Of a DNA stretch of 63,947 nt, positions 1 through 63,947 are shown in pieces. Position 1 is the first letter of the stretch. Each line of letters opens with the position of its first letter. The notes under the pieces are model-generated. The model did no database searches, was not told the origin of the DNA, and saw nothing but the letters and a program-made list of their open reading frames with translations. The stretch lies in NCBI GenBank assembly GCA_012730045.1, contig JAAYBR010000041.1, positions 1 to 63,947 on the forward strand, written 5' to 3'. The stretch comes from Candidatus Hydrogenedentota bacterium. Lineage in GTDB: Bacteria; Hydrogenedentota; Hydrogenedentia; Hydrogenedentales; CAITNO01. The position numbers and the translations under genes are program-made.

Positions 1-180
1 CCCGGCGGCCTAGTCTTCGGGCTCACGCCAGCCCGGCGGTTGGAACGGAAGACAAGGCCAGCGGGACGCTGGCGGTACGGCAGGGACAGAAGACACGGCA
101 GGCGGGACGCCTGCGCTAGTGCGGCGGGCAGGCGGGGGCTGTTCCGTGGCGCCGCCGTCCCGGCGGCCTTGTCTTCGGGC
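1..180. repeat. Hairpin repeat cluster (stem-GGA-stem units), first block
   Basis: No gene is seen here. At 58-80 there is CCAGCG-GGA-CGCTGG followed by CGGTACGG, and at 99-118 CAGGCG-GGA-CGCCTG followed by CGCTA. An opposite-strand unit at 148-168 has the stem CGGCGG/CCGCCG. The stems differ but stay complementary, while the GGA loop and the GCG(C/G)TA tail are kept. The stretch at 1-20 (CCCGGCGGCCTAGTCTTCGG) recurs almost exactly at 159-178, so the window opens inside one of these units. Related units occur at 373-480 and 52834-52858. Confidence 0.7.
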
Positions 181-236
181 GCACGGCGGACCGGCGGCCG
201 GGAAGCGCTTCCACGGCGCAGACACCCGGCCTTCCC

Positions 237-323
237 GTCATTCCCGCGCACGCGGGAATCCATCCTGGGTCGGCGGGTGACGCCACGCGCCAAGGCATGA
301 GCCCCCGCTTTCGCGGGGGTGAC
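237..323. repeat. Two short palindromic intergenic elements
   Basis: A hairpin with arms ATTCCCGCG (240-248) and CGCGGGAAT (251-259) sits in the widespread context GTCATTCCCGCG...GCGGGAATCCA. A second hairpin has arms at 302-308 and 313-319 (CCCCCGC/GCGGGGG). Both are of the dispersed palindromic type found in many bacterial genomes. No coding signal is seen. Confidence 0.6.
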
Positions 324-372
324 GGGGGTGTGGGTGACCGGCGTGACGCTTGCGCTGCGGCAGGGCGGAAGA

Positions 373-480
373 CAGGGCCAGCGAGACGCTGGCGGTACGG
401 CAGGGACAGAAGACACGGCAGGCGGGACGCCTGCGCTACGGTAGGCAGAAGACAGGGCCAGCGGGACGCTGTCGGTACGG
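373..480. repeat. Hairpin repeat cluster (stem-GGA-stem units), second block
   Basis: Three further units stand in tandem. Unit 378-400 is CCAGCG-AGA-CGCTGG, unit 419-441 is CAGGCG-GGA-CGCCTG, and unit 458-480 is CCAGCG-GGA-CGCTGT with one stem mismatch. They are joined by linkers of the type CAGAAGACA(C/G)GG. The block ends about 20 bp from the stop codon of the oxidoreductase gene at 501, so transcripts of that gene could end in or run through it. Confidence 0.7.
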
Positions 481-500
481 GGGCGGGCAGGCGGTGTCGG

Positions 501-1745
501 TCAGCCCACGGTGTAGGGGGCGCGCTGGGGACGGTCCACGTGCTTGTTGGCCTCCTCGTCGTCGAAGCGCTCGGCGACGGGGTCCCATTTGAGCGGGCGG
601 CCGACCCAGCGGGCGATGTTGCCGAGGTGGCAGACGGTGGTGGAGCGGTGGCCAATCTCCACATCGGTGACGGGGAGTTCGCGGGAGCGGATGCAGGCCT
701 CCCAGTGGCCCAGGTGGTCCTCGCGGCCGTTGGCCTTGCCGGCGATGTCCCCGGCGAGCTGTTTGCCGAGTTCGGGGGGATCGGTGCGGAAGATGCCCCG
801 GTCAATCTCGAGGGTGCCGCCCTCGCAGATGAATTTGCCGCCGCCGTCGCGGCCCTGGCCGTCGAGATGGACAACGACGCCGCTGGCGTAGCGCATGTGC
901 ACGGGGTCGGTCAGGCCCTTGCCGTCGGCCCACACCTCGACGGGGCCGGAGGCGTCCATGCCGAGGGCCCACTGGATCTGGTCGAGGCCGTGGGCGCCCC
1001 AGCCGGTCATCTCGCCGCCGGAGAAGGGGGTGAAGGAAATCCAGCCGAGTGGCCGCCCCTGGGCGTCCTTGCGGCCGTTGGCGCGCGGCAGGAAAAGGTC
1101 CTCATGGTAGGGGAGCACGGGGGCCTGGCCGCTCCAACGGTCCCAGTCGAGCCCCTCGGGCAGGGGCTGCTCCGGCAGGTCGCAGGCCCACGGGCTGGGG
1201 TAGTTGGCGGCGTGCACCTCGCGCACGGCGCCGAGCTTCCCCTCGCGGATGAGCGCGCAGGCGACCCGGTTGGGTTCCATGGACCGCTGCTGGCTGCCCG
1301 TCATGACGATGCGTTTGTGCTCGCGGGCGGCGTCGGACATGAGCCGCCCCTCGCGGATGGTGAGGGTCATGGGCTTCTCGACATAGACGTCCTTGCCCGC
1401 GCGGCAGGCGTCTATGGAGGGCTGGGCGTGCCAGTGGTCCGGCGTGGCCACGACCACGGCGTCAATGCCGGGGTCGGCCAGCAGCTCGCGGTAGTCCGTG
1501 AAGACCTTCCAGCCCTTGTCACTGAACTTCTTCAGCCGGGGCTGGAAGACATCCGCCGCAGCGACGCCCTCCATGCCCTTGGAAAGTTTCAGCAGGTCCT
1601 GGCAGCGGCGCCCCACGCCGATAAAGCCGACCTGAATGCGGTCGTTGGCGCCGAACACGCGGCGGGGCAGAATGAGGGGAAACACGGAAGCGGCCAGCGC
1701 GCCGCGCAGAAACGCGCGGCGGCCCATGCGGCGGGGGTCAGACAT
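501..1745 (-). CDS. Gfo/Idh/MocA family oxidoreductase with Tat signal
   Basis: A predicted NAD(P)-dependent sugar or inositol-type dehydrogenase, 414 aa, exported by the Tat route. The N-terminus carries a twin-arginine signal (MGRRAFLRGALAAS), then the Rossmann start IQVGFIGVGRR. The EKPMTL segment is the family's EKP motif, whose Lys is normally catalytic. The C-terminal half fits the alpha/beta Gfo/Idh C-domain. The ATG at 1745 is chosen because AGGAGAGG lies about 7 nt upstream; an upstream in-frame ATG at 1787 lacks this. Tat-exported Gfo/Idh proteins are abundant in planctomycete- and Hydrogenedentes-like genomes. The substrate cannot be told from the sequence. Confidence 0.9.
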   Translation of the reverse strand: MSDPRRMGRRAFLRGALAASVFPLILPRRVFGANDRIQVGFIGVGRRCQDLLKLSKGMEGVAAADVFQPRLKKFSDKGWKVFTDYRELLADPGIDAVVVATPDHWHAQPSIDACRAGKDVYVEKPMTLTIREGRLMSDAAREHKRIVMTGSQQRSMEPNRVACALIREGKLGAVREVHAANYPSPWACDLPEQPLPEGLDWDRWSGQAPVLPYHEDLFLPRANGRKDAQGRPLGWISFTPFSGGEMTGWGAHGLDQIQWALGMDASGPVEVWADGKGLTDPVHMRYASGVVVHLDGQGRDGGGKFICEGGTLEIDRGIFRTDPPELGKQLAGDIAGKANGREDHLGHWEACIRSRELPVTDVEIGHRSTTVCHLGNIARWVGRPLKWDPVAERFDDEEANKHVDRPQRAPYTVG

Positions 1746-1837
1746 GACATACCTCTCCTGATGGCGTCCGAAAACAGAAACACCCATCCCCGCCCCGCAG
1801 GAGCGGTGAGAAACCCTTGTGGTCCGCGAAGAAGGGA

Positions 1838-1972
1838 CTAGTCCAGGTGGGACGCGTTCTTGCCCTTCATCGAGACGATCTCAATGACGAAGCCGAACAC
1901 GCGGTCCAGAATGCCCAGCACCGCCTCGTCGTCATGCGCCTTCACCACAGTGACCCGCCGAAGATGCTTCAT
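1838..1972 (-). CDS. Small hypothetical protein (44 aa)
   Basis: A short frame beginning MKHLRRVTVVKAHDDEAVLG and ending NASHLD. A purine-rich Shine-Dalgarno (GGGAGAA) precedes the ATG by about 7 nt, which is the main reason to take it as a gene. No signal peptide or family was recognised. The first 30 residues alternate charged and hydrophobic residues as in a small alpha/beta fold. It lies upstream of and in the same direction as the oxidoreductase, about 90 bp away. It may be a chance frame. Confidence 0.45.
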   Translation of the reverse strand: MKHLRRVTVVKAHDDEAVLGILDRVFGFVIEIVSMKGKNASHLD

Positions 1973-2214
1973 GGTTCTTCTCCCGTCCGGCCGGAACGGT
2001 GCCCGGTCCGGAATCATGCGTTTTCCACCCGCCCAGCGTAGCACAGCGGCGAAAAAAGGTCAAGCGCGACCCGGGGCGTTCCGCCTTCGCACCCATCGAA
2101 GACCTGAATCGCCAATTGAAGCCTGTCCCCTGCCGGGTGAGACAGCAGGAAGAGGGCGCCGCCTGGCGCGCCCGGACACGGACACGAGAACCACCGATTA
2201 TCCCGCGATTCGGG

Positions 2215-3627
2215 TTATTCGATGGGTTCCGCGGCGACGGGCAGCTCGATGCGGAGACGGGTCCAGCGGTCGGTGCGGAAGACGGCCCAGGTGAGCAGGA
2301 GGCGGGCGGTCTGCGTGACGACCAGGGTCATCCAGACGGCCCGGGGGGTGAGCATGCCCGCCCAGGCCAGCGCCTGGCACACCCCGACGAGAATGACGAT
2401 CTGCGTCATGAAGGCGATGAACATGGGCAGCTTGGTCTCGCCCGCGCCCTGGAGCCCGCCGGTCAGGGCCAGCGTGGCCGCCAGCGCGACGCCCGCAAAA
2501 CTCAGGTGGTGCAGCAGGGAGACGCCGTAGCCCCGCAGGGGCTCGTCCGCGGCGTTGAACAGGTCCAGCAGGGGGCCGGGCACGATCCAGAACAGCACCC
2601 CCACGAACACGGCCCACAGCGAGCCGACAACGGCGGTGACCCCCACGGCGGCCTTGCCCCGGCCGGGGTCGCCCGCGCCGATGTTCTGTCCCATGAGCGT
2701 GCCCGACGCCGACCGCAGGCCGAAGGCGGTCCACGCGACGAGGGAGAAGAGCTGGGCGTAGCAGATGGTGTAGGCGGCCTGGGCCGCCGGGCCGTTCTCC
2801 AGCATGCCGATGTAGCGGAGAAGGAAGACTCCGCCGATGTTCAGCAGCACGCCCTGCACCCCCGTGGGCAGGCCGATGCGCGCCACCAGGACGATGATGG
2901 CGGGGTCGGGCAGCAGGCGCCACCGCCGGGGCGGCTGGATGATCATTTTTCGCCGGTGGATCAGCCAAAACCCGATGGCCATGGAAACCGCCGGCGCCAG
3001 CACGGTGCCCAGCGCCGCCCCCGTCGTGCCGAGCGCGGGGAAGGGCCCCGCCCCCGTGATCAGCACGATGCTGATGGCGACGTTGAGCAGCGTGGTCAGC
3101 ACGCCCAGTTTCAGCGGCGTGGTCGGGTCGCCGGAGGCGTTGAACGCGCCCGTCAGCATGAACATGAGGAAAAGCGGCGCGCCGCAGGCAAACAGGATGC
3201 GCAGGTAGGGCAGCGCGTGGACCCGGACCGACGGCCCGGCCTCCACAAAATCCAGCAGCCGGGGCGCGGCGAGCCACCCCAGCGGCGCCACCACGAAGAA
3301 CAGCACGAACACGGCGCACAGCAGGGACGAATGGAAAACCTCGCTCAGCGTTTCGCGGTCCTCGCGGCCCGCGTAGCGCGCGATCAGCACGTTGGTCCCG
3401 TGGAAAATCGAGGCCACGGACACCACCACCACCAGAAACACCTGCCACGCCACGCCGATGGCCGCGTTCGCCGCGTTGTCCGCCGACGCCACGAACCGCC
3501 CCACCAGCACATGGTCCACCACCCCGTGCGCCCCGTTCACGAGGTTCAGCAGCACCAGCGGCCAGGCAAGCTTCCACACCGAGCGCAGAAGACTTCCCGA
3601 CACGATTTCCTTGTCAAACGATTTCAT
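2215..3627 (-). CDS. MATE family multidrug/cation efflux protein
   Basis: A 470-aa inner-membrane protein with about twelve hydrophobic segments and the two-fold internal repeat typical of MATE (DinF/NorM-like) exporters, which expel cationic compounds using a Na+ or H+ gradient. The N-terminus (KEIVSGSLLRSVWKLAWPLV) and the GLPTGVQGVLLNIGG segment opening the second half are characteristic. Length matches the family. No strong Shine-Dalgarno precedes the ATG. On the minus strand a TATACT box lies at 3665-3670, about 40 bp upstream, and could be its -10 element, but no convincing -35 accompanies it. Substrate unknown. Confidence 0.92.
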   Translation of the reverse strand: MKSFDKEIVSGSLLRSVWKLAWPLVLLNLVNGAHGVVDHVLVGRFVASADNAANAAIGVAWQVFLVVVVSVASIFHGTNVLIARYAGREDRETLSEVFHSSLLCAVFVLFFVVAPLGWLAAPRLLDFVEAGPSVRVHALPYLRILFACGAPLFLMFMLTGAFNASGDPTTPLKLGVLTTLLNVAISIVLITGAGPFPALGTTGAALGTVLAPAVSMAIGFWLIHRRKMIIQPPRRWRLLPDPAIIVLVARIGLPTGVQGVLLNIGGVFLLRYIGMLENGPAAQAAYTICYAQLFSLVAWTAFGLRSASGTLMGQNIGAGDPGRGKAAVGVTAVVGSLWAVFVGVLFWIVPGPLLDLFNAADEPLRGYGVSLLHHLSFAGVALAATLALTGGLQGAGETKLPMFIAFMTQIVILVGVCQALAWAGMLTPRAVWMTLVVTQTARLLLTWAVFRTDRWTRLRIELPVAAEPIE

Positions 3628-3717
3628 GGGCGGGGCGTGGTCTCCGGCTCTGGGGGTGTCCGGTAGTATAGACCACGCGCGCCCCGCCGCGGAGTCAGCG
3701 GGCGCGCGGCAGGGGAT

Positions 3718-3751
3718 TTCACCACGGAGTCACGGGGGGCACGGAGAGAAG
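3718..3751. repeat. Dispersed repeat (CACGGAGTCACGG type)
   Basis: The purine-rich stretch ACCACGGAGTCACGG followed by GCACGGAGAG is matched with changes at 49281-49310. It lies between the MATE and SPFH genes, in the otherwise featureless 3628-3826 gap. Confidence 0.45.
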
Positions 3752-3826
3752 GAGGCGCAAGCGCCCGGTTAAGGGGGGGCGGCGCTTCCCGGCGGTCGGC
3801 CCAATGGGCGGCTGTCCATTCGGGGG

Positions 3827-4684
3827 CTAGTCTTCCTTCGCCGGGGATACGGCGGTGTCTTCCCGGTCCGTGTGCGTGGAGACGGGGAGGTCGCCGAGGA
3901 TGAGCTGCGGGGAGATGCCGCGTTCGGTGACGATGATCTTGGCGTTGTTCTTGAGGGACGCCTCGGTCACTTCCAGGCGTTTGAGGTCCTTGGCGTTGCC
4001 CACGAAGTACCGCTCCGCCGCCTCGTTTACGAGCTGAATGGCCCGGGCCTTGCCCTCGGCCACGCGGATTTCGGCCTCGCGGCGGCCCTCGGCAATCTGA
4101 ATGGCCGCCAGCTTCTCCTGTTCGGCCGCCTCAAACTTGCCGGTGGCCAGCAGCTTCATGGCGCGCCGCTCCTGTTCGGCGGTCTTCTGCTTGTGCATGG
4201 CCTTCTTGATGTCCTCGGGCGGGTCAATCAGGCGGATTTCGACCTTGCAGACCTTGAGCCCCCAGTCGGCCACCATCTGGTCGAGCACGGTTTGCAGGTT
4301 GCTGGAGATCCGCTCCCGCGCCGTGAGGCTGTCATCGAGGGTGAGCTGGCCGAACTCCTGGCGGAGATTCGTCTTGGCCAGCTCGATGACCGCCAGGGTC
4401 CAGTCGTCAATGCTGTAGAAGGTCTTTTTGATGTTTTCCGCATCCAGCCCCGGGCGCACCCAGATCAGCCCGTCCACCTGGATTTCCACGTTGTCCTTCG
4501 TGATGACGGCCTGCGGCTCGATGTCCATGGTGTGCTCGCGGACATCACGGATGCGGGTCACATTGAGCAGGGGCCACTGAAGGTGAAATCCCGGCTCGAC
4601 GAAGCGGCTGTACTTGCCGAGAAACTCGACGATCCCGCGCTCGTACTGCCTGACGATGTACACGGGGGAAATGATGATCCGCAT
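3827..4684 (-). CDS. SPFH/band 7 (stomatin-like) protein
   Basis: A 285-aa SPFH protein, a class that scaffolds membrane microdomains and often guards membrane proteases. The band 7 core runs from about residue 10 to 190 and includes the hallmarks FLGKYSRFVEPGFHLQWPL and AVITKDNVEIQVDGLIWVR. A charged coiled coil with repeated Ala-Glu blocks follows (about 165-230). The N-terminal hydrophobic stretch (MRIIISPVYIV) is shorter than the transmembrane anchor of stomatins, so membrane attachment may be peripheral. The NfeD partner often next to such genes is absent. The start has a GGGAAGGGAAG Shine-Dalgarno. It is divergent from topA, 373 bp apart. Confidence 0.88.
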   Translation of the reverse strand: MRIIISPVYIVRQYERGIVEFLGKYSRFVEPGFHLQWPLLNVTRIRDVREHTMDIEPQAVITKDNVEIQVDGLIWVRPGLDAENIKKTFYSIDDWTLAVIELAKTNLRQEFGQLTLDDSLTARERISSNLQTVLDQMVADWGLKVCKVEIRLIDPPEDIKKAMHKQKTAEQERRAMKLLATGKFEAAEQEKLAAIQIAEGRREAEIRVAEGKARAIQLVNEAAERYFVGNAKDLKRLEVTEASLKNNAKIIVTERGISPQLILGDLPVSTHTDREDTAVSPAKED

Positions 4685-5057
4685 GACGCTTCCCTTCCCT
4701 TTGCGGTGCGGGGCGGCGGCGCGGAGGATGCGGCGGTCCGGCCCGCCGCCCTCATTGGGTGCCCCCCCGGGTTCAAGTTGCCCTTTCGCGCCGGGGTCGG
4801 GACGTTTCCGCCCTCCCGCCCGGCGTCTGCGAAACAGGATAGGACAGGCCCCGGAGGTATGTCAAACATCCCCCCACCCCCCTTCCTGCGGGGTGTCGAG
4901 GGGAGGAATGTTACTTCGGGGAAATCGTACCGGGGTTGCATTCGGGGTTCGAATTGTGGTGGAGTTCCGGGTTTGGGGTCCGTTTGCGCCGGGTTGGCGG
5001 GGTTTGTCCCCCCCGTCCGGGCATCGGTTTTTTGGGAAACCTGCAAGGAACTGTCCC
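4685..5057. other. Divergent intergenic region upstream of topA
   Basis: No gene is seen. The only structure noticed is an imperfect inverted repeat, AACAT (4865-4869) to ATGTT (4908-4912), with C-rich and G-rich tracts between. It loosely recalls the GGGGATGTT ends of the repeats at 33.1 and 43.9 kb but is too diverged to assign. Promoters for the two flanking genes must lie here; none was convincing. Confidence 0.4.
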
Positions 5058-7730
5058 TTGAAACTTGTGATTGTGGAGTCGCCCGCGAAGGCAAAGACGA
5101 TCGGCAAATTCCTCGGCCGCGACTACCGCGTTGTGGCCAGTTACGGCCATGTGCGCGACCTGCCGCAGTCGGCCGACGAGATTCCGGCGGCCCTGCGGCA
5201 GAAGCCGTGGGCGCGGCTGGGGGTGGACGTGGACAACGGGTTTGCCCCGTGCTATGTGGTGCAGAAGGACAGCAAGAAGCACCTTTCGGAGCTGAAGAAG
5301 CTCTGCGGGGAGGCCGACGCGGTGATTCTGGCCACGGACGAGGACCGCGAGGGAGAGTCCATCAGCTGGCACCTGCTGGAGGAGCTTAAGCCCAAGGTGC
5401 CGGTGAGCCGCATCGCCTTCCATGAGATCACGAAATCGGCCATAGACCAGGCCATGGCGTCCCCCCGGAGCATGAACGACCAGCTGGTGCGCGCGCAGGA
5501 GACGCGGCGGATTCTGGACCGCCTCTTCGGCTACGAGCTGTCGCCGGTGCTGTGGAAAAAGGTCCGGACCCGCCTGAGCGCGGGCCGGGTGCAGAGCGTG
5601 GCGGTGCGGCTGGTGGTCGAGCGCGAGGAGGAGCGGCGCGCCTTCCACCGGACGGAGTACTGGGATGTGCAGGCGGCGCTGTCCGCCGGGGGCAAGGCCT
5701 TCACGGCCACCCTCACGGCCCTCGACGGCCAGCGGATCGCCCAGGGCAAGGATTTCGACGCGGCCACGGGCGCGCTGAAGGAGCGGCTGGACGACAAGGT
5801 GGCCTGGCTGGACGCGGACGGCGCGGCGGCGGTGGCCCGGGCGCTCCAGGCGCGCACGCCGTGGCGCGTGGCGGCGGTGGAGCAGAAGGAGGCGGTGCAG
5901 CGGCCCCTGCCGCCCTACACGACCTCGAGCCTCCAGCAGGCGGCCTCGTCGGTGTGCGGGTTCAGCCCGCGCCAGACCATGCAGATCGCCCAGCGGCTGT
6001 ACGAGGGCGTGGACCTCGGCAGCGGCGAGCGCGAGGGTCTCATCACCTACATGAGAACGGACTCCGTGGTCCTGAGCGAAAAGGCGCTCCAGGAGGCCGG
6101 CGAGGTCATCTCCCGCCTGTACGGCCCGGAATACCACCACCGCCAGCAGTACACGACCAAGTCCAAAATGGCGCAGGAGGCCCACGAGGCCATCCGCCCC
6201 ACCCACCTCGGCAAGACACCGGAAGCCGTGGCCCCCTTCCTCAAGCCCGAGGAGCTGAAGCTTTACCGGCTCGTCTGGAACCGCACCATCGCCTCGCAGA
6301 TGGCCCCCGCAAAACTGTTCAAGACGGCGGTGGACTTCCACGCGGAGGCGGACAACGGGCGCCCGGCGGTCCTGCGGGCCAACGGGTCCGTGGTGACCTT
6401 TCCCGGGTTCCTGCGGCTGCTGGAGGGAATGCAGAAGGAGACCGAGCTGCCCCCCCTGAAAGAGGGCATGACCGTGGGCCCGGGGGGCGACATCGCCCTG
6501 GACGGCGTGACCCCGGAACAGCACAACACCCAGCCCCCGGCGCGCTTCACCGAGGCGTCGCTGGTGAAGCGGCTGGAGGAGGAGGGCATCGGCCGCCCCT
6601 CGACCTACGCGCCGACCATCTCCACGATCCAGGCGCGGGAATATGTCGAGCGGGTGGACAAGGTGCTGGCCCCCACCTATCTGGGCATCGCCGTGACCCT
6701 GCTGCTGCGCCGGCATTTCGGCGAGTATGTGGATGTCGGCTTTACGGCCCGCATGGAGGACGTGCTGGACAGCATCGCCGAGGGCGGGCTGGACTGGCAG
6801 GCCTTCCTCCATGACTTTTATTTCGGCGACAAGCACGACTACGGCCAGGGGCTCAAGCCCCAGATCGCCGAGAAGCTTCCGGAAATCGAGTTTCCCGCCA
6901 TTCCCGTGGGCGACACCCCGGACGGCGAGCCGCTGGTCGTGCGCCTCGGCAAGGGCGAGCCCTTCCTCCAGCGGGGCCCCGGCGGCGAGGGCAATTTCGC
7001 CACCATCCCGCGCGGGCTCTACTATGACGAGCTGACGGTGGAGCGCGCCCTGGAGGTGCTGGAGACCAAGGCGAAGACCGGCGAGGGGCTGGGCGCCGAC
7101 CCGGCCACCGGCCTGACGGTCTACGCGTTCGAGGGGAGATTCGGCCCCTATGTCCAGCTGGGCTTCGCCAGGGAGGGCAAGGAAAAGGTGAAGCGCGCCT
7201 CGCTGCCCAAGGGCACGGACGTCGGCATGGTCACCCTGGAGACGGCGCTGAAATACCTGTCCCTGCCGCGCACCCTGGGGGCGCACCCCGAAAAGGGCAA
7301 ACCGGTCATGGCCTCCATCGGCCCCTACGGCCCCTACGTCGGCTGCGACGGCGAGTTCCGCAGTCTGCCCAAGAACGACTCCGAGGCGGTGTTCAAAGTG
7401 GACCTCGCCGGGGCGCTCGCCCTGCTGAGCCAGCCCAAGGGCGTGCGCGTGAAGCAGGTGCTCCGGACCCTGGGCGTGATGCCCGGCACGGACACCCCGG
7501 TCGAGCTGTACGAGGGGCGCTACGGCCCCTATGTGACCAACGGCGACGTGAACGCCACCCTGCCCAAGGACACGACCCCGGAGGCCGTGACGCTGGAGCG
7601 GGCCCTGGAGCTGATCGCCGAGGCGGAAAAGAAGCCCCGGAAACCCGCCCGCAGGAAAGCCGCGCCGAAGAAGACCGCCGCAAAGAAGACCGCCGCAAAG
7701 GGCGGCGCCCGCCGGAAGAAGACGGAATAG
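5058..7730 (+). CDS. topA: DNA topoisomerase I (type IA)
   Basis: This 890-aa protein relaxes negatively supercoiled DNA by single-strand passage. The Toprim domain starts at once (VIVESPAKAKTIGKFLG) with the acidic triad DEDREGE at 94-100. The active-site motif YMRTDS places catalytic Tyr331. Topoisomerase C-terminal repeats follow (FGPYV, GPYGPYVG, YGPYV), and the last 32 or so residues are a Lys/Ala/Pro-rich tail like histone H1. No CxxC zinc fingers are present, unlike E. coli TopA. The start is a TTG with AAGGAA 7 nt upstream; it places the protein exactly at the conserved KLVIVESPAKA start, and there is no ATG nearby. The 3' neighbour gmd begins 36 bp on. Confidence 0.96.
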   Translation: MKLVIVESPAKAKTIGKFLGRDYRVVASYGHVRDLPQSADEIPAALRQKPWARLGVDVDNGFAPCYVVQKDSKKHLSELKKLCGEADAVILATDEDREGESISWHLLEELKPKVPVSRIAFHEITKSAIDQAMASPRSMNDQLVRAQETRRILDRLFGYELSPVLWKKVRTRLSAGRVQSVAVRLVVEREEERRAFHRTEYWDVQAALSAGGKAFTATLTALDGQRIAQGKDFDAATGALKERLDDKVAWLDADGAAAVARALQARTPWRVAAVEQKEAVQRPLPPYTTSSLQQAASSVCGFSPRQTMQIAQRLYEGVDLGSGEREGLITYMRTDSVVLSEKALQEAGEVISRLYGPEYHHRQQYTTKSKMAQEAHEAIRPTHLGKTPEAVAPFLKPEELKLYRLVWNRTIASQMAPAKLFKTAVDFHAEADNGRPAVLRANGSVVTFPGFLRLLEGMQKETELPPLKEGMTVGPGGDIALDGVTPEQHNTQPPARFTEASLVKRLEEEGIGRPSTYAPTISTIQAREYVERVDKVLAPTYLGIAVTLLLRRHFGEYVDVGFTARMEDVLDSIAEGGLDWQAFLHDFYFGDKHDYGQGLKPQIAEKLPEIEFPAIPVGDTPDGEPLVVRLGKGEPFLQRGPGGEGNFATIPRGLYYDELTVERALEVLETKAKTGEGLGADPATGLTVYAFEGRFGPYVQLGFAREGKEKVKRASLPKGTDVGMVTLETALKYLSLPRTLGAHPEKGKPVMASIGPYGPYVGCDGEFRSLPKNDSEAVFKVDLAGALALLSQPKGVRVKQVLRTLGVMPGTDTPVELYEGRYGPYVTNGDVNATLPKDTTPEAVTLERALELIAEAEKKPRKPARRKAAPKKTAAKKTAAKGGARRKKTE

Positions 7731-9706
<1,976 letters not shown>

Positions 9707-9859
9707 GTGGCGCTTCCGGCCGCTGTTTTCGGAGATTGACGCTTGGAACAGAGCAGGCGGTGGGCGATGACGCGTGATGCGGCGGATTGCCGCTCATGGC
9801 CTTTCTGTCTCGGTGATGGAGAGGGAGATTCTTGGCGCATCGACGGGTCATGACTCAAA

Positions 9860-10614
9860 GCATCCCGGAGGGATGCAGGATATTAGCCGGTGGTTGAGCG
9901 AAGCGATACCACCGGAAAAGGGAGCGAAAACCAACGCACCCCGGAGGGGTGCAGGACCATAGCCGCGGGGAGATACTGCCATGTCGTCCACCTATCTCAG
10001 CCTCCACTATCACTTGGTTTTCGGAACGAAGGAACGCCGTCCCTTTATTGATCCCCCTTGGGGCGCGCGTCTCAACGAATATCTCGGCGGTACTGTGAAA
10101 TCCATGGGCGGCTATCCCGAACGCATCGGCGGTATGGCGGATCACGTCCACCTTCTTGTGGGTCTTAGGGCCACCCATTGCCTGTCGGATTTCGTGAGGG
10201 ATTTGAAGAAGAACTCATCCCTGTGGGTACACAGGGAAATCGGCATGCGCGATTTCGCCTGGCAGGAAGGGTATGCCGCGTTTACGGTCAGCGCCACGGC
10301 GCGCAAGGGGGTGAAGACATACATATCCCGGCAGGGTGAACACCACCGGGCCAAGAGTTTCTCAGAGGAGTTGGCCGGCCTTCTGGAACAAGCCGGGATC
10401 GAATACAATCCGGATTATCTTGCGTGAATCGGGAGGGGGAAGGGTCCTGCACCCCTCCGGGGTGCCACATAAGGCGGGGAGTCCGATGTCCGGTGGTGGC
10501 GCTCCGGCATGGAGTCGGGCGCGGTCCCGGCAAGCGGCACTCATTGCGCCCGCAACTATCCTGCTTTCAAGACCGCGCAACCACCGGCTAATATCCTCCA
10601 CCCCTCCGGGGTGG
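9860..10614. mobile_element. RAYT (REP-associated tyrosine transposase) unit with inverted ends
   Basis: The transposase gene at 9981-10427 lies between inverted arms. The left arm has the hairpin GCATCCC-GGA-GGGATGC (9860-9876), then AGGATATTAGCCGGTGGTT (9877-9895). The right arm has the exact reverse complement of that 19-mer (10579-10597), then CCACCCC-TCC-GGGGTGG (10598-10614). Two more hairpins with GCACCCC/GGGGTGC stems are internal (9936-9952, 10449-10465), and 9887-9915 pairs CCGGTGGT with ACCACCGG. The stems vary with compensating changes, as in REP sequences. A gene-less relative is at 46987-47220. Confidence 0.8.
9981..10427 (+). CDS. REP-associated tyrosine transposase (RAYT, IS200-like Y1 family)
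   Basis: This 148-aa protein belongs to the Y1_Tnp HUH single-strand transposases that recognise and move REP hairpins. It shows the N-terminal YLSLHYHLVFGTKERRP, the HUH motif in GGMADHVHLLVGL, and the family signature YISRQGEHHRAKSF, where Tyr is the expected nucleophile and the Gln helps bind metal. GGGAGA lies about 8 nt before the ATG. Complete length, intact motifs and the surrounding REP-like hairpins suggest it is or recently was active. RAYTs are usually single-copy and immobile themselves but spread their repeats. Confidence 0.92.
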   Translation: MSSTYLSLHYHLVFGTKERRPFIDPPWGARLNEYLGGTVKSMGGYPERIGGMADHVHLLVGLRATHCLSDFVRDLKKNSSLWVHREIGMRDFAWQEGYAAFTVSATARKGVKTYISRQGEHHRAKSFSEELAGLLEQAGIEYNPDYLA

Positions 10615-10777
10615 AAGACCTGCGGCGCCCGGGGCCTGCATGCCCAAGTTTTTCAGCATAGCCGCCTCCGCCGTTCGGTGACACGGTCATGCCGCGCCCG
10701 CAGTGGATGCGGAAACCGCCTCTTATCCGGCGACACGGGGGGAGGGACATTAACTTTCCCCGGGGGGCGCGGGCGGG

Positions 10778-10783
10778 TACAAT
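10778..10783 (+). promoter_or_regulatory. Possible -10 box (TACAAT) for the GH106-like gene
   Basis: TACAAT in the context GCGGGTACAATAGCC lies 37 bp before the ATG at 10821. The same TANAAT pattern stands before several other genes in this window. No good -35 hexamer is seen at the right spacing. Confidence 0.4.
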
Positions 10784-10820
10784 AGCCCTCCGGACCGGGA
10801 ACCAGCGAAAGGATTCTGCC

Positions 10821-13800
10821 ATGCTGCTGAATTTAACCTGCCTTCTTGCGTGCGCGCTGACGGGCGCGGCAGGGGACACTTTGGACGGTGTGGCCGCCGG
10901 GCTGGAGAGGCCGGGGAGCGAATACAGCTCGGGGCCGCTGTGGGTGTGGAACGACCTGCTCACGACGGAGCAGATCGAGACCACGCTGGACGCGCTGGCG
11001 GCGTCGAACATCCGGCAGGTGTGGGTGCATCCGCGGCCCGGGCTCATGACGCCGTACCTGGACACCGACTGGTTCGCCCGGTGGGCGGACACGCTGCGGG
11101 TGGCCAAGAAACACGACATGCTCGTGTGGATTTACGACGAGAACTCGTACCCCACCTGCTTCGCGGGGGGGCTGCTGCCCGAGGCCATGCCGGAATCCCG
11201 CGCCCTGGGCCTCAAGGTGGAGGAGCGCAAGCGCGTGAAACCCTCCGACCCGTCGGTGTTTGCCGTCTACAAGAAGGCCGGTGACGGCTTCGAGATGATC
11301 GCCAAGGACGCCGCAGGCGACGGGTTCATGGACGGCGAATTCACCGTTGTCACGCTGGAGCAGGCGAAGGAGTCCCCGTGGTACGCCGGCAAGTTCCACA
11401 CGGACCTCCTGCGGCCCGGCGTCACGGAGAAGTTTCTGGAGATCACGCTGGACGCCTACAAGAAGCACTTTGGCGACGAGTTTGGGAAGCGCATCCCCGG
11501 ATCCTTCTACGACGAGCCGCACCTGAAGGGCGCGGGCGAGATGCACTGGACGCCGGACTTTGCGGAGCGCTTCCAGGAGGTGTGGGGCCGTGACTTCATG
11601 GCGGAGCTGCCCCTGCTCAAGGCGGACACGCCCGAGGGCCGCCGTTTCCGTCATGACTACTTCCACACCCTTAACCGCCTGTTCATCGAGCGCTGGGCGA
11701 AAAAGTACTTTGACTACTGCGAGGCGAACGGCCTGGAGGCCACGGGCCATTACTGGGAGCATGAGTGGCCGAACTGCGCCTCCGTGCCGGACAACATGGC
11801 CATGTCGTCGTGGCAGCAGCGCCCCGGCATTGACACGCTGTTCAACCAGTACAACGAGGGGCCGCACGCGCAGTTTGGCAACGTGCGCGCCGTGCTGGAG
11901 CTGGCCAGCGTGGCCAGCCAGGCGGGCCGCGCGCGCACGCTGTGCGAGCTGTACGGCGGCAGCGGCGCGGAGATGCGCTTCGAGGACTACAAGCGCATCG
12001 GCGACTGGCTCCAGGTGCTGGGGGTGAACACGCTCAACGAGCACCTGTCCCACGTCACCATGCGCGGCGCGCGCAAGCGCGACTACCCGCCCACCTTCTC
12101 CTACCACTCGCCGTGGTTTGAGGCCTACGGCACGCTCGCGGAGTACTTCTCCCGCGTGACCTGGTGCCTGACGCAGGGCGGGCAGATCAACGAGGTCCTC
12201 GTGCTGGAGCCGACGACCACCGCGTGGATGCACCACTTCGCCAACGGGGAGCGCCTGGCCGCCGTGGGCGACACCTTCCAGGCCCTGGTCACCACGCTGG
12301 CCAAGGCGCAGGCGGAGTTTGACCTGGGCAGCGAGGCCGTCATCGCCGACCGCGGCGCTGTGGAGGCCGCCGAAGACGGCGGCGCCCGGTTCCGCGTGGG
12401 CGAGCGCGCCTACGCCGTCGTGGTGGTGCCGGAGTTCATGGAGACCCTCGACGCCAAGACCGCCGAACTCCTGAAGGGTTTCCTGGAGAAGGGCGGCGTG
12501 GTGCTTTCCTGCGCCGGGCCGGACCAGCCCTCGCTGGTGGACGGCGCGGCCGACGCGCGCTGCGCGGAGCTGCGCGGCATGGCCGGATGGCGCCAGATTG
12601 CCCCGTCCGAGGCGGCCGTCCGCATCCGCGAGCTGCGCCCGCAGCCCACGGAGGTCGTTCTCGCGGCGGACAACGCCGCCACCGTCTACCACCACCGCCG
12701 CCAGCTGGCGGACGGCGAAATCGTCTTCATCGTCAACACCAGCAACAACGTTTCGGCGTCGGGCTCCGTGGTGGCGAAGGGCATGGCGGGGGTCCGCGAG
12801 GCCGTGCTCGACCAGGGGGGCGTGCGCGCCCGCCCCTTCGAGAAGACGGCGGACGGGGTTTCGGCGCCCTTCACGCTGGGCCCCTGCGGCAGCCTGATGC
12901 TCTTCCTCGACAAGACGGCGAAGGAGGCCGACCCGGCGCCCGCGCCCGTCACGGGGCGCACCGCGCTGGCGGTGTCGGACATCGCCGTGAGCCGCGCGGA
13001 CGACAATGTGCTCATCCTCGACTACGTGGACGTGACGGCGGGCGGCGAAACCCTCGAGGGCGTCTACTGGAAGAAGGCCGCAGACCACATCTTCAAGAAG
13101 AACGGCCTGCGCGGAAACATCTGGGACCACTGCGTCCAGTTCCGCGACGAGCTGCTGAAGACCGAGTTCCCGGCGGACAGCGGGTTTGAGGCGACCTACC
13201 ACTTCACCCTGGAGGGTCCGGCGCCGGAGCACCTCTTCGCCGTCGTGGAGCGCGCCGACCTCTACGAGATCACCTGCAACGGCCAGGCCGTAAAGCCCGC
13301 CCCGCACTACTGGTGGCTCGACCGCGCCTTCCTCGGCATCAATCTGGCGGGCGCGGCGAAGAAGGGGGACAACACCCTCACGATCAAAGCGTCGCCCATG
13401 ACAGTGTTTCATGAGCTGGAAGCCGCCTACCTCGTCGGCGATTTTTCCCTGAAGGCCGCCGACAAAGGCTTCATCGTGGCGCCGGGCGCGCCGCTGGGGC
13501 TGGGCGAGTGGAGGGACCAGGGGCTTCCCTTCTTCGGCCACCGGGTGGCGTACACCGCCACGGTCACGGTGGACGACCCGAAAGCGCGCCATCTCCTGAC
13601 CCTTCCCGACTGGTCGGGGGTCGTCGCGGCGGTGACGGTGAATGGCAAGCCTGCGGGCCCCGTCTACCTCCAGCCCGCGGAGCGCGAGATCACCGCCCTG
13701 CTGAACCCCGGCGTCAACACGGTCTCCGTGCTGGTGTACGGCAGCCTGCGCAACCCCCTCGGCCCGCACCTGGGCAACAAGGACGCCGGCCTGACCCACC

Positions 13801-13910
13801 CCGGGTCGTGGAACAACGCGCCCGAGTCGCCCCAGCCCGCGGGCTCCGAGTACGCCTTTGTTGGATACGGCCTGAGGGCCCCGTTCACCGTGGAACGGCT
13901 GGCCCCCTGA
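10821..13910 (+). CDS. Secreted glycoside hydrolase, GH106-like (alpha-L-rhamnosidase family)
   Basis: A 1029-aa protein with a short signal peptide (MLLNLTCLLACALTGAAG). The N-terminal third carries features of the GH106 barrel: GPLWVWNDLL, a WVHPRPGLM segment, and VWIYDENSYPTCFAGG. Downstream are a beta-rich middle and a galactose-binding-like C-terminal region (about 850-1029). Length suits GH106 (about 1000 aa). The ATG at 10821 has GAAAGGA at good spacing and starts exactly at the signal peptide. It probably releases rhamnose or related sugars from complex polysaccharides. The exact substrate is not readable, and a rhamnosidase-like relative of other specificity remains possible. Confidence 0.8.
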   Translation: MLLNLTCLLACALTGAAGDTLDGVAAGLERPGSEYSSGPLWVWNDLLTTEQIETTLDALAASNIRQVWVHPRPGLMTPYLDTDWFARWADTLRVAKKHDMLVWIYDENSYPTCFAGGLLPEAMPESRALGLKVEERKRVKPSDPSVFAVYKKAGDGFEMIAKDAAGDGFMDGEFTVVTLEQAKESPWYAGKFHTDLLRPGVTEKFLEITLDAYKKHFGDEFGKRIPGSFYDEPHLKGAGEMHWTPDFAERFQEVWGRDFMAELPLLKADTPEGRRFRHDYFHTLNRLFIERWAKKYFDYCEANGLEATGHYWEHEWPNCASVPDNMAMSSWQQRPGIDTLFNQYNEGPHAQFGNVRAVLELASVASQAGRARTLCELYGGSGAEMRFEDYKRIGDWLQVLGVNTLNEHLSHVTMRGARKRDYPPTFSYHSPWFEAYGTLAEYFSRVTWCLTQGGQINEVLVLEPTTTAWMHHFANGERLAAVGDTFQALVTTLAKAQAEFDLGSEAVIADRGAVEAAEDGGARFRVGERAYAVVVVPEFMETLDAKTAELLKGFLEKGGVVLSCAGPDQPSLVDGAADARCAELRGMAGWRQIAPSEAAVRIRELRPQPTEVVLAADNAATVYHHRRQLADGEIVFIVNTSNNVSASGSVVAKGMAGVREAVLDQGGVRARPFEKTADGVSAPFTLGPCGSLMLFLDKTAKEADPAPAPVTGRTALAVSDIAVSRADDNVLILDYVDVTAGGETLEGVYWKKAADHIFKKNGLRGNIWDHCVQFRDELLKTEFPADSGFEATYHFTLEGPAPEHLFAVVERADLYEITCNGQAVKPAPHYWWLDRAFLGINLAGAAKKGDNTLTIKASPMTVFHELEAAYLVGDFSLKAADKGFIVAPGAPLGLGEWRDQGLPFFGHRVAYTATVTVDDPKARHLLTLPDWSGVVAAVTVNGKPAGPVYLQPAEREITALLNPGVNTVSVLVYGSLRNPLGPHLGNKDAGLTHPGSWNNAPESPQPAGSEYAFVGYGLRAPFTVERLAP

Positions 13911-13938
13911 CCCCCTGACACGCGGCAAGGAGCGGTCC

Positions 13939-15081
13939 ATGGACGGGACGGTCCGGGTGCTCGTGGTGGACGCGGACGCGGGTGTGCGGCGCCTGGCCGC
14001 CGACGCGCTCCGGGGCCGCGCCATGCCCCTGCCCGGCGGCGGCGACGCCGTCCTCGAGGTGGAGGAGGCGGCCTCGTCCTGCCGTTGCTGCGCCCGCATC
14101 GCCGCGTTTGCGCCCGACATCCTGATTCTGGACAACGAGCTCACCTGCGCCGCCGGGGCGGACCTCATGGCGCAGGCCCGCGAGGGCCGGTCGGAGCTGG
14201 CGGTCATCATGACCGAGGCGGCCCCCTCCTACGCCTGCGCCGTGGATGTGGCGCGGCGGGGCGCCGTGGACTTCCTGCCCAAGCCCTTCCCGCCGGAGGT
14301 CCTGCGGGGCGCGGTGGCGCACGCCCTGCGCTTTCTGGAGGACACCCGCCGGGAACGTCTGCACGCCCTGGAGAAGCGCCGCATCCGCTTCGAGTTCGTC
14401 TCCGTGCTCGCCCATGAGCTGAAGGCCCCCCTCGCCGCCGCGGAAAGCGCGCTGCAGATTCTCGACGCAAAGACGCTGGGCGAGGCGCTGCCCCCCTACG
14501 CCCCCCTCGTCGCGCGGGCGCTGGTCCGGCTGGAGGCCGCGCGCCGGCTCGTGGGCGGCCTGCTCGACCTCACCCGCGTGGAGTCCGGGGAGCGCCCGCG
14601 CAGCCTGGAGTTTCTTGATCTGGCCCAGTCGGCCCGGACGGTGCTGGAGGAGGAGGCGCCCGCAGCGCGTGCGCGCGCCGTCACCCTGTCCCTGGCCGCG
14701 CCGGACCGGCTCATGGTCCGCGCCGACCGCTGGGAGATCGAGTGCATCCTCCAGAATCTCCTCTCCAACGCCGTCAAGTACAACCGGGACGGGGGCGCCG
14801 CGGCGCTGCGCCTGTGGCAGGACGGGGAGCATGTCTTTGTTGAGGCGCGCGACACGGGCATCGGCATGACCCCCGCGGAGATCGCGGGCCTGTTCCGCGA
14901 GTTTGGCCGGGTGCGCAAGCGCGAGACGGAGCACATCCCCGGCACCGGGCTCGGTCTGGCGCTGGTGCGCAAGCTCGCCGCCCTCTACGACGGCGGCGTG
15001 GAGGTGGAGAGCGCTCCCGGCGAGGGCAGCGTGTTCACCGTCCGCCTGCGCCGCTGCCGGGGGGCCGGACTGGAAGACTGA
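13939..15081 (+). CDS. Hybrid receiver-histidine kinase
   Basis: A 380-aa soluble kinase with the receiver domain at the N-terminus (residues 5-130) and kinase core after it. The receiver has acidic pair DADAG near residue 11, phosphoacceptor Asp65 (ILILDNELT) and Lys115 (LPKPF). HisKA has the H-box LAHELKAPL with His159. The ATPase domain shows N-box LLSNAVKYN, G1 DTGIGM and G2 GTGLGLALV. An insert before Asp65 carries CRCC at 48-51, and Cys70 follows the phosphoacceptor, which is unusual and could bind metal or sense redox. No membrane segment or own input domain is visible. AAGGAG precedes the ATG. It follows the GH106-like gene by 28 bp, so they may be co-transcribed. No response regulator partner is adjacent. 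Confidence 0.9.
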   Translation: MDGTVRVLVVDADAGVRRLAADALRGRAMPLPGGGDAVLEVEEAASSCRCCARIAAFAPDILILDNELTCAAGADLMAQAREGRSELAVIMTEAAPSYACAVDVARRGAVDFLPKPFPPEVLRGAVAHALRFLEDTRRERLHALEKRRIRFEFVSVLAHELKAPLAAAESALQILDAKTLGEALPPYAPLVARALVRLEAARRLVGGLLDLTRVESGERPRSLEFLDLAQSARTVLEEEAPAARARAVTLSLAAPDRLMVRADRWEIECILQNLLSNAVKYNRDGGAAALRLWQDGEHVFVEARDTGIGMTPAEIAGLFREFGRVRKRETEHIPGTGLGLALVRKLAALYDGGVEVESAPGEGSVFTVRLRRCRGAGLED

Positions 15082-15087
15082 CCGCCC

Positions 15088-16314
15088 TCAGAACCGGTAG
15101 GTGTACTGCACCGTGAACGTGTTCTCCCGCAGGGAGATTTCCGACCCTTTCCCCAGCACGGAGAAGAGGTCGCCCTTGCCGTTGTCCGTGAGGTGGTTGT
15201 TGAAGGCGTGGTGGTACGCGAAGTGCAGTTCGGAGTTCTCCGTGAGGGCGTGCGACACGCCGAAGGTGGCGTGGGTCTTGACCACCGCCGGGAACAGGGC
15301 GTTGGCGAACACATGCTCCCCGTCAACGGGCGAGTTGGCGAACGCCGCGCCCGCCCGGAAGGTCCACTTGGGTGTCGCCTCCCAGGTGAGGCCCGTCTTG
15401 ATGATGTGCTGGTCCTTCCAGCCGAACCCGCCCTGGAGCGGCTCCGCCCCGATTTGTCGCACCCCCGTCCAGTCAATCCATTTGTAGTCCAGCGCCCACT
15501 CCAGTTTCGGCGTGAGGTCGAAGGCGACGCCGGCCTGGAGGTTCTGCGGCAGGTCCATGGACTCAAAGAAGAGGTCGTCGTATTTCCCGAAATCCGTCAG
15601 CCACTGGCGGGAGGTGTAGGTCGCGCCGACGGCGAAGCGGTCCCAGCGCTTGTTGAACCCCAGCGAGAACCCCGCGCCGTAGGAGGTGTCCCACCCGTTC
15701 TCCGCGTCGGCCTGGCGGAATTTCAGCGTCAACATGTCGCTCTTGAACATGGAGAAGTTCAGGTGCGGCGCGGCGCCGACCACCCAGCCGTCGCCCAGGT
15801 CGCGGGCATACCCGAACACCATGGTGGCCACGCTGTACTCTGTCCGCCGGTCGTAGTTCTTCAGGAAGAGCCGCGGCAGAATGGCGCGGGAGGTCCGGTA
15901 CTCCACGCCCATGCCGCTCACGCCGTACAGGCCAATGCCCCAGGCGTCCTCGCCGCTTTCCCCCGGTCCGTTGCTGTATCCGATGGCGGGAATGTAGAAG
16001 ATGCTGTCATCATACGACTCCCCGGTGAGGTTGCCGAAGAGGCCCGCCGGATCCATGGTCCGGTAGGGCGCGAACACCTCCACGCTCACGTCCAGACGGC
16101 GGTCCAGCGACAGCAGCCCCGCCGGGTTCAACAGCACCCAGGTCGAGTCCTTGGCGCTCGCCACCCCCGCTCCGGCGGTGCCCTTCTGCACCGCCCCGAT
16201 GCCGATGAGCTGGGTGCCGTCCGTGGCGTCGGCAGTCACGCAGGCCCCCAGCAGGGCCAGAGAGAGGGCCAAAACGGCGGGGACGATGCTCTTGCGATGG
16301 GGTGCGGTACTCAT
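15088..16314 (-). CDS. FadL/OmpP1/TodX-type outer-membrane transport protein
   Basis: A 408-aa predicted beta-barrel with a signal peptide (MSTAPHRKSIVPAVLALSLALL) and the FadL-like start GTAGAGVASAKDSTWVLLNPAGLL, matching the NPA motif region of the family. Alternating polar and aromatic strands run to the terminal YTYRF, whose final Phe is the usual BAM-recognition signal. It probably carries hydrophobic compounds such as fatty acids or aromatics across the outer membrane. AAAGGAA precedes the ATG. Its 3' end meets the histidine kinase gene tail to tail, 6 bp apart. Confidence 0.9.
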   Translation of the reverse strand: MSTAPHRKSIVPAVLALSLALLGACVTADATDGTQLIGIGAVQKGTAGAGVASAKDSTWVLLNPAGLLSLDRRLDVSVEVFAPYRTMDPAGLFGNLTGESYDDSIFYIPAIGYSNGPGESGEDAWGIGLYGVSGMGVEYRTSRAILPRLFLKNYDRRTEYSVATMVFGYARDLGDGWVVGAAPHLNFSMFKSDMLTLKFRQADAENGWDTSYGAGFSLGFNKRWDRFAVGATYTSRQWLTDFGKYDDLFFESMDLPQNLQAGVAFDLTPKLEWALDYKWIDWTGVRQIGAEPLQGGFGWKDQHIIKTGLTWEATPKWTFRAGAAFANSPVDGEHVFANALFPAVVKTHATFGVSHALTENSELHFAYHHAFNNHLTDNGKGDLFSVLGKGSEISLRENTFTVQYTYRF

Positions 16315-16334
16315 GAGGGGGGTTCCTTTCCGGC

Positions 16335-16362
16335 CTTATACCTGCAAATGTTTATCAGCAAA
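16335..16362 (-). promoter_or_regulatory. Possible promoter of the FadL-type gene
   Basis: On the minus strand TTTGCT (16357-16362) and TATAAG (16335-16340) are 16 bp apart in an A/T-rich island within GC-rich DNA, ending about 20 bp before the start codon at 16314. Both hexamers are imperfect. Confidence 0.35.
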
Positions 16363-16478
16363 CACAAGTATACCCTGAAATGTTCCCGGGATGCCCCTTT
16401 TTGTCGGAGGAAGCGGAACCTTTCCCGCCGTTTCGGGCATTATTGCAGAGGGGGGAGCCTGCCCGAAATCGGGCCAAG

Positions 16479-16508
16479 GTGACCCCGGGGTGTCAAAAAC
16501 AGTAGAAT
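16479..16508 (+). promoter_or_regulatory. Possible promoter of the choice-of-anchor D protein
   Basis: GTGACC (16479-16484) and TAGAAT (16503-16508) are 18 bp apart, 69 bp before the start at 16577. The -10 fits the TANAAT pattern seen repeatedly in the window; the -35 is weak. Confidence 0.4.
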
Positions 16509-16576
16509 GGGGCCGGAGATGCGGACAGGCTGAACAGCGGCGCGGTTCCCGGAAGGGGCGCCGCAGAAATGATGGG

Positions 16577-18154
16577 ATGCGGACCATGGCATTACGATAC
16601 ATCGGCTTGACCCTGGCGTTCATCATGACCCTTGCCGCCGGACCGGCGGCGTGGGCGCAGGCGGGGACCGTTGCGGCCGGACCGCCTTCGGCGGCGGTCA
16701 AGGCCGACACCGAAATCGAGGGAGAGGGGGAAGGCGAGGGCGAAGGCGAGGTTCCGGTCACCATCACCGAAATCACGCTGTTGAGCCCCACGGGCGACAT
16801 CGCCACAGCGCCCGGCATTGCCCAGGTGCCGGTGCTTCTCTGCGCGGAAGTCACCCTGGCGGAGGACGCCCCGGCGGGAACCGTGCCCGCGGTGGTGTTT
16901 GAATGGAACGGTCAGGAGTTGCCCGCCACGCTTCGGGACGGCCTGTACTGGGCGGAGAGCGTGGCCCCGGCGGGGTTTCAGGGAACCATCACGGCGGCGG
17001 CCACGGTGACCGGCGAGGAGACTGAATATCTGTCCGACCCCTATCCCTTCGCCGTGCGGACCGTTGCGGACGACAACGGCAACGGGTATCCCGACGACCC
17101 CTTCACCGCCCTGGCCAAGCCGGGCGACACCTGGTATGGCCTGCACACATCGGGCGACTGTGTCCGGGTGGTGGGCATGCTGGAGATGGATTCCGCCGTG
17201 CCCGAATGCCGGGTGCTGCTGGCAAACCCCTATGACAGCGCCAACACGGCGTTGGTGTCGGTGCCGGGGGCGCTCATGGGCGCGGCCGGCCGGGGCATTC
17301 TGACGGCGGTCCTTGCCTGCAACGAGGACGGCATGTTCGCGCCGGACGCCGCGGGGCCGGACGTGTCCCTGCGTCCCGGCGATTCGCTGGAGGGCGGCGG
17401 ATTCCTGTTTGCCGGCGTGGTGGTGTCCTCCGATGGCGGGGCGACCTTCGGCGACCCCGACCCCTATTTGGCGGCGCGCAACGCGGTCACCTTTTCCGTG
17501 GCGGGCCTGCGCGCCAAGCCGGGGAACATCGCGGCGTGGCATGCCTTTCCCGCCCTGCTGGACAGCGACCCCGCGTCGGGCTTCTTCCTGGCACCCGCCG
17601 ACGGGGCCTGGGACCGCGCGCCGGTGCTGACGGTGGGGGATGCCGGCGGCGTGTTCAGCGGACGCATGCAGGAGGCGCAACTGGTGGCGCCGTTCCAGAC
17701 CGGGCTGCCCGCACGCTTGGAGATTCCCGAGGCGGCCGGCGGCTCGGTGCTCTTCGGCCGCGTGCGCCTGGGTGAGACAGGGACGCTGGTGCTGACCCTG
17801 CGCAACCCCGGCAGCGCCCCGGTGGCGGGCACCGTCGCGCTGTCGGACCCGGCGGGGGTCTTTGCCGTGCGGGGACCGCTGGCGTACAGTGTGCCCGCAG
17901 GCGCCGAGGCCACGATGGAAGTGCAGTTTGTGCCCCCGGCCGAGGAGGACTACCGGGGCGTGCTGACTTTTACGGGAGGGGAAAACACCCCGCTCACGGT
18001 CACGCTGCTGGGATCGGGCACCGCCGAGGAGAAGAGAGTCTCCTTCTTCGGGTGCGGCCCCGCGCGCGGGGCGGCGGCCCCGGGCTGGGGCGAACTGCTT
18101 GCCCTGGCGATGGTTTTTGCCCTGCTGCTGCGCCCCCGCCGCGTGCCGCGCTAG
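16577..18154 (+). CDS. Surface protein with choice-of-anchor D domain and Gly-Cys type C-terminal signal
   Basis: A 525-aa exported protein with a signal peptide (to about residue 29), then a low-complexity EGEGEGEGEGE linker. The middle has no recognised domain. Residues about 375-480 fit the choice-of-anchor D module, with GSVLFGRVRLGETGTLVLTL, then VQFVPPAEEDYRGVLTF. Such modules often precede C-terminal sorting signals. Here the end is FFGCGP, a hydrophobic stretch (LLALAMVFALLL) and RPRRVPR, which recalls the Gly-Cys/transmembrane/Arg tail of Myxococcus-type anchors. The ATG at 16586 is an equally possible start. The TPR gene follows 9 bp on. Function unknown, probably cell-surface. Confidence 0.75.
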   Translation: MRTMALRYIGLTLAFIMTLAAGPAAWAQAGTVAAGPPSAAVKADTEIEGEGEGEGEGEVPVTITEITLLSPTGDIATAPGIAQVPVLLCAEVTLAEDAPAGTVPAVVFEWNGQELPATLRDGLYWAESVAPAGFQGTITAAATVTGEETEYLSDPYPFAVRTVADDNGNGYPDDPFTALAKPGDTWYGLHTSGDCVRVVGMLEMDSAVPECRVLLANPYDSANTALVSVPGALMGAAGRGILTAVLACNEDGMFAPDAAGPDVSLRPGDSLEGGGFLFAGVVVSSDGGATFGDPDPYLAARNAVTFSVAGLRAKPGNIAAWHAFPALLDSDPASGFFLAPADGAWDRAPVLTVGDAGGVFSGRMQEAQLVAPFQTGLPARLEIPEAAGGSVLFGRVRLGETGTLVLTLRNPGSAPVAGTVALSDPAGVFAVRGPLAYSVPAGAEATMEVQFVPPAEEDYRGVLTFTGGENTPLTVTLLGSGTAEEKRVSFFGCGPARGAAAPGWGELLALAMVFALLLRPRRVPR

Positions 18155-18163
18155 GGCGGCCCC

Positions 18164-18655
18164 ATGGGAAACGGCATTCTTTTCATCGTGGCGCTGGCGT
18201 CGCTCTACACCCTCATCGCCCTGGGATGGCGCTTTCAGTCCCGGCTGCGGCTGAAGGCGCAGTGGGAGGCGGGCCGCGCCGCCCTGGAGCGGGGGGACGT
18301 GGAGGCCGCCTCGCGGGCCTACGCGAAATGCGTGGGCATGGAGCCCATGTGGGCCGCGGCGCGGTCCATGCTCGCGGGCTCCCTCGCCCGGCTCGGGCGG
18401 GGCGACGAGGCCGAGCGCGAGGCGAGGCTCGTGGCGGAGATGAACCCCCGCGATCCGGAGGGCTGGCGCGCCCTGTGCATGTTCTATGCCCTCTTTCTGC
18501 CGGACCGCCTGGACGGCGTCCGCGCCGCCTTTGGGGAGATGCGGCAGCTGGACCCGGAGGCGGCCAACGCCCTTCTGCGGGATCCGGCGATGGCGCGGCT
18601 CGCGCCGCATCTGGACAGCGGGCCGCCGCCGTCCGGCGGGGGCGCGCCGGTTTGA
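18164..18655 (+). CDS. Membrane-anchored TPR protein
   Basis: A 163-aa protein with one N-terminal transmembrane helix (GILFIVALASLYTLIALGW) followed by helices with TPR character, for example GRAALERGDVEAASRAYAKC and ARSMLAGSLARLGRGDEAE, and a proline/glycine-rich tail. It probably serves as a scaffold on the cytoplasmic membrane. The start has little Shine-Dalgarno signal and may rely on coupling with the surface protein gene that ends 9 bp upstream. Confidence 0.75.
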   Translation: MGNGILFIVALASLYTLIALGWRFQSRLRLKAQWEAGRAALERGDVEAASRAYAKCVGMEPMWAAARSMLAGSLARLGRGDEAEREARLVAEMNPRDPEGWRALCMFYALFLPDRLDGVRAAFGEMRQLDPEAANALLRDPAMARLAPHLDSGPPPSGGGAPV

Positions 18656-18727
18656 AAGGACCGCCCCGCCTGCGGTAGGCTTGAAGGGGTGTGAACGGCC
18701 CTATTTCGAGGGGCAGGAGACGGAAGC

Positions 18728-19165
18728 ATGAAGAAAATGACCGGACCGGTCCTGCTGGCCGGATGTCTGCTTTTCCTCGCCGGGTGCAACACCCTGGCGG
18801 GCCAGCCAAGGCTGCAGGGAGCCGCGATCACGCCAGACACGCTCAAACCCGGCGAGGGCGCCGTCGTCACCATGGGCATTCGCGACCGCCAGGGCATCAT
18901 TGACCGGGTGCAGGGCGTGGTGGTCGAGGATCCGCGCATCACCTTCCGCCTGATGGACGACGGGCTGGACCCGGACGCCAAAGCCGGTGACGGCACTTGG
19001 AGCATGGGGGTGGACGTGCCCTTCCAGGCCCCGCCCGGGGAGTATTTCCTGGAGATGACGGCCTACACCGACGACGGCGAGCCCGTGACCATCCGCGAGA
19101 AGGGCGGCACGCTGAAGCCGCTGCAGGCCGTCGTGCCCCTGCGCATCCTCCCGCCGGAGAAATGA
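18728..19165 (+). CDS. Lipoprotein with Ig-like fold, unknown function
   Basis: A 145-aa protein with a lipoprotein signal ending in a perfect lipobox (LLFLAGC, Cys18). The body has beta-rich segments such as ITFRLMDDGLDPDAKAGDG and PGEYFLEMTAYTDDG, resembling the choice-of-structure or Ig-like modules in which an acidic DDG..D.AGDG loop may bind Ca2+. GGAGACGGAAG precedes the ATG. It is followed after one base by the sulfatase-like gene, so the two are coupled. Confidence 0.75.
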   Translation: MKKMTGPVLLAGCLLFLAGCNTLAGQPRLQGAAITPDTLKPGEGAVVTMGIRDRQGIIDRVQGVVVEDPRITFRLMDDGLDPDAKAGDGTWSMGVDVPFQAPPGEYFLEMTAYTDDGEPVTIREKGGTLKPLQAVVPLRILPPEK

Positions 19166-19166
19166 C

Positions 19167-20450
19167 GTGGCCGCCTGGGCGCTGGCGCTTGCGGCGCTCC
19201 TGGGCGCGGCCGCCGCGCCTGACCGCCCCAATGTCCTTTTTCTGACAGCGGACACCCTCCGCGCCGACGCCCTCGGGTGCTATGGCGCGGCGCCGTCCCC
19301 CACACCCCGGCTGGACCGCCTTTCCGCGGACGCCCTCCTGTTTGAGGACTGCCTGTGCGCCGTGCCCCTCACCGGCCCGTCCTTCGGTGCCATGCTCACC
19401 TCCGTGCCGCCGCGCGCCAACGGCGCCACGCACAACGCGCTGCCCGTGTCCCCGGAGTTCCCGACGGTGCCCGAGGCGCTTCAGCGCGCGGGGTATTTCA
19501 CCGGGTGCGTGCAGAGCACCTGGACGCTCAAGGCGAAAATGGCGGGACTCCACCGGGGTTTCGACCGGTATGACGAGGACTTTCACCGAAAACGCTGGGG
19601 AATCGTCAACGCGGAGCGGCCTGCCGACGAGGTGACGGACGCGGCGCTGCGGATGCTGGCGGAGCGCCCCCGGGAACGGCCCTTCTTCCTGTGGGTCCAC
19701 TACATAGACCCGCACGCGCCCTACCAGCTCCACCGGGGCTTCGCGCCCCCCGGCGCGAATGTGTGGCGGCTGCCGCCGCGCGAGGGCACCCGCGCCCGCT
19801 ACTGGAGCGAGGCGGCGTTCATGGACCACCACCTGGGCCGCCTGCTTGACGCCCTGCCGCCGGACACGGTGGTGCTCTTCGTCGCCGACCACGGCGAGAG
19901 CCTCTACGAGCACGGCCACCTCGGCCACGGCCGGCATGTCTACCAGGACAACCTGCGCGTGCCCCTGATGATCCGCGCGCCCGGCGCGCCGCCGGGCCGG
20001 AGTGCCTTCCCCGCCCACGGACTCGACATTGGACCCACCCTGCTCGCCCTGGCCGGACTGCCGAAACTCCCCGGCATGCAGGGGCTCAATCTCCTGGACA
20101 CAGAGGGGGACGGGGTGGGCCGAGTGCGGTTCGCGGAGACCTACGGCGGCACGGTCACGCGGGTGCCCGGACTCCGGCAGGCCCTCGCCTCCGGCGGGCC
20201 GACGCACCAGACCGTCGTGGAGGGGAGCTGGAAGCTCATCCTGCGGCGCGCGCAACTGCCGGAGTTCTACGACCTGGGGAAGGATGCCGCCGAACGCAGC
20301 AACCGGTTTCGGGACCATCCCGAGAGGGTCAAGCGAATGACCGACGCACTGGCTGAGTGGACCGCAACGGTCGGCGAGCGGGCCGCCGAGCCCGCCGACC
20401 TCACGGCGGACGACCGCGCCGCCCTGGAAGCGTTGGGGTACCTCAAGTGA
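19167..20450 (+). CDS. Sulfatase-like hydrolase with Thr at the nucleophile position
   Basis: A 427-aa exported member of the alkaline phosphatase/sulfatase superfamily. Seen are the metal motif FLTADTLRADALGCYG (Asp29), the HYIDPHAPY segment, and FVADHGESLYEHGHLGHG with the metal-binding Asp-His. The nucleophile region reads VPLTGPSFGAMLTS, so the canonical C/S-x-P-x-R formylglycine motif is missing and Thr69 stands in its place, as in phosphoglycerol transferases. Sulfate-ester cleavage is therefore doubtful; a phosphodiester or phosphonate hydrolase or transferase is possible. It starts at GTG one base after the lipoprotein stop. The C-terminal AALEALGYLK tail is typical of this branch. 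Confidence 0.85.
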   Translation: MAAWALALAALLGAAAAPDRPNVLFLTADTLRADALGCYGAAPSPTPRLDRLSADALLFEDCLCAVPLTGPSFGAMLTSVPPRANGATHNALPVSPEFPTVPEALQRAGYFTGCVQSTWTLKAKMAGLHRGFDRYDEDFHRKRWGIVNAERPADEVTDAALRMLAERPRERPFFLWVHYIDPHAPYQLHRGFAPPGANVWRLPPREGTRARYWSEAAFMDHHLGRLLDALPPDTVVLFVADHGESLYEHGHLGHGRHVYQDNLRVPLMIRAPGAPPGRSAFPAHGLDIGPTLLALAGLPKLPGMQGLNLLDTEGDGVGRVRFAETYGGTVTRVPGLRQALASGGPTHQTVVEGSWKLILRRAQLPEFYDLGKDAAERSNRFRDHPERVKRMTDALAEWTATVGERAAEPADLTADDRAALEALGYLK

Positions 20451-20470
20451 GAGGAGCGACCGGGGGGGCA

Positions 20471-20506
20471 GTCGGACGGGTCTGACCAGTCCGACCGGTC
20501 AGACGA
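20471..20506. repeat. Four tandem 9-bp units GTCNGACNN
   Basis: GTCGGACGG, GTCTGACCA, GTCCGACCG and GTCAGACGA follow without gaps. The fixed GTC-GAC core makes every unit self-complementary. It lies between two convergent genes (ends 20450 and 20517), where it could form alternative hairpins and act as a barrier to read-through. No T-run is present. Confidence 0.7.
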
Positions 20507-20516
20507 CACCCCGCCC

Positions 20517-21986
20517 TCACCAGTAGGTGTAGAAGAGCGTCTCCGTCAGCAGGGTTTGTCCGGCGAGGAAGGCCAGGACGGTCCAGAGCGCGGCGGTGCG
20601 GCGCTCCCTGCCGCAGATTTCGGCGAGGGCGTGCGCGGCCGGGGCAATGAGGAAGGGGTACAGGTACATGGCCGAACGCTCCCCCTCGCCCCGGGCCAGA
20701 TAGAGGAAGTTCAATGCCAGCACCGCCAGAACGAGCAGCACCAGCACGGTGCGGGGCGGGAACAGGGCATTCTCCCCCCCGGGTTCCGGCGCGGCGCGCC
20801 CCGGGCGGGCGCAATGGCGCAGGAAGAGCAGGGACACGGGAATCCCCGCGAAGTAGAACCAGGTCGCGGGATTGAAGAGGACGCGGAAGGTCCACCCGGG
20901 GTAGCGCGGGTCCAGCTCGTCGAGGTGGAACTGGTCGGTGTCAAACTGCGCCTTGGCCGCCTGGAACGCGGCGACATAGTCGAAGCCCGACCACAGGCGC
21001 ACGGCGACGTGGACCGCGAGGAACGCGCCGAACATGACCGCCGCCGTGCGAAACACCGCGGCCCACCGGTCCCGGCGGAGGAGAAGGGCCAGTCCGCAGA
21101 GGGCAAACCACGCGCCGAGGCCCAGCAGCGAGAACTTGAGCAGGGTCGCGCAGGCGAATGCGACGCCCGCGGCCGCCGCCGCGCCGGGGCTCCCGCCGCG
21201 GAGGGCCCGTTGAAAAAGAAACAGGGCCGCAAGGGTGAACGGGGTGAACAGGGCGTCGGCGCTGGTGGCGGTGAAGAGCACCACGCCCGGCGTCACGGCG
21301 TAGAGGAGGACCGCGACGGCGGCGCTGCGGGGCCCGAACAGCCCGCGCACCCACCCGTACAGGGGGAACACGGCCAGCGACGCCACCGCGACCGTCGCCA
21401 GGGACAGGGCAAGGGCGCTGTTGGTAACGACATAAGAGAGCATCCACAGCAGGGCGGCGGGCCCGGGGGGATGCACCTTGCCGTGCATGGAAAGGTAGGG
21501 GTGGATGCCCAGATAGCGCCCGAAGAACGCGCGGATCGAGGGGGCCTTCCCGATGTCGCCGACCACCTCGTAGGCCTCGCGCTGGTAGGCCTGCGCGATG
21601 CCGTCAAACCCGCGGGTCACCGCGACGGCGCACGCGAAGAGAATCAGGAAGAGGAAGACGCCCGCCAGAAAACGCGCCAGACTCCGGGGGGCAGGCGGGG
21701 TCGGCTCCGGACACGCCAGCGTCCCCGCCACCGCACTGCGGCGGAGCGCCCATCCGCCGACAATCAGGCAGACGAGCACGCCCGCCATCCCCGCCGCGCC
21801 CGGAAACACCGGCGCGAAGAGCGCGTAGAAAGGGGTGGGGTGGCCGTAGATGCTTTCGACGCCGACCTCCCAGAGCAGCAGCATGCCCGCGAACCAGAGC
21901 GCGAGCGTTCCCGCGGCGCCGGCCGCCAGACGGCGCGCGGCGGGGGACAGGAACGGCTCTCTGGTGTGCGCGGGGTTCGGCGTCAT
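20517..21986 (-). CDS. GT-C type membrane glycosyltransferase (PMT/ArnT-like)
   Basis: A 489-aa protein with about eleven membrane helices. The first large periplasmic loop ends in HGKVHPPGPAALLW, close to the HPP motif of polyprenyl-phosphate-dependent ArnT/PMT-like transferases (GT39/GT83 type). It probably moves a sugar from a lipid carrier to lipid A, glycan or protein on the periplasmic side. The ATG at 21986 overlaps the stop of the DUF5696 gene (ATGA), which gives a clear start and coupling. The acceptor is unknown. Confidence 0.82.
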   Translation of the reverse strand: MTPNPAHTREPFLSPAARRLAAGAAGTLALWFAGMLLLWEVGVESIYGHPTPFYALFAPVFPGAAGMAGVLVCLIVGGWALRRSAVAGTLACPEPTPPAPRSLARFLAGVFLFLILFACAVAVTRGFDGIAQAYQREAYEVVGDIGKAPSIRAFFGRYLGIHPYLSMHGKVHPPGPAALLWMLSYVVTNSALALSLATVAVASLAVFPLYGWVRGLFGPRSAAVAVLLYAVTPGVVLFTATSADALFTPFTLAALFLFQRALRGGSPGAAAAAGVAFACATLLKFSLLGLGAWFALCGLALLLRRDRWAAVFRTAAVMFGAFLAVHVAVRLWSGFDYVAAFQAAKAQFDTDQFHLDELDPRYPGWTFRVLFNPATWFYFAGIPVSLLFLRHCARPGRAAPEPGGENALFPPRTVLVLLVLAVLALNFLYLARGEGERSAMYLYPFLIAPAAHALAEICGRERRTAALWTVLAFLAGQTLLTETLFYTYW

Positions 21987-24112
21987 TTTTCCGGGTAAAC
22001 GACCTCCGCCGTCTTCGCGTCGAAGTCCACACGGACCACGACGCCGTTGCTGAACGTGGTCTCCTGCTTCCGCCGCGTGTCGTCCAGGAAACGGTGGTCC
22101 GTCATTTCGGCGAAGGCGCAGGCCTCCTGCAGGGCGCAGGCCTCCTTCACCGTCGCGACGTCGGCGGCGTCCGCCCCCGGCCACACATAGGGCATGCCCG
22201 CGTTCAGCAGGCAGTGGACGCGGCCCGCGTCGCCTTTCGGAATGCCCCAGCCGCCGTCCTCTCCCATTTCCCAGGGCGTCATCAGGCTGTCATGGTAGAC
22301 CAGGTTGAACAGCGGCACGGGGATGGCGCACGCTTCGCCGCCGCCGATGTGGGGATAGGTGGCGTAGGGGCCGTGGTGCACCAGGTGCAGGGTGGCCGCG
22401 AAGTAGTCCGTGGGCTCTTCCGAGCTGACCACATACCCGCGCGCCTTAAGCACGTCGAAGCACTGCCGCCGATAGAGCGCGCTCTCGGCGCGGGTGGTGG
22501 GGTGCGCCTTCCGCGCGCTCTCCTCCGGCGGCACCACGGAGAACACGTCGAGGTACGCGCCGCGCACCGGGATGCCGTTGTCCACGAACCAGTCGTGGTT
22601 GCGGCGGACATAGCCCGGCGCGAAGCGCGGGTTGAGGAAGGTCTGCGGCCCGCCGCACCAGACGCTGTGCTCGTCGCGCTTTCCGTTCAGGTGCGTCAGC
22701 GTGAGGCGCTCGTCGAAGGACGCCGCGTTGAGGTAGAAGTCGCGGTACTGGTCGTGGACGGCGAAGAAGTAGCCCATCTCCGCGCACTTCACGGCGAGGG
22801 CGCGCAGGCCCTCCGCGCCGCCCTGCTCCGCGCCGGCGGGGATGACGTCCGGATGCCCGTCGTCATAGCCGTAGAACCCCCAGCCGTCCAGGTGCACATA
22901 AGCGCTGTCAATCCCGGCGGCCTTCAGCCGCTCCACGTCGGCCCGCAGCTTGTCGAAGGTGTTCAGATTGTGGTTGTCCTCCGGGGTCTCCTTGTTGTAC
23001 ATGGAGGCCTGGGGCACAAAATGGTACAGGGCGCCGAGGTGGACCACCGGCCGCCCGATGACCTCGGCAAGCGCCGGGGAGGCCGCACTTTTCTCCCGCA
23101 GGGAGACGAAGTCGCCCCGCTCGACCACATGCCGGCGGTAACGCTTTGCCAGGGTGACGTGGGTGGCGTTCTGGCTGAAGACATAGCGGACGGTCCGCAG
23201 GTAGGCCATGCGGCCCAGGCTGGCCTGCCACGCCACCCCCGCGCGGGTGGGCCCGCCCTCCGGGTGGACGTAGTAGCCCGCCGCGTCAAACGGCGTCTCG
23301 ATGATCGCCTGCGCGCCGTGGCCGTTCCGGAGGTGCCCCCACCACGGCATGTAGTGGGTGCGCGAGTTGACGGTCTCCAGCGACTGGATGTGCTGGGGCC
23401 AGTCCCCGGGCAGGAGCATGCCCTGCATCCGGGGGATGACCGCCACCTCGCCGGGCGTTTTGTCGGTGAGCAGCGGCTTGGGCCAGCGGATTTCCTTCAG
23501 CACCGCGTCCGTGTCCTCCGCCGCCAGGTCAAACACGACCTCCGGCCCCTCGCAGTGCGCCGACACATGCAGTGCGAAACCCGGGGCCTTCTCGAAGTCC
23601 GAGAAGGACACCACCATGCCCGCAGACCAGCCCGTGAAGAGGCGCTCCGCCCGCACCGAGCGCGCGTCCCTCAGGCGCAGGTTTCCGGCCTCCATCTGGA
23701 TGTCCAGGTCGTCGCTCTCCGCAAAGGTCCAGGTCTGCCCGCCGGCGGCGACCTCCATGGCCAGCGTGTCGCGCCGCCAGGTGAACGTCAGATCCTCCGT
23801 GGCGACCCGCCAGTGCTCCGGCGTCTCCTCGAAGGTTCCCCCGGCGATGACCGGCTTGTCCTGGCTGTGCGCCAGGAGCCACGCGCGCGTTTCGTCAAAG
23901 GCCGTGTAGAGCGCCGCGAAGGACTCCGCGCTGTCCGCCCCGGCAGTCAGCCGCTCCCGGAGCGCCGCGAGGCGCGCCGTCTTCTCCGCCGCCGCCCCCT
24001 CCTCCACGACGACCGCCTCCAGACGGTCCGCATAGGACGACACGGTGGCCACCCGGGCGTCCCATTCTCCGGCGGAAAGCGACAGCATCACACACATCAC
24101 GGCTGCAAACAT
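21983..24112 (-). CDS. Secreted DUF5696-like glycoside-hydrolase-type protein
   Basis: A 709-aa protein with a signal peptide (MFAAVMCVMLSLSAGEW). The middle and C-terminal parts look like a TIM barrel related to GH101/DUF5696 proteins: AGIDSAYVHLDGWGFYGYDDG, a second acidic segment in PVRGAYLDVFSVVPPEE, and VVSSEEPTDYF. These three acidic loops could hold catalytic residues. AAGGAGAACC precedes the ATG at 24112, which starts right at the signal peptide. It is coupled to the downstream glycosyltransferase. Substrate unknown; the assignment rests on overall pattern and should be tested by profile search. Confidence 0.7.
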   Translation of the reverse strand: MFAAVMCVMLSLSAGEWDARVATVSSYADRLEAVVVEEGAAAEKTARLAALRERLTAGADSAESFAALYTAFDETRAWLLAHSQDKPVIAGGTFEETPEHWRVATEDLTFTWRRDTLAMEVAAGGQTWTFAESDDLDIQMEAGNLRLRDARSVRAERLFTGWSAGMVVSFSDFEKAPGFALHVSAHCEGPEVVFDLAAEDTDAVLKEIRWPKPLLTDKTPGEVAVIPRMQGMLLPGDWPQHIQSLETVNSRTHYMPWWGHLRNGHGAQAIIETPFDAAGYYVHPEGGPTRAGVAWQASLGRMAYLRTVRYVFSQNATHVTLAKRYRRHVVERGDFVSLREKSAASPALAEVIGRPVVHLGALYHFVPQASMYNKETPEDNHNLNTFDKLRADVERLKAAGIDSAYVHLDGWGFYGYDDGHPDVIPAGAEQGGAEGLRALAVKCAEMGYFFAVHDQYRDFYLNAASFDERLTLTHLNGKRDEHSVWCGGPQTFLNPRFAPGYVRRNHDWFVDNGIPVRGAYLDVFSVVPPEESARKAHPTTRAESALYRRQCFDVLKARGYVVSSEEPTDYFAATLHLVHHGPYATYPHIGGGEACAIPVPLFNLVYHDSLMTPWEMGEDGGWGIPKGDAGRVHCLLNAGMPYVWPGADAADVATVKEACALQEACAFAEMTDHRFLDDTRRKQETTFSNGVVVRVDFDAKTAEVVYPEK

Positions 24113-24212
24113 GGCGGTTCTCCTTGTGGGGTTCCCAGGGGGCGCGGCGCGCCCGCTTCGCATACAGAATAGGCGGCCCGCTCGCGATTCGCAAGATTTG
24201 CGTTCCGTCCGG

Positions 24213-25076
24213 CTACTCCACCGTCACCAGGGGGCGCATGGCCTCCAGCCGCTTCGGGCCGATCCCCGGCACCTGCTCCACGTCCTCCACTGTGCGGAAC
24301 GGGTTCGCCTCGCGGTACGCGATGATGTTCCCCGCGTACACCGGACCGATCCCCGGCAGCGTCTCCAGCTCCGCCTGCGTCGCCGTGTTGAGGTTGATCA
24401 GCCCCTTTTGCGCGCCCCCCGGCGCCGCGGACGCCGCGGGCACGGTCGCGGGCGGGGACGCGGGCGCGGCGGACGGCGTGGGGACCGGGGCACCCTGCTG
24501 CGGAGCGACCAGGTAGGCCGATGGATTCTCCGCCAGCCGGTATCCTGAATTGCGCAGGACCATGCGGTCTCCGTCGGAGACACGTTCCACCACCACCGGC
24601 ACGGTGAGCGTGGTGCCGTCCACCAGCCGCGCGGCAAGGTTCAGCCCCGACACATCGCCCTCCGGCGTCGTGCCCCCGGCCCGCATGATGAGGTCCGCCA
24701 CCCGGCTGTCCACCGGAAGCCGCTGAAGACCGGCACTGCGCACGCCGCCCCGAACGGCCACGGCAATTTCGGGAGGCGCCGGAGACGCCACGGGGGCGGG
24801 GGGCGGCATGGCGACCATGCCCGGCGCGGGAAGGTCCGCCCCGGCGGGCGGCGTGGGGGGAGGTTCCGGACGCTTCGTGTCGGCGGGCGGACCTGCAGCC
24901 GGAGCGGCCGTCTCCACCCGCTGCTCCCCGGCATGCCGGCCATGCCAGAAAAGCGCCCCGGCGCCCGCCACCAGGGCAAACAGCACCCCCACCAGCAGCA
25001 GCTGCTCCTTCGTGGTGAGCAGCCGGTTCGGAGAAAAGAGCATGACCTGTTCCCCCACCCTGTCACAGTCCCTCAT
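24213..25076 (-). CDS. SLBB plus helix-hairpin-helix protein (ComEA-like)
   Basis: A 287-aa protein with one N-terminal transmembrane helix (about residues 22-43), a Pro/Ala-rich linker, an SLBB-like domain (VRSAGLQRLPVDSRVADLIMRAGG) and a C-terminal ComEA-type HhH pair (LINLNTATQAELETLPGIGP, VEDVEQVPGIGPKRLEAM). ComEA binds DNA in the periplasm during uptake. The order SLBB-HhH matches Gram-positive ComEA more than the short Gram-negative form. The ATG at 25076 has a strong AGGGAGGT at 8 nt; a second ATG at 25043 is weaker. No other competence genes are in the window. Confidence 0.88.
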   Translation of the reverse strand: MRDCDRVGEQVMLFSPNRLLTTKEQLLLVGVLFALVAGAGALFWHGRHAGEQRVETAAPAAGPPADTKRPEPPPTPPAGADLPAPGMVAMPPPAPVASPAPPEIAVAVRGGVRSAGLQRLPVDSRVADLIMRAGGTTPEGDVSGLNLAARLVDGTTLTVPVVVERVSDGDRMVLRNSGYRLAENPSAYLVAPQQGAPVPTPSAAPASPPATVPAASAAPGGAQKGLINLNTATQAELETLPGIGPVYAGNIIAYREANPFRTVEDVEQVPGIGPKRLEAMRPLVTVE

Positions 25077-25314
25077 GCCGCTGGACCTCCCTTTGGCGGC
25101 GGCACAGGCGCATTATGAATCGGCCGGCCGGCCGTGTTCAAGCGTTTCGTTCCCTTGTCCCGTGAGAGGGGCTCAGTCCGGTTCGATACCGACAAGCACA
25201 AGGGGAACCGCCGGAACGCCGCGTCCCTGTCCGGCGATCCATCGAGTAACGGGGGATTTCCCGGAACGGAGCGTGTAAAATGTCCTCGTACGGAACCACC
25301 CCAGGAGGCCGACC

Positions 25315-27849
25315 ATGAACATCCGAGTCCTTTTCCTCGCCGCCCTGCTGTCCGGACTGGCCGCCGCAGTGGACCCCCTCCCCTTCCGGCCGCCCGCCGT
25401 GCCGCTGGTGCCGGTGGACCCCTATTTCAGCATCTGGTCCCCGGCGGACCGGCTGAACGACGCGGACACGGTGCACTGGACCGGGAAGCCCCACCCCCTG
25501 GTCAGCGTCGTGACCGTGGACGGCGTGCCGTTCACCCTCATGGGGAAGCCCACGGACGCCGCGCCCGCCCTGCCGCAGACCGGCCTCACTATCAATCCCT
25601 GCTTCGTGAGCTACCATTTCGAGGGCGCGGGCATCGGCATCCGCCTGAGCTTCCTCACGCCGCTGGTGCCGGAAAATCTGATGCTCCTGTCTCGCCCGGT
25701 CACCTACCTGATCTGGCACGCGCACGCGGTGGACTGCCAGGCCCACGAGGTCAGTGTCCGGCTGGAGTGCGGCGCGGAGATCGCCGTAAACGCGCCGGCC
25801 ACGGAGCGGGTGGCCGCCGGACGGGAGGACTTTGGCGGCGTAGCCGCCGTGAAGGTGGGGTCGGTAGACCAGCCGGTGCTGGGGATGAAGGGGGACGATG
25901 TCCGGATCAACTGGGGACACCTGTATCTCGCCGCCGACGCCTCGCAAAACGTCAAGCTGGACATCCTTGCGGAAAAGCCGGACACCGGGGAGGGCCTGCG
26001 GGCCGACACGACCCGCCTGACCGCAGACCTGACCCTCGGAACGGTAAGCAGCAATGAGTGGCCTATTGGCTGGGTCATGCTCGCCTATGACGACGTGGAC
26101 TCGGTCCAGTTCTTCCACGAAAACCTGAAGGCCTACTGGAAGAAGGACGGGGACGACATCGGGGCGCTGCTGCGGAAGTCCGCGGCCGAATACGCCGCCT
26201 TGTGCGAGCGCTGCGGCTGGTTCGACAACGAGTTCATGAACGACCTCCACAAGGCGGGCGGACCCAAGTACGCCCTGCTGGGCGCGCTGGCCTACCGGCA
26301 GTCTCTCGCGGCGAGCAAGGTGGTCGCCGACGCCAACGGCCAGCCTCTGTTCTTCTGCAAGGAGAACACGAGCAACGGGTGCATGGGCACCGTGGATGTC
26401 TTCTACCCGCAGGCGCCGCTGCCCCTGCTCTTCAGCCCCTCCCTCGCCCGCGCCATGCTGATCCCCGTGCTGGAGTACTCCAGCTCGCCGCGCTGGACCT
26501 GGCCGAACGCGCCGCACGACGTGGGCGCCTGGCCCCTGGGCAACGGGCAGGTCTACGGCGGCGGCGCCAGCGACGGCGGCATGCCCGTGGAGGAAACGGG
26601 GAACATGCTCCTGCTGGTGGCGGCGGTGGCGCAGGGGGAGGGCGACGCCGGCTTCGCCATGAAATACTGGCCCACCCTCCTGAAATGGGCGGAGTATCTG
26701 AAGGCCAAGGGCTTCGACCCGGAGAACCAGCTCTGCACCGACGATTTCGCGGGGCACCTCGCCCGGAACGCCAACCTGTCGGTGAAATCCATCTGCGCGC
26801 TGGGCGCGTTCGGGAAGCTGGCCGCCCTCAAGGGCGATGCCGCCCTCGGCGCGGAGTACACGGCCCTCGCGAAACAGTACGCCCTGGAGTGGATGAAGGT
26901 TGCCGACGACGGGGACCACTACCGCCTGGCCTTCGACCAGCCCGGCACCTGGAGCACGAAATACAACCTCGTCTGGGACCGCATCCTGGAGATGGACCTG
27001 TTCCCGCTGGAGGTGGCCGCGAAGGAGATGGCCTTCTACCGCCGGAATCTGGACACCTACGGCCTGCCCCTCGACGGGCGCGCCCACACGGCCCCCGGCG
27101 ACCGACAGGCCCTCTGGAGCAAGACGGACTGGGCCTTCTGGGCCGCCTGCCTCACGGAGAACCGGGAGGACTTTGACGCGATCACGGCGCCCGCCTATGC
27201 GTTCTTCGACGCGGCGGAGCAGCGCGTGGGCCTGACGGACCTCTATTTCACCGACAAGCCGGACACGGCGCGCATGCACTCGCGCCCCGTCATCGGCGGC
27301 GTCTTTCTGAAAATGCTCTATGACAAGGAGGTCTGGAAGAAGTGGGCCGGCCGCGACCGGACCCGCGCCAACGGCCCCTGGGCCCCCTTGCCGCCGCCCC
27401 CGGTGGTGACCACGGTGGTGGCCCCGGAACAGACGGTCTGGCGGTACACCACGGAGAAGCCCGCCGACGGCTGGAACAAGCCCGCCTTCAAGGACGGGAA
27501 ATGGAAGAAGGCGAAGGGCGGCTTCGGCACGGCGGGCACGCCGGGCATCCGCGTGCAAACCGAGTGGAACACCCCTGACATCTGGCTGCGCGGGGAGATC
27601 ACCGTCCCCAAGGGCGACTATGAAAACCTGCAGCTCAGCCTCTTCCACGACGAGGAGGCGGAGGTCTACATTGACGGCGTGCGCTCGGTGCGGGTGAAGG
27701 GATACAGTGTCGAGTACGAGCCGACCTCCCTCTCCGGCCCCGTCACCCTCGGCCCGGGAAAGCACTTCTTCGCCGTGCACTGCCGCAACACCACCGGCGG
27801 GCAGGGCATAGACCTCGGCATCGTGGATGTGAAAAAGCCGGGCCGCTGA
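25315..27849 (+). CDS. Secreted glutaminase A-like protein (DUF4965/DUF5127/DUF1793)
   Basis: An 844-aa protein with a signal peptide (MNIRVLFLAALLSGLAAA). RPPAVPLVPVDPYFSIWS and TVHWTGKPHPL are hallmark starts of the glutaminase A family. The central alpha/alpha barrel includes NGCMGTVDVFYPQAPLPLL, HDVGAWPLGNGQVYGGG and MPVEETGNMLLLVAA. About 150 extra C-terminal residues form a beta-sandwich (ITVPKGDYENLQLSLFHDEE) of carbohydrate-binding look. AGGAGGCC precedes the ATG and TAAAAT at 25276-25281 may be its -10. Many bacterial members are likely glycosidases rather than glutaminases, so the reaction is open. Confidence 0.85.
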   Translation: MNIRVLFLAALLSGLAAAVDPLPFRPPAVPLVPVDPYFSIWSPADRLNDADTVHWTGKPHPLVSVVTVDGVPFTLMGKPTDAAPALPQTGLTINPCFVSYHFEGAGIGIRLSFLTPLVPENLMLLSRPVTYLIWHAHAVDCQAHEVSVRLECGAEIAVNAPATERVAAGREDFGGVAAVKVGSVDQPVLGMKGDDVRINWGHLYLAADASQNVKLDILAEKPDTGEGLRADTTRLTADLTLGTVSSNEWPIGWVMLAYDDVDSVQFFHENLKAYWKKDGDDIGALLRKSAAEYAALCERCGWFDNEFMNDLHKAGGPKYALLGALAYRQSLAASKVVADANGQPLFFCKENTSNGCMGTVDVFYPQAPLPLLFSPSLARAMLIPVLEYSSSPRWTWPNAPHDVGAWPLGNGQVYGGGASDGGMPVEETGNMLLLVAAVAQGEGDAGFAMKYWPTLLKWAEYLKAKGFDPENQLCTDDFAGHLARNANLSVKSICALGAFGKLAALKGDAALGAEYTALAKQYALEWMKVADDGDHYRLAFDQPGTWSTKYNLVWDRILEMDLFPLEVAAKEMAFYRRNLDTYGLPLDGRAHTAPGDRQALWSKTDWAFWAACLTENREDFDAITAPAYAFFDAAEQRVGLTDLYFTDKPDTARMHSRPVIGGVFLKMLYDKEVWKKWAGRDRTRANGPWAPLPPPPVVTTVVAPEQTVWRYTTEKPADGWNKPAFKDGKWKKAKGGFGTAGTPGIRVQTEWNTPDIWLRGEITVPKGDYENLQLSLFHDEEAEVYIDGVRSVRVKGYSVEYEPTSLSGPVTLGPGKHFFAVHCRNTTGGQGIDLGIVDVKKPGR

Positions 27850-27853
27850 TCCC

Positions 27854-28759
27854 ATGACACCGCCGGAAGACACGCAGACCACGGAAGCCCCCGCCGAAGA
27901 GGCCTCCCCCGCGCCGCGCGGGCGAAGGCTCGTCCCGGTTTTCCGGGTGATCCTCCTCCTGCTCGCCGTCATGGCCTGGGGGGTGGTGGAGGGACACGTC
28001 TGCCGGGTGCGCCGCCACGAGCTGGCGTTTCCCGGCTACCCCGCCGGGGCCGCGCCGCTGCGGGCCGCCCTCCTGACGGATTTCCATCTGGACCGGCTGG
28101 CGTCGGCGCGGCGGCTGGGCCGCATCGTGGACCGGGTCAACGCGGAGGCCCCGGACATCATTTTTCTGGGCGGCGACTACGCGGACGCGAAGCTGGAGCG
28201 CCTGGGCGACTGCCTGCGCGAACTCGCCCGGCTGAGGGCGCCCCTGGGCGTTTGGGCCGTGCTCGGCAACCACGACTACACCCACGCCCCCGCGAGGGTG
28301 CTGTCCGCGCTGCAGCAGGCGGGTATCACCCCGCTCGAGAACGAGGGGTTCTGGCTGGACCTCGGCGGCGGCCGCATCCGGGTGGGCGGCGTGGCGGATT
28401 TCTGGCACGGGCGGCCCAACTGGGAGGCCGCCGCGGGCACCGCCGCCCCGGGGGATTTTTTCCTGCTCCTCGCGCATAATCCGGACTATGCCGAGACCCT
28501 GCCCCCGGGGGCGGTGGACCTGGTGCTTTCCGGACACACCCACGACGGACAGGCGACGGTGCTGGGCCTGTGGTCCCCGTTCATCGGCATCCCCTCCACC
28601 CACGGGCAGAAATACCGGGCGGGGCGGGTGGACAACGGACGAACCACCGTGCTGGTGTCCGGCGGCGTGGGCGGACTGGTCGCGCCGATGCGCTACTTCG
28701 CGCCGCCGTCGGTGGAGATCGTCACGCTGCGCCCGGACGGTCAGTCCGGCAGACCGTAG
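27854..28759 (+). CDS. Membrane-anchored metallophosphoesterase (YkuE-like)
   Basis: A 301-aa calcineurin-type phosphoesterase with one N-terminal transmembrane helix (VFRVILLLLAVMAWGVV). All metal motifs are present: LTDFHLDR, GGDYAD, GNHDY, LAHNPD and SGHTHDGQ. YkuE-type enzymes act on lipid-linked substrates such as UDP-diacylglucosamine-like lipids. It starts 4 bp after the glutaminase-like gene, so they likely form an operon. Its last 19 bp overlap the 3' end of the lipoprotein gene on the other strand. Confidence 0.9.
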   Translation: MTPPEDTQTTEAPAEEASPAPRGRRLVPVFRVILLLLAVMAWGVVEGHVCRVRRHELAFPGYPAGAAPLRAALLTDFHLDRLASARRLGRIVDRVNAEAPDIIFLGGDYADAKLERLGDCLRELARLRAPLGVWAVLGNHDYTHAPARVLSALQQAGITPLENEGFWLDLGGGRIRVGGVADFWHGRPNWEAAAGTAAPGDFFLLLAHNPDYAETLPPGAVDLVLSGHTHDGQATVLGLWSPFIGIPSTHGQKYRAGRVDNGRTTVLVSGGVGGLVAPMRYFAPPSVEIVTLRPDGQSGRP

Positions 28760-29157
28760 GTGTATCCCGCCCCGTTGGTGCCGTCGGTCTTGAGCATGGC
28801 CCACAAGGTGACATAGTCCCCCTGCAGCGCCGACGTGTCCACTTTCGTGGTGAGCGGCACTAAATTCCCCTCCGCCGTCTCGGGCGCGGTGTTGTAGACA
28901 ACGGCCACGTCATACACGGCGCCACGGGCAAACTTGGCGGGGAGCAGGACGGACCCGTCCGCGGGGACGGCCTGCCCGAGCCGCTCGGGCCCCCAGTCCT
29001 CGGCGGTTTCAGGGGTGACCAGAATGGACACCACCGGGTAGTCGCCCGGATTCGTGAAGAAGATTTGAAACGACGGCACCGCGCATCCCGGCACTCCGGC
29101 CAGCACCGCGACAAGACCCACAGCCACTCCCAGCCACACCATGAAACGCCTTGCCAT
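28741..29157 (-). CDS. Small exported protein or lipoprotein, unknown function
   Basis: A 138-aa protein with a signal peptide ending near GVPGC, a weak lipobox with Cys at about residue 24. The rest, with SFQIFFTNPGDYPVVSILVT and GSVLLPAKFARGAVYDVAVV, reads as a single beta-sandwich. AAAGGAGCGGAGGTC precedes the ATG at 29157. No family is recognised. It is convergent with the phosphoesterase gene and overlaps it by 19 bp. Confidence 0.7.
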   Translation of the reverse strand: MARRFMVWLGVAVGLVAVLAGVPGCAVPSFQIFFTNPGDYPVVSILVTPETAEDWGPERLGQAVPADGSVLLPAKFARGAVYDVAVVYNTAPETAEGNLVPLTTKVDTSALQGDYVTLWAMLKTDGTNGAGYTYGLPD

Positions 29158-29334
29158 GACCTCCGCTCCTTTGGTTTCCGCCAAGAAAAAAGAAGGCACG
29201 CGGACAGCCCGCCTCTCCCGATGGTAGGGGACCGGCGGGAAAATGTCAAGCCCGGGCCGCCCGGTTGGGGTACAATGGCGGGGGCCGCGCCCGCTGCGGG
29301 CGGCGGCGCGTCGCGCAACCCCCGGAACCCGCAG

Positions 29335-29943
29335 ATGCTTTCTTTCCTGAACCGCCACCGGCTCGCGATCGGGCTGCTCGTGTTGGCGGCCGTCACGGCC
29401 TACGGCCTGCGCGCCTTCTTCCACGAGGACTGGCGGGGGGCGCTGGTGATGTCCCGGATTCCCTGGGCGGGTGCGCCGGTGATGTTTCTCCCGCCGCCCG
29501 CGGCGCTGTGGCTGGCCTCCTGGGTCTGGCCCCTGCTGCCGCTTTCCGCGCGGGCCTTTCCGGGGGAAACCCTGCGGAAGCCCGCCGTGCTGGCCGTGTC
29601 CTGCCTGACCCCCCTGGGATGGATTCTCAACAGCCTGGTGTTACACCTTGTCATACGGGAAAGCGCGCCGCCCTACGCGCTCTGGCAGGTGATTTTCCTG
29701 CCGCCGTCCTACATGTTCGCCGCGGCGGCCTCGGGCGTTCCCGGGGGGGTCGGCGTGGTGGAGACGCTGCTCGGGGCGACGCTGGTCCGGTGGATCAGCC
29801 TGCCGGACGCCCACGTCCTGCTTGCCGTGGCCGCGTTCCGGTTGATAACGTTTTGGGTGTGGGTGGGCGTGGGCTGGCTGGCGCTGCTGCGCGTGCTGCG
29901 GTGGCCCCCGGCCCAGGCGGCCGCGCCTGAAAAGGAGTCCTGA
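29335..29943 (+). CDS. Small membrane protein, UPF0104-like C-terminal half
   Basis: A 202-aa protein with five or so membrane helices. The segment SGVPGGVGVVETLLGATLV and the later AFRLITFWVWVGVGWLALL resemble the PGGxGVxE and RLxTFW features of lysylphosphatidylglycerol-synthase-type (UPF0104/YbhN) flippase proteins, which usually have about 300 residues and eight helices. This one would be a short form. The start is uncertain: the ATG at 29275 is also open. TACAAT at 29271-29276 could be a -10, which would favour the ATG at 29335. A radical SAM gene follows after one base. Confidence 0.6.
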   Translation: MLSFLNRHRLAIGLLVLAAVTAYGLRAFFHEDWRGALVMSRIPWAGAPVMFLPPPAALWLASWVWPLLPLSARAFPGETLRKPAVLAVSCLTPLGWILNSLVLHLVIRESAPPYALWQVIFLPPSYMFAAAASGVPGGVGVVETLLGATLVRWISLPDAHVLLAVAAFRLITFWVWVGVGWLALLRVLRWPPAQAAAPEKES

Positions 29944-29944
29944 C

Positions 29945-30952
29945 ATGGCGGGAAGCCCGGTGCGTTCCATCCGGCGGTCGCTGACAGCGGCCGCGGCGCT
30001 GGGACGGGTGTTCCTGCTGCGCCGCCGGGTGCCGCTGTTCGTCTCGTGGAACGTCACGTTCCGGTGCAACCTGCACTGCAAATACTGCGGGGCGTGCGAC
30101 GCGCCGAAGACCGAGATGGACTCCGCCGGCATCTGCCGGGGGCTGGACGACCTGTGGGCCCTGGGCGCGCGGTGGATCACCTTCGGCGGCGGCGAGCCGC
30201 TGCTGCGGGAGGACATCGGCGCCCTCGTGGACCATGCGAAAGCCCTGGGCTTCGAGGTGTTTATCAGCACCAACGGCTGGTTTGTCAAGCGCCGGGCGGA
30301 CGTGGTGCGGCGGGCGGACCATGTGAACCTGAGCCTGGACGGCGGCCGCGAGGCGCACGACGCCGTGCGCGGGCCGGGGGCCTTTGACAAGACAGTGGAG
30401 GGGGCGGCTTATTGCCTTTCCCAGGGGGTGCCGGTGTCGCTCCAATGCACGCTCTCGGCGCTCAATCTGGACTCGGTGGGCGAGGTGCTGGCGGTGGCGA
30501 AGTCGCTGGGCGTTTATGTCATGTTCCACCCGGCGACCGCGTGGCTCGACTCCTCGCGGAAGCCCAACCCCATCGCCCCGGAGCCGGAGGCGTACCGGCA
30601 GGCTGTTGACCGGGTGGCGGCGGCCAAGCGCGCCGGCGCGCCGGTGGCCAACTCGCTGGAGGGCCTGAAACACCTGCGGCACTGGCCCGACACCACGCCC
30701 ATCTGGTGCGGCGCGGGCCGGATCATGGCGGTGGTCGAGCCGGACGGCCGGCTCTTCGCGTGCCACCAGTGCGAGTTTGACGGCGCGCCCCCGGAAGACG
30801 GGCCGGTGCCGTCCCTCCTCGACCAGTTCACGGCGCTGTCCCCCCTGAAGGGCTGCGGGCAGTGCTGGTGCGGCCCCGTGGTGGACCTGGCGATGATCTT
30901 TTCGATGAAGCCCCGCGCGCTGTCGGCCGCGGTGCGGAGGATTTTTGAGTAA
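29945..30952 (+). CDS. Radical SAM protein with SPASM-like cysteine-rich end
   Basis: A 335-aa enzyme with the CxxxCxxC cluster in FRCNLHCKYCG (near residue 45), GGGEPLL for SAM binding, and FISTNG and LSLDGG strands of the barrel. The C-terminal part has CGAGRIMAVVEPDGRLFACHQC, then GCGQCWCG, a Cys pattern suited to one auxiliary [4Fe-4S] cluster as in SPASM/twitch proteins. AAGGAG precedes the ATG, and the gene sits in a coupled run (1-bp gap upstream, TAATG overlap downstream). No precursor peptide was found nearby. The product could modify a small molecule, lipid or peptide. Confidence 0.88.
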   Translation: MAGSPVRSIRRSLTAAAALGRVFLLRRRVPLFVSWNVTFRCNLHCKYCGACDAPKTEMDSAGICRGLDDLWALGARWITFGGGEPLLREDIGALVDHAKALGFEVFISTNGWFVKRRADVVRRADHVNLSLDGGREAHDAVRGPGAFDKTVEGAAYCLSQGVPVSLQCTLSALNLDSVGEVLAVAKSLGVYVMFHPATAWLDSSRKPNPIAPEPEAYRQAVDRVAAAKRAGAPVANSLEGLKHLRHWPDTTPIWCGAGRIMAVVEPDGRLFACHQCEFDGAPPEDGPVPSLLDQFTALSPLKGCGQCWCGPVVDLAMIFSMKPRALSAAVRRIFE

Positions 30953-31155
30953 TGCTCATTCTCGGCCTCAGCGAGGACCTGTTCGACGCGGGCGCGTCGC
31001 TCACCGACGGCGAGCGGGTCCTGTTCGCCTCCAATGAGCGGCGCCGCATGCGCCGAAAGAAGAGTCCGAAGTCCTCTGCCGGGCAGAACCGGGTCTTGTT
31101 TCGCGAAAAGACCGTTCCTCGCGGCGCGGAAGAACGGAGGAGGATCGTCCAATGA
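30952..31155 (+). pseudogene. Truncated carbamoyltransferase (NodU/CmcH-type) N-terminal stub
   Basis: A 67-aa frame whose first 40 residues (ILGLSEDLFDAGASLTDGER, then [18 protein letters not shown]) match the start of NodU/CmcH/TobZ carbamoyltransferases, where a Gly-Leu/Ile-Ser, a DxxA and an NEER(F)xRRK motif are typical. The remaining several hundred residues are missing. From about 31060 the sequence turns into hairpin-rich repeat DNA. Both ends still overlap neighbours (TAATG with the radical SAM gene, ATGA with rfbA), so translation coupling is kept although the enzyme cannot be functional. An independent small protein is possible but unlikely. Confidence 0.65.
31086..31117. repeat. 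Imperfect hairpin inside the carbamoyltransferase stub
   Basis: GAAC (31086) pairs with GTTC (31117), GGTCTT with AAGACC, and the centre TTTCGCGAAA is a perfect palindrome. The hairpin is near the point where the carbamoyltransferase similarity ends, so it may mark the insertion or deletion joint. Confidence 0.55.
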
Positions 31156-32027
31156 AGGGAATCGTGCTGGCGGGCGGCGCGGGCACGCGCCTGCACCCCC
31201 TGACCGTGGCGGTCAGCAAGCAGCTGCTGCCGGTCTACGACAAGCCGATGGTCTACTACCCCCTGAGCGTCCTCATGCTCGCGGGCATCCGCGACATCCT
31301 GCTCATCTCCACGCCCCACGACCTGCCGCTCTTCGAGCGGCTCCTGGGCGACGGGTCCCAGTGGGGCGTGTCCATTGCCTACGCCGCCCAGCCGAAACCC
31401 GAGGGCCTCGCGCAGGCCTTCGTCATCGGCGCGGACTTCATCGGCGACGGGCCCTCCTGCCTCGTCCTCGGCGACAACATCTTCTACGGCCACGGCGTCG
31501 GCGGCGCGCTCCAGGACGCCGCCGCCCTCACCGACGGCGCGCTCATCTTCGCCTACTACGTCAGCGAGCCGGCGCGCTACGGCGTCGTCGAGTTCGACGC
31601 CGCCGGCCGCGCCGTCAGCCTGGAGGAGAAGCCCGCGAAGCCGAAGAGCCCCTACGCCGTGCCGGGGCTCTACTTCTACGGCCCCGGCGTGGCGGAGCGC
31701 GCCCGCGCCCTGCGCCCCGGTCCCCGCGGCGAGCTGGAGATCACCGACCTCAACCGCCTCTACCTCGACGAGGGGCGGCTCCAGGTGCGCGTCCTCGGGC
31801 GCGGCGTTGCCTGGCTCGACACGGGCACCAACCGCAGCCTCATGGAGGCTGGCCAGTTCGTGCAGGTCATCGAGGACCGGCAGGGGCTCAAGATCGCCTG
31901 CCTGGAGGAAATTGCCCTCGCCCAGGGCTGGATCGGGCTCCCGGAGCTGCGCGCCGCCTGCGACCGAATGGGCAAGAGCTCCTACGCCGACTACCTGCGT
32001 CGGCTCCTCGACCGGAGCGGCGGCTGA
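31152..32027 (+). CDS. rfbA: Glucose-1-phosphate thymidylyltransferase
   Basis: A 291-aa nucleotidyltransferase making dTDP-glucose from glucose-1-phosphate and dTTP, first step to dTDP-L-rhamnose and other dTDP sugars. Motifs: [16 protein letters not shown] (signature loop), [26 protein letters not shown] (metal Asp), EEKPAKPKS and WLDTGT. Length matches RfbA/RmlA. The ATG overlaps the stop of the carbamoyltransferase stub and has GGAGGA upstream. rfbB, rfbC and rfbD are not in this window. Confidence 0.95.
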
Positions 32028-32050
32028 CGTGGGGATGCGCCCCGGTGTGG

Positions 32051-32056
32051 TAAAAT
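32051..32056 (+). promoter_or_regulatory. Possible -10 box (TAAAAT) just before smpB
   Basis: TAAAAT ends 7 bp before the ATG at 32064. If it is the -10 element, transcription would begin at or next to that ATG, giving a leaderless or almost leaderless smpB mRNA. An in-frame ATG at 32055 overlaps the box and would then be excluded. Confidence 0.4.
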
Positions 32057-32063
32057 GCCCTCC

Positions 32064-32525
32064 ATGGGCGAGAAAATCATCACAACGAACCGCAGGGCGT
32101 ACCATGAGTACCATGTCCTGGACAAGACGGAGGCGGGCATCGCGCTCCAGGGCACGGAGGTGAAGTCGCTGCGGATCAAGGGCGCCATCCAGTTGAAGGA
32201 CAGTTATGTCTCCTTCGACGGGGGGGAGGCGTTCCTGATCGGGGCGCACATCAGCCCCTATGAGCAGGGGAACATCAACAACCACGCGCCGGAGCGGCCG
32301 CGGCGGCTGCTGCTGCACAAGCGGGAAATCGCCCGCATGGCCGCGAAGGTGGCGGAAAAGGGGCTGACCGTGGTGCCCCTGAGCCTGTACTTCAAGGAGG
32401 GAAAGGTGAAGGTCGAGATCGGCCTCTGCCAGGGCAAGCACACCTTTGACAAGCGGGCCGTCCTGAAGGAAAAGGAAGGCCGGCGCGAGGTGGAGCGCGC
32501 GGTCAAGGCCGCGAAGCGGAAGTAG
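32064..32525 (+). CDS. smpB: SsrA-binding protein SmpB
   Basis: A 153-aa tmRNA-binding protein of the trans-translation system that frees stalled ribosomes. Family motifs: NRRAYHEYHVLDKTEAGIAL, GTEVKSLR, YVSFDGGEAFLIGAHISPYE, RPRRLLLHKREI and the basic tail GKHTFDKRAVLKEKEGRREV. Length is usual. The ATG at 32064 (MGEKIITTNRRA) fits family starts better than an in-frame ATG at 32055. No Shine-Dalgarno is seen. The thioesterase gene follows 4 bp on. The tmRNA gene ssrA was not found here. Confidence 0.95.
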   Translation: MGEKIITTNRRAYHEYHVLDKTEAGIALQGTEVKSLRIKGAIQLKDSYVSFDGGEAFLIGAHISPYEQGNINNHAPERPRRLLLHKREIARMAAKVAEKGLTVVPLSLYFKEGKVKVEIGLCQGKHTFDKRAVLKEKEGRREVERAVKAAKRK

Positions 32526-32529
32526 GCCC

Positions 32530-32961
32530 GTGACGACGCCCCCCGAGCACCGCCCGCTGCTGGTGGAAATCCGCCCGCTCATCCAGCCCTACCACATTGA
32601 CTACGCCATGCACGTGAACAACGCGGTGTATGTGCGGTGGCTGGAGGACCTCCGGATGGAGTTTCTCCGGCGGCATTGCGACGCGCGGGCGCTCACGGAG
32701 GCGGGAATCGCGCCGGTGGTGGCGCGCACGGAAATCAGCTACCTGAAGCCGCTGCGGCTCTTCGACGAGCCGGAGGCGCGCATGTGGTGCGCCGAGATGG
32801 GCCGCGCGACCATGACGCTGGAGGCGGAGATCACCGTGGGCGGCGAAACGCACACCCGCGCCCTCCAGCGGGTCATGATGGTGAACTGGAAAACGGAGCG
32901 CGCGGCGCGGGTCCCCGAAGAGCTGCGCAAGGCCTTCGCCGCCGCCGCCCCGGGCAGTTGA
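32530..32961 (+). CDS. Hotdog-fold acyl-CoA thioesterase (YbgC/4HBT type)
   Basis: A 143-aa hotdog protein. YHIDYAMHVNNAVYVRWLED matches the 4HBT active region, in which the Asp and the conserved Asn-Asn-x-x-Tyr segment position the thioester. The strand ARTEISYLKPLRLFDEPEAR and the later RALQRVMMVNWKT fit the rest of the fold. It probably hydrolyses acyl-CoA or acyl-ACP. The GTG start lies 4 bp after the smpB stop, so the two form an operon. The upstream smpB end and short spacing support GTG rather than an internal ATG. Confidence 0.87.
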   Translation: MTTPPEHRPLLVEIRPLIQPYHIDYAMHVNNAVYVRWLEDLRMEFLRRHCDARALTEAGIAPVVARTEISYLKPLRLFDEPEARMWCAEMGRATMTLEAEITVGGETHTRALQRVMMVNWKTERAARVPEELRKAFAAAAPGS

Positions 32962-33020
32962 GGTCGGGGACGCTCTTCTGTTCTGTAGGCGGTCCCGGAA
33001 ACGCGACCTCAAGGCGGCAC

Positions 33021-33155
33021 GCAGAACGAACCGGGCGCACGCTGTCCGGATACCCCCTTCGGCCGCGAGCAGAACGAACCGGGCGAACACTGCCCGGGTC
33101 CCCCCTTCGGCCGCGAGCAGAACGAACCGGGCGAACACTGTCCGGGTCCCCCCTT
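33021..33155. repeat. 48-bp tandem repeat, about 2.8 units
   Basis: Units start at 33021, 33069 and 33117, each with GCAGAACGAACCGGGCG. Between them come variable bases and then CCCCCTTCGGCCGCGA. The third unit runs into the left arm of the inverted repeat at 33141, sharing TCCGGGTCCCCCCTT with it. No spacers as in CRISPR: copies are directly joined. The rest of 32962-33298 holds a 9-bp inverted pair TTGAGGTCG (32955-32963) / CGACCTCAA (33003-33011). Confidence 0.75.
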
Positions 33156-33246
33156 CAGGGGGGGGTGGTTCGCGGGAGCGAACAGGGGGATGTTCTTAAT
33201 TTCGGGCTGTTCCCAGTTGCCCGGGCCCCCCATTACCCCTTGCGAA

Positions 33247-33275
33247 TTGCCATCTTGTCACACCATTCGTAGAAT
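33247..33275 (+). promoter_or_regulatory. Promoter of the DUF559 nuclease gene
   Basis: TTGCCA (33247-33252) and TAGAAT (33270-33275) are 17 bp apart, 23 bp before the ATG at 33299, and both lie inside the inverted repeat. The gene therefore carries its own promoter within the unit. Confidence 0.6.
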
Positions 33276-33298
33276 AATTGAACAACGCGGAGAGCACC

Positions 33299-33676
33299 AT
33301 GGCCGTCACGCGGAAAAACCTCCCCTACGAGCCGCACCTCGCCACCCTCGCGCGCAATCTCCGAAAGCGCGGCACCCTGGGCGAGGTGCTGCTGTGGCAG
33401 GCACTCAAGGGGAAGGCTCTCGGGGTGGCATTTCACCGCCAGGTCCCCGTGGACCGCTACATTCTCGACTTCTTCTGCCTGGAGAGGATGCTGGCGGTGG
33501 AGGTGGATGGAGAGACGCATGAACACCCCGATGCGGGCGTTCGCGATGTTGTCCGCCAGGAGCGGCTGGAAGCCTTCGGCATCAGGGTGATCCGCTTCAC
33601 GGAGGCGGAAGTGCGGCAGGACGTTTCCCGCGTGGTCGCGGCCATTGGCAGCGCCGTGGTGAAAGGCGCGGAGTAA
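33299..33676 (+). CDS. DUF559 endonuclease-domain protein (Vsr-like fold)
   Basis: A 125-aa protein of the DUF559 family, related to very-short-patch-repair (Vsr) and PD-(D/E)xK nucleases. Seen: LARNLRKRGTLGEVLLWQAL, FHRQVPVDRYILDFFC (catalytic-type Asp), LAVEVDGETHEH (Glu-x-Asp and His) and the strand FGIRVIRFTEAEV. The full domain is present, so it is likely folded and perhaps active. The ATG is chosen over an upstream TTG (33278) because GGAGAG stands 4 nt before it. It is alone between the arms of a perfect inverted repeat. Whether it cuts DNA at the repeat, aids repair or is only a passenger is unknown. Confidence 0.88.
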   Translation: MAVTRKNLPYEPHLATLARNLRKRGTLGEVLLWQALKGKALGVAFHRQVPVDRYILDFFCLERMLAVEVDGETHEHPDAGVRDVVRQERLEAFGIRVIRFTEAEVRQDVSRVVAAIGSAVVKGAE

Positions 33677-33809
33677 AGAACATCCCCCTGTTCGCTCCCG
33701 CGAACCACCCCCCCCTGAAGGGGGGACCCGGATGGGGAGCGCCCCGCGGTCACCTGACCGTCCACCGGACAAATGTCACATGGCCGCGATCGCTTTGACC
33801 CCGGTCCCG

Positions 33810-36371
<2,562 letters not shown>

Positions 36372-36591
36372 GGAATGACTCTCCTGTGCGGGGCCTGCGG
36401 CGGCCAGCCCGCGCCGCCGCCCCTGCCCCCGAAGGCGCCGGCCGGAGGAGCCGCCGCGCCCCGTCGGGCTGTCTTTGTGGGTTGTTTTTCCTGAAAGGGT
36501 GCTTCCCGTACCGCCCCGCACCCCGGTGTGGTCCCGTCCATGGTACCAACTGGGCCTGTTTGAACACAAACACCGAAAGGGGCGGTTTCAT

Positions 36592-36620
36592 TTGCGGACC
36601 GGGGGGCGCTGTGCTAGAAT
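36592..36620 (+). promoter_or_regulatory. Promoter of the exported protein at 36645
   Basis: TTGCGG (36592-36597) and TAGAAT (36615-36620) are 17 bp apart and 24 bp before the ATG. The -35 matches only its first three bases. Confidence 0.5.
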
Positions 36621-36644
36621 GCATCCAATCTCGGAGGACAGACC

Positions 36645-37136
36645 ATGTCTCGGCACACCACAATCCTGAGTCTTGCGCTGGCGGCGGTCATGCTGGCCGG
36701 TTTCGGCTGCGCGCGGGCGGCCCGCGACACCACCGGGTTCGCCGTGCATGAGGAGGCCACGGTGAAGGCGCCGATGGAGGAAACCTGGCAGGCGGTCAAG
36801 AGCGTCCTCCGCGAGCAGGAGTACGACATCTACACGCGGGACAAGCGCGGCGCCTTCGTCGCCTACAGCGACGCCCGCCGCGTGCTGATGGTGCAGCCCA
36901 AGCGCGAGAAGTACACCATTGACGTCGTCGCCGTGAACGACGCCGAGTCCAAGGTGGTCGTCGAGGCCGTCCGCCAGATCTACGGCGTGACGCTGCTCAC
37001 CTACCCCGGCTGGCACGACCGCAAGCTCACGGACAACACCCAGGCTAAGGCGCTGCTGGACGCGGTCACCGCGAAGGTCGGCGGCGCGCCCGCCGAACCG
37101 GCGGTCGAGGACGCCCAGCCCGCCGCCGAGGGCTGA
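36645..37136 (+). CDS. Exported protein or lipoprotein, unknown function
   Basis: A 163-aa protein with a signal peptide (LALAAVMLAGFGC); Cys at about residue 22 follows an imperfect lipobox, so lipid attachment is likely but not certain. The body (VKAPMEETWQAVKSVLREQE, YDIYTRDKRGAFVAYSD, VVVEAVRQIYGVTLLTYPGW) looks like a single alpha/beta domain of the DUF3568 or NlpE-like size. A Pro/Ala/Glu-rich tail ends it. TCGGAGGACAG precedes the ATG. It is convergent with the sfsA fusion gene, 4 bp apart. Confidence 0.75.
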   Translation: MSRHTTILSLALAAVMLAGFGCARAARDTTGFAVHEEATVKAPMEETWQAVKSVLREQEYDIYTRDKRGAFVAYSDARRVLMVQPKREKYTIDVVAVNDAESKVVVEAVRQIYGVTLLTYPGWHDRKLTDNTQAKALLDAVTAKVGGAPAEPAVEDAQPAAEG

Positions 37137-37140
37137 GCCC

Positions 37141-38310
37141 CTACTCCGCCCCGTCCGGCACCGTCATGCGGAACCGCTCCAGAACCCGGTGGACTTCCGG
37201 GCGGTCCAGCGGGTGTTCCCGGCTGAAAAACAGGTGGGTTTCGCACGCGCAGTCGCCGCATCCAAACCCCTTCGGACCCGGCGTCAGCACCTCCCCCAGC
37301 GCCCGCGCAATGTCGCACTCCCGGCGCTCCGCGCTCCGCAGCGCCAGCACCTCCGCGCCGTCCGCAGCGTCCCGCAGGTAGTCCGCGTGCCAATGGCGCG
37401 CCTTGCCGCGCCGCAGGTGCCGCGCCATCCGCGCCCGCAGTCCCCGCATCGCCGACCCCACATACACCCAGTGCCCCGCCGGAAAGGCCAGCGGGCCCAG
37501 CGCGCCCGTTTCCACCGTCTTGGGACGGTCCAGCCGCAGGATCAGCCAGTAGGCCCCCCGGTCGCCCTGCTCGCACGCCACATGCCCCCACGGCACGGGC
37601 AGCTCCCGGATGCGGGACGTGTCCAGCGCCATCCGCGCGTTCCACGACAGGGCCAGCGGGACCACCCGCACCTGCTCCCGCACCGCGCACAGGGTCCCGC
37701 TGAACGCCGGGTCCGTGTGGTAGTCCGGGCTGAACCACGCGACCTCCGCGTCGTGCACAAGAAACAGGACCGCGCAGCGGCGCCCGGCCCGCGCAAGCTC
37801 GGCGAGTTCCTCCAGATGGCGGCGGCCGCGATCGGTCACCGCGTCGGGGAACATGGCGCAGTTCCCGCCGAAGAGGGTGCAGGACTTCACCTCGACCAGC
37901 ATCTCCCCCGCCGGGCCGCGCAGCAGGAAGTCGAAACGGCTCCCGCCGACGGGCACCTCGGCGCGGACCACCTCCTGGTCCCCCCAGCCGGGCACGAGAC
38001 GGCGGTCGAGAAGCCACCGGGCCACCCGGTTGTTCCACTGCGTGTGCAGCAGCACGGGCCGCTTTCCGCGCATCACGGCGACCACTGTCGGACGCCGCCC
38101 GGGCGCCTCCGCCGGGGGCGGCGCGAGGAGCAGCCGCGCGCCGGGCAGCAGCAGCTCGCGCAGGCGGCCGGGGTTGGGCATGTGCGCCTCCACCGCCGCG
38201 CCGTCCGGCCCCTCCGCGACCACCACAAATCGGTTGGGGCGCGACACAAAGGACGCCCGCACGAGCCGGGAGGGGTTTACGGGCAGCGGGGATTCCTGGG
38301 GCGGGGACAT
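37141..38310 (-). CDS. sfsA: SfsA-DUF123 fusion (two nuclease-type domains)
   Basis: A 389-aa protein joining two families. Residues about 10-235 are SfsA, a PD-(D/E)xK-like DNA-binding/nuclease protein: RPNRFVVVAEGPDG, HMPNPGRLRELLLPG, GGSRFDFLLRG, MLVEVKSCTL, FPDAVTDRGRRHL, VLFLVHDAEV. Residues about 245-360 are DUF123, a GIY-YIG-related domain: GAYWLILRLDRP, GHWVYVGSAMRGLRARMARH, HWHADYLRD, FGCGDCACETHLFFS. The ATG at 38310 begins just ahead of the SfsA core and has AAGGAG about 10 nt upstream; an in-frame ATG further up (38364) overlaps the divergent gene. Both halves look intact. Confidence 0.88.
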   Translation of the reverse strand: MSPPQESPLPVNPSRLVRASFVSRPNRFVVVAEGPDGAAVEAHMPNPGRLRELLLPGARLLLAPPPAEAPGRRPTVVAVMRGKRPVLLHTQWNNRVARWLLDRRLVPGWGDQEVVRAEVPVGGSRFDFLLRGPAGEMLVEVKSCTLFGGNCAMFPDAVTDRGRRHLEELAELARAGRRCAVLFLVHDAEVAWFSPDYHTDPAFSGTLCAVREQVRVVPLALSWNARMALDTSRIRELPVPWGHVACEQGDRGAYWLILRLDRPKTVETGALGPLAFPAGHWVYVGSAMRGLRARMARHLRRGKARHWHADYLRDAADGAEVLALRSAERRECDIARALGEVLTPGPKGFGCGDCACETHLFFSREHPLDRPEVHRVLERFRMTVPDGAE

Positions 38311-38362
38311 GCGCGGGGCGCTCCTTCTGGGGTACACTCTCCCGCCGGGAGAGACGGTTTGC

Positions 38363-38887
38363 ATGTCGGATCTTGAGCCCTATTATGCCGGATTGGACCC
38401 CTGCGAGCGCCCCGAAGTGGCGCGCGTGCCGCTGCATGTGGTGCTGGACAACCTGCGAAGCGCGTTCAATGTCGGCTCCATCTTCCGCACCGCCGACGCC
38501 TGCGGCGCGGCGCATGTCCACCTCTGCGGCATGACCGCGCACCCGCCCCACCCCAAACTGGAGAAAACAGCCCTCGGCGCGTTTGACTATGTCCCCTGGA
38601 CCTATTATGAGCGCAACCGCGACTGCATTGACGCGCTGAAGGAGATGGGGCTGCCCGTCATCGCCGTGGAGACCGTGGAGGGCGCCGTGGCGCACACGCG
38701 CTTCGACTGGCCCCAGCCCGTGGCCGTTGTTTTCGGCAACGAGGAGAACGGCGTGAACGAGCGGGTACTCCGCCGCTGCGACGCCGTGGTGCGCATCCCC
38801 ATGCTCGGCCACAAGAACAGCATGAACGTCGCCACCGCCTTCGGCGTCGTCGCCTACGGCATCCTGCACCATTGGGGCGTGGTCTGA
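38363..38887 (+). CDS. SpoU/TrmH family RNA 2'-O-methyltransferase
   Basis: A 174-aa SPOUT methyltransferase that would methylate a ribose 2'-OH in tRNA or rRNA with SAM. Motif 1 is LDNLRSAFNVGSIFRTADA with the catalytic Arg; motif 2 is VVFGNEENGV; motif 3 is IPMLGHKNSMNVATAFGVV, where most relatives have SLNVSVA. The length is near that of TrmL-like proteins without an extra RNA-binding domain. Divergent from sfsA with 52 bp between starts. The ATG is the first in frame before the domain. Target RNA unknown. Confidence 0.9.
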   Translation: MSDLEPYYAGLDPCERPEVARVPLHVVLDNLRSAFNVGSIFRTADACGAAHVHLCGMTAHPPHPKLEKTALGAFDYVPWTYYERNRDCIDALKEMGLPVIAVETVEGAVAHTRFDWPQPVAVVFGNEENGVNERVLRRCDAVVRIPMLGHKNSMNVATAFGVVAYGILHHWGVV

Positions 38888-38985
38888 TCCCGACTCATTC
38901 GTCCGCGCAAAACGTCTTTCAGACATCCCCAAGCCGTTCTCTCTCGAGCACCGCCCGCCCTATTATTTTACACACCTCTCATTTT

Positions 38986-39015
38986 TTGTCTTTTTTGTGA
39001 ATTTCTGCTTATACT
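38986..39015 (+). promoter_or_regulatory. Promoter of the M28 peptidase gene
   Basis: TTGTCT (38986-38991) and TATACT (39010-39015) are 18 bp apart, set in a strikingly A/T-rich stretch (38960-39045). The ATG at 39070 follows by 54 bp. Confidence 0.6.
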
Positions 39016-39069
39016 CTCCCTCAGGGATCTTGGCGATTATTTCGGGTTACTGAAGGGAGTCATTCGGCC

Positions 39070-41409
39070 ATGGCTGATGAAGTGACGGGCGCGCGCAAGC
39101 CGCGACGCAGGATCTTTGTGCGCCTGCTCATCGGGGCGGGGCTGGCGTGCTGCATGTATTTCTCGTGGACGGGGCATCTGGCCCCGCAGCCGAAACCGGC
39201 CACCGCGCCGGAGCGGGACTTCTCCGCCGAGCGGGCCATGGTCCATGTGCGCGCGATGTCGCGGGCGCCGCACCCGGCGGGGTCCGCGGAGAATGACCGG
39301 GTGCGCGACTACCTTGTGGAGCAGTTGCGCGCCCTGGGCACGGAGCCGCAGGTGCAGGAGGCGACGGTGAACCGGGGGCCGGGCGAGGCGGCCATGGTGC
39401 AGAACGTGCTCGCGCGGATTCCCGGCACGGACAGCGACGGGGTGGTGCTGCTGCTGGCGCATTACGACAGCGTGGCCTTCGGCCCGGGGGCGGCGGACGA
39501 CGGGGCGGGGTGCGCGGGGCTGCTGGAGGCGCTGCGCGCCGTTAAGGCGGGCCCGCCGCTGAAGAACGACCTGGTGTTTCTCTTTACGGACGGCGAGGAG
39601 GGGCGGATTGCCGGGGTGTCCGGACTGCGCGGGGCCTACGGCTTCGTCCACCACCATCCCTGGGCGAAGGAGGTGAGGGTGGCGGTGAACTTCGACTGCC
39701 GGGGCATCCGCGGCGTGTCCTACATGTACGAGTGCAGCGCGCCGAACCGCTGGCTGGTGCGGCAGTTGAACCACGCCGACACCCGCGCCGTGGCCACGTC
39801 GTCCATGGCGGAAATCTACCACCGCATGCCCGTGGCCACCGACCTGACCATGTTCTTCGATGAGGGGATTCCGGGGCTGAACTTCGCGTTCATTGACGGG
39901 CTGGAACACTACCACACCGCGCTGGACAACCCGGACAACCTCTCCCTGAAAAGCCTCCAGCACCACGGCCAGAACGCGCTGGGGATGGCGCTGCGGCTGG
40001 GGTCCGTGCCGCTGGACGGCGCGGGGCGCGGCGGCAACAGCGTGTTCTTCTACGTCCCCCTCATCCGCATGGTCCAGTATTCCCTCTCCTGGGTGTGGCC
40101 GTTGACGGCGCTCGCCCTCGCGGTGTTTGTCGCCGGGCTGGCCGTGGGCCTCCGTCGGGGGCGGATCCGCCCGCTGGCCGTGTTCTACGGGCTCCTGCTC
40201 TACGCCGTGGTCTGGCTGGTCTGCGCCCTCGTCGGGCTGGCCATCTTCCTCGTCGCCTACCACGGGGAGAGCTTCTACTTCGTCTACACCTCCCTGCCCC
40301 TGATGGTCACCGCGCTGGCCGCCGCGGGCGCGCTGTTCTTCCTCGTCATGGGGCTGGCCCACCGGCGGCTGGGCATTGCGGACCTGTGGGCCGCCCTGCT
40401 GCTGCCGTGGGCGGCCCTGCTCGTGCTGTCCTCCCGCTTCATGCCCGGAGCGAGCTACCTTTCCCTCGTTCCCCTGCTGCTGGCCTCCCTCGGGTTCCTG
40501 TGGCTCATGCTGCGCCGGAAGGACCCGGAGAAATGCGGCTTCGGCGACGCCCTCGTGATGCTCGCCCTGTCGTTTCCCGCCATGTTCTTCCTCACCGGCA
40601 CCGCGCAGGGGCTCTACACCGCCATCCTCCTGCTGGGCGTCGCCCTCCAGGTGAGCCTGTTCGTGCTCATGCTCGGCGCGGTCTTCCCCCTGTTCGCGTG
40701 GATGGCCGGGGGCCACCTGCGCACCACCTCCGCCGTCTTTCTTGCCGTGGGCGTCGCGGCGCTGGCCGTCGCGGGGTCCAGGGCCGGCTTCTCGCCGGAA
40801 CGCCCCAAGCTCAACTCGCTCACCTACGCCCTGAACGCCGACACGGGCCAGGCCTTCTGGCTGAGCTGCGACGACGAGCCCGACGCGTGGACCGCCGAAA
40901 AGCTGGGCGAGTCCCCGCGCCGCGAGATCATCCACGACCTGCTGCCCCTCGCCACGCGCCCGGCGGACTACCTGCGCGCGCCCGCCCCCGCGTTCCCCCT
41001 CGCGCCACCCACGCTCGAGATCCTCGCCGACGAGACGCAGGACGGCGTCCGCAGAGTAAAACTCCGCGCCGACTCGCCGCGCGGCGCGCAGGTGCTCGAG
41101 ATCGCCGCCGAGCCGGGGCTGGTGGTCCGCGCCGCCCGGTTGAACGGCGTCCCCCTGAAACCGGGCGACGGCGGCCGCTGGTTCCTCACGTGCAGCATTT
41201 ACCGGGGCGGCGGCCTCGACCTTGAGCTCGACGTGGACGCCGGGCGCGTCTTCCAGCTCCACGTCACCGATTTCAGCTACGGATTCCCCGAGGGTGCGGA
41301 CATCTCCCCCCGCCCGCCCCACATGATCCCCAAGCCCAACACCGTGGATTTTAACAAGGACCGCCTCAAGACCGATGAGACCGTCGTCACCCGGATGGTG
41401 AGGATTTAG
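39070..41409 (+). CDS. M28 family peptidase with multi-helix membrane domain
   Basis: A 779-aa membrane protein resembling ER metallopeptidase 1 and vacuolar membrane protease. One N-terminal helix (about 18-35) leads to an M28 domain (50-310): LLLAHYDSVAFGPGAADDGAG (zinc His and Asp), FLFTDGEEGRIAG (general-base Glu and zinc ligand), NFDCRG (zinc Asp) and HYHTALDNPDNL (zinc His). About nine membrane helices follow (330-590), then a soluble beta-rich C-terminal domain (600-779). Active-site residues are complete. It likely trims peptides at the periplasmic face. AAGGGAG precedes the ATG at a long spacing of 11 nt. Confidence 0.88.
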   Translation: MADEVTGARKPRRRIFVRLLIGAGLACCMYFSWTGHLAPQPKPATAPERDFSAERAMVHVRAMSRAPHPAGSAENDRVRDYLVEQLRALGTEPQVQEATVNRGPGEAAMVQNVLARIPGTDSDGVVLLLAHYDSVAFGPGAADDGAGCAGLLEALRAVKAGPPLKNDLVFLFTDGEEGRIAGVSGLRGAYGFVHHHPWAKEVRVAVNFDCRGIRGVSYMYECSAPNRWLVRQLNHADTRAVATSSMAEIYHRMPVATDLTMFFDEGIPGLNFAFIDGLEHYHTALDNPDNLSLKSLQHHGQNALGMALRLGSVPLDGAGRGGNSVFFYVPLIRMVQYSLSWVWPLTALALAVFVAGLAVGLRRGRIRPLAVFYGLLLYAVVWLVCALVGLAIFLVAYHGESFYFVYTSLPLMVTALAAAGALFFLVMGLAHRRLGIADLWAALLLPWAALLVLSSRFMPGASYLSLVPLLLASLGFLWLMLRRKDPEKCGFGDALVMLALSFPAMFFLTGTAQGLYTAILLLGVALQVSLFVLMLGAVFPLFAWMAGGHLRTTSAVFLAVGVAALAVAGSRAGFSPERPKLNSLTYALNADTGQAFWLSCDDEPDAWTAEKLGESPRREIIHDLLPLATRPADYLRAPAPAFPLAPPTLEILADETQDGVRRVKLRADSPRGAQVLEIAAEPGLVVRAARLNGVPLKPGDGGRWFLTCSIYRGGGLDLELDVDAGRVFQLHVTDFSYGFPEGADISPRPPHMIPKPNTVDFNKDRLKTDETVVTRMVRI

Positions 41410-41423
41410 GAGAAGGCCGGTCC

Positions 41424-41452
41424 TTGAGGGCGGCTTGGCCTTGTGGTAGCAT
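41424..41452 (+). promoter_or_regulatory. Promoter of the secreted protein at 41474
   Basis: TTGAGG (41424-41429) and TAGCAT (41447-41452) are 17 bp apart, 21 bp before the ATG. Four of six and five of six bases fit the sigma-70 consensus. Confidence 0.55.
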
Positions 41453-41473
41453 CTGAGGCAGGAGGGACCGAAA

Positions 41474-42289
41474 ATGCTGAAATCTCTGCCTTTCGGAATC
41501 GCCGTCCTGGCGGTGGCCGCGTGCCTTTGCGCCGCCCAGGAAGTTCCCCAGGAAGACGCGGCCCTGCTGCGCGTGCCTGGCAGCGGCAGCAGCCTTGATC
41601 GGTCGGCGTCCCAGGCGAACGGTCCCGGCCCACGCCCAACGACCGGCAACCGAAAAGACGAGAAACGTTGGCTGTTCGAGCTGCAGGAATACATCCTGTA
41701 TACCCTGCCACGCAGCGGCAAGGTGGACAAGGCGACGCTGACCCCAACAGAGAAGGCCGAGATCACCCATGCGGCCGATCTGATAGCCATGGCCTCCGAG
41801 GCCCTCGCCGAGCCCGAAGTGGACTGGGGGTATGTCTACAGTGCCATCTGGCCGCTGGCGAGCCTCACGCCGGAGTTGCCGGAGGTGGCGGCGCTCTTCC
41901 GCAAGGTCATGCACGGCCGCTGCACCGAGATCCAGGCCTACACCTCCTACGAAATGACGGTGGGCGCCGCCGTGGGCGGGCTTTACGAGGCGGGCGAGGA
42001 ATACTACGAGGAGTTCATGGGCCTGCTGCGTCCGGAGGCGTGGACGCATGTGACCTGCGGCGGCGATCCGGAGAAACTGCGCGCCCGGTTCCGGTCTTGT
42101 GTTGTGAGCAGTCAGGTTTACGTTTTGCCTCCCGCAGAGGCGCGGGCGCTGCTGGCGCGGGTTCGGACGGAATATGCCGGCGATGCGAAGTTGCTGGAGT
42201 GCCTGGAGTACCTGGACGACCAGATAGACCGCCGGGAACAGGGGCGGCCGCCTGTGGACATCATTCCCGGCGAGACCCCCATGCCCTGA
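41474..42289 (+). CDS. Secreted protein, unknown function
   Basis: A 271-aa protein with a signal peptide cleaved near LCAAQE (about residue 21). No family was recognised. The mature part is largely helical, with an acidic stretch GGLYEAGEEYYEEFMGLL and two Cys (CGG, RSCVV) that could form a disulfide. AGGAGGGACC precedes the ATG. The next gene, also an unrecognised secreted helical protein, starts 18 bp after it; the two are probably an operon under the promoter at 41424. Confidence 0.75.
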   Translation: MLKSLPFGIAVLAVAACLCAAQEVPQEDAALLRVPGSGSSLDRSASQANGPGPRPTTGNRKDEKRWLFELQEYILYTLPRSGKVDKATLTPTEKAEITHAADLIAMASEALAEPEVDWGYVYSAIWPLASLTPELPEVAALFRKVMHGRCTEIQAYTSYEMTVGAAVGGLYEAGEEYYEEFMGLLRPEAWTHVTCGGDPEKLRARFRSCVVSSQVYVLPPAEARALLARVRTEYAGDAKLLECLEYLDDQIDRREQGRPPVDIIPGETPMP

Positions 42290-42307
42290 CTCGGGAGGAG
42301 GCATCCC

Positions 42308-43156
42308 ATGAAACATCGTTCATTTTGTCTTTTGCTGGCGCTTGCCGCCGGCCTTTCCCTGCTCCCCCTCGCGGCGGCGCAGGACATTTCCGCGTTCATC
42401 TCCTCCGGCCACGACGGGGACATTCTGAACCTCAAGCCCAACTTCGAGCGGCTCGCCGCGCGCGGGGAGATTCCCCCGGCGTTGCAGGAGCGCATGAACG
42501 GGCTGACCGTCCTGCTGGCCACGGAACGCCCGCTGGAGGAGGTGGCTGCGGCGGTGGCCGCCGTCCGGCGGGATTTCCCGGGGCTTTCGCCCGCCGTCGC
42601 GCCGTGGCTGGTCTTCATGGAGTCGCGGATGCTGGTGGCGGCGGGGGACGTTCCGGGGGCCGAGAAGGCGGTGGAGGCCTGGGCGGCGGCAGCCCCGGAG
42701 AACGATGTGGACCTCGCCGCAAAGCTCCGGTTCTACCTTGCGCGGGTGTATGCGGACGACCCGGAGCACACAAAGGGCCTGCCTGTCGAGGAGCGGCTTG
42801 AATGCGTGCGGCGTCTGGCGGGGGGGGTGTTCCGCGACGAGCGGGTGGCGGGGGTGCTGCGGCTGCACGCGGGCCTTTATCTGGCGGACCAGATCGGATA
42901 CATGAGCCACCAGTCGCTGGCGGAACAGGACGTGCAGGACGGCACGGCGCGGCGGGATTTGCTGCTTGAGCGCAACCGGGAGCGGGAGCAGGTGCTGCGC
43001 GAGGCGGAGCGCCTCTGCGGGCGCATCGAGGCGGCACTGAAGCGCGCGCCGGAGAACCCCGGCACCCCCGCCATCGCCCCCGGCGAAATCCTCATGGGGC
43101 GCCAGCGCATCACCGCGGCCCTGGACGACATCCGCCGCTTCCGCGAAAACCGGTAG
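42308..43156 (+). CDS. Secreted helical protein, unknown function
   Basis: A 282-aa protein with a signal peptide ending at LAAAQD (about residue 25). Helices of TPR-like spacing (MESRMLVAAGDVPGAEKAVE, KLRFYLARVYADDPEHTKG, GLYLADQIGYM) suggest a repeat scaffold. A charged helix (RRDLLLERNREREQVLREAE) may be a coiled coil. GGAGGAGG precedes the ATG. Partner of the preceding gene by position. No enzyme motif is seen. Confidence 0.75.
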   Translation: MKHRSFCLLLALAAGLSLLPLAAAQDISAFISSGHDGDILNLKPNFERLAARGEIPPALQERMNGLTVLLATERPLEEVAAAVAAVRRDFPGLSPAVAPWLVFMESRMLVAAGDVPGAEKAVEAWAAAAPENDVDLAAKLRFYLARVYADDPEHTKGLPVEERLECVRRLAGGVFRDERVAGVLRLHAGLYLADQIGYMSHQSLAEQDVQDGTARRDLLLERNREREQVLREAERLCGRIEAALKRAPENPGTPAIAPGEILMGRQRITAALDDIRRFRENR

Positions 43157-43330
43157 GCAAAGCGGAACATTCTGTTCATGAGAGTCCAGGGCAAGCGCGT
43201 GCAGGACCGCTGCTTGCCGCGCGAGGGGGCCCTGTTCGCCCGCGCAATGCGCCCGACCGCGGACGTTGCGGCAAGAGGCCGCCGCGCCGGCCGCCGGACG
43301 GCCTCCCCGCGATAACCGTCGGAAACACAC

Positions 43331-43368
43331 GTCATGGCGAGCCCCAGACCGCCCGGAGGCGGGAATTC
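43331..43368. repeat. Dispersed 38-bp repeat, copy 1
   Basis: This stretch, from GTCATGGCGAGCCCC to GGAGGCGGGAATTC, is the exact reverse complement of 47259-47296. It contains a CCGCC/GGCGG hairpin. It lies in the 918-bp gap 43157-44074, which is built from repeats plus one gene remnant; 43157-43330 shows nothing recognisable. Confidence 0.8.
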
Positions 43369-43406
43369 CGCCAATGAACACTGAGGGCTGCGGGAGCGCC
43401 GGAAAC

Positions 43407-43478
43407 GTAGACGCGCCATCTTGGCGCGTTCCTGGGATTTTCGTTGGCCCAAAGAACGCGCCAAGATGGCGCGTCTAC
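43407..43478. repeat. Perfect 25-bp inverted repeat with 22-bp loop
   Basis: Arm 43407-43431 begins GTAGACGCGCCATCTTGG, and its exact complement is at 43454-43478. Each arm is itself a palindrome (GCGCCA-TCT-TGGCGC), so several alternative cruciforms are possible. This is a miniature element without a gene. Confidence 0.8.
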
Positions 43479-43636
43479 ATTGCGGGCGTTCTCGCCGACT
43501 TACTTCATTAGCAGGGGCGGAGCGGCTGCGGCAATCTCGTTCTCGCTTCGGCTCCGGCTCTCACAGCCTCTTGTCCGGCAATCCGGGCCCGATCACGCTG
43601 GCTGTCGAATCCGCGGCATGGTGTATCCTTGTGCGC

Positions 43637-43813
43637 GCGCGGATGCGCCCCCCCGGCGGGGCGCGGCGCAACCCGGAGGCGCTGGCGGGGCTGCCGGAGC
43701 TGCCCGGCCTCCTCATCACGCACCGCTTCCCCCTGCGTGACTACCGGAAGGCCGTCCGCGCCTTCCTCAACAAGCGGGAATCCGGGGCGATCAAGATTGT
43801 GTTGGAGCATTGA
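43637..43813 (+). pseudogene. C-terminal remnant of a zinc-type alcohol dehydrogenase
   Basis: The last 35 or so codons read LLITHRFPLRDYRKAVRAFL, then NKRESGAIKIVLEH and a stop, which is the typical end of medium-chain (MDR) dehydrogenases. The preceding 20 residues (RNPEALAGLPELP) still fit weakly. Nothing upstream resembles the nucleotide-binding or zinc domains, and the frame enters repeat DNA. I take it as a decayed gene cut by repeat insertion or deletion. Confidence 0.6.
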
Positions 43814-43886
43814 CGTGACCACGAAAGGATGTCTGACGTCTTCGGGTTGCCTCTTGAGCGAGATGATTCCGGAGGCCTTCCCTCTA

Positions 43887-44016
43887 GGTCCCCCCTTGAG
43901 GGGGGTGGTTCGCGGGAGCGAACCGGGGGATGTTCCGGATTCTGGGATGCTGGCGGGCAGTAAGAACATCCCCCGTCCGCGAAGACGCGGCCACCCCCCT
44001 CAAGGGGGGACCCGGA
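43887..44016. repeat. Gene-less relative of the nuclease-bounding inverted repeat
   Basis: Left arm 43887-43936 has CCCCCC-TTGA-GGGGGG, then GGTTCGC-GGGA-GCGAACC, then GGGGGATGTTCC. Right arm 43962-44016, read on the other strand, has the same outer hairpin and the same GGGGGATGTTCTT end, but its middle hairpin is CCGCG-AAGA-CGCGG. Only 25 bp separate the arms. It ends 58 bp before the HAD gene and may affect that transcript. Confidence 0.75.
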
Positions 44017-44074
44017 CTTTCACCTCATTCCCAAGCGAAACTTGGGAACGAGAGAAAACTTCTCCGGAGCGACC

Positions 44075-44767
44075 ATGACCGAACACAAAATCCAAGCCGT
44101 CCTCTTCGACTTTGACGGACTGATCCTGGACACGGAGACCACGCTCTACGGAACGTGGCGGGAGACCTTTGCCGCCTTCGGGCAGGAGCTGCCGCTGGAC
44201 CTCTGGACCGCCAATGTCGGCGGGTACTCCTATGAGACCTTCCACCCGATGGACTATCTGGAGCAGTGCCTGGGCCGGCCCGTGGACCGGGAGAAGGTGA
44301 ACGGCGAGCGGCGGGCGCGCTACCGCGAGCGGGTGCGCGTGCAGCCGCCCATGCCGGGCGTCGTGGAGGCCGTCGCGGAGGCGCGGCGGATGGGGCTGCG
44401 GCTGGGGGTCGCGTCGAGCTCGGAGAGGGCCTGGGTGGCCGGGCATCTGGAGCGGCTGGGGCTGCTGCCGCAGTTCGACGCGCTGGTCTGCGGCGACGAG
44501 GTGGCGCGGGTGAAGCCGTCGCCGGAACTTTATCTGGCCGCGCTGGATACACTGGGGGTGGGCGCGCGCGCGGCCTTCGCCCTGGAGGACTCCCCCAAGG
44601 GGGTTGCCGCCGCGCGGGCGGCTTCCCTATACTGCGTGGCGGTGCCCAACCCCGTCACGTCCCGGATGGACCTGGGCGCGGCCCCGAGGCGCCTGGCGTC
44701 GCTGGACGCGGTTCCTTTCGGGGCCCTGGTGCGGGACGTGGAAAAGGACCTTTCCCTTGCGGTTTGA
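44075..44767 (+). CDS. HAD-family phosphatase (beta-phosphoglucomutase-like)
   Basis: A 230-aa HAD hydrolase of subfamily IA: motif I DFDGLILDTE, motif II GVASSSERAWVAG, motif III Lys in RVKPSPELYLAAL, motif IV ALEDSPKGVAAA. The helical cap lies at about 17-85. Such proteins dephosphorylate sugar phosphates or small metabolites or isomerise phosphoglucose. The ATG at 44075 has CCGGAGCG upstream. Its last 11 bp overlap the start of the LolC/E-type gene, so translation is coupled. Confidence 0.88.
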   Translation: MTEHKIQAVLFDFDGLILDTETTLYGTWRETFAAFGQELPLDLWTANVGGYSYETFHPMDYLEQCLGRPVDREKVNGERRARYRERVRVQPPMPGVVEAVAEARRMGLRLGVASSSERAWVAGHLERLGLLPQFDALVCGDEVARVKPSPELYLAALDTLGVGARAAFALEDSPKGVAAARAASLYCVAVPNPVTSRMDLGAAPRRLASLDAVPFGALVRDVEKDLSLAV

Positions 44768-46010
44768 ATGGTATGCGGCGTCCCGGTATCTCCGGGGCAA
44801 GCGCAAGACGCGCTTCATCAGCCTGATCACCCTCATCTCGGTGGCCGGCGTGAGCGTCGGCGTCATCGCGCTCATCGTCGTGATGAGCGTGATGACGGGC
44901 TTTGACATCGCCCTGCGCGAGACCATCATCGGCAACCGCGCCCACGTCACCGTGGTGCTGCCCGCCGGGCAGCGCATGGACGATTACTCATCGGTGATCG
45001 GCGAGGTGCGCGCCGCCTGCCCCGAGGTCCTGGCCGCGGGGCCCATCACGCAGGTGGAGGGGCTGCTCAAGATGGGCCGCGACACCACGGGCGCCATCAT
45101 CCTCGGCGTGGACCCGGCGCTGGAGGCGGAGGTCACCGACCTGGAGCGCAACCTCACGAAGGAGGGCGGGCGCATGTTCGGCGCCGGGAAGCTGCCCGGC
45201 GAGAAGGAGGTGGTGCTGGGGTACCGGCTGGCCCACCGCATCGGCGCCCGCGTCGGCTCGGAGGTCGGCGTGATCACCGACAAGCCCACCGTCACCCCCT
45301 TCGGCGTGCGCCCGGGCAACCAGGTCTACCTCACCGTCAGCGGCATCTCGCAGGCGAAGATGTCCGACTTCGACAGCCTCTACGCCTTCGTGGACATTCA
45401 GACGGCGGAGATGCTGACGGGCCGCCCGGGCGCCGACGGCATCCACATGAAGCTCACCGACCCCTTCCTGGCGGACGCCGTGGCAAACCGGGTCGAGGAG
45501 GCGCTTCCCTACCGCGCCGAGACGTGGTACCAGAACCAGGAGGCCTTCTTCGAGGCGCTCAAGCAGGAGAAGCTGGCGATGTTCATCATCCTGGTCTTCA
45601 TCATCCTGGTGGCCGCCTTCAACATCACCAGCACCCTCATCATGATCGTCATGGAGAAGCGGCGCGACATCGGCATCCTGCGCACCCTCGGCAGCAGCAG
45701 CTGGTCCATCCTGCGGCTCTTCGTGCTCGAGGGCCTCATGATCGGCGTCGGCGGCACCCTCCTCGGCGTCATCGCGGGCACGCTGCTCGCCTACAACATC
45801 AACCCCGTCGCCGAGTTCGTCGCCGGGCTCTTCGGCATTGACCTGTTCAACAGCACCATCTACTACTTCGACGGCATCCCCGTCGCCGTGGTTCCCCTCG
45901 ACATCCTCTGGATCACCGTGTCCGCCGTGGCGCTCACCTTCCTCTCCACGCTCTACCCCGCGTGGAGCGCCGCCCGGCTCAACCCCGTGGACGCCCTGCG
46001 CTATGAGTGA
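44757..46010 (+). CDS. lolC: Lipoprotein-releasing ABC transporter permease (LolC/LolE)
   Basis: A 417-aa inner-membrane permease. Helix 1 (SLITLISVAGVSVGVIALIVV) is preceded by RFEWYAASRYLRGKRKTRF, the standard LolC/E start. A large periplasmic domain (about 50-265) and three C-terminal helices of the FtsX-like type follow, with FIILVFIILVAAFNITSTLI and the EKRRDIGILRTLGSS loop that contacts LolD. With LolD it extracts outer-membrane lipoproteins for LolA. The start is a TTG with AAGGA about 8 nt upstream; this sits inside the HAD gene end and gives the normal family length. Only one permease gene is present, so a homodimer (LolF-type) is likely. Confidence 0.92.
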   Translation: MRFEWYAASRYLRGKRKTRFISLITLISVAGVSVGVIALIVVMSVMTGFDIALRETIIGNRAHVTVVLPAGQRMDDYSSVIGEVRAACPEVLAAGPITQVEGLLKMGRDTTGAIILGVDPALEAEVTDLERNLTKEGGRMFGAGKLPGEKEVVLGYRLAHRIGARVGSEVGVITDKPTVTPFGVRPGNQVYLTVSGISQAKMSDFDSLYAFVDIQTAEMLTGRPGADGIHMKLTDPFLADAVANRVEEALPYRAETWYQNQEAFFEALKQEKLAMFIILVFIILVAAFNITSTLIMIVMEKRRDIGILRTLGSSSWSILRLFVLEGLMIGVGGTLLGVIAGTLLAYNINPVAEFVAGLFGIDLFNSTIYYFDGIPVAVVPLDILWITVSAVALTFLSTLYPAWSAARLNPVDALRYE

Positions 46011-46695
46011 CCCCGCGCCCAGCCTCATCGAATGCCGCGGCGTCCGCAAGGTCTTCCGCGACGCCGAGCGCACGCTCGAAATCCTGCGCGGCGTGGACCT
46101 CGAGGTCCCCGTCGGCGGCATCATGGCCATCAGCGGCGCCTCCGGCGCGGGCAAGAGCACCCTGCTCCACATCATGGGCACCCTCGACCGGCCCACGGAC
46201 GGCGAGGTCCTCTTCCGCGGAGAGCCCCTCCACCGCATGGCCGCGTCCAAGGTCAACGCCATCCGCAACCGCGAGGTCGGCTTCGTCTTCCAGTTCTACC
46301 ACCTGCTCCCCGAGTTCACGGCCCTTGAAAACGTCATGATGCCGGCCCTCTGCAAGGGGAAAACGGTCCGTGCCTGCCGCCCCCGCGCCGAGGAGCTCCT
46401 CGAGCGCGTCGGCCTGCGCGACCGCATGACCCACAAGCCCGGCAAGCTCAGCGGCGGCGAGCAGCAGCGCGCCGCCATCGCCCGCGCCCTCTTCAACAAG
46501 CCCTCCATCGTCCTCTCCGACGAGCCCACCGGCAACCTCGACGAGAAGACGGGCCGCGAAATCGTCGAGCTCCTCTGGGAGCTGAACGCCGCCGAAAACG
46601 TCACCCTCGTCCTCGTGACCCACGACGAGAGCCTCGCCGCCCGCGCCCACCACTGGGTGGCCCTCCACGAGGGCCGCGCCGAAAAGCGCGTGTAA
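46003..46695 (+). CDS. lolD: Lipoprotein-releasing ABC transporter ATPase
   Basis: A 230-aa ABC ATPase of the LolD/MacB type: Walker A GASGAGKST, Q-loop FVFQFYHLLPEFTALENV (typical LolD), signature LSGGEQQR, Walker B IVLSDEPTGNLD and the switch His in LVLVTHDES. Its ATG lies within the last codons of the permease gene (8-bp overlap), so the two are translated together at a fixed ratio. Downstream is a hairpin at 46735 that may end transcription. Confidence 0.93.
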   Translation: MSDPAPSLIECRGVRKVFRDAERTLEILRGVDLEVPVGGIMAISGASGAGKSTLLHIMGTLDRPTDGEVLFRGEPLHRMAASKVNAIRNREVGFVFQFYHLLPEFTALENVMMPALCKGKTVRACRPRAEELLERVGLRDRMTHKPGKLSGGEQQRAAIARALFNKPSIVLSDEPTGNLDEKTGREIVELLWELNAAENVTLVLVTHDESLAARAHHWVALHEGRAEKRV

Positions 46696-46734
46696 GCGCC
46701 TCCCCTGCTCGCTCTTCCCTTTGCGCCTTCGCGC

Positions 46735-46771
46735 CTTCGTGGTGAAAACTCCGGAAAGATTCACCACGAAG
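46735..46771. repeat. Perfect 12-bp hairpin repeat, copy 1
   Basis: CTTCGTGGTGAA (46735-46746) pairs with TTCACCACGAAG (46760-46771) across AACTCCGGAAAGA. The identical hairpin and loop recur at 49379-49415, in each case 40-140 bp downstream of a gene. No T-run follows, so a terminator role is uncertain. This opens the 835-bp gap 46696-47530, which is almost wholly repeats. Confidence 0.75.
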
Positions 46772-46809
46772 GCACAAAGAAAGCAGGGAGAGCGCAAGCC
46801 GTCCACCCC

Positions 46810-46845
46810 GTCATTGCGAAGGCGCGCAGCGCCTGAAGCAATCTC
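46810..46845. repeat. CATTGCGAA...GCAATC repeat, copy 1
   Basis: GTCATTGCGAAGGCGC, then GCAGCGCCTGAAGCAATC. The same 34 bp recur at 47373-47406. Outer ATTGC pairs with GCAAT and inner GGCGC with GCGCC. This is a common dispersed palindromic type. Confidence 0.75.
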
Positions 46846-46986
46846 TTGCAGGCAGGGCCACGGCGGGAACGAGATGGCTTCGCGGTGCTGCTAATGAAGT
46901 AGACGTCTTCTTCCGCAACGCAGGCTGCCGATTGCCGCCCGAACACGAATCCCAAACGCGGAAATGGCCGGAAACGAGCGCCTTGG

Positions 46987-47220
46987 GCATCCCGGAGGGA
47001 TGCACGACATTAGCCGGTGGTTGAGCGCAGCGACACCACCGGACAGCAGGCCTCCTCCCTTCTTGAAGAACCCCGGCAGGGGTTCAGGACGCGTCGGCTC
47101 CCGTTGGCCCCGGAGTCCCGCACCCCTACCGGGGTGCCACAGAGGGGAGAGGCGACACCCGTTCCCGGTGGTGTCGCTGCGCTCAACCACCGGCTAATAG
47201 CCCTCACCCCTCCGGGGTGA
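46987..47220. mobile_element. Non-autonomous REP/BIME-like element matching the RAYT unit
   Basis: It starts with GCATCCC-GGA-GGGATGC (46987-47003), then ATTAGCCGGTGGTTGAGCGC. It ends with the reverse complement AACCACCGGCTAAT (47185-47198) and TCACCCC-TCC-GGGGTGA (47204-47220). Internal hairpins are GAACCCC/GGGGTTC (47068-47085) and GCACCCC/GGGGTGC (47120-47137). These are the same ends as the transposase-bearing unit at 9860-10614, with no gene inside. Stems vary by paired changes. Confidence 0.8.
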
Positions 47221-47258
47221 AGAGGAAAAGGACTCTCGCATCCATACCTTCATGAACA

Positions 47259-47296
47259 GAATTCCCGCCTCCGGGCGGTCTGGGGCTCGCCATGAC
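47259..47296. repeat. Dispersed 38-bp repeat, copy 2
   Basis: Exact reverse complement of 43331-43368 (GAATTCCCGCCTCC to CTCGCCATGAC). Confidence 0.8.
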
Positions 47297-47307
47297 GCGT
47301 GTCCCCC

Positions 47308-47406
47308 CGTCATTGCGAACGAGCGAAGCGAGTGCGGCAATCTTGTTCCCGCCATCACCACAGTCTTCCCCAGTCATTGCGAAGGCGCGCAGCGCCTGAA
47401 GCAATC
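47308..47406. repeat. Two CATTGCGAA-type repeats
   Basis: 47309-47353 begins GTCATTGCGAACGAGCGAAG and ends in CGGCAATCTTGTTCCCGCC, a diverged member with its own paired inner arms. 47373-47406 is identical to the copy at 46812. The first also has a partial inverted match at 43528-43560. Confidence 0.7.
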
Positions 47407-47530
47407 CCGTGCCCGCCATCGCCCCAATACCCCGCCCCTCCCGCCCGGCAACTGCGCGCGCCTGGAACAAGTTGCCCGTCCCCCCCCGGCGTGCCGTACA
47501 CTCTCCCCGATAACGAGAGGGAGACCTGCC

Positions 47531-49243
47531 ATGCGCCCTGCCCTGTTCCTGCTCCTCGCCGCAATCCTCTGCGCCCTCAACGCCCCCGCGCAGGAATCCC
47601 CCGCCCCGACCACAGCCCCGCCACAAGCCGCCCCCCCTGTCGCGGCGGTCCCTCCTGCCGCCCCCGTCACGACAACGCCCGTCCAGACTCCGGCGTTACA
47701 AGCAACCCCTGCCTCCCCTCCCGCCATCTCAAGTCCTCCGGCAACTGACGGCAAGGAACTCACGCTACTGGAGGAAAAGATCAACAGCCTAGAGGACAAG
47801 CGCATTGACGAGGCCACAGCAAGTATGGAGAGGAGTGCCAGCTGGTTCATCGGGTGGACCCAGATTGGCTTGGCGATCTTGGGATTCCTTGCAACAGTCC
47901 TGGGAGTCCTCGCAGCAATGCTATCTATAGCCATCGCCGTGTTAGCACAATGGGCCAAGGACCAGGCGTCAGGCGCAATAGAGTCCGTAGCCGAGGCAAA
48001 GAAGAAACTAGAAGAAGCAAGGAATGCTCTCACGGAGGCCAAAGATCAAGCATTACACGCAATGACGGCCCTTGCCGAAGCAAAAGAACAAGTGAAAGAG
48101 GCAAAAAGCACTGCTAGGGCAGTACAAGACTGGATGCACCAATTGCAGCAGTTGAAAGACGCCCCGATGGGCCAGCCCCCGTCGCCCAAAACGATTGCAG
48201 TCGCCACCTCTGCCGCAAATGGCGAGGATGCAGAAATGCCAGACCGTCTCATGGCCAAGGCTTTGGTGTATGAGGATGAGAAGAAGTGGAAAAAAGCACT
48301 TACGATGTGGGAGGCGCTCGTTGCTCTGCGACCGGCCAACAGCAGGGCTCTTATTGGGGCAGCGTATTGCGCGGGGAAGCAGGCCGACAACGAGAGCGAT
48401 ACTGCCAAGATACGTATCCTTCTGGAAAATGCGTGCAAGAAGTATGAAGAGGCGATCAAACAGGATGATGCGCCTGCCATTGCATGGGGGAATCTCGGCG
48501 TAACGCTTCTACAACTTGCGGGCATGGCGAAGGGTGAAAAGCGGCGCATACTGCTGGAAAAGGCTCGTGAAATCTGCAAGGAGGCAATCAAACGGGATGA
48601 TATGCTTGCCAAAGCTTGGGTTGGCTTGGGAGTGGCGCTTGAACAACTTGCAGACACGGAGAGGGATCGGGAAAAGAAGCGCGGCCTCTTAGAGGCCGCC
48701 CGAGATAGATTCGAAGAAGCGATCAAGAGGAATGATCCCCTCGCCCTGGCTTGGGTTTGTCTTGGCGAAGTCATAGGAAAGATTGCGGGCACAGAGGAAG
48801 ATCAAGAGAAGAAGCGCCTGCTTTGGGAGATGGCCCGCGAAAAATACAAGGAAGCGATCAAGAGAGATGGTTCGCTTGTCTCCGCTTGGTGCGGCCAAGG
48901 GGTCGCGCTTCAATTCCTTGCGCAAATTGCAAGGGACTTGGGAGAGTCAGACAAGTGGCTGGAGTTACTTCAGCAGGCCGAGAAAATGGCCCAGAGAGCC
49001 AATGAAATAGATTCACGAAGGGGGGCGTACATCCTTGCCTGCATTGCCTCGCTGCGGGGGGACAAGGACAAGTGCCGGGAATGGCTGGAGAAGGCGGAGA
49101 AACTTCGTGATCTCCCACCCGTTGAGCATCTGGAAGAGGACACAGACATGAACCCTGTGCGGGGGGAGGCGTGGTTCAAGCAATTGTTGGAGCGGCAGCG
49201 AGCGCGGGAGGAGGAGGCGGATGTGGAGGACGGGGGGGCGTGA
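47531..49243 (+). CDS. Exported TPR protein with coiled coil, A/T-richer than neighbours
   Basis: A 570-aa protein with a signal peptide (RPALFLLLAAILCALNAPAQ), a Pro/Ala/Thr-rich linker, a membrane helix (about 110-140, IGLAILGFLATVLGVLAAML), a long Ala/Glu/Lys coiled coil (150-215), then about five unusually long TPR-like units of some 47 residues (for example YEEAIKQDDAPAIAWGNLG, CKEAIKRDDMLAKAWVGLG, FEEAIKRNDPLALAWVCLG, YKEAIKRDGSLVSAWCGQG). It ends with a TPR end-of-group motif (YILACIASLRGDKDKCREWL ... NPVRG). From about 47750 on, codon use is clearly richer in A/T than the rest of the window, suggesting transfer. GGGAGACC precedes the ATG. Role unknown; probably a periplasmic scaffold. 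Confidence 0.85.
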   Translation: MRPALFLLLAAILCALNAPAQESPAPTTAPPQAAPPVAAVPPAAPVTTTPVQTPALQATPASPPAISSPPATDGKELTLLEEKINSLEDKRIDEATASMERSASWFIGWTQIGLAILGFLATVLGVLAAMLSIAIAVLAQWAKDQASGAIESVAEAKKKLEEARNALTEAKDQALHAMTALAEAKEQVKEAKSTARAVQDWMHQLQQLKDAPMGQPPSPKTIAVATSAANGEDAEMPDRLMAKALVYEDEKKWKKALTMWEALVALRPANSRALIGAAYCAGKQADNESDTAKIRILLENACKKYEEAIKQDDAPAIAWGNLGVTLLQLAGMAKGEKRRILLEKAREICKEAIKRDDMLAKAWVGLGVALEQLADTERDREKKRGLLEAARDRFEEAIKRNDPLALAWVCLGEVIGKIAGTEEDQEKKRLLWEMAREKYKEAIKRDGSLVSAWCGQGVALQFLAQIARDLGESDKWLELLQQAEKMAQRANEIDSRRGAYILACIASLRGDKDKCREWLEKAEKLRDLPPVEHLEEDTDMNPVRGEAWFKQLLERQRAREEEADVEDGGA

Positions 49244-49280
49244 GGGAACGGGTTCTCTTCCCGGCGGTTTGAGGACGGCG

Positions 49281-49415
49281 CACCGTGGAGTCACGGCGCG
49301 CACGGAGAGGGGAAGAGGAAAAGCGCCCTGCCCTTGCTTTCCTTTCCCAATGCCCTTTCTTCTTTGTGTCCTTGGTGCCTTCGTGGTGAAAACTCCGGAA
49401 AGATTCACCACGAAG
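49281..49415. repeat. Dispersed repeats downstream of the TPR gene
   Basis: 49281-49310 resembles 3718-3751 (GGAGTCACGG...GCACGGAGAG). 49379-49415 is a second copy of the CTTCGTGGTGAA/TTCACCACGAAG hairpin of 46735, with the same loop. The remaining gap to 49495 shows nothing else. Confidence 0.65.
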
Positions 49416-49495
49416 ATACAAAGCAAGTCCCCTCTCCCACGGCTCCAGACCGCCCCCCCCCGTTCCCCGGATGCGGGCCTGCCCTGGATGCTCTT

Positions 49496-49594
49496 TCAGC
49501 GGTGCCGCATGGCCTCCTCCCGCATGCCGGGGGGCAGCTCCTCCGAGGAATGATAGACGCGGCGGGTGCCCACCGGCGGCGTCTCCACGGTCAT
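49496..49594 (-). CDS. Possible 32-residue small protein
   Basis: A short frame reading MTVETPPVGTRRVYHSSEEL, then PPGMREEAMRHR and stop. The RRVYHSSEELPPGMR stretch resembles the RVYxSxEExPPxxR segment seen at the start of many small bacterial proteins, which is why it is listed. GGGGCAAAGA lies before the ATG. It follows dciA by 60 bp on the same strand. It may be a chance frame. Confidence 0.35.
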   Translation of the reverse strand: MTVETPPVGTRRVYHSSEELPPGMREEAMRHR

Positions 49595-49654
49595 TCTTTG
49601 CCCCGTCGGATAGGCCCCGCGCCGCCCCATTTCACCGCAAACCCGCGTGCGGGG

Positions 49655-50056
49655 TCAACTTTCGTCCAGGGCTTCCCCCCCCGTCTCCTCCGCCTTCTTC
49701 GGCGGGCGGTTCTGTTTCAGGCCGCGCTTTTTCGGCTTCTTCTTTTCCTGCTCGTGGTCCTCGCGGAGGATGAGGAAGATGTCGGAGATCAGCTCGCGGC
49801 CGGCGAGGCGGTTAATGCGGCGGAGGATGTCCCATTTGGCGTAGGCGAAGGACTGCATCCAGGCGGCGTTTTCGACGGCCACGCGGAGGACGCCCTTCTT
49901 GACGGCGACGGGCTCGCCGTGGCCGGCGAGGTCCTGTCCGGCGACGTGGGGCCAGTGCTCCCAGATGCGCGCCTGCTCCAGGGTTTTTCCCAGGGGGGTG
50001 CGCGTGATCATCTGGTGGAGGATGCGCTTCAGGGATTCGGGGTCATTCCTGTCCAA
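49655..50056 (-). CDS. dciA: DciA-like protein (DUF721), replicative helicase loader
   Basis: A 133-aa protein with the DUF721/DciA domain at the N-terminus (LGKTLEQARIWEHWPHVAGQ, LRVAVENAAWMQSFAYAK, LRRINRLAG), followed by a strongly basic tail (HEQEKKKPKKRGLKQN). DciA loads the DnaB helicase in bacteria without DnaC/DnaI and is commonly encoded beside recF or gyrB. The start is TTG, inside the recF 3' end, with GGAGG 6 nt upstream; there is no in-frame ATG. Overlap with recF is 14 bp, giving coupling. Confidence 0.85.
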   Translation of the reverse strand: MDRNDPESLKRILHQMITRTPLGKTLEQARIWEHWPHVAGQDLAGHGEPVAVKKGVLRVAVENAAWMQSFAYAKWDILRRINRLAGRELISDIFLILREDHEQEKKKPKKRGLKQNRPPKKAEETGGEALDES

Positions 50057-51122
50057 GGCAGCCTCCCTCCATGCGGAACACGGCGAAGTCCACGCCCATC
50101 CCCCGGAGGGGCTCCGCGGTCTGGGTGGTGGTGACGAGGGACTGCGTGCCCTCGGGGATGGCGCTGAAGAGGCTGCGGGCGCGGTCCGCGTCGAGTTCGG
50201 CCAGCACCTCGTCGAGCATGAGCGCGGGCAGGGTGCCGGCGCGCCGCCGCACCAGCTCCACCTCGGCCAGCTTGAGCGCGAGCACGGCGGAGCGCTGCTG
50301 CCCCTGGGACCCGTAGGTGCGGGCGGGCCGTCCGGCCACGAGCAGCTCCAGGTCGTCGCGGTGGGGGCCGCGGCCCGTGAGGCGCTGGCGAATATCCGAG
50401 GCGCGGCCGCGCGCGAGGGTCTGGGCCAGCTCGTCGGGCGTGCGCACGTCGGGCAGGTAGGCCGCCGCGAGGGGCTCGGCCTCGGCGATGCGGCGGTACA
50501 TCCCGGCGGCCAGTTCGGACAGCTCGCCGATATAGGCCGCCCGCGCCTCCATGAGGGCGCGGCCGTGGGTGATGAGCTGCGCGTCCCACACGTCCAGAAG
50601 CGCGCCGTCGGGCTCGCCGCGCCGGAGCAGCTCGTTGCGCTGGCGGAGCGCCTGGCGGTACTGCTGGAGGGCGAAGAGGTAGGGCGGGCTCAGCTGCGAC
50701 AGCTCCATGTCGAGGAGCCTGCGGCGGACGGAGGCCGCGCCCTTCACCAGCGCGAGGTCGTCGGGGCAGAAGAGGACCACCTTGACCCGGCCGAGCAGGT
50801 CGCTCAGGCGGCCCTGGGGGATGCCGTTCACCTTGAAGCGCTTCGCGCCGCGCCACCAGTTCGCCTCCACCACCACGGGCGCCGCCGCCGTTTCGGCGCC
50901 GGCCTCCACCCGCACATGGAACTCCTCCTCGCCGTGGCGCGCCAGCTCGGTGTCGGTCTGGGTGCGGTGGCTGCGCGTGGTGGCGGCGTAGACGACCGCC
51001 TCCAGGAGCGAGGTCTTGCCCTGGGCGTTGCGGCCGCACACGACATTGACGCCGGGGACGGGGGCAAAGTCCACGGCGGCGAGGCTCCGGAAGTTCCGGC
51101 AGACGACGCGGGTCAGGCGCAT
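50043..51122 (-). CDS. recF: DNA replication and repair protein RecF
   Basis: A 359-aa SMC-like ABC ATPase that helps load RecA at gaps. Walker A GRNAQGKTSLLEAV, the start RLTRVVCRNFRSL, LFCPDDLALVKGAASVRRRLLD (family segment), the signature region SQGQQRSAVLALKLAEVEL and Walker B ALMLDEVLAELDADR. Length is normal. It is 7 bp downstream of the GH172 gene and overlaps dciA. dnaA, dnaN and gyrB, its usual neighbours, are absent, so this is a displaced part of the classic cluster. Confidence 0.95.
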   Translation of the reverse strand: MRLTRVVCRNFRSLAAVDFAPVPGVNVVCGRNAQGKTSLLEAVVYAATTRSHRTQTDTELARHGEEEFHVRVEAGAETAAAPVVVEANWWRGAKRFKVNGIPQGRLSDLLGRVKVVLFCPDDLALVKGAASVRRRLLDMELSQLSPPYLFALQQYRQALRQRNELLRRGEPDGALLDVWDAQLITHGRALMEARAAYIGELSELAAGMYRRIAEAEPLAAAYLPDVRTPDELAQTLARGRASDIRQRLTGRGPHRDDLELLVAGRPARTYGSQGQQRSAVLALKLAEVELVRRRAGTLPALMLDEVLAELDADRARSLFSAIPEGTQSLVTTTQTAEPLRGMGVDFAVFRMEGGCLGQE

Positions 51123-51129
51123 GGCGGCG

Positions 51130-52632
51130 TCACGGCAGCGGGGTCAGGAGCAGGCAGTCGAACCCGAGGAAATGCCCCGGGCTGTCCGCGTCCTTCCCCT
51201 TGTTCACGAGGGAGAGCACATGCGGCCCCGCGGCCAGCGGCCCTGTCGGGAAGCAGTGCTCCTTCGACACGATGCTCTCGCTGTGCAGGTTGACGGCGGC
51301 GCCGAGGGGCCTGCCGTCGAGCTGGGCCTCGAACTTCCCGTAGTCCCAGGAGTGGGTCAGGACAAGCACCAGCTCGTAGGAGCCGTCCGCGGGCACGTCC
51401 AGCGGGAAGTCCAGTTTCTGGTCCGCCGCGCCGGGGGTCCAGAAGAGCTGCCGCGCGCCGCTGTAGCCGCCGTCCTGCGTGGACACGGGCCCGGCGGTCA
51501 CCTTCACCGTGTCCAGCGCCTCCTCCGCCTCCACCACGCCGGACCAGTCGCGGTAGACGCGCTGTTTTGCCGGGGCCATCGGGGGCAGGGGCTTGTGCGG
51601 CTCTGTCTGGTACCAGAAGGCGACGGACGAGAAGTCGTCGGGGCGCTCCTCGAACCCGGAGCGGAGGGCGCCGTCGTCGTTGAACGTGACGCCCTTGTGC
51701 TCGAACTCGAGGCGCAGCGCCTTGCGGAAGACCACGGGGTCCGTGATGTGCCACCGGTAGCAGGTGGTCAGGTTCATGGCCTCGTAGCCCTCCATGAGCG
51801 GCGCGCCGTAGAAGGGGGTGCTCATCTCGCGCAGGCCCCAGGCGTCGCAGAAGTAGTCCTCCGACCCCGTGCCGCGCAGCTGCGGCGCCTCTGCGCCGTC
51901 AATGAACCAGAAGTCGTCGCCCTCGCCCCACCAGCTCGCGATGCGCTGGCGCACGTTCAGCAGGGTGCCCACATAGTGGCCCCGGCCCTCGATGTCGGCG
52001 ACGAGGTAGTTCTGGCCCATGACCGCCGGGTGCTCCTGGCGGTACATGGCGTGGAAATACGCCGCGTTCCCCGGCAGCCGGTCCACTTTGTGCCAGTCCA
52101 CGTAGTAATAGAACGCGTTCACGTCGCGTTCGCCCTCGTTGGTCACGGTGATGCGCGCCGATTTGCGGAAGGGCATCGGCCAGTAGCAGTTCCGCGCGCG
52201 GCCCTCCGAGGTCACCGTCACGGGCAGGGAGCTGAACGGGTGGTCCTTGCCGTGGCCCATGCCGAAAAAGTCGCCCAGGGGGACCTCCACCGACGGGCAC
52301 TCCTCCCCGTCCCAGTACATCCGCACCACGAGCATCCGCGAATACTCGCGGTCCTGCGCCGCCACGGTGTTCCACAGGTGCGTGATGACCCCCGGCCCCT
52401 CCAGCGCCGCGATGGTCAGCGTCTTCCCCGGCGCGATGGGGCGCGCGTCGCCGTTGCCGTTGACCCAGTCGGGGTCGCACGACGAGGACCGCATGGTCTC
52501 GCCGCCCCGCAGGAGGGCCAGCCCGTCCAGCGGGTTGCCGACCAGCGGCGACGGCGGCGCCGTCTGGCACCCCGCCAGCAGGAACACCGCGCACGCCGCG
52601 CAAAGCGCCCGTCCGGCCGTCTTTGTCTTCAT
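51130..52632 (-). CDS. DUF2961 (GH172) lipoprotein
   Basis: A 500-aa lipoprotein with a perfect lipobox (VFLLAGC, Cys22). DUF2961 features: GPGVITHLWNTV, a MYWDGEECPSVEVPLGDFF segment with acidic loop, NEGERDVNAFYYYVDWH and RGTGSEDYFCDAWG. GH172 enzymes form trimers or hexamers and act on fructofuranose or arabinofuranose linkages. A C-terminal beta-sandwich (about 370-500) is added, likely carbohydrate binding. AGGAGACT precedes the ATG. It is on the same strand as, and 7 bp upstream of, recF, which is an odd operon partner. Confidence 0.88.
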   Translation of the reverse strand: MKTKTAGRALCAACAVFLLAGCQTAPPSPLVGNPLDGLALLRGGETMRSSSCDPDWVNGNGDARPIAPGKTLTIAALEGPGVITHLWNTVAAQDREYSRMLVVRMYWDGEECPSVEVPLGDFFGMGHGKDHPFSSLPVTVTSEGRARNCYWPMPFRKSARITVTNEGERDVNAFYYYVDWHKVDRLPGNAAYFHAMYRQEHPAVMGQNYLVADIEGRGHYVGTLLNVRQRIASWWGEGDDFWFIDGAEAPQLRGTGSEDYFCDAWGLREMSTPFYGAPLMEGYEAMNLTTCYRWHITDPVVFRKALRLEFEHKGVTFNDDGALRSGFEERPDDFSSVAFWYQTEPHKPLPPMAPAKQRVYRDWSGVVEAEEALDTVKVTAGPVSTQDGGYSGARQLFWTPGAADQKLDFPLDVPADGSYELVLVLTHSWDYGKFEAQLDGRPLGAAVNLHSESIVSKEHCFPTGPLAAGPHVLSLVNKGKDADSPGHFLGFDCLLLTPLP

Positions 52633-52679
52633 GGGGAGTCTCCTGTTTCGGGGATGCGGGCCCGTCCGCCCCTGGAGCC

Positions 52680-52708
52680 ATTATAGCCTTTTCGGCGCGC
52701 CATGGACA
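52680..52708 (-). promoter_or_regulatory. Possible promoter of the GH172-recF-dciA run
   Basis: On the minus strand a consensus TATAAT (52680-52685) lies 47 bp upstream of the ATG; at 17 bp further is TGTCCA (52703-52708), a poor -35. Confidence 0.4.
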
Positions 52709-52744
52709 GCCGCCGCCCATCACCGCAGCCCCGGGCCCGCACAG

Positions 52745-52858
52745 CGCGCAGCGCCTTGGAGTGCGGTCGCCTGCTGAAGCCTTTCTTCGCGCGGGGGCAC
52801 GCGAAACACGACGGTGGCCGCGCGTTTCCCCGGGGCCGCCGGGACGGCGGCGCTACGG
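52745..52858. repeat. Repeats in the divergent region upstream of the hydrogenase-like gene
   Basis: GCGCAGCGCCTTGGAGTGCGG at about 52746 is a common dispersed type in such genomes. 52834-52858 is a stem-GGA-stem unit (CCGCCG-GGA-CGGCGG, then CGCTACGG) of the family at 1-480, ending 5 bp before the promoter at 52864. Nothing else is seen in the 313-bp gap apart from promoters. Confidence 0.6.
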
Positions 52859-52863
52859 ACGGG

Positions 52864-52893
52864 TTGACAGGCCGCGCCTCCAGGGGGTACAAT
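52864..52893 (+). promoter_or_regulatory. Strong sigma-70-type promoter of the hydrogenase-like operon
   Basis: A perfect -35 TTGACA (52864-52869), 18-bp spacer, and TACAAT (52888-52893). The ATG is 52 bp further, after an A/T-rich leader. It is the best promoter match in the window. Confidence 0.78.
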
Positions 52894-52945
52894 AGAGAAA
52901 ATTTTCCTTATTAGCGCGCCCCGCGCGCGGGAAAGGCGCCCCCCC

Positions 52946-54703
52946 ATGCCCCCCAAAAAATGGCAACGCCGGCCCGGACAGGTGGTCTTCACCCACACGG
53001 CCCGCTGCCGCGACTGCTACCGCTGCCTGCGGGCCTGCCCCGTGAAGGCCATCCGCGTGGTGGACGGGCAGGCCTATGTGGACGCGGACCGCTGCATCGC
53101 CTGCGGCACCTGCATCCGCGAGTGCCCCCAGCACGCCAAACAGTACCGCCGGGACCTCGACCGGGCGGAGCGCCTGATGGCGGGGCCGGGGGCAAAGGCG
53201 GCCAGCGTGGCGCCGTCCTTCGCGGCGCTTTTCGGCCCGGAGGACCGCGACCGCCTGCCCGCCGCGCTGCGCCGGCTGGGCTTTGACCATGTCGGCGAGA
53301 CGGCGGTGGGGGCCTTTGAGTCGGCGGCGCTCACGGGGGCCCACGTGCGCGCCCATCCGGGGCGCCAGACCATCTGCACGGCCTGCCCCGCGGTGGTCGC
53401 CCACATCGAGCAGTACGCGCCCGACCTGGCGTCGCGGCTGGCCCCGGTGGCGTCGCCCATGATTGCCCACGCCCGCCAGCTCAGGGAGAAGCACGGCCCG
53501 GACACCAGGGTCTTCTTCTTCGGCCCCTGCGTGACCAAGAAGGCCGAGGCGGAGCGCCCGGAGTTTGCGGGCGACGTGGACTGCGTGCTGACCTTCGAGG
53601 AGATGCTCGACTGGCTTTCCCAGCGGAACATCGCCCTGGCCGACTGCCCCCCGGAAACCTACGATGAGACGCCCCCGGGCGACGCCCGCTTCTTCCCCGT
53701 GCCCGGCGGGCTCGCCCGCACCGCGGGCCTGGCCACGGACCTGCTGGACACGCGGGTCGTCGCCGTGAGCGGCGTGGAGGACCTGGAGGCGGCGCTGGAC
53801 GCCCTGCGCCACACGGACCGCCCCGTGGTGCTGGAGCCCCTCTTCTGCGCCCAGGGCTGCGTGAACGGCCCCGGCATGCCCGCGCCGGACAACCCCTTCG
53901 CCCGCCGCACGGCGGTGCTGGACTACGCGGGTGCCCATCCCGGGGCGGAGGCGGACCCTGCGGCCCCGGTGCCCGCCGCCGTGCGCGCCCGCGGCGCGGC
54001 GGCCCACGCGGCGGTGTCCGGACCCGGCACGGTTTTCCCCGAGGCGGAGATCGCGGGGGTGCTCAAGGCGCTGGGCAAGGAGGCGGAGGAGGACCGGCTG
54101 AACTGCGGGGCCTGCGGCTATGGTTCCTGCCGCGAGCACGCCGAGGCGGTGCTGTCGGGCATGGCCACCCCCGAAATGTGCATCCCCCACATGCGGCGGC
54201 TGGCGGAGCAGCGCGGCGACCGCATCATCGAGACAACTCCGAACGGGGTGCTCATCGTGGACAGCGAACTGAAGGTGCTGGGCGTGAACCCGGCCTTCCG
54301 GCGGCTCTTCCAGTGCGGCGACGGCGTGCTGGGCCGCCATGTGTCCTGCCTGATGGACGCGGAGCCCTTCGAGCGGGTGCTGGCCTCCGGTGAGCCCGTG
54401 GAGCAGACGGTCCGCCACGAGAACTACCACAAGGTCTGCCACGAGCTCGTCTACCCCCTCACGGAGGACTCCCAGATCGTCGGCATCTTCGTGGACATCA
54501 CCCGCACCGCCGCCTCGGAGGAGTCGCTGGAGCGGCTGCGCGCCGAGACCGCCCGCAAGGCGAAGGAACTGCTCGACCACCAGCTCGGCATGGCCCAGGA
54601 GCTGGCCCGCTTCCTCGGCGCGAGCACCGCCCAGAGCGAGGAGCTGGTGCGCCACCTCATGACCCTCGCCGGGGCGCGGCGGGACACCGAAGGCGGCGCC
54701 TGA
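52946..54703 (+). CDS. Sensory-type [FeFe]-hydrogenase-like protein with PAS domain (HydS-like)
   Basis: A 585-aa soluble iron-sulfur protein. Two [4Fe-4S] ferredoxin motifs come first (Cys21/24/27/31 and Cys50/53/56/60). The H-cluster domain has L1 ICTACPAVV (Cys147), L2 GPCVTKKAE (Cys195) and L3 FCAQGCVNGPGMP (Cys301, Cys305), so all four cluster ligands are kept. The proton-transfer Cys that precedes the L1 ligand in catalytic enzymes is Ala146, as reported for sensory hydrogenases. Next is another Fe-S motif CGACGYGSC (387-395, with Cys412), a PAS domain (about 420-525) and a helical tail. It probably senses H2 or redox state and signals. GGGAAAGG precedes the ATG. The phosphatase gene starts one base after it. 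Confidence 0.88.
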   Translation: MPPKKWQRRPGQVVFTHTARCRDCYRCLRACPVKAIRVVDGQAYVDADRCIACGTCIRECPQHAKQYRRDLDRAERLMAGPGAKAASVAPSFAALFGPEDRDRLPAALRRLGFDHVGETAVGAFESAALTGAHVRAHPGRQTICTACPAVVAHIEQYAPDLASRLAPVASPMIAHARQLREKHGPDTRVFFFGPCVTKKAEAERPEFAGDVDCVLTFEEMLDWLSQRNIALADCPPETYDETPPGDARFFPVPGGLARTAGLATDLLDTRVVAVSGVEDLEAALDALRHTDRPVVLEPLFCAQGCVNGPGMPAPDNPFARRTAVLDYAGAHPGAEADPAAPVPAAVRARGAAAHAAVSGPGTVFPEAEIAGVLKALGKEAEEDRLNCGACGYGSCREHAEAVLSGMATPEMCIPHMRRLAEQRGDRIIETTPNGVLIVDSELKVLGVNPAFRRLFQCGDGVLGRHVSCLMDAEPFERVLASGEPVEQTVRHENYHKVCHELVYPLTEDSQIVGIFVDITRTAASEESLERLRAETARKAKELLDHQLGMAQELARFLGASTAQSEELVRHLMTLAGARRDTEGGA

Positions 54704-54704
54704 C

Positions 54705-55853
54705 ATGCCCTACCTGCACGCGGACATCTTCCCCCGCCAGATTCCGAAGACCCCCGGCGGGGTCTGCGGCGATGTCGTGGAGTGTTTCCGCGCCCCGGAG
54801 GCCGCCTGGGTGGTCTGCGCCGACGGCATGGGCTCGGGCGCGCGCGCGAACATCTCGGCGAACTTCTGCGCCTCCCTGCTGAAGGGCCACCTGCTGGCCG
54901 GATGGTCCCTCCGCGACGCCTTCCGCTCGGCCGCCGCGGCCATGGACGCCGCCCGGCGGCCCGGCCTCCCCTACGCCGCCTTCTCCGTGGCCCGCCTCTC
55001 CCCCGCCGGCCGCGCCACCGTGCTCACCTATGACGCGCCCCCGCCCCTGCGCCTCTCCCCTGTCGGCGCGGAAAGCCTGCCGGTCCGGCGGCTCGACGGC
55101 GTCGAGGGCGCGGCGGGGGAGGCCGACTGCCGCCTCGGGCCGGGGGAGGCGCTGGTGCTGGTGTCCGACGGGGTCACCGAGGCGGGACGCGGCGCGGGGC
55201 TGCACGGCGGCTGGGGCGTCGCCGGGCTGTGCCGTTTCCTGTCTGACGCGGTGGTGCGGGGCGTGCCGCCGGCGGAGCTGTCCGGCGCGGTGTGCGCCCG
55301 CGCCGACGAACTCTGCGGCGCGGGGCCCCGCGACGACGCCACCGCGGTGGTCTGCCGCGTGCGCCGGGGCATTGTGCTGAACATCCTGACCGGCCCCCCG
55401 GCGGACTCCGCCCGGGACCGCGAGGTGGTGGGGCGCTTTCTGGGGATGGCGGGACACCGGGTAGTCAGCGGCGGCACCACGGCGTCCATTGTGGCGCGGG
55501 TGACGGGGCGCGAGCCCCGGCTGCTGCCGCGCGCGCCCGGCGCGGTGGACCCGCCCGCGTGGGCGCTGGACGGCGTGGACCTGGTGACGGAGGGCGCGGT
55601 GACCATGAACCAGGCCCACAACATCATGGACGTGCCCCCGGAGCGCCGGATCAGCCCCTCGGGCGTCTCGGAGCTGTGCGCCCTCATGGAGAACGCCGAC
55701 CGCGTGAACTTCATCGTGGGCACGGCGGCGAACACGGCGTCCAACGACGTGCGCTTCCAGCAGCAGCACATCCTCCCGCGCACGGTGATCATCCCCCTGC
55801 TCCGCGAGCGCCTGGAGCGCGGGGGAAGGCTGGTCACCGTCGAGTACGTGTGA
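54705..55853 (+). CDS. SpoIIE-family (PP2C-type) protein phosphatase
   Basis: A 382-aa Mn2+-dependent Ser/Thr phosphatase: VVCADGMGSGARANISANF (metal Asp and Gly), LVLVSDGVTEAG and DDATAVVCRV metal motifs. The PP2C domain ends at about residue 225. The extra C-terminal 155 residues (ILTGPPADSARDREVVGRFL, TGREPRLLPRAPGAVDPPAW) fit no domain I can name but recur, as far as known, in phosphatases coded next to sensory hydrogenases. It is coupled to the hydrogenase-like gene (1-bp gap) and is its likely output, dephosphorylating an unknown partner such as an anti-sigma-factor antagonist. No cognate kinase or STAS protein is in the window. Confidence 0.88.
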   Translation: MPYLHADIFPRQIPKTPGGVCGDVVECFRAPEAAWVVCADGMGSGARANISANFCASLLKGHLLAGWSLRDAFRSAAAAMDAARRPGLPYAAFSVARLSPAGRATVLTYDAPPPLRLSPVGAESLPVRRLDGVEGAAGEADCRLGPGEALVLVSDGVTEAGRGAGLHGGWGVAGLCRFLSDAVVRGVPPAELSGAVCARADELCGAGPRDDATAVVCRVRRGIVLNILTGPPADSARDREVVGRFLGMAGHRVVSGGTTASIVARVTGREPRLLPRAPGAVDPPAWALDGVDLVTEGAVTMNQAHNIMDVPPERRISPSGVSELCALMENADRVNFIVGTAANTASNDVRFQQQHILPRTVIIPLLRERLERGGRLVTVEYV

Positions 55854-55862
55854 CGCCGCGGG

Positions 55863-58781
55863 TCATTTCACAAAAACATCGTCCAGCGTCAGCTCGCGGA
55901 AGTCGCCGAAGCGCCTGAGGTCCTCCAGGGGAACCGCCGCGCGGTCGCCGACCACGGAGATGAGCTTGGGCTGCCCGGCGATGTGCTCCTGCTGGAACGC
56001 CGACACGACGTCCAGCGTCCCCTTCTCCTGGATTTCGGCGAACCACGCCTCGCGGGGGTCGGGCGCGAGGCCGCGGCGCTCCCAGTCGCGCACGGTCCGG
56101 ATGATCTGCCGGAACCCGATCTTTCCGGTGCGGTAGCCGGTGATGATGGCCTCCCGGGCGGCGGCGAAGCGGTTCTCCTCCAGGGGCATGTCGTCCAGGA
56201 GGCCGGTGAAGGCGCCGAGCGCGTCCGCGGCCTTGTCGGCCTGGGTCTGGATGACCCCCATCATGAGATTCTGGTCGCGCCGGGTGCGGCCGGGGATGTA
56301 GCGCGCCCCGGCGACATAGGCCAGGCCGCGCGCCTCGCGCAGCTCCTGGAACACGATGCCCGCCATGCCGTCGGCGAAGTAGGTGTTGTAGAGCTGCACC
56401 CGCGGGCTGAGGGCGGGGTCGTAGGGAAAGCTGCCGAACTCGATCTGCACGTGGGCCTGCGCGGTGGCGTCGCGGTGGAGGAACCACACCTCGCCGCCCG
56501 CCGCGCGGCGCACCGGAAGCACGGCGGCGGGTGCCACGTCGTCAAGCAGCCCGCGCACCGGATGCGTCCGGCGGAAGATGTCCATGACCTCCGCCAGGGG
56601 GAGGGACCCCGTGTACTGGGCCGTCTGCCGGCTGGAGACCAGCCTGCGTATGACGCCCTGAAGCTCCGCCGCAGTCATCGCGCGCACGGCGTCCGACGGC
56701 GGGATGCGGAGGTAGCGGGACTGGTCGCCGTGGCGGTGGCACTGGACCAGGGCGTCGGCCATGGTCTCCATGTCCTTGCGGGCGTCCTCGCGCTGCTGGA
56801 GCACGATTTCCTTGAGCTGCCCGAGGGTTTCATCGTCCACGCGGGGCCGCCAGGCCAGGTCCATGAGCAGGGCCAGGGACTCCTCGAAATGCGCGTCCAG
56901 CCCGGAAAGGATGAAGGACGTCTCGTGCTCGCCCGCGTCCAGGTCGAAGGTGGTGCCCAGGCGGTACCAGCGCTGGCGCAGCTCCCCCGCGTCGAGGTCG
57001 CCCGCCCCGGAGCGGTCCATCAGCCGCGCGGCGAGCGCGGTGACGGGGTCTTCCACCGCGCCCCGGTCCACCGACAGGGTGAAGGTGAACACATCGTTCA
57101 CGGGGTTCTGCACATGGTAGAACGTGACGCCGCGCGGGTCCTCCTTCCGCGTGTAGTCGCGGCCCGCGCGCAGGAAGGACGGCTCGATGGGTTTGGCGGG
57201 CATGGCCAGAACGTCCGCCGCAAAGGCGGAGGAGCGCGACGCGTCTATCTCCAGCTTCGGCAGGGGCGGCTTTTCCACGCGCACGGGGTCGCGGTCGGCA
57301 TCCTCGCGGAAACCGGCGACATAGCCGCCGCTGAAATACTGGTTCGCCACGCGGACCACGTCGTCGCGGGTGACCTTTTCCAGCCGGGCGATCATGCCCG
57401 CGGCGTGCTCCCAGGGCTCGAGGCCGATCCAGGCGGAGCGCATGGTCCGCACCCGGTCCTCGTCGTTTTCCAGGTCGGTCTTGCGCTTGCGCTTGAAGTC
57501 GTTGACCACGGCCTCCATCAGCCAGTCCTCGAACTCCCCGCGCTTGAGCAGGCCCACCTGGTCCAGCAGCAGCCGCTCGACCTCCTCCAGGGTCTGCCCG
57601 GGCTTGGGCACGCCGTAGAGGTACTGCGCGCCGCCGTCGTTCATGGGCAGGGGGAAGGCGCCCGCCTGCTGCACGGCCTGGCGCTGGTTGAGGTTGATGT
57701 TGATCAGGCCGGCCGTCGCGTTGTCGAGGAGCATGTCGAGCATGAGCAGCGCCTCGGCGTCCGCATGGTTTCGGGGCGCGGTGCGGAAGGCGAGCAGCGC
57801 GAAGGGCTCGCCCCGGAAGGGCACGCGGACCTCCTCGCGGGCGGCGGGCGGGGGGTCGTCCCATGTGGGCCGTTCAGGCAGGTCGCGGGCCTCCCAGGGG
57901 GAGAAAAACTCGCTGACGACCGCCACGGCCTCCTCGGCCCGGAGGTCGCCGGAGAGAAAGACCGCCATGTTGTTGGGCGCGTACCAGTCGCGGTAGAACG
58001 CGTTGAGCGTGCGGATGGAGGGGTTGCGCAGGTCCTCCACCGACCCGAGCGTGGGCCGCTGCCCGTAGGGGTGCCGCTTGTAGAGCAGGGCGTCCACCGC
58101 AAGCTGGATCGCCCGGTCCTTGTTGTCCAGCGCGCGGTTCATCTCCTCGTACACCGTCTCAAGCTCGGTCTGGAACAGGCGGAACACGGGGTGCATGAAG
58201 CGGTCGGACTCGACGGCCGCCCACTGGCGCAGCATGTTGGACGGCAGGTCTATCTTGTACACCACCTCCTCGTGCCAGGTGTGCGCGTTGAGCGCGCGGC
58301 CGCCCAGGGCGCGGTACAGCCGGTCCAGCTCGTTGGGCACGGCCGACCGGGCCGCCTGCTGGGAGAGTTCGCTGATGCGCCGGTAGAGGGCGTCACGCCG
58401 CGCAGGGTCCTTCTCGTTGAACCGCTCCTCATAGAGCGCCTCGATCTCGTCCAGCAGCGGCTTCTCGGCGGCGTAGTCCGCCGTGCCGAGGCGCTCGGAA
58501 CCCTTGAAGAGCAGGTGCTCCATGTAATGCGCCATGCCGGTGGTCCGGTCGGGGTCGTTCTTGCTGCCCGCGCGCACGGCGATCTCCGCGTAGAAGCGCG
58601 GCGTGTCGTGGTTCTCGGAGATGTGCACCTCCAGGCCGTTGTCCAGCCGGAAGATGCGCACCCCGAGGGGGTCTCCGGGCACCGGGGCGCCGATTTCCTG
58701 CCATCCCGCAGAGGCGGGGGGGCACAGGGACGCGACACACAGCAGACCGCTGAGCAGGGCGGCCGGGGAAGTTCCATGCAT
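55863..58781 (-). CDS. Secreted M16 family zinc peptidase (two-module)
   Basis: A 972-aa protease with a signal peptide (ALLSGLLCVASLCPPASAGW). The first module has the inverted zinc motif HYMEHLLFKG (HxxEH) and the downstream Glu in ELETVYEEMNR, plus YAEIAVRAGSKNDP. The second M16 module, starting near residue 490, lacks HxxEH and shows the usual Arg-Tyr pair region (LREARGLAYVAGARY). This is the architecture of pitrilysin-like and YmxG/PqqL-type enzymes, with all four domains on one chain. AAGGAGAG precedes the ATG at 58781. Its 3' end faces the phosphatase gene, 9 bp apart. Confidence 0.92.
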   Translation of the reverse strand: MHGTSPAALLSGLLCVASLCPPASAGWQEIGAPVPGDPLGVRIFRLDNGLEVHISENHDTPRFYAEIAVRAGSKNDPDRTTGMAHYMEHLLFKGSERLGTADYAAEKPLLDEIEALYEERFNEKDPARRDALYRRISELSQQAARSAVPNELDRLYRALGGRALNAHTWHEEVVYKIDLPSNMLRQWAAVESDRFMHPVFRLFQTELETVYEEMNRALDNKDRAIQLAVDALLYKRHPYGQRPTLGSVEDLRNPSIRTLNAFYRDWYAPNNMAVFLSGDLRAEEAVAVVSEFFSPWEARDLPERPTWDDPPPAAREEVRVPFRGEPFALLAFRTAPRNHADAEALLMLDMLLDNATAGLININLNQRQAVQQAGAFPLPMNDGGAQYLYGVPKPGQTLEEVERLLLDQVGLLKRGEFEDWLMEAVVNDFKRKRKTDLENDEDRVRTMRSAWIGLEPWEHAAGMIARLEKVTRDDVVRVANQYFSGGYVAGFREDADRDPVRVEKPPLPKLEIDASRSSAFAADVLAMPAKPIEPSFLRAGRDYTRKEDPRGVTFYHVQNPVNDVFTFTLSVDRGAVEDPVTALAARLMDRSGAGDLDAGELRQRWYRLGTTFDLDAGEHETSFILSGLDAHFEESLALLMDLAWRPRVDDETLGQLKEIVLQQREDARKDMETMADALVQCHRHGDQSRYLRIPPSDAVRAMTAAELQGVIRRLVSSRQTAQYTGSLPLAEVMDIFRRTHPVRGLLDDVAPAAVLPVRRAAGGEVWFLHRDATAQAHVQIEFGSFPYDPALSPRVQLYNTYFADGMAGIVFQELREARGLAYVAGARYIPGRTRRDQNLMMGVIQTQADKAADALGAFTGLLDDMPLEENRFAAAREAIITGYRTGKIGFRQIIRTVRDWERRGLAPDPREAWFAEIQEKGTLDVVSAFQQEHIAGQPKLISVVGDRAAVPLEDLRRFGDFRELTLDDVFVK

Positions 58782-58852
58782 GACCAGGGCTCTCCTTCGG
58801 GGTTGTTGCGGGCCGGAGCCTGATTCTAGCGCGGCCCGGCCCTTCAAAGGAA

Positions 58853-58885
58853 ACGCCGCCGGACCCGCAAAGAGTCCGGCGGCGT
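58853..58885 (-). terminator. Intrinsic-type terminator after the PKD surface protein gene
   Basis: A perfect 12-bp stem ACGCCGCCGGAC (58853-58864) / GTCCGGCGGCGT (58874-58885) with a 9-base loop, 30 bp downstream of the stop at 58915. On the minus strand the stem is followed by TTCCTTTG, a short U-rich tail. It separates that gene from the M16 gene. Confidence 0.7.
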
Positions 58886-58914
58886 GAAAACGCGCTCCGG
58901 TCGGCCCGGAGGGG

Positions 58915-61900
58915 CTACTTCTTCCGTCTGCCGCGCAGGCCGCGCGCGCCCAGCAGGCCGAGGGCCGCCGCCGCCGCCAGCAGGCCGGCCGCGCCCGCGG
59001 CGGGCACGCCCTGGCCCACGCTGATGTGGGCGGGCTTGGTCTCGGCATCGCTGCCCGTCGCGGAGCTGACCGTCAGCGTGACGGTGTAGTTCCCCGACTC
59101 GGTGTAGATGTGGACCGGGTTCTGCACGGTGCTGGTCTCGCCGTCGCCGAAGTTCCACAGCCAGCCCGTGATGGGCTGCGCGCCCGCGATGGACTGGTCG
59201 GTGAACATGACGGTCAGCGGCGCGGTGCCGGAGGTCACGTCGGACGTGAACGCGGCCGTCAGCGTCGTCGGCGCGGCGACCACCACGTAGTTGACCTTGG
59301 TCACCTGGCTGGTGTTGCTGTTCGCGTCCGTCACCGTGAGGGTCACCGGGAAGCTGCCCTGCGCCGCGTAGGTGTGGCGCGGGGACTGCTCGGTGCTGGT
59401 CTGGCCGTCGCCGAAGGTCCACGCCCACTGCGTGATGCCCGCGCTTCCGGCGGTGGACAGGTTGGCGAACTGGACCGTCAGCGGCCCCTTGCCCGTGGTC
59501 GGATAGGCGGTGAAGTCGGCCGTCGGGCCGCCGGGGGCCGTCACCACGACGAAGTTCGGCTTGGTCACCGAGCTGCTGCCGATGGCGGTGGTCACGGTCA
59601 GGGAGACGCTGTAGGCGCCCGCCGCCGCGTAGGTGTGCTCGGGCGCGGGCAGGCTGCTGGTCTGCCCGTCGCCGAAGACCCACTCCCACGTGGTGATGGG
59701 GGCGCCGCCCGGCAGGCTCAGATCAACGAACTGCGTTGTCAGCGGCGCCAGACCCGAGGTCGGCGCGGCCGCGAAGTCCGCCGTCGGCCCGTTCGGGGCG
59801 GACACGACGATGAAGTCCGGCTTGGCCAGCACGCCGGTAAGGCCGTTGGTGTCCGTGACCGTCACGGTGACGGAGTAGACGCCCGGCGCGGGGTACGCGT
59901 AGACCGGGCTCTTCACCAGGCTCTGCGCGCCGTCGCCGAAGTCCCACTGCCACGACGCCAGCGGGGCGTCGCCGGGCAGCGTGAGGTCGGCGAACTGGAT
60001 CGGCGTGCCCGTGACCGTCAGGGTCGGGGACGCCGTGAAGTCCACCACCGGCCCGTTCGGGTCGCTCACCGTGATCAGGTCGGTCTTCACCTCGTCGTCC
60101 GTGCCGGCCGCCGTGGTGACGGTCAGGGTGACAGTGTAGACCCCGGCCGCGGTGTAGGCGTGGCTCGGGCTCTGGTCCGTGCCGGTCTGGCCGTCGCCGA
60201 AGTTCCAGGCCCACGCCGTGATGGGCGTGGATCCCGGCAGGGAATGATCGCCGAAGTAGACCGTCTCGCCGGTCTTGATGGACGTCGGGCCGCTGGTGAA
60301 CAGCGCCGTCGGGCCGACCGGGTCGGTCACGGTGATGTAATTGCCCTTGGTCTCGATGCTGATGCCCACGCTGGTCTGCACGGTCAGCGAGACCGTGTAG
60401 ACGCCCGCGCTGGTGAAGGTGTGGACCGGGTTCTGCTCCGTGCTGGTGTAGCCGTCGTTGAAGTTCCACAGCCAGCTCGTGACGGGCTCGGTGCCCGGGG
60501 TGGACTGGTCCACGAACTGCACCACCAGGTTGCGCGCGCCCGAGGTGGGCGTGGCGATGAACTGCGCCGTCGGACCGTCGCCCGGGTCGCCGCTCGCGCC
60601 CGGCACGTTCACATACGCGCCCGCAGGCACCGTGGTGCTCCAGGTCTGTCCCGGCTCCAGCACGCCGGCCGTGTGCAGCTCGCCGTCAATCAGCATGGCC
60701 ACGTTCACGCCCACGATGATGCTGACGTTCTCGATGTTCCCGGCCGCGTTCGTGTTGCGGATGAACACCTGGTCGAAGCCGTCAAAGGGCGACGAACCGT
60801 CGGCCACGCGAAGGACACGGAACTCCAGGCCGTTCCCGGCGTTGAAGAGCGGGGCTTCCTGCCCGTCGTTCCAGTAGCCCGGCGCGAGCCAGCCCCGGCT
60901 TCCGGGGCCGCCGTCCAGCTCGGGAATCACCGGCGTCTTGCCGCCCACATAGGGGTTGAGCGCCTTCAGCAGGGCGTCGTGCGCCGTGGCGCCGCCCACC
61001 AGAGCGGCCGTCGCCTTCACGGGCGCGTGCAGCGCGCGCGCCGTCTCGTTCATGTTGGAGATGACGGTGTAGCCGCCGTTGCGGTCCGGATCGCCGTTGA
61101 GGGCGTTCGCCCCGCGCAGCGAGGCCGCGCCCGCAACCACCACGGAGCCGTGCAGCTTGACCATGCCGGGCAGGCCGTAGCCGCCCGTGCCGCCCTGGCC
61201 GCCGCCGCCGCCGGCCGCGCCGGCCGCGCCCGCGCCGCCCGTGCCGCCCGTGCCGCCGTCGCCGCCCTTGCCGATGCCGACGCCGATGCCGGCCACCGGC
61301 ACCTGGCCGCCCGCGCTGCCCGCCACGCCGGACTGGCCACCGGTCGGACCCTGCGGGGACGTGCCCGCAGCGCCGCCGCCAGAACCGCCAAGCGGCGTGC
61401 CCGCGGAGACGTCGAGCGTGCTGGGGGCGCTGATGCGCAGCAGGCCGCGCGCGGCGAGAACCACCGCGCCGCCGCCGGGCGCGCCCACGCCGCCCTCGCC
61501 GCCCAGGCCGCCGGGGGCGCCCGTGCCGCCGGAGCCGCCTATGCCGCCCGTCGCGCCGGCCACGCCGCCCGCCGGGGACGGGGGCCACACATTGCTGTTG
61601 TTGCGCGTGCCGTCGCCGCCGATGCCGGGCGCGCCGCCGCCGCCGCCACCACCACCCGCGCTCGTGCGGGTGATGCCGACGCCGAGGAAACCGTCATAAG
61701 CGGCACCCCCCCCGCCGCCGCCGCCGGAACCGCCGGAACCGCCACCGCCGCCGCCGCCGCCGCCACCACCGCCGCCGCCCGAGCCGCCGCCGCCGCCGCC
61801 GCCGCCCGAACCGGCGACCAGCGTCAGCGAGTTCGCCACATAGGCAAGGCTCTCATAGGCAGCGCTGCCACCCGTGCCGCCGAGCTCGCCCGGGGCGCCG

Positions 61901-63947
61901 GGCTGCGCCGCGCCGAGCGTGGCGCCCGCGGGCGCGTTGCCGCCGGGATTCGCCCCGCCGTCCGCACCGGCGGAGGGCAGTGCCACAATGCCCCAGCTCA
62001 CATCGCTGCCCGTGCCGCCCGCGCGCTGCTCGCCGCGCGCGCCGGCGTTGCCCGCCGCGCCGCCGAGCGCCTCGAGACCGCCCGCGCCGCCCTGACCGCG
62101 CAGGCCGTTGAGGCCGAAGCCCCTGCCGCCCAGGCCGCCGTCGCCGCCGGAGCTGCCCGACGCGCCGGGCTGGCCGCCCGTGCCCACGGTGCCCGCGAGG
62201 CCGGGATAGCCGTTCTCGCCGTTGCCCTGCGCGCCGCGGATGGTGTCCAAACCGCCGCCCCGGCCGCCCGCGCCGCCGATGCCGCCCGTGCCGCCCGCGC
62301 CGCCCGGACCGCCGTCGCCGCCCAGACCGCCCGAACCGCCCGCGCCGCCCGCGCCACCGCCCAAAACGCCCGCAGGCACGGTGATGTCAATGCCCCATTC
62401 CATGTCGCCGCGCGCGGCGATGGACAGGGGACGCTCGCCGGTGACCGTGATGGTGCCGCCGGAGACGTTCACGTTGTCGAACTCGAAGACGGCCACTTCC
62501 TGGCCCGTCTCATAGCGAAGGTCCGTGCGGGCGGTGTAAACCGTGCCGCCCGCATCCATCGTGCCGGGGGCGCCGCCGGTGACGCCGGTGTCCACCACAA
62601 TCGCGCCGGACGAGAACACCAGGTCGCCCAAGTTCCCGTCGGACTCGTAGATGCTGCCCTCGGAACCCGCGCCCTCGCCGTCGAAGCTCACCTCGACCGG
62701 CGTGCCCGCCGGAACCGTCATGGTCCAGTACTGGCCGGGCTGCAGCTCGCCTGTGACACCGCCGTTGCCGCGGATGAGCCGCCGGTTCAGCGCGCCGACC
62801 TTCAGCGTCACTTCCTGAAGCGTGCCCGAGGCGCCCGCATTCTTGAGCACCACCTGGTCAAACCCGTCAAAGACACTGGGGAACACCCACCACACCAGGG
62901 TGTCCAGCGTGCCCGTTGTGCCCAGGGCGTCCACGTCCGCCTGGTTCCAGAAGGCCGGCACGCACCAGCCGTTGGCGGCGGGGCCGCCCACCAGGCCGGG
63001 AATCACCGGACTGTTGCCAAGGGTGTAGGAGTTGAACTCGCGCAGGACGTCGTCGTTGCGCGTCGCGCCCTGGTGCACGTTCGGCGTGCTGAACTGCGGA
63101 AGGGCCGCCGACACCAGGTCCGGCCGCATGTTGGAGATCAGCGTGAACTTGCCGTTGTTCTCGGGGGCCGCGCTGCCCGCATTGTCCGCAAGCACCCGGG
63201 CGCGGTTGCCCGCGTCCTCCGGAATCTGCACCACGGAGCCCTGCAGCTTGACCATGCCGGGCGCGCCGTAGCCGCCCGCACCGCCCGCGCCGCCCGCGCC
63301 GCCAGCCGCGCCCGCGCCGCCGCGGCCGCCCTGGCCGCCGTTGCCGCCGTCACCGCCCGCGCCGCCGAGGAGGAAATCGAACAGTCCGCGCAGGAACTCG
63401 GGAATGATGTTGTAGAGCAGGGGCTTGCCGGGCTCGCCGCCCACCCCGCCGGACGCCGGACTGCCGGAAACCGCCGCGCCCCCGTTGGCGATGCCGCCCG
63501 CCGCGCCCGCGCCGCCAGACTGGAAGGCGCCCGCGGAAACGTCAATCAACGCGCCCGGGGTCAGGCGCAGCAGCCCCTTGGCCGCCAGCACGATCGCGCC
63601 GCCGCCGGGCGCGCCCGAGCCGCCCTGGCCGCCGGAGCCGCCCGCGCCGCCCTGGCCGCCGCTGCCGCCGCTGCCGCCGGGGCCGGCGGTGCCCGGCGAA
63701 CCGCCGTTGCCCAGCAGGCCGCCGATGTCGCCCTGCCCGGCGCCGCCGCCGCCGCCCGCGCCGCCGGCAATGGCGTTGCCTGTGGCGCCCTGGCTGCCGG
63801 TGCCGCCGCCCACGCCGCCGCCGCCGCCGCCGCTGCCGCCCGCACCGCCCTGGCCCGTGGAGCCGCCAGCAGACCCGCCGCCGCCGCCACCGCCCACCTT
63901 GGTCTCGGGAACCGTGAAGCCGAACAGTTCAAAGGATGCAAAATTCG
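58915..63947 (-). CDS. Giant Gly-rich surface protein with six PKD domains and C-terminal anchor (5' end outside window)
   Basis: At least 1677 aa; the reading frame is open to the window edge, so the true start is missing (a GTG at 63897 is inside the frame). It holds two large similar modules, each a Gly-rich tract (GGAGGSGG-type), then a segment with APGGGA(I/V)VLAA(K/R)GLLR and DVSAG, a PGMVKL(Q/H)GSVV strand, a FDGFDQV motif and a LEPGQTWSTTVPAG-like domain. Six PKD domains follow (WxWxFGDG and HxYxxxGxYxVxLTV motifs), then VPAAGAAGLLAAAAALGLLG and GARGLRGRRKK, a helix plus basic tail of the PEP-CTERM-like sorting kind. Probably a cell-surface adhesin or fibre; substrate unknown. A terminator follows. 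Confidence 0.85.
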   Translation of the reverse strand, partial: NFASFELFGFTVPETKVGGGGGGGSAGGSTGQGGAGGSGGGGGGVGGGTGSQGATGNAIAGGAGGGGGAGQGDIGGLLGNGGSPGTAGPGGSGGSGGQGGAGGSGGQGGSGAPGGGAIVLAAKGLLRLTPGALIDVSAGAFQSGGAGAAGGIANGGAAVSGSPASGGVGGEPGKPLLYNIIPEFLRGLFDFLLGGAGGDGGNGGQGGRGGAGAAGGAGGAGGAGGYGAPGMVKLQGSVVQIPEDAGNRARVLADNAGSAAPENNGKFTLISNMRPDLVSAALPQFSTPNVHQGATRNDDVLREFNSYTLGNSPVIPGLVGGPAANGWCVPAFWNQADVDALGTTGTLDTLVWWVFPSVFDGFDQVVLKNAGASGTLQEVTLKVGALNRRLIRGNGGVTGELQPGQYWTMTVPAGTPVEVSFDGEGAGSEGSIYESDGNLGDLVFSSGAIVVDTGVTGGAPGTMDAGGTVYTARTDLRYETGQEVAVFEFDNVNVSGGTITVTGERPLSIAARGDMEWGIDITVPAGVLGGGAGGAGGSGGLGGDGGPGGAGGTGGIGGAGGRGGGLDTIRGAQGNGENGYPGLAGTVGTGGQPGASGSSGGDGGLGGRGFGLNGLRGQGGAGGLEALGGAAGNAGARGEQRAGGTGSDVSWGIVALPSAGADGGANPGGNAPAGATLGAAQPGAPGELGGTGGSAAYESLAYVANSLTLVAGSGGGGGGGGSGGGGGGGGGGGGGGSGGSGGGGGGGAAYDGFLGVGITRTSAGGGGGGGGAPGIGGDGTRNNSNVWPPSPAGGVAGATGGIGGSGGTGAPGGLGGEGGVGAPGGGAVVLAARGLLRISAPSTLDVSAGTPLGGSGGGAAGTSPQGPTGGQSGVAGSAGGQVPVAGIGVGIGKGGDGGTGGTGGAGAAGAAGGGGGQGGTGGYGLPGMVKLHGSVVVAGAASLRGANALNGDPDRNGGYTVISNMNETARALHAPVKATAALVGGATAHDALLKALNPYVGGKTPVIPELDGGPGSRGWLAPGYWNDGQEAPLFNAGNGLEFRVLRVADGSSPFDGFDQVFIRNTNAAGNIENVSIIVGVNVAMLIDGELHTAGVLEPGQTWSTTVPAGAYVNVPGASGDPGDGPTAQFIATPTSGARNLVVQFVDQSTPGTEPVTSWLWNFNDGYTSTEQNPVHTFTSAGVYTVSLTVQTSVGISIETKGNYITVTDPVGPTALFTSGPTSIKTGETVYFGDHSLPGSTPITAWAWNFGDGQTGTDQSPSHAYTAAGVYTVTLTVTTAAGTDDEVKTDLITVSDPNGPVVDFTASPTLTVTGTPIQFADLTLPGDAPLASWQWDFGDGAQSLVKSPVYAYPAPGVYSVTVTVTDTNGLTGVLAKPDFIVVSAPNGPTADFAAAPTSGLAPLTTQFVDLSLPGGAPITTWEWVFGDGQTSSLPAPEHTYAAAGAYSVSLTVTTAIGSSSVTKPNFVVVTAPGGPTADFTAYPTTGKGPLTVQFANLSTAGSAGITQWAWTFGDGQTSTEQSPRHTYAAQGSFPVTLTVTDANSNTSQVTKVNYVVVAAPTTLTAAFTSDVTSGTAPLTVMFTDQSIAGAQPITGWLWNFGDGETSTVQNPVHIYTESGNYTVTLTVSSATGSDAETKPAHISVGQGVPAAGAAGLLAAAAALGLLGARGLRGRRKK

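Follow-up and report, generated by a model that had tools for sequence, protein, structure and literature searches.

Catalogues of BoxC or "triplex" repeats cover hundreds of bacterial genomes, and these repeats are tied to local instability. To our knowledge, their spread has gone unexplained since the 1990s and no enzyme has been assigned to them. The TM repeat of Escherichia coli folds as a triplex in vitro, 23 copies were counted in MG1655, and mobility functions were never found around these repeats (Holder et al., 2015; PMC4666352). Genome-dispersed inverted doublets are also the hallmark of REPIN-RAYT systems, which pair them with a low-copy enzyme gene (Bertels and Rainey, 2011; PMC3116915). 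The E. coli protein YcjD, a member of the family DUF559, was earlier predicted to be PD-(D/E)XK and Vsr-like (PMC1189080). Its gene is present or absent by lineage, with eefRABCD in its place in others (PMC12817139).

Here we describe a DUF559 gene between inverted arms in a 63,947-nt stretch of DNA (the window; contig C41) belonging to a 4.46-Mb draft genome. Our main reading, to which we give a probability of about 0.6, is that DUF559 is the cognate nuclease spreading or maintaining the arm repeats, and that the locus belongs to a REPIN-like system as one of its gene-bearing copies.

The window locus and its nuclease

The window contains two 57-nt arms that are perfectly complementary in inverted orientation and enclose a single intact DUF559 gene (Table 1), in agreement with the first-pass annotation; with relaxed matching, they extend to 84 nt at 87% identity (33129-33212 and 33661-33744). 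The last base of the TAA stop codon (33674-33676) also belongs to the right arm, as had been noted. The sigma70-like promoter described earlier is present as well, but it sits between the left arm and the gene, not within an arm. Folding of the arm as single-stranded DNA recovered both of the hairpins that had been read from it (z = -2.4 relative to shuffles). Outside the left arm, each of the 48-nt tandem units finishes with the opening 15-16 nt of the arm, as TCCGGGTCCCCCCTTC or in a variant form. The perfect identity of the arms had been taken to imply a recent origin; this argument is weak because copies of the same arm type elsewhere are 90-98% alike.

Table 1. Coordinates of arms, genes, and associated features (window positions unless a contig is given).
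Feature	Position	Strand	Remarks
Three 48-nt tandem units	33013-33156	+	Continue into left arm
Left arm	33141-33197	+	Genome-wide repeat
Left arm, first hairpin	33148-33165		C6-TTCA-G6+
Left arm, second hairpin	33168-33183		GTTCGC-GGGA-GCGAAC
Left arm, third G-strand and tail	33185-33197		GGGGGATGTTCTT
Sigma70-like promoter	33247-33275	+	TTGCCA (33247-33252)-N17-TAGAAT (33270-33275); consensus only
DUF559 (YcjD/Vsr-like PD-(D/E)XK) nuclease gene	33299-33676	+	125 aa from ATG
Right arm	33676-33732	-	Perfect reverse complement of left arm; base 1 common to stop codon
A/B arm doublet without gene	43887-44016	+	28-nt centre; presumed non-autonomous copy
Doublet, type A arm	43887-43935	+	
Doublet, type B arm	43961-44015	-	
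Second DUF559 gene	C47:22390-22707		Between inverted arms 22325-22383 and 22866-22916

The encoded protein matches the Pfam profile of DUF559 (PF04480) with 92.6 bits against a curated cut-off of 20.6, which upholds the earlier reading of one complete Vsr/DUF559-type gene, and its nearest named relatives are from Candidatus Hydrogenedentota. The conserved acidic and His residues D57, E68, D70, and H74 are present and invariant. For the predicted structure (pLDDT 87), the best fold match is 3hrl (E 3.7e-7), followed by the catalytic domain of the homing endonuclease I-Bth0305I, with Vsr weaker. The model thus points to a PD-(D/E)XK/Vsr-like fold with conserved acidic residues. Neither this protein nor YcjD matched any defence system in PADLOC.

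Several related DUF559 domains lie within longer reading frames. In Mucilaginibacter (L195), one is in frame within an Lhr-type DEAD helicase, between the DEAD and Helicase_C domains. Two others (L046 and L048) are in frame inside HsdM-like long ORFs together with an arm-derived peptide (SPLPLGEGVGVRG), which suggests in-frame insertion of the element. A further two (L054 and L061) are found within ORFs whose ends look intein-like (CVIHNC). Such sequences had raised the suspicion that inteins host some DUF559 domains; this idea was set aside because Pfam detected no Hint domain in the related L053.

Dispersed copies and site occupancy

A genome-wide search with a 66-nt arm query gave 37 matches at E <= 0.1, representing about 35 places, and the arms are therefore not specific to the window locus. 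The genome holds two DUF559 genes, and both (2/2) lie between inverted arms. Because the arm is dispersed and the second gene is likewise flanked, the inverted repeat in the window is not a product of chance; with about 35 arms in 4.46 Mb, the probability of arms falling by chance on both sides of both genes is negligible. Most of the other copies form asymmetric inverted doublets in a REPIN-like layout, each consisting of a type A arm and an inverted type B arm around a centre of 28-29 nt that is variable in sequence and nearly constant in length. The second hairpin is GTTCGC-GGGA-GCGAAC in type A and is built around CGCG-TCTT-CGCG in type B, and the inverted pairs of this genome join one type with the other. 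Such fixed-centre doublets were found in Mucilaginibacter too. Rfam returned weak matches only (whalefall-1, 18 bits, E 0.09). Two doublets (L015 and L031; C62:36152 and C100:5148) have a second palindrome (GAGATTGCTTCGCTTCGCTCGCAATGAC...) inserted at the centre, and a weak triplex-type match (CCCCGCAGGAAGGGGGGTGGGGGGATGT) is located on the minus strand of the window at 4866-4893.

Comparison with G001, the sole other genome of the same genus and one without a DUF559 match, revealed site polymorphism. When the two flanks of the C47 element are joined, they match G001 contiguously over 594 nt, with sequence resembling an arm end at the site, and the genes that flank the window element are nearly end to end there. 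The site of a doublet at C2:96936 (L020) is also unoccupied in G001; the corresponding insertion measures 254 nt, is flanked by a duplicated TAGGC (5 bp), and has its ends outside the doublet. Since these orthologous sites are occupied here and unoccupied in G001, copies differ in place between species; at the gene-bearing sites either gain or loss may underlie the difference, which counts against the main reading. The first-pass annotation had reasoned that arms beside many gene types, with no polymorphism of empty sites, would speak against a mobile unit. The many gene types are partly so, and the polymorphism exists. In other genomes, gene-bearing units have been duplicated at unrelated sites, with two copies in G072 (89% over 590 nt) and three in G068. 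In both, the common sequence runs 50-120 nt past the arms, a further point against the main reading.

No clear target duplication is seen at the C47 or window site, and the 5-bp TAGGC was found at one doublet-bearing insertion. That insertion is what a conventional transposase would leave, which counts against mobility by DUF559. Another enzyme, namely, a RAYT or a DDE transposase acting on a MITE, could thus move the arms, with the DUF559 gene as a captured passenger. Five Y1_Tnp genes in this genome, one of them in the window, are in line with this explanation, as are the outer GTGGCAGAAG-like ends common to several doublets. However, the RAYT in the window has its own, different REPs, and for this reason it is probably not the mover of the arms; triplex-type arms were absent from this locus and from eight other RAYT loci examined. 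We consider movement by another enzyme unlikely, also in view of the distribution across phyla given below.

Two observations from these regions may be recorded separately. The RAYT/Y1_Tnp gene (9996-10460) and its REPs (CACCCCGGAGGGGTGCAGGA...TAGCCG; inverted 40-nt copies, 90%) occupy 9860-10613, such that one window houses two unrelated repeat-plus-enzyme systems. Moreover, some doublets (L014 and L020 at C58:6177 and C2:96936, as well as L013, L025, and L029) are embedded in a repeat of ~250 bp with outer GTGGCAGAAG/CTTCTGCCAC ends.

Arms and DUF559 genes in other genomes

For named relatives of the window protein, 80 loci were fetched in a scan that took a single genome from each species, and 78 were testable. 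Inverted arms that score at least 18 and lie no more than 400 nt from the domain flank the DUF559 gene at 54 of these 78 loci, compared to 0/468 control positions, which were randomly placed pseudo-genes within the same loci. Loci from other phyla, fetched by the Pfam profile and tested separately, mostly have inverted flanking arms as well, such as those in Sinorhizobium meliloti pSymB (inverted arms of 114 nt), Deinococcus proteolyticus, and Sphingomonas; at several alphaproteobacterial and gammaproteobacterial loci of this set, a flanking pair was not seen. A literature search, with most subscription journals and bioRxiv outside its range, returned no relevant paper linking DUF559 to inverted or palindromic repeats. 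The association is both real and general, and it appears to be undescribed.

The controls also bear on the possibility that the arms are mere terminators or RNA-stability hairpins, paired around DUF559 incidentally. The arms are indeed GC-rich hairpins in intergenic positions. Nevertheless, the absence of such arms at all control positions disfavours this explanation, a terminator needs neither a third G-strand nor a tail, and PIT/BoxC repeats were reported to have neither terminator nor promoter activity (PMC4666352). We regard it as very improbable.

The arms follow a common plan: a C-rich strand, a loop, a G-rich strand, a second loop or hairpin, and a third G-rich strand with a tail. Tails differ by clade: GGGGGATGT in that of the window protein, GGGGTGTGT in another, and GGGTGAGGG in the YcjD-like one. 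Mapped onto a tree of 126 proteins, which is based on few columns and has many weak forks and some near-copies among its rows, the three tail types require three changes, compared to a mean of 27.3 after shuffling (0/200 shuffles as low). Arm type and protein thus co-segregate, and the hosts on the tree are mixed (Bacteroidota, Hydrogenedentota, Verrucomicrobiota, Planctomycetota, and Calditrichota). Within Bacteroidota, both main tail types are present, each tracking the protein. A passenger gene captured between two arms would not be expected to recur in this way across many phyla, nor would arm type be expected to follow its protein clade.

The second hairpin of the arms is free in sequence among relatives, and its pairing is kept. 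In 43-nt arms, two-sided changes were found at 5/7 pairs of this hairpin, and its covariation is 0.369 versus 0.158 in shuffles (0/500 as high); the 38-nt arms agree. The arm search pattern left this hairpin unconstrained. The first stem and tail are invariant in both arm sets, which is partly built in because the same pattern fixed most of their bases.

At the genome level, a strict arm pattern was applied to 29 near relatives. All six genomes with a strong DUF559 match have 39-117 arms, whereas 6 of the 23 others have any arms (p = 0.002). The link is weaker in Mucilaginibacter, where arms are present in 64 of the 87 genomes with any DUF559 match and in 7 of the 14 without (p = 0.11, not significant); when stand-alone DUF559 genes from a score-limited list are considered instead, the figures are 50/57 and 21/44 (p = 3e-4). 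Genomes that have many arms and no detected DUF559 gene, namely, Mucilaginibacter G203 (99 arms) and G192 (41 arms) as well as G019, G025, and G027, are a real caveat. Draft assemblies break at repeats, and therefore DUF559 genes could be hidden in such arm-rich genomes.

In E. coli, we found that ycjD adjoins the BoxC repeat TMECO 9 (1,351,204-1,351,239). In strain K-12 (L107, 2452-2660), a truncated inverted BoxC arm and then the full one (TMECO 9) come after the gene, and strain KE47 (L095) has a full BoxC arm at the 3' end of the gene. Because relatives of the window protein across bacteria usually lie between inverted, matching repeats as it does, DUF559 is a good candidate partner of BoxC/triplex repeats.

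A possible route of movement and comparison with known systems

The first-pass annotation had likened the locus to RAYT/REP as a nuclease-driven mobile unit. The association is borne out by the data above; that DUF559 would bind and cleave the arms and drive their movement, and the mechanism by which it may do so, we infer. Under the cognate-nuclease reading, a homing-like route is conceivable, although we would put it at somewhat less than even odds. In our view, DUF559 would most likely recognise its own arm type while the arm is extruded or single-stranded (e.g., on the lagging strand) and would nick or cut next to the arm tail. Pairs of arms, whether or not they enclose the gene, would then be copied to new sites through repair or template switching, and A/B doublets that lack the gene would be mobilised in trans. 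The tandem units outside the left arm would fit abortive copying. A nuclease by itself has no strand-transfer activity, which counts against mobility of this kind.

DUF559 may instead be a maintenance or repair nuclease that acts on replication-stalling arms, in which case the arms would have spread otherwise and the gene would be kept near them, perhaps for regulation. The Vsr-like fold and the end of the window gene inside an arm are compatible with such a role, and triplex-type arms block polymerases in vitro and have been connected with local instability (PMC4666352). However, it leaves unexplained the inverted arms on both sides, the duplicated gene-bearing units, and the site polymorphism, and we judge it rather unlikely.

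If the cognate-nuclease reading is true, an enzyme unrelated to RAYT would serve a REPIN-like system, nucleases that tend repeats would have evolved convergently, and intrastrand triplex DNA might have a biological recogniser. We tentatively suggest, with less than even confidence, a class of minimal mobile elements in which a stand-alone Vsr/homing-type PD-(D/E)XK nuclease, with no recombinase or transposase, recognises a triplex-folded arm and disperses BoxC-type repeats across phyla. In any case, a nuclease co-segregating with arm type provides a testable partner for an orphan repeat class, and the testable pairs include ycjD of laboratory E. coli and the BoxC next to it.

Among described repeats, the arms most resemble BoxC/PIT/TM (PMC4666352), and while the earlier annotation knew of no described element of this form, the arm class itself resembles these intrastrand triplex motifs. 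Both have a C-rich stem, a G-rich stem, and a third G-rich strand in order, dispersed intergenic copies, types A and B set by the second loop, inverted pairs that are always A plus B, and site variability between strains. The differences are in the second loop, which in the window arms is usually a hairpin (~20 nt, compared to 1-6 nt in the ITxF definition, with a short loop, ATTTA, in some relatives), in the tail (GGGGGATGT, not GGGTGAGGG), and in the DUF559 nuclease between the arms, whereas Holder et al. saw no mobility function near their repeats. Because the long second hairpin exceeds the published loop limits, we call the arms BoxC-like rather than members of BoxC, with a triplex architecture as read from sequence.

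The window protein shares its Pfam family with YcjD and with NGO0050 of Neisseria gonorrhoeae (PDB 3hrl), although it is distant from both in sequence (32% identity to 3hrl over the fold alignment), and unlike the window locus, ycjD in K-12 has degenerate arms and no clean flanking pair. The modelled fold also resembles EDxHD homing endonucleases through I-Bth0305I, but there is no intron or intein at the window locus. The nearest working analogue is REPIN-RAYT (PMC3116915); the two share genome-dispersed inverted doublets, a low-copy enzyme gene that lies next to its cognate repeats or between them, and agreement of repeat type with enzyme clade. They differ in that REPs are simple palindromes whereas the arms here are of the triplex type, and in that a PD-(D/E)XK nuclease takes the place of the HUH/Y1 transposase by which REPIN-RAYT is defined.
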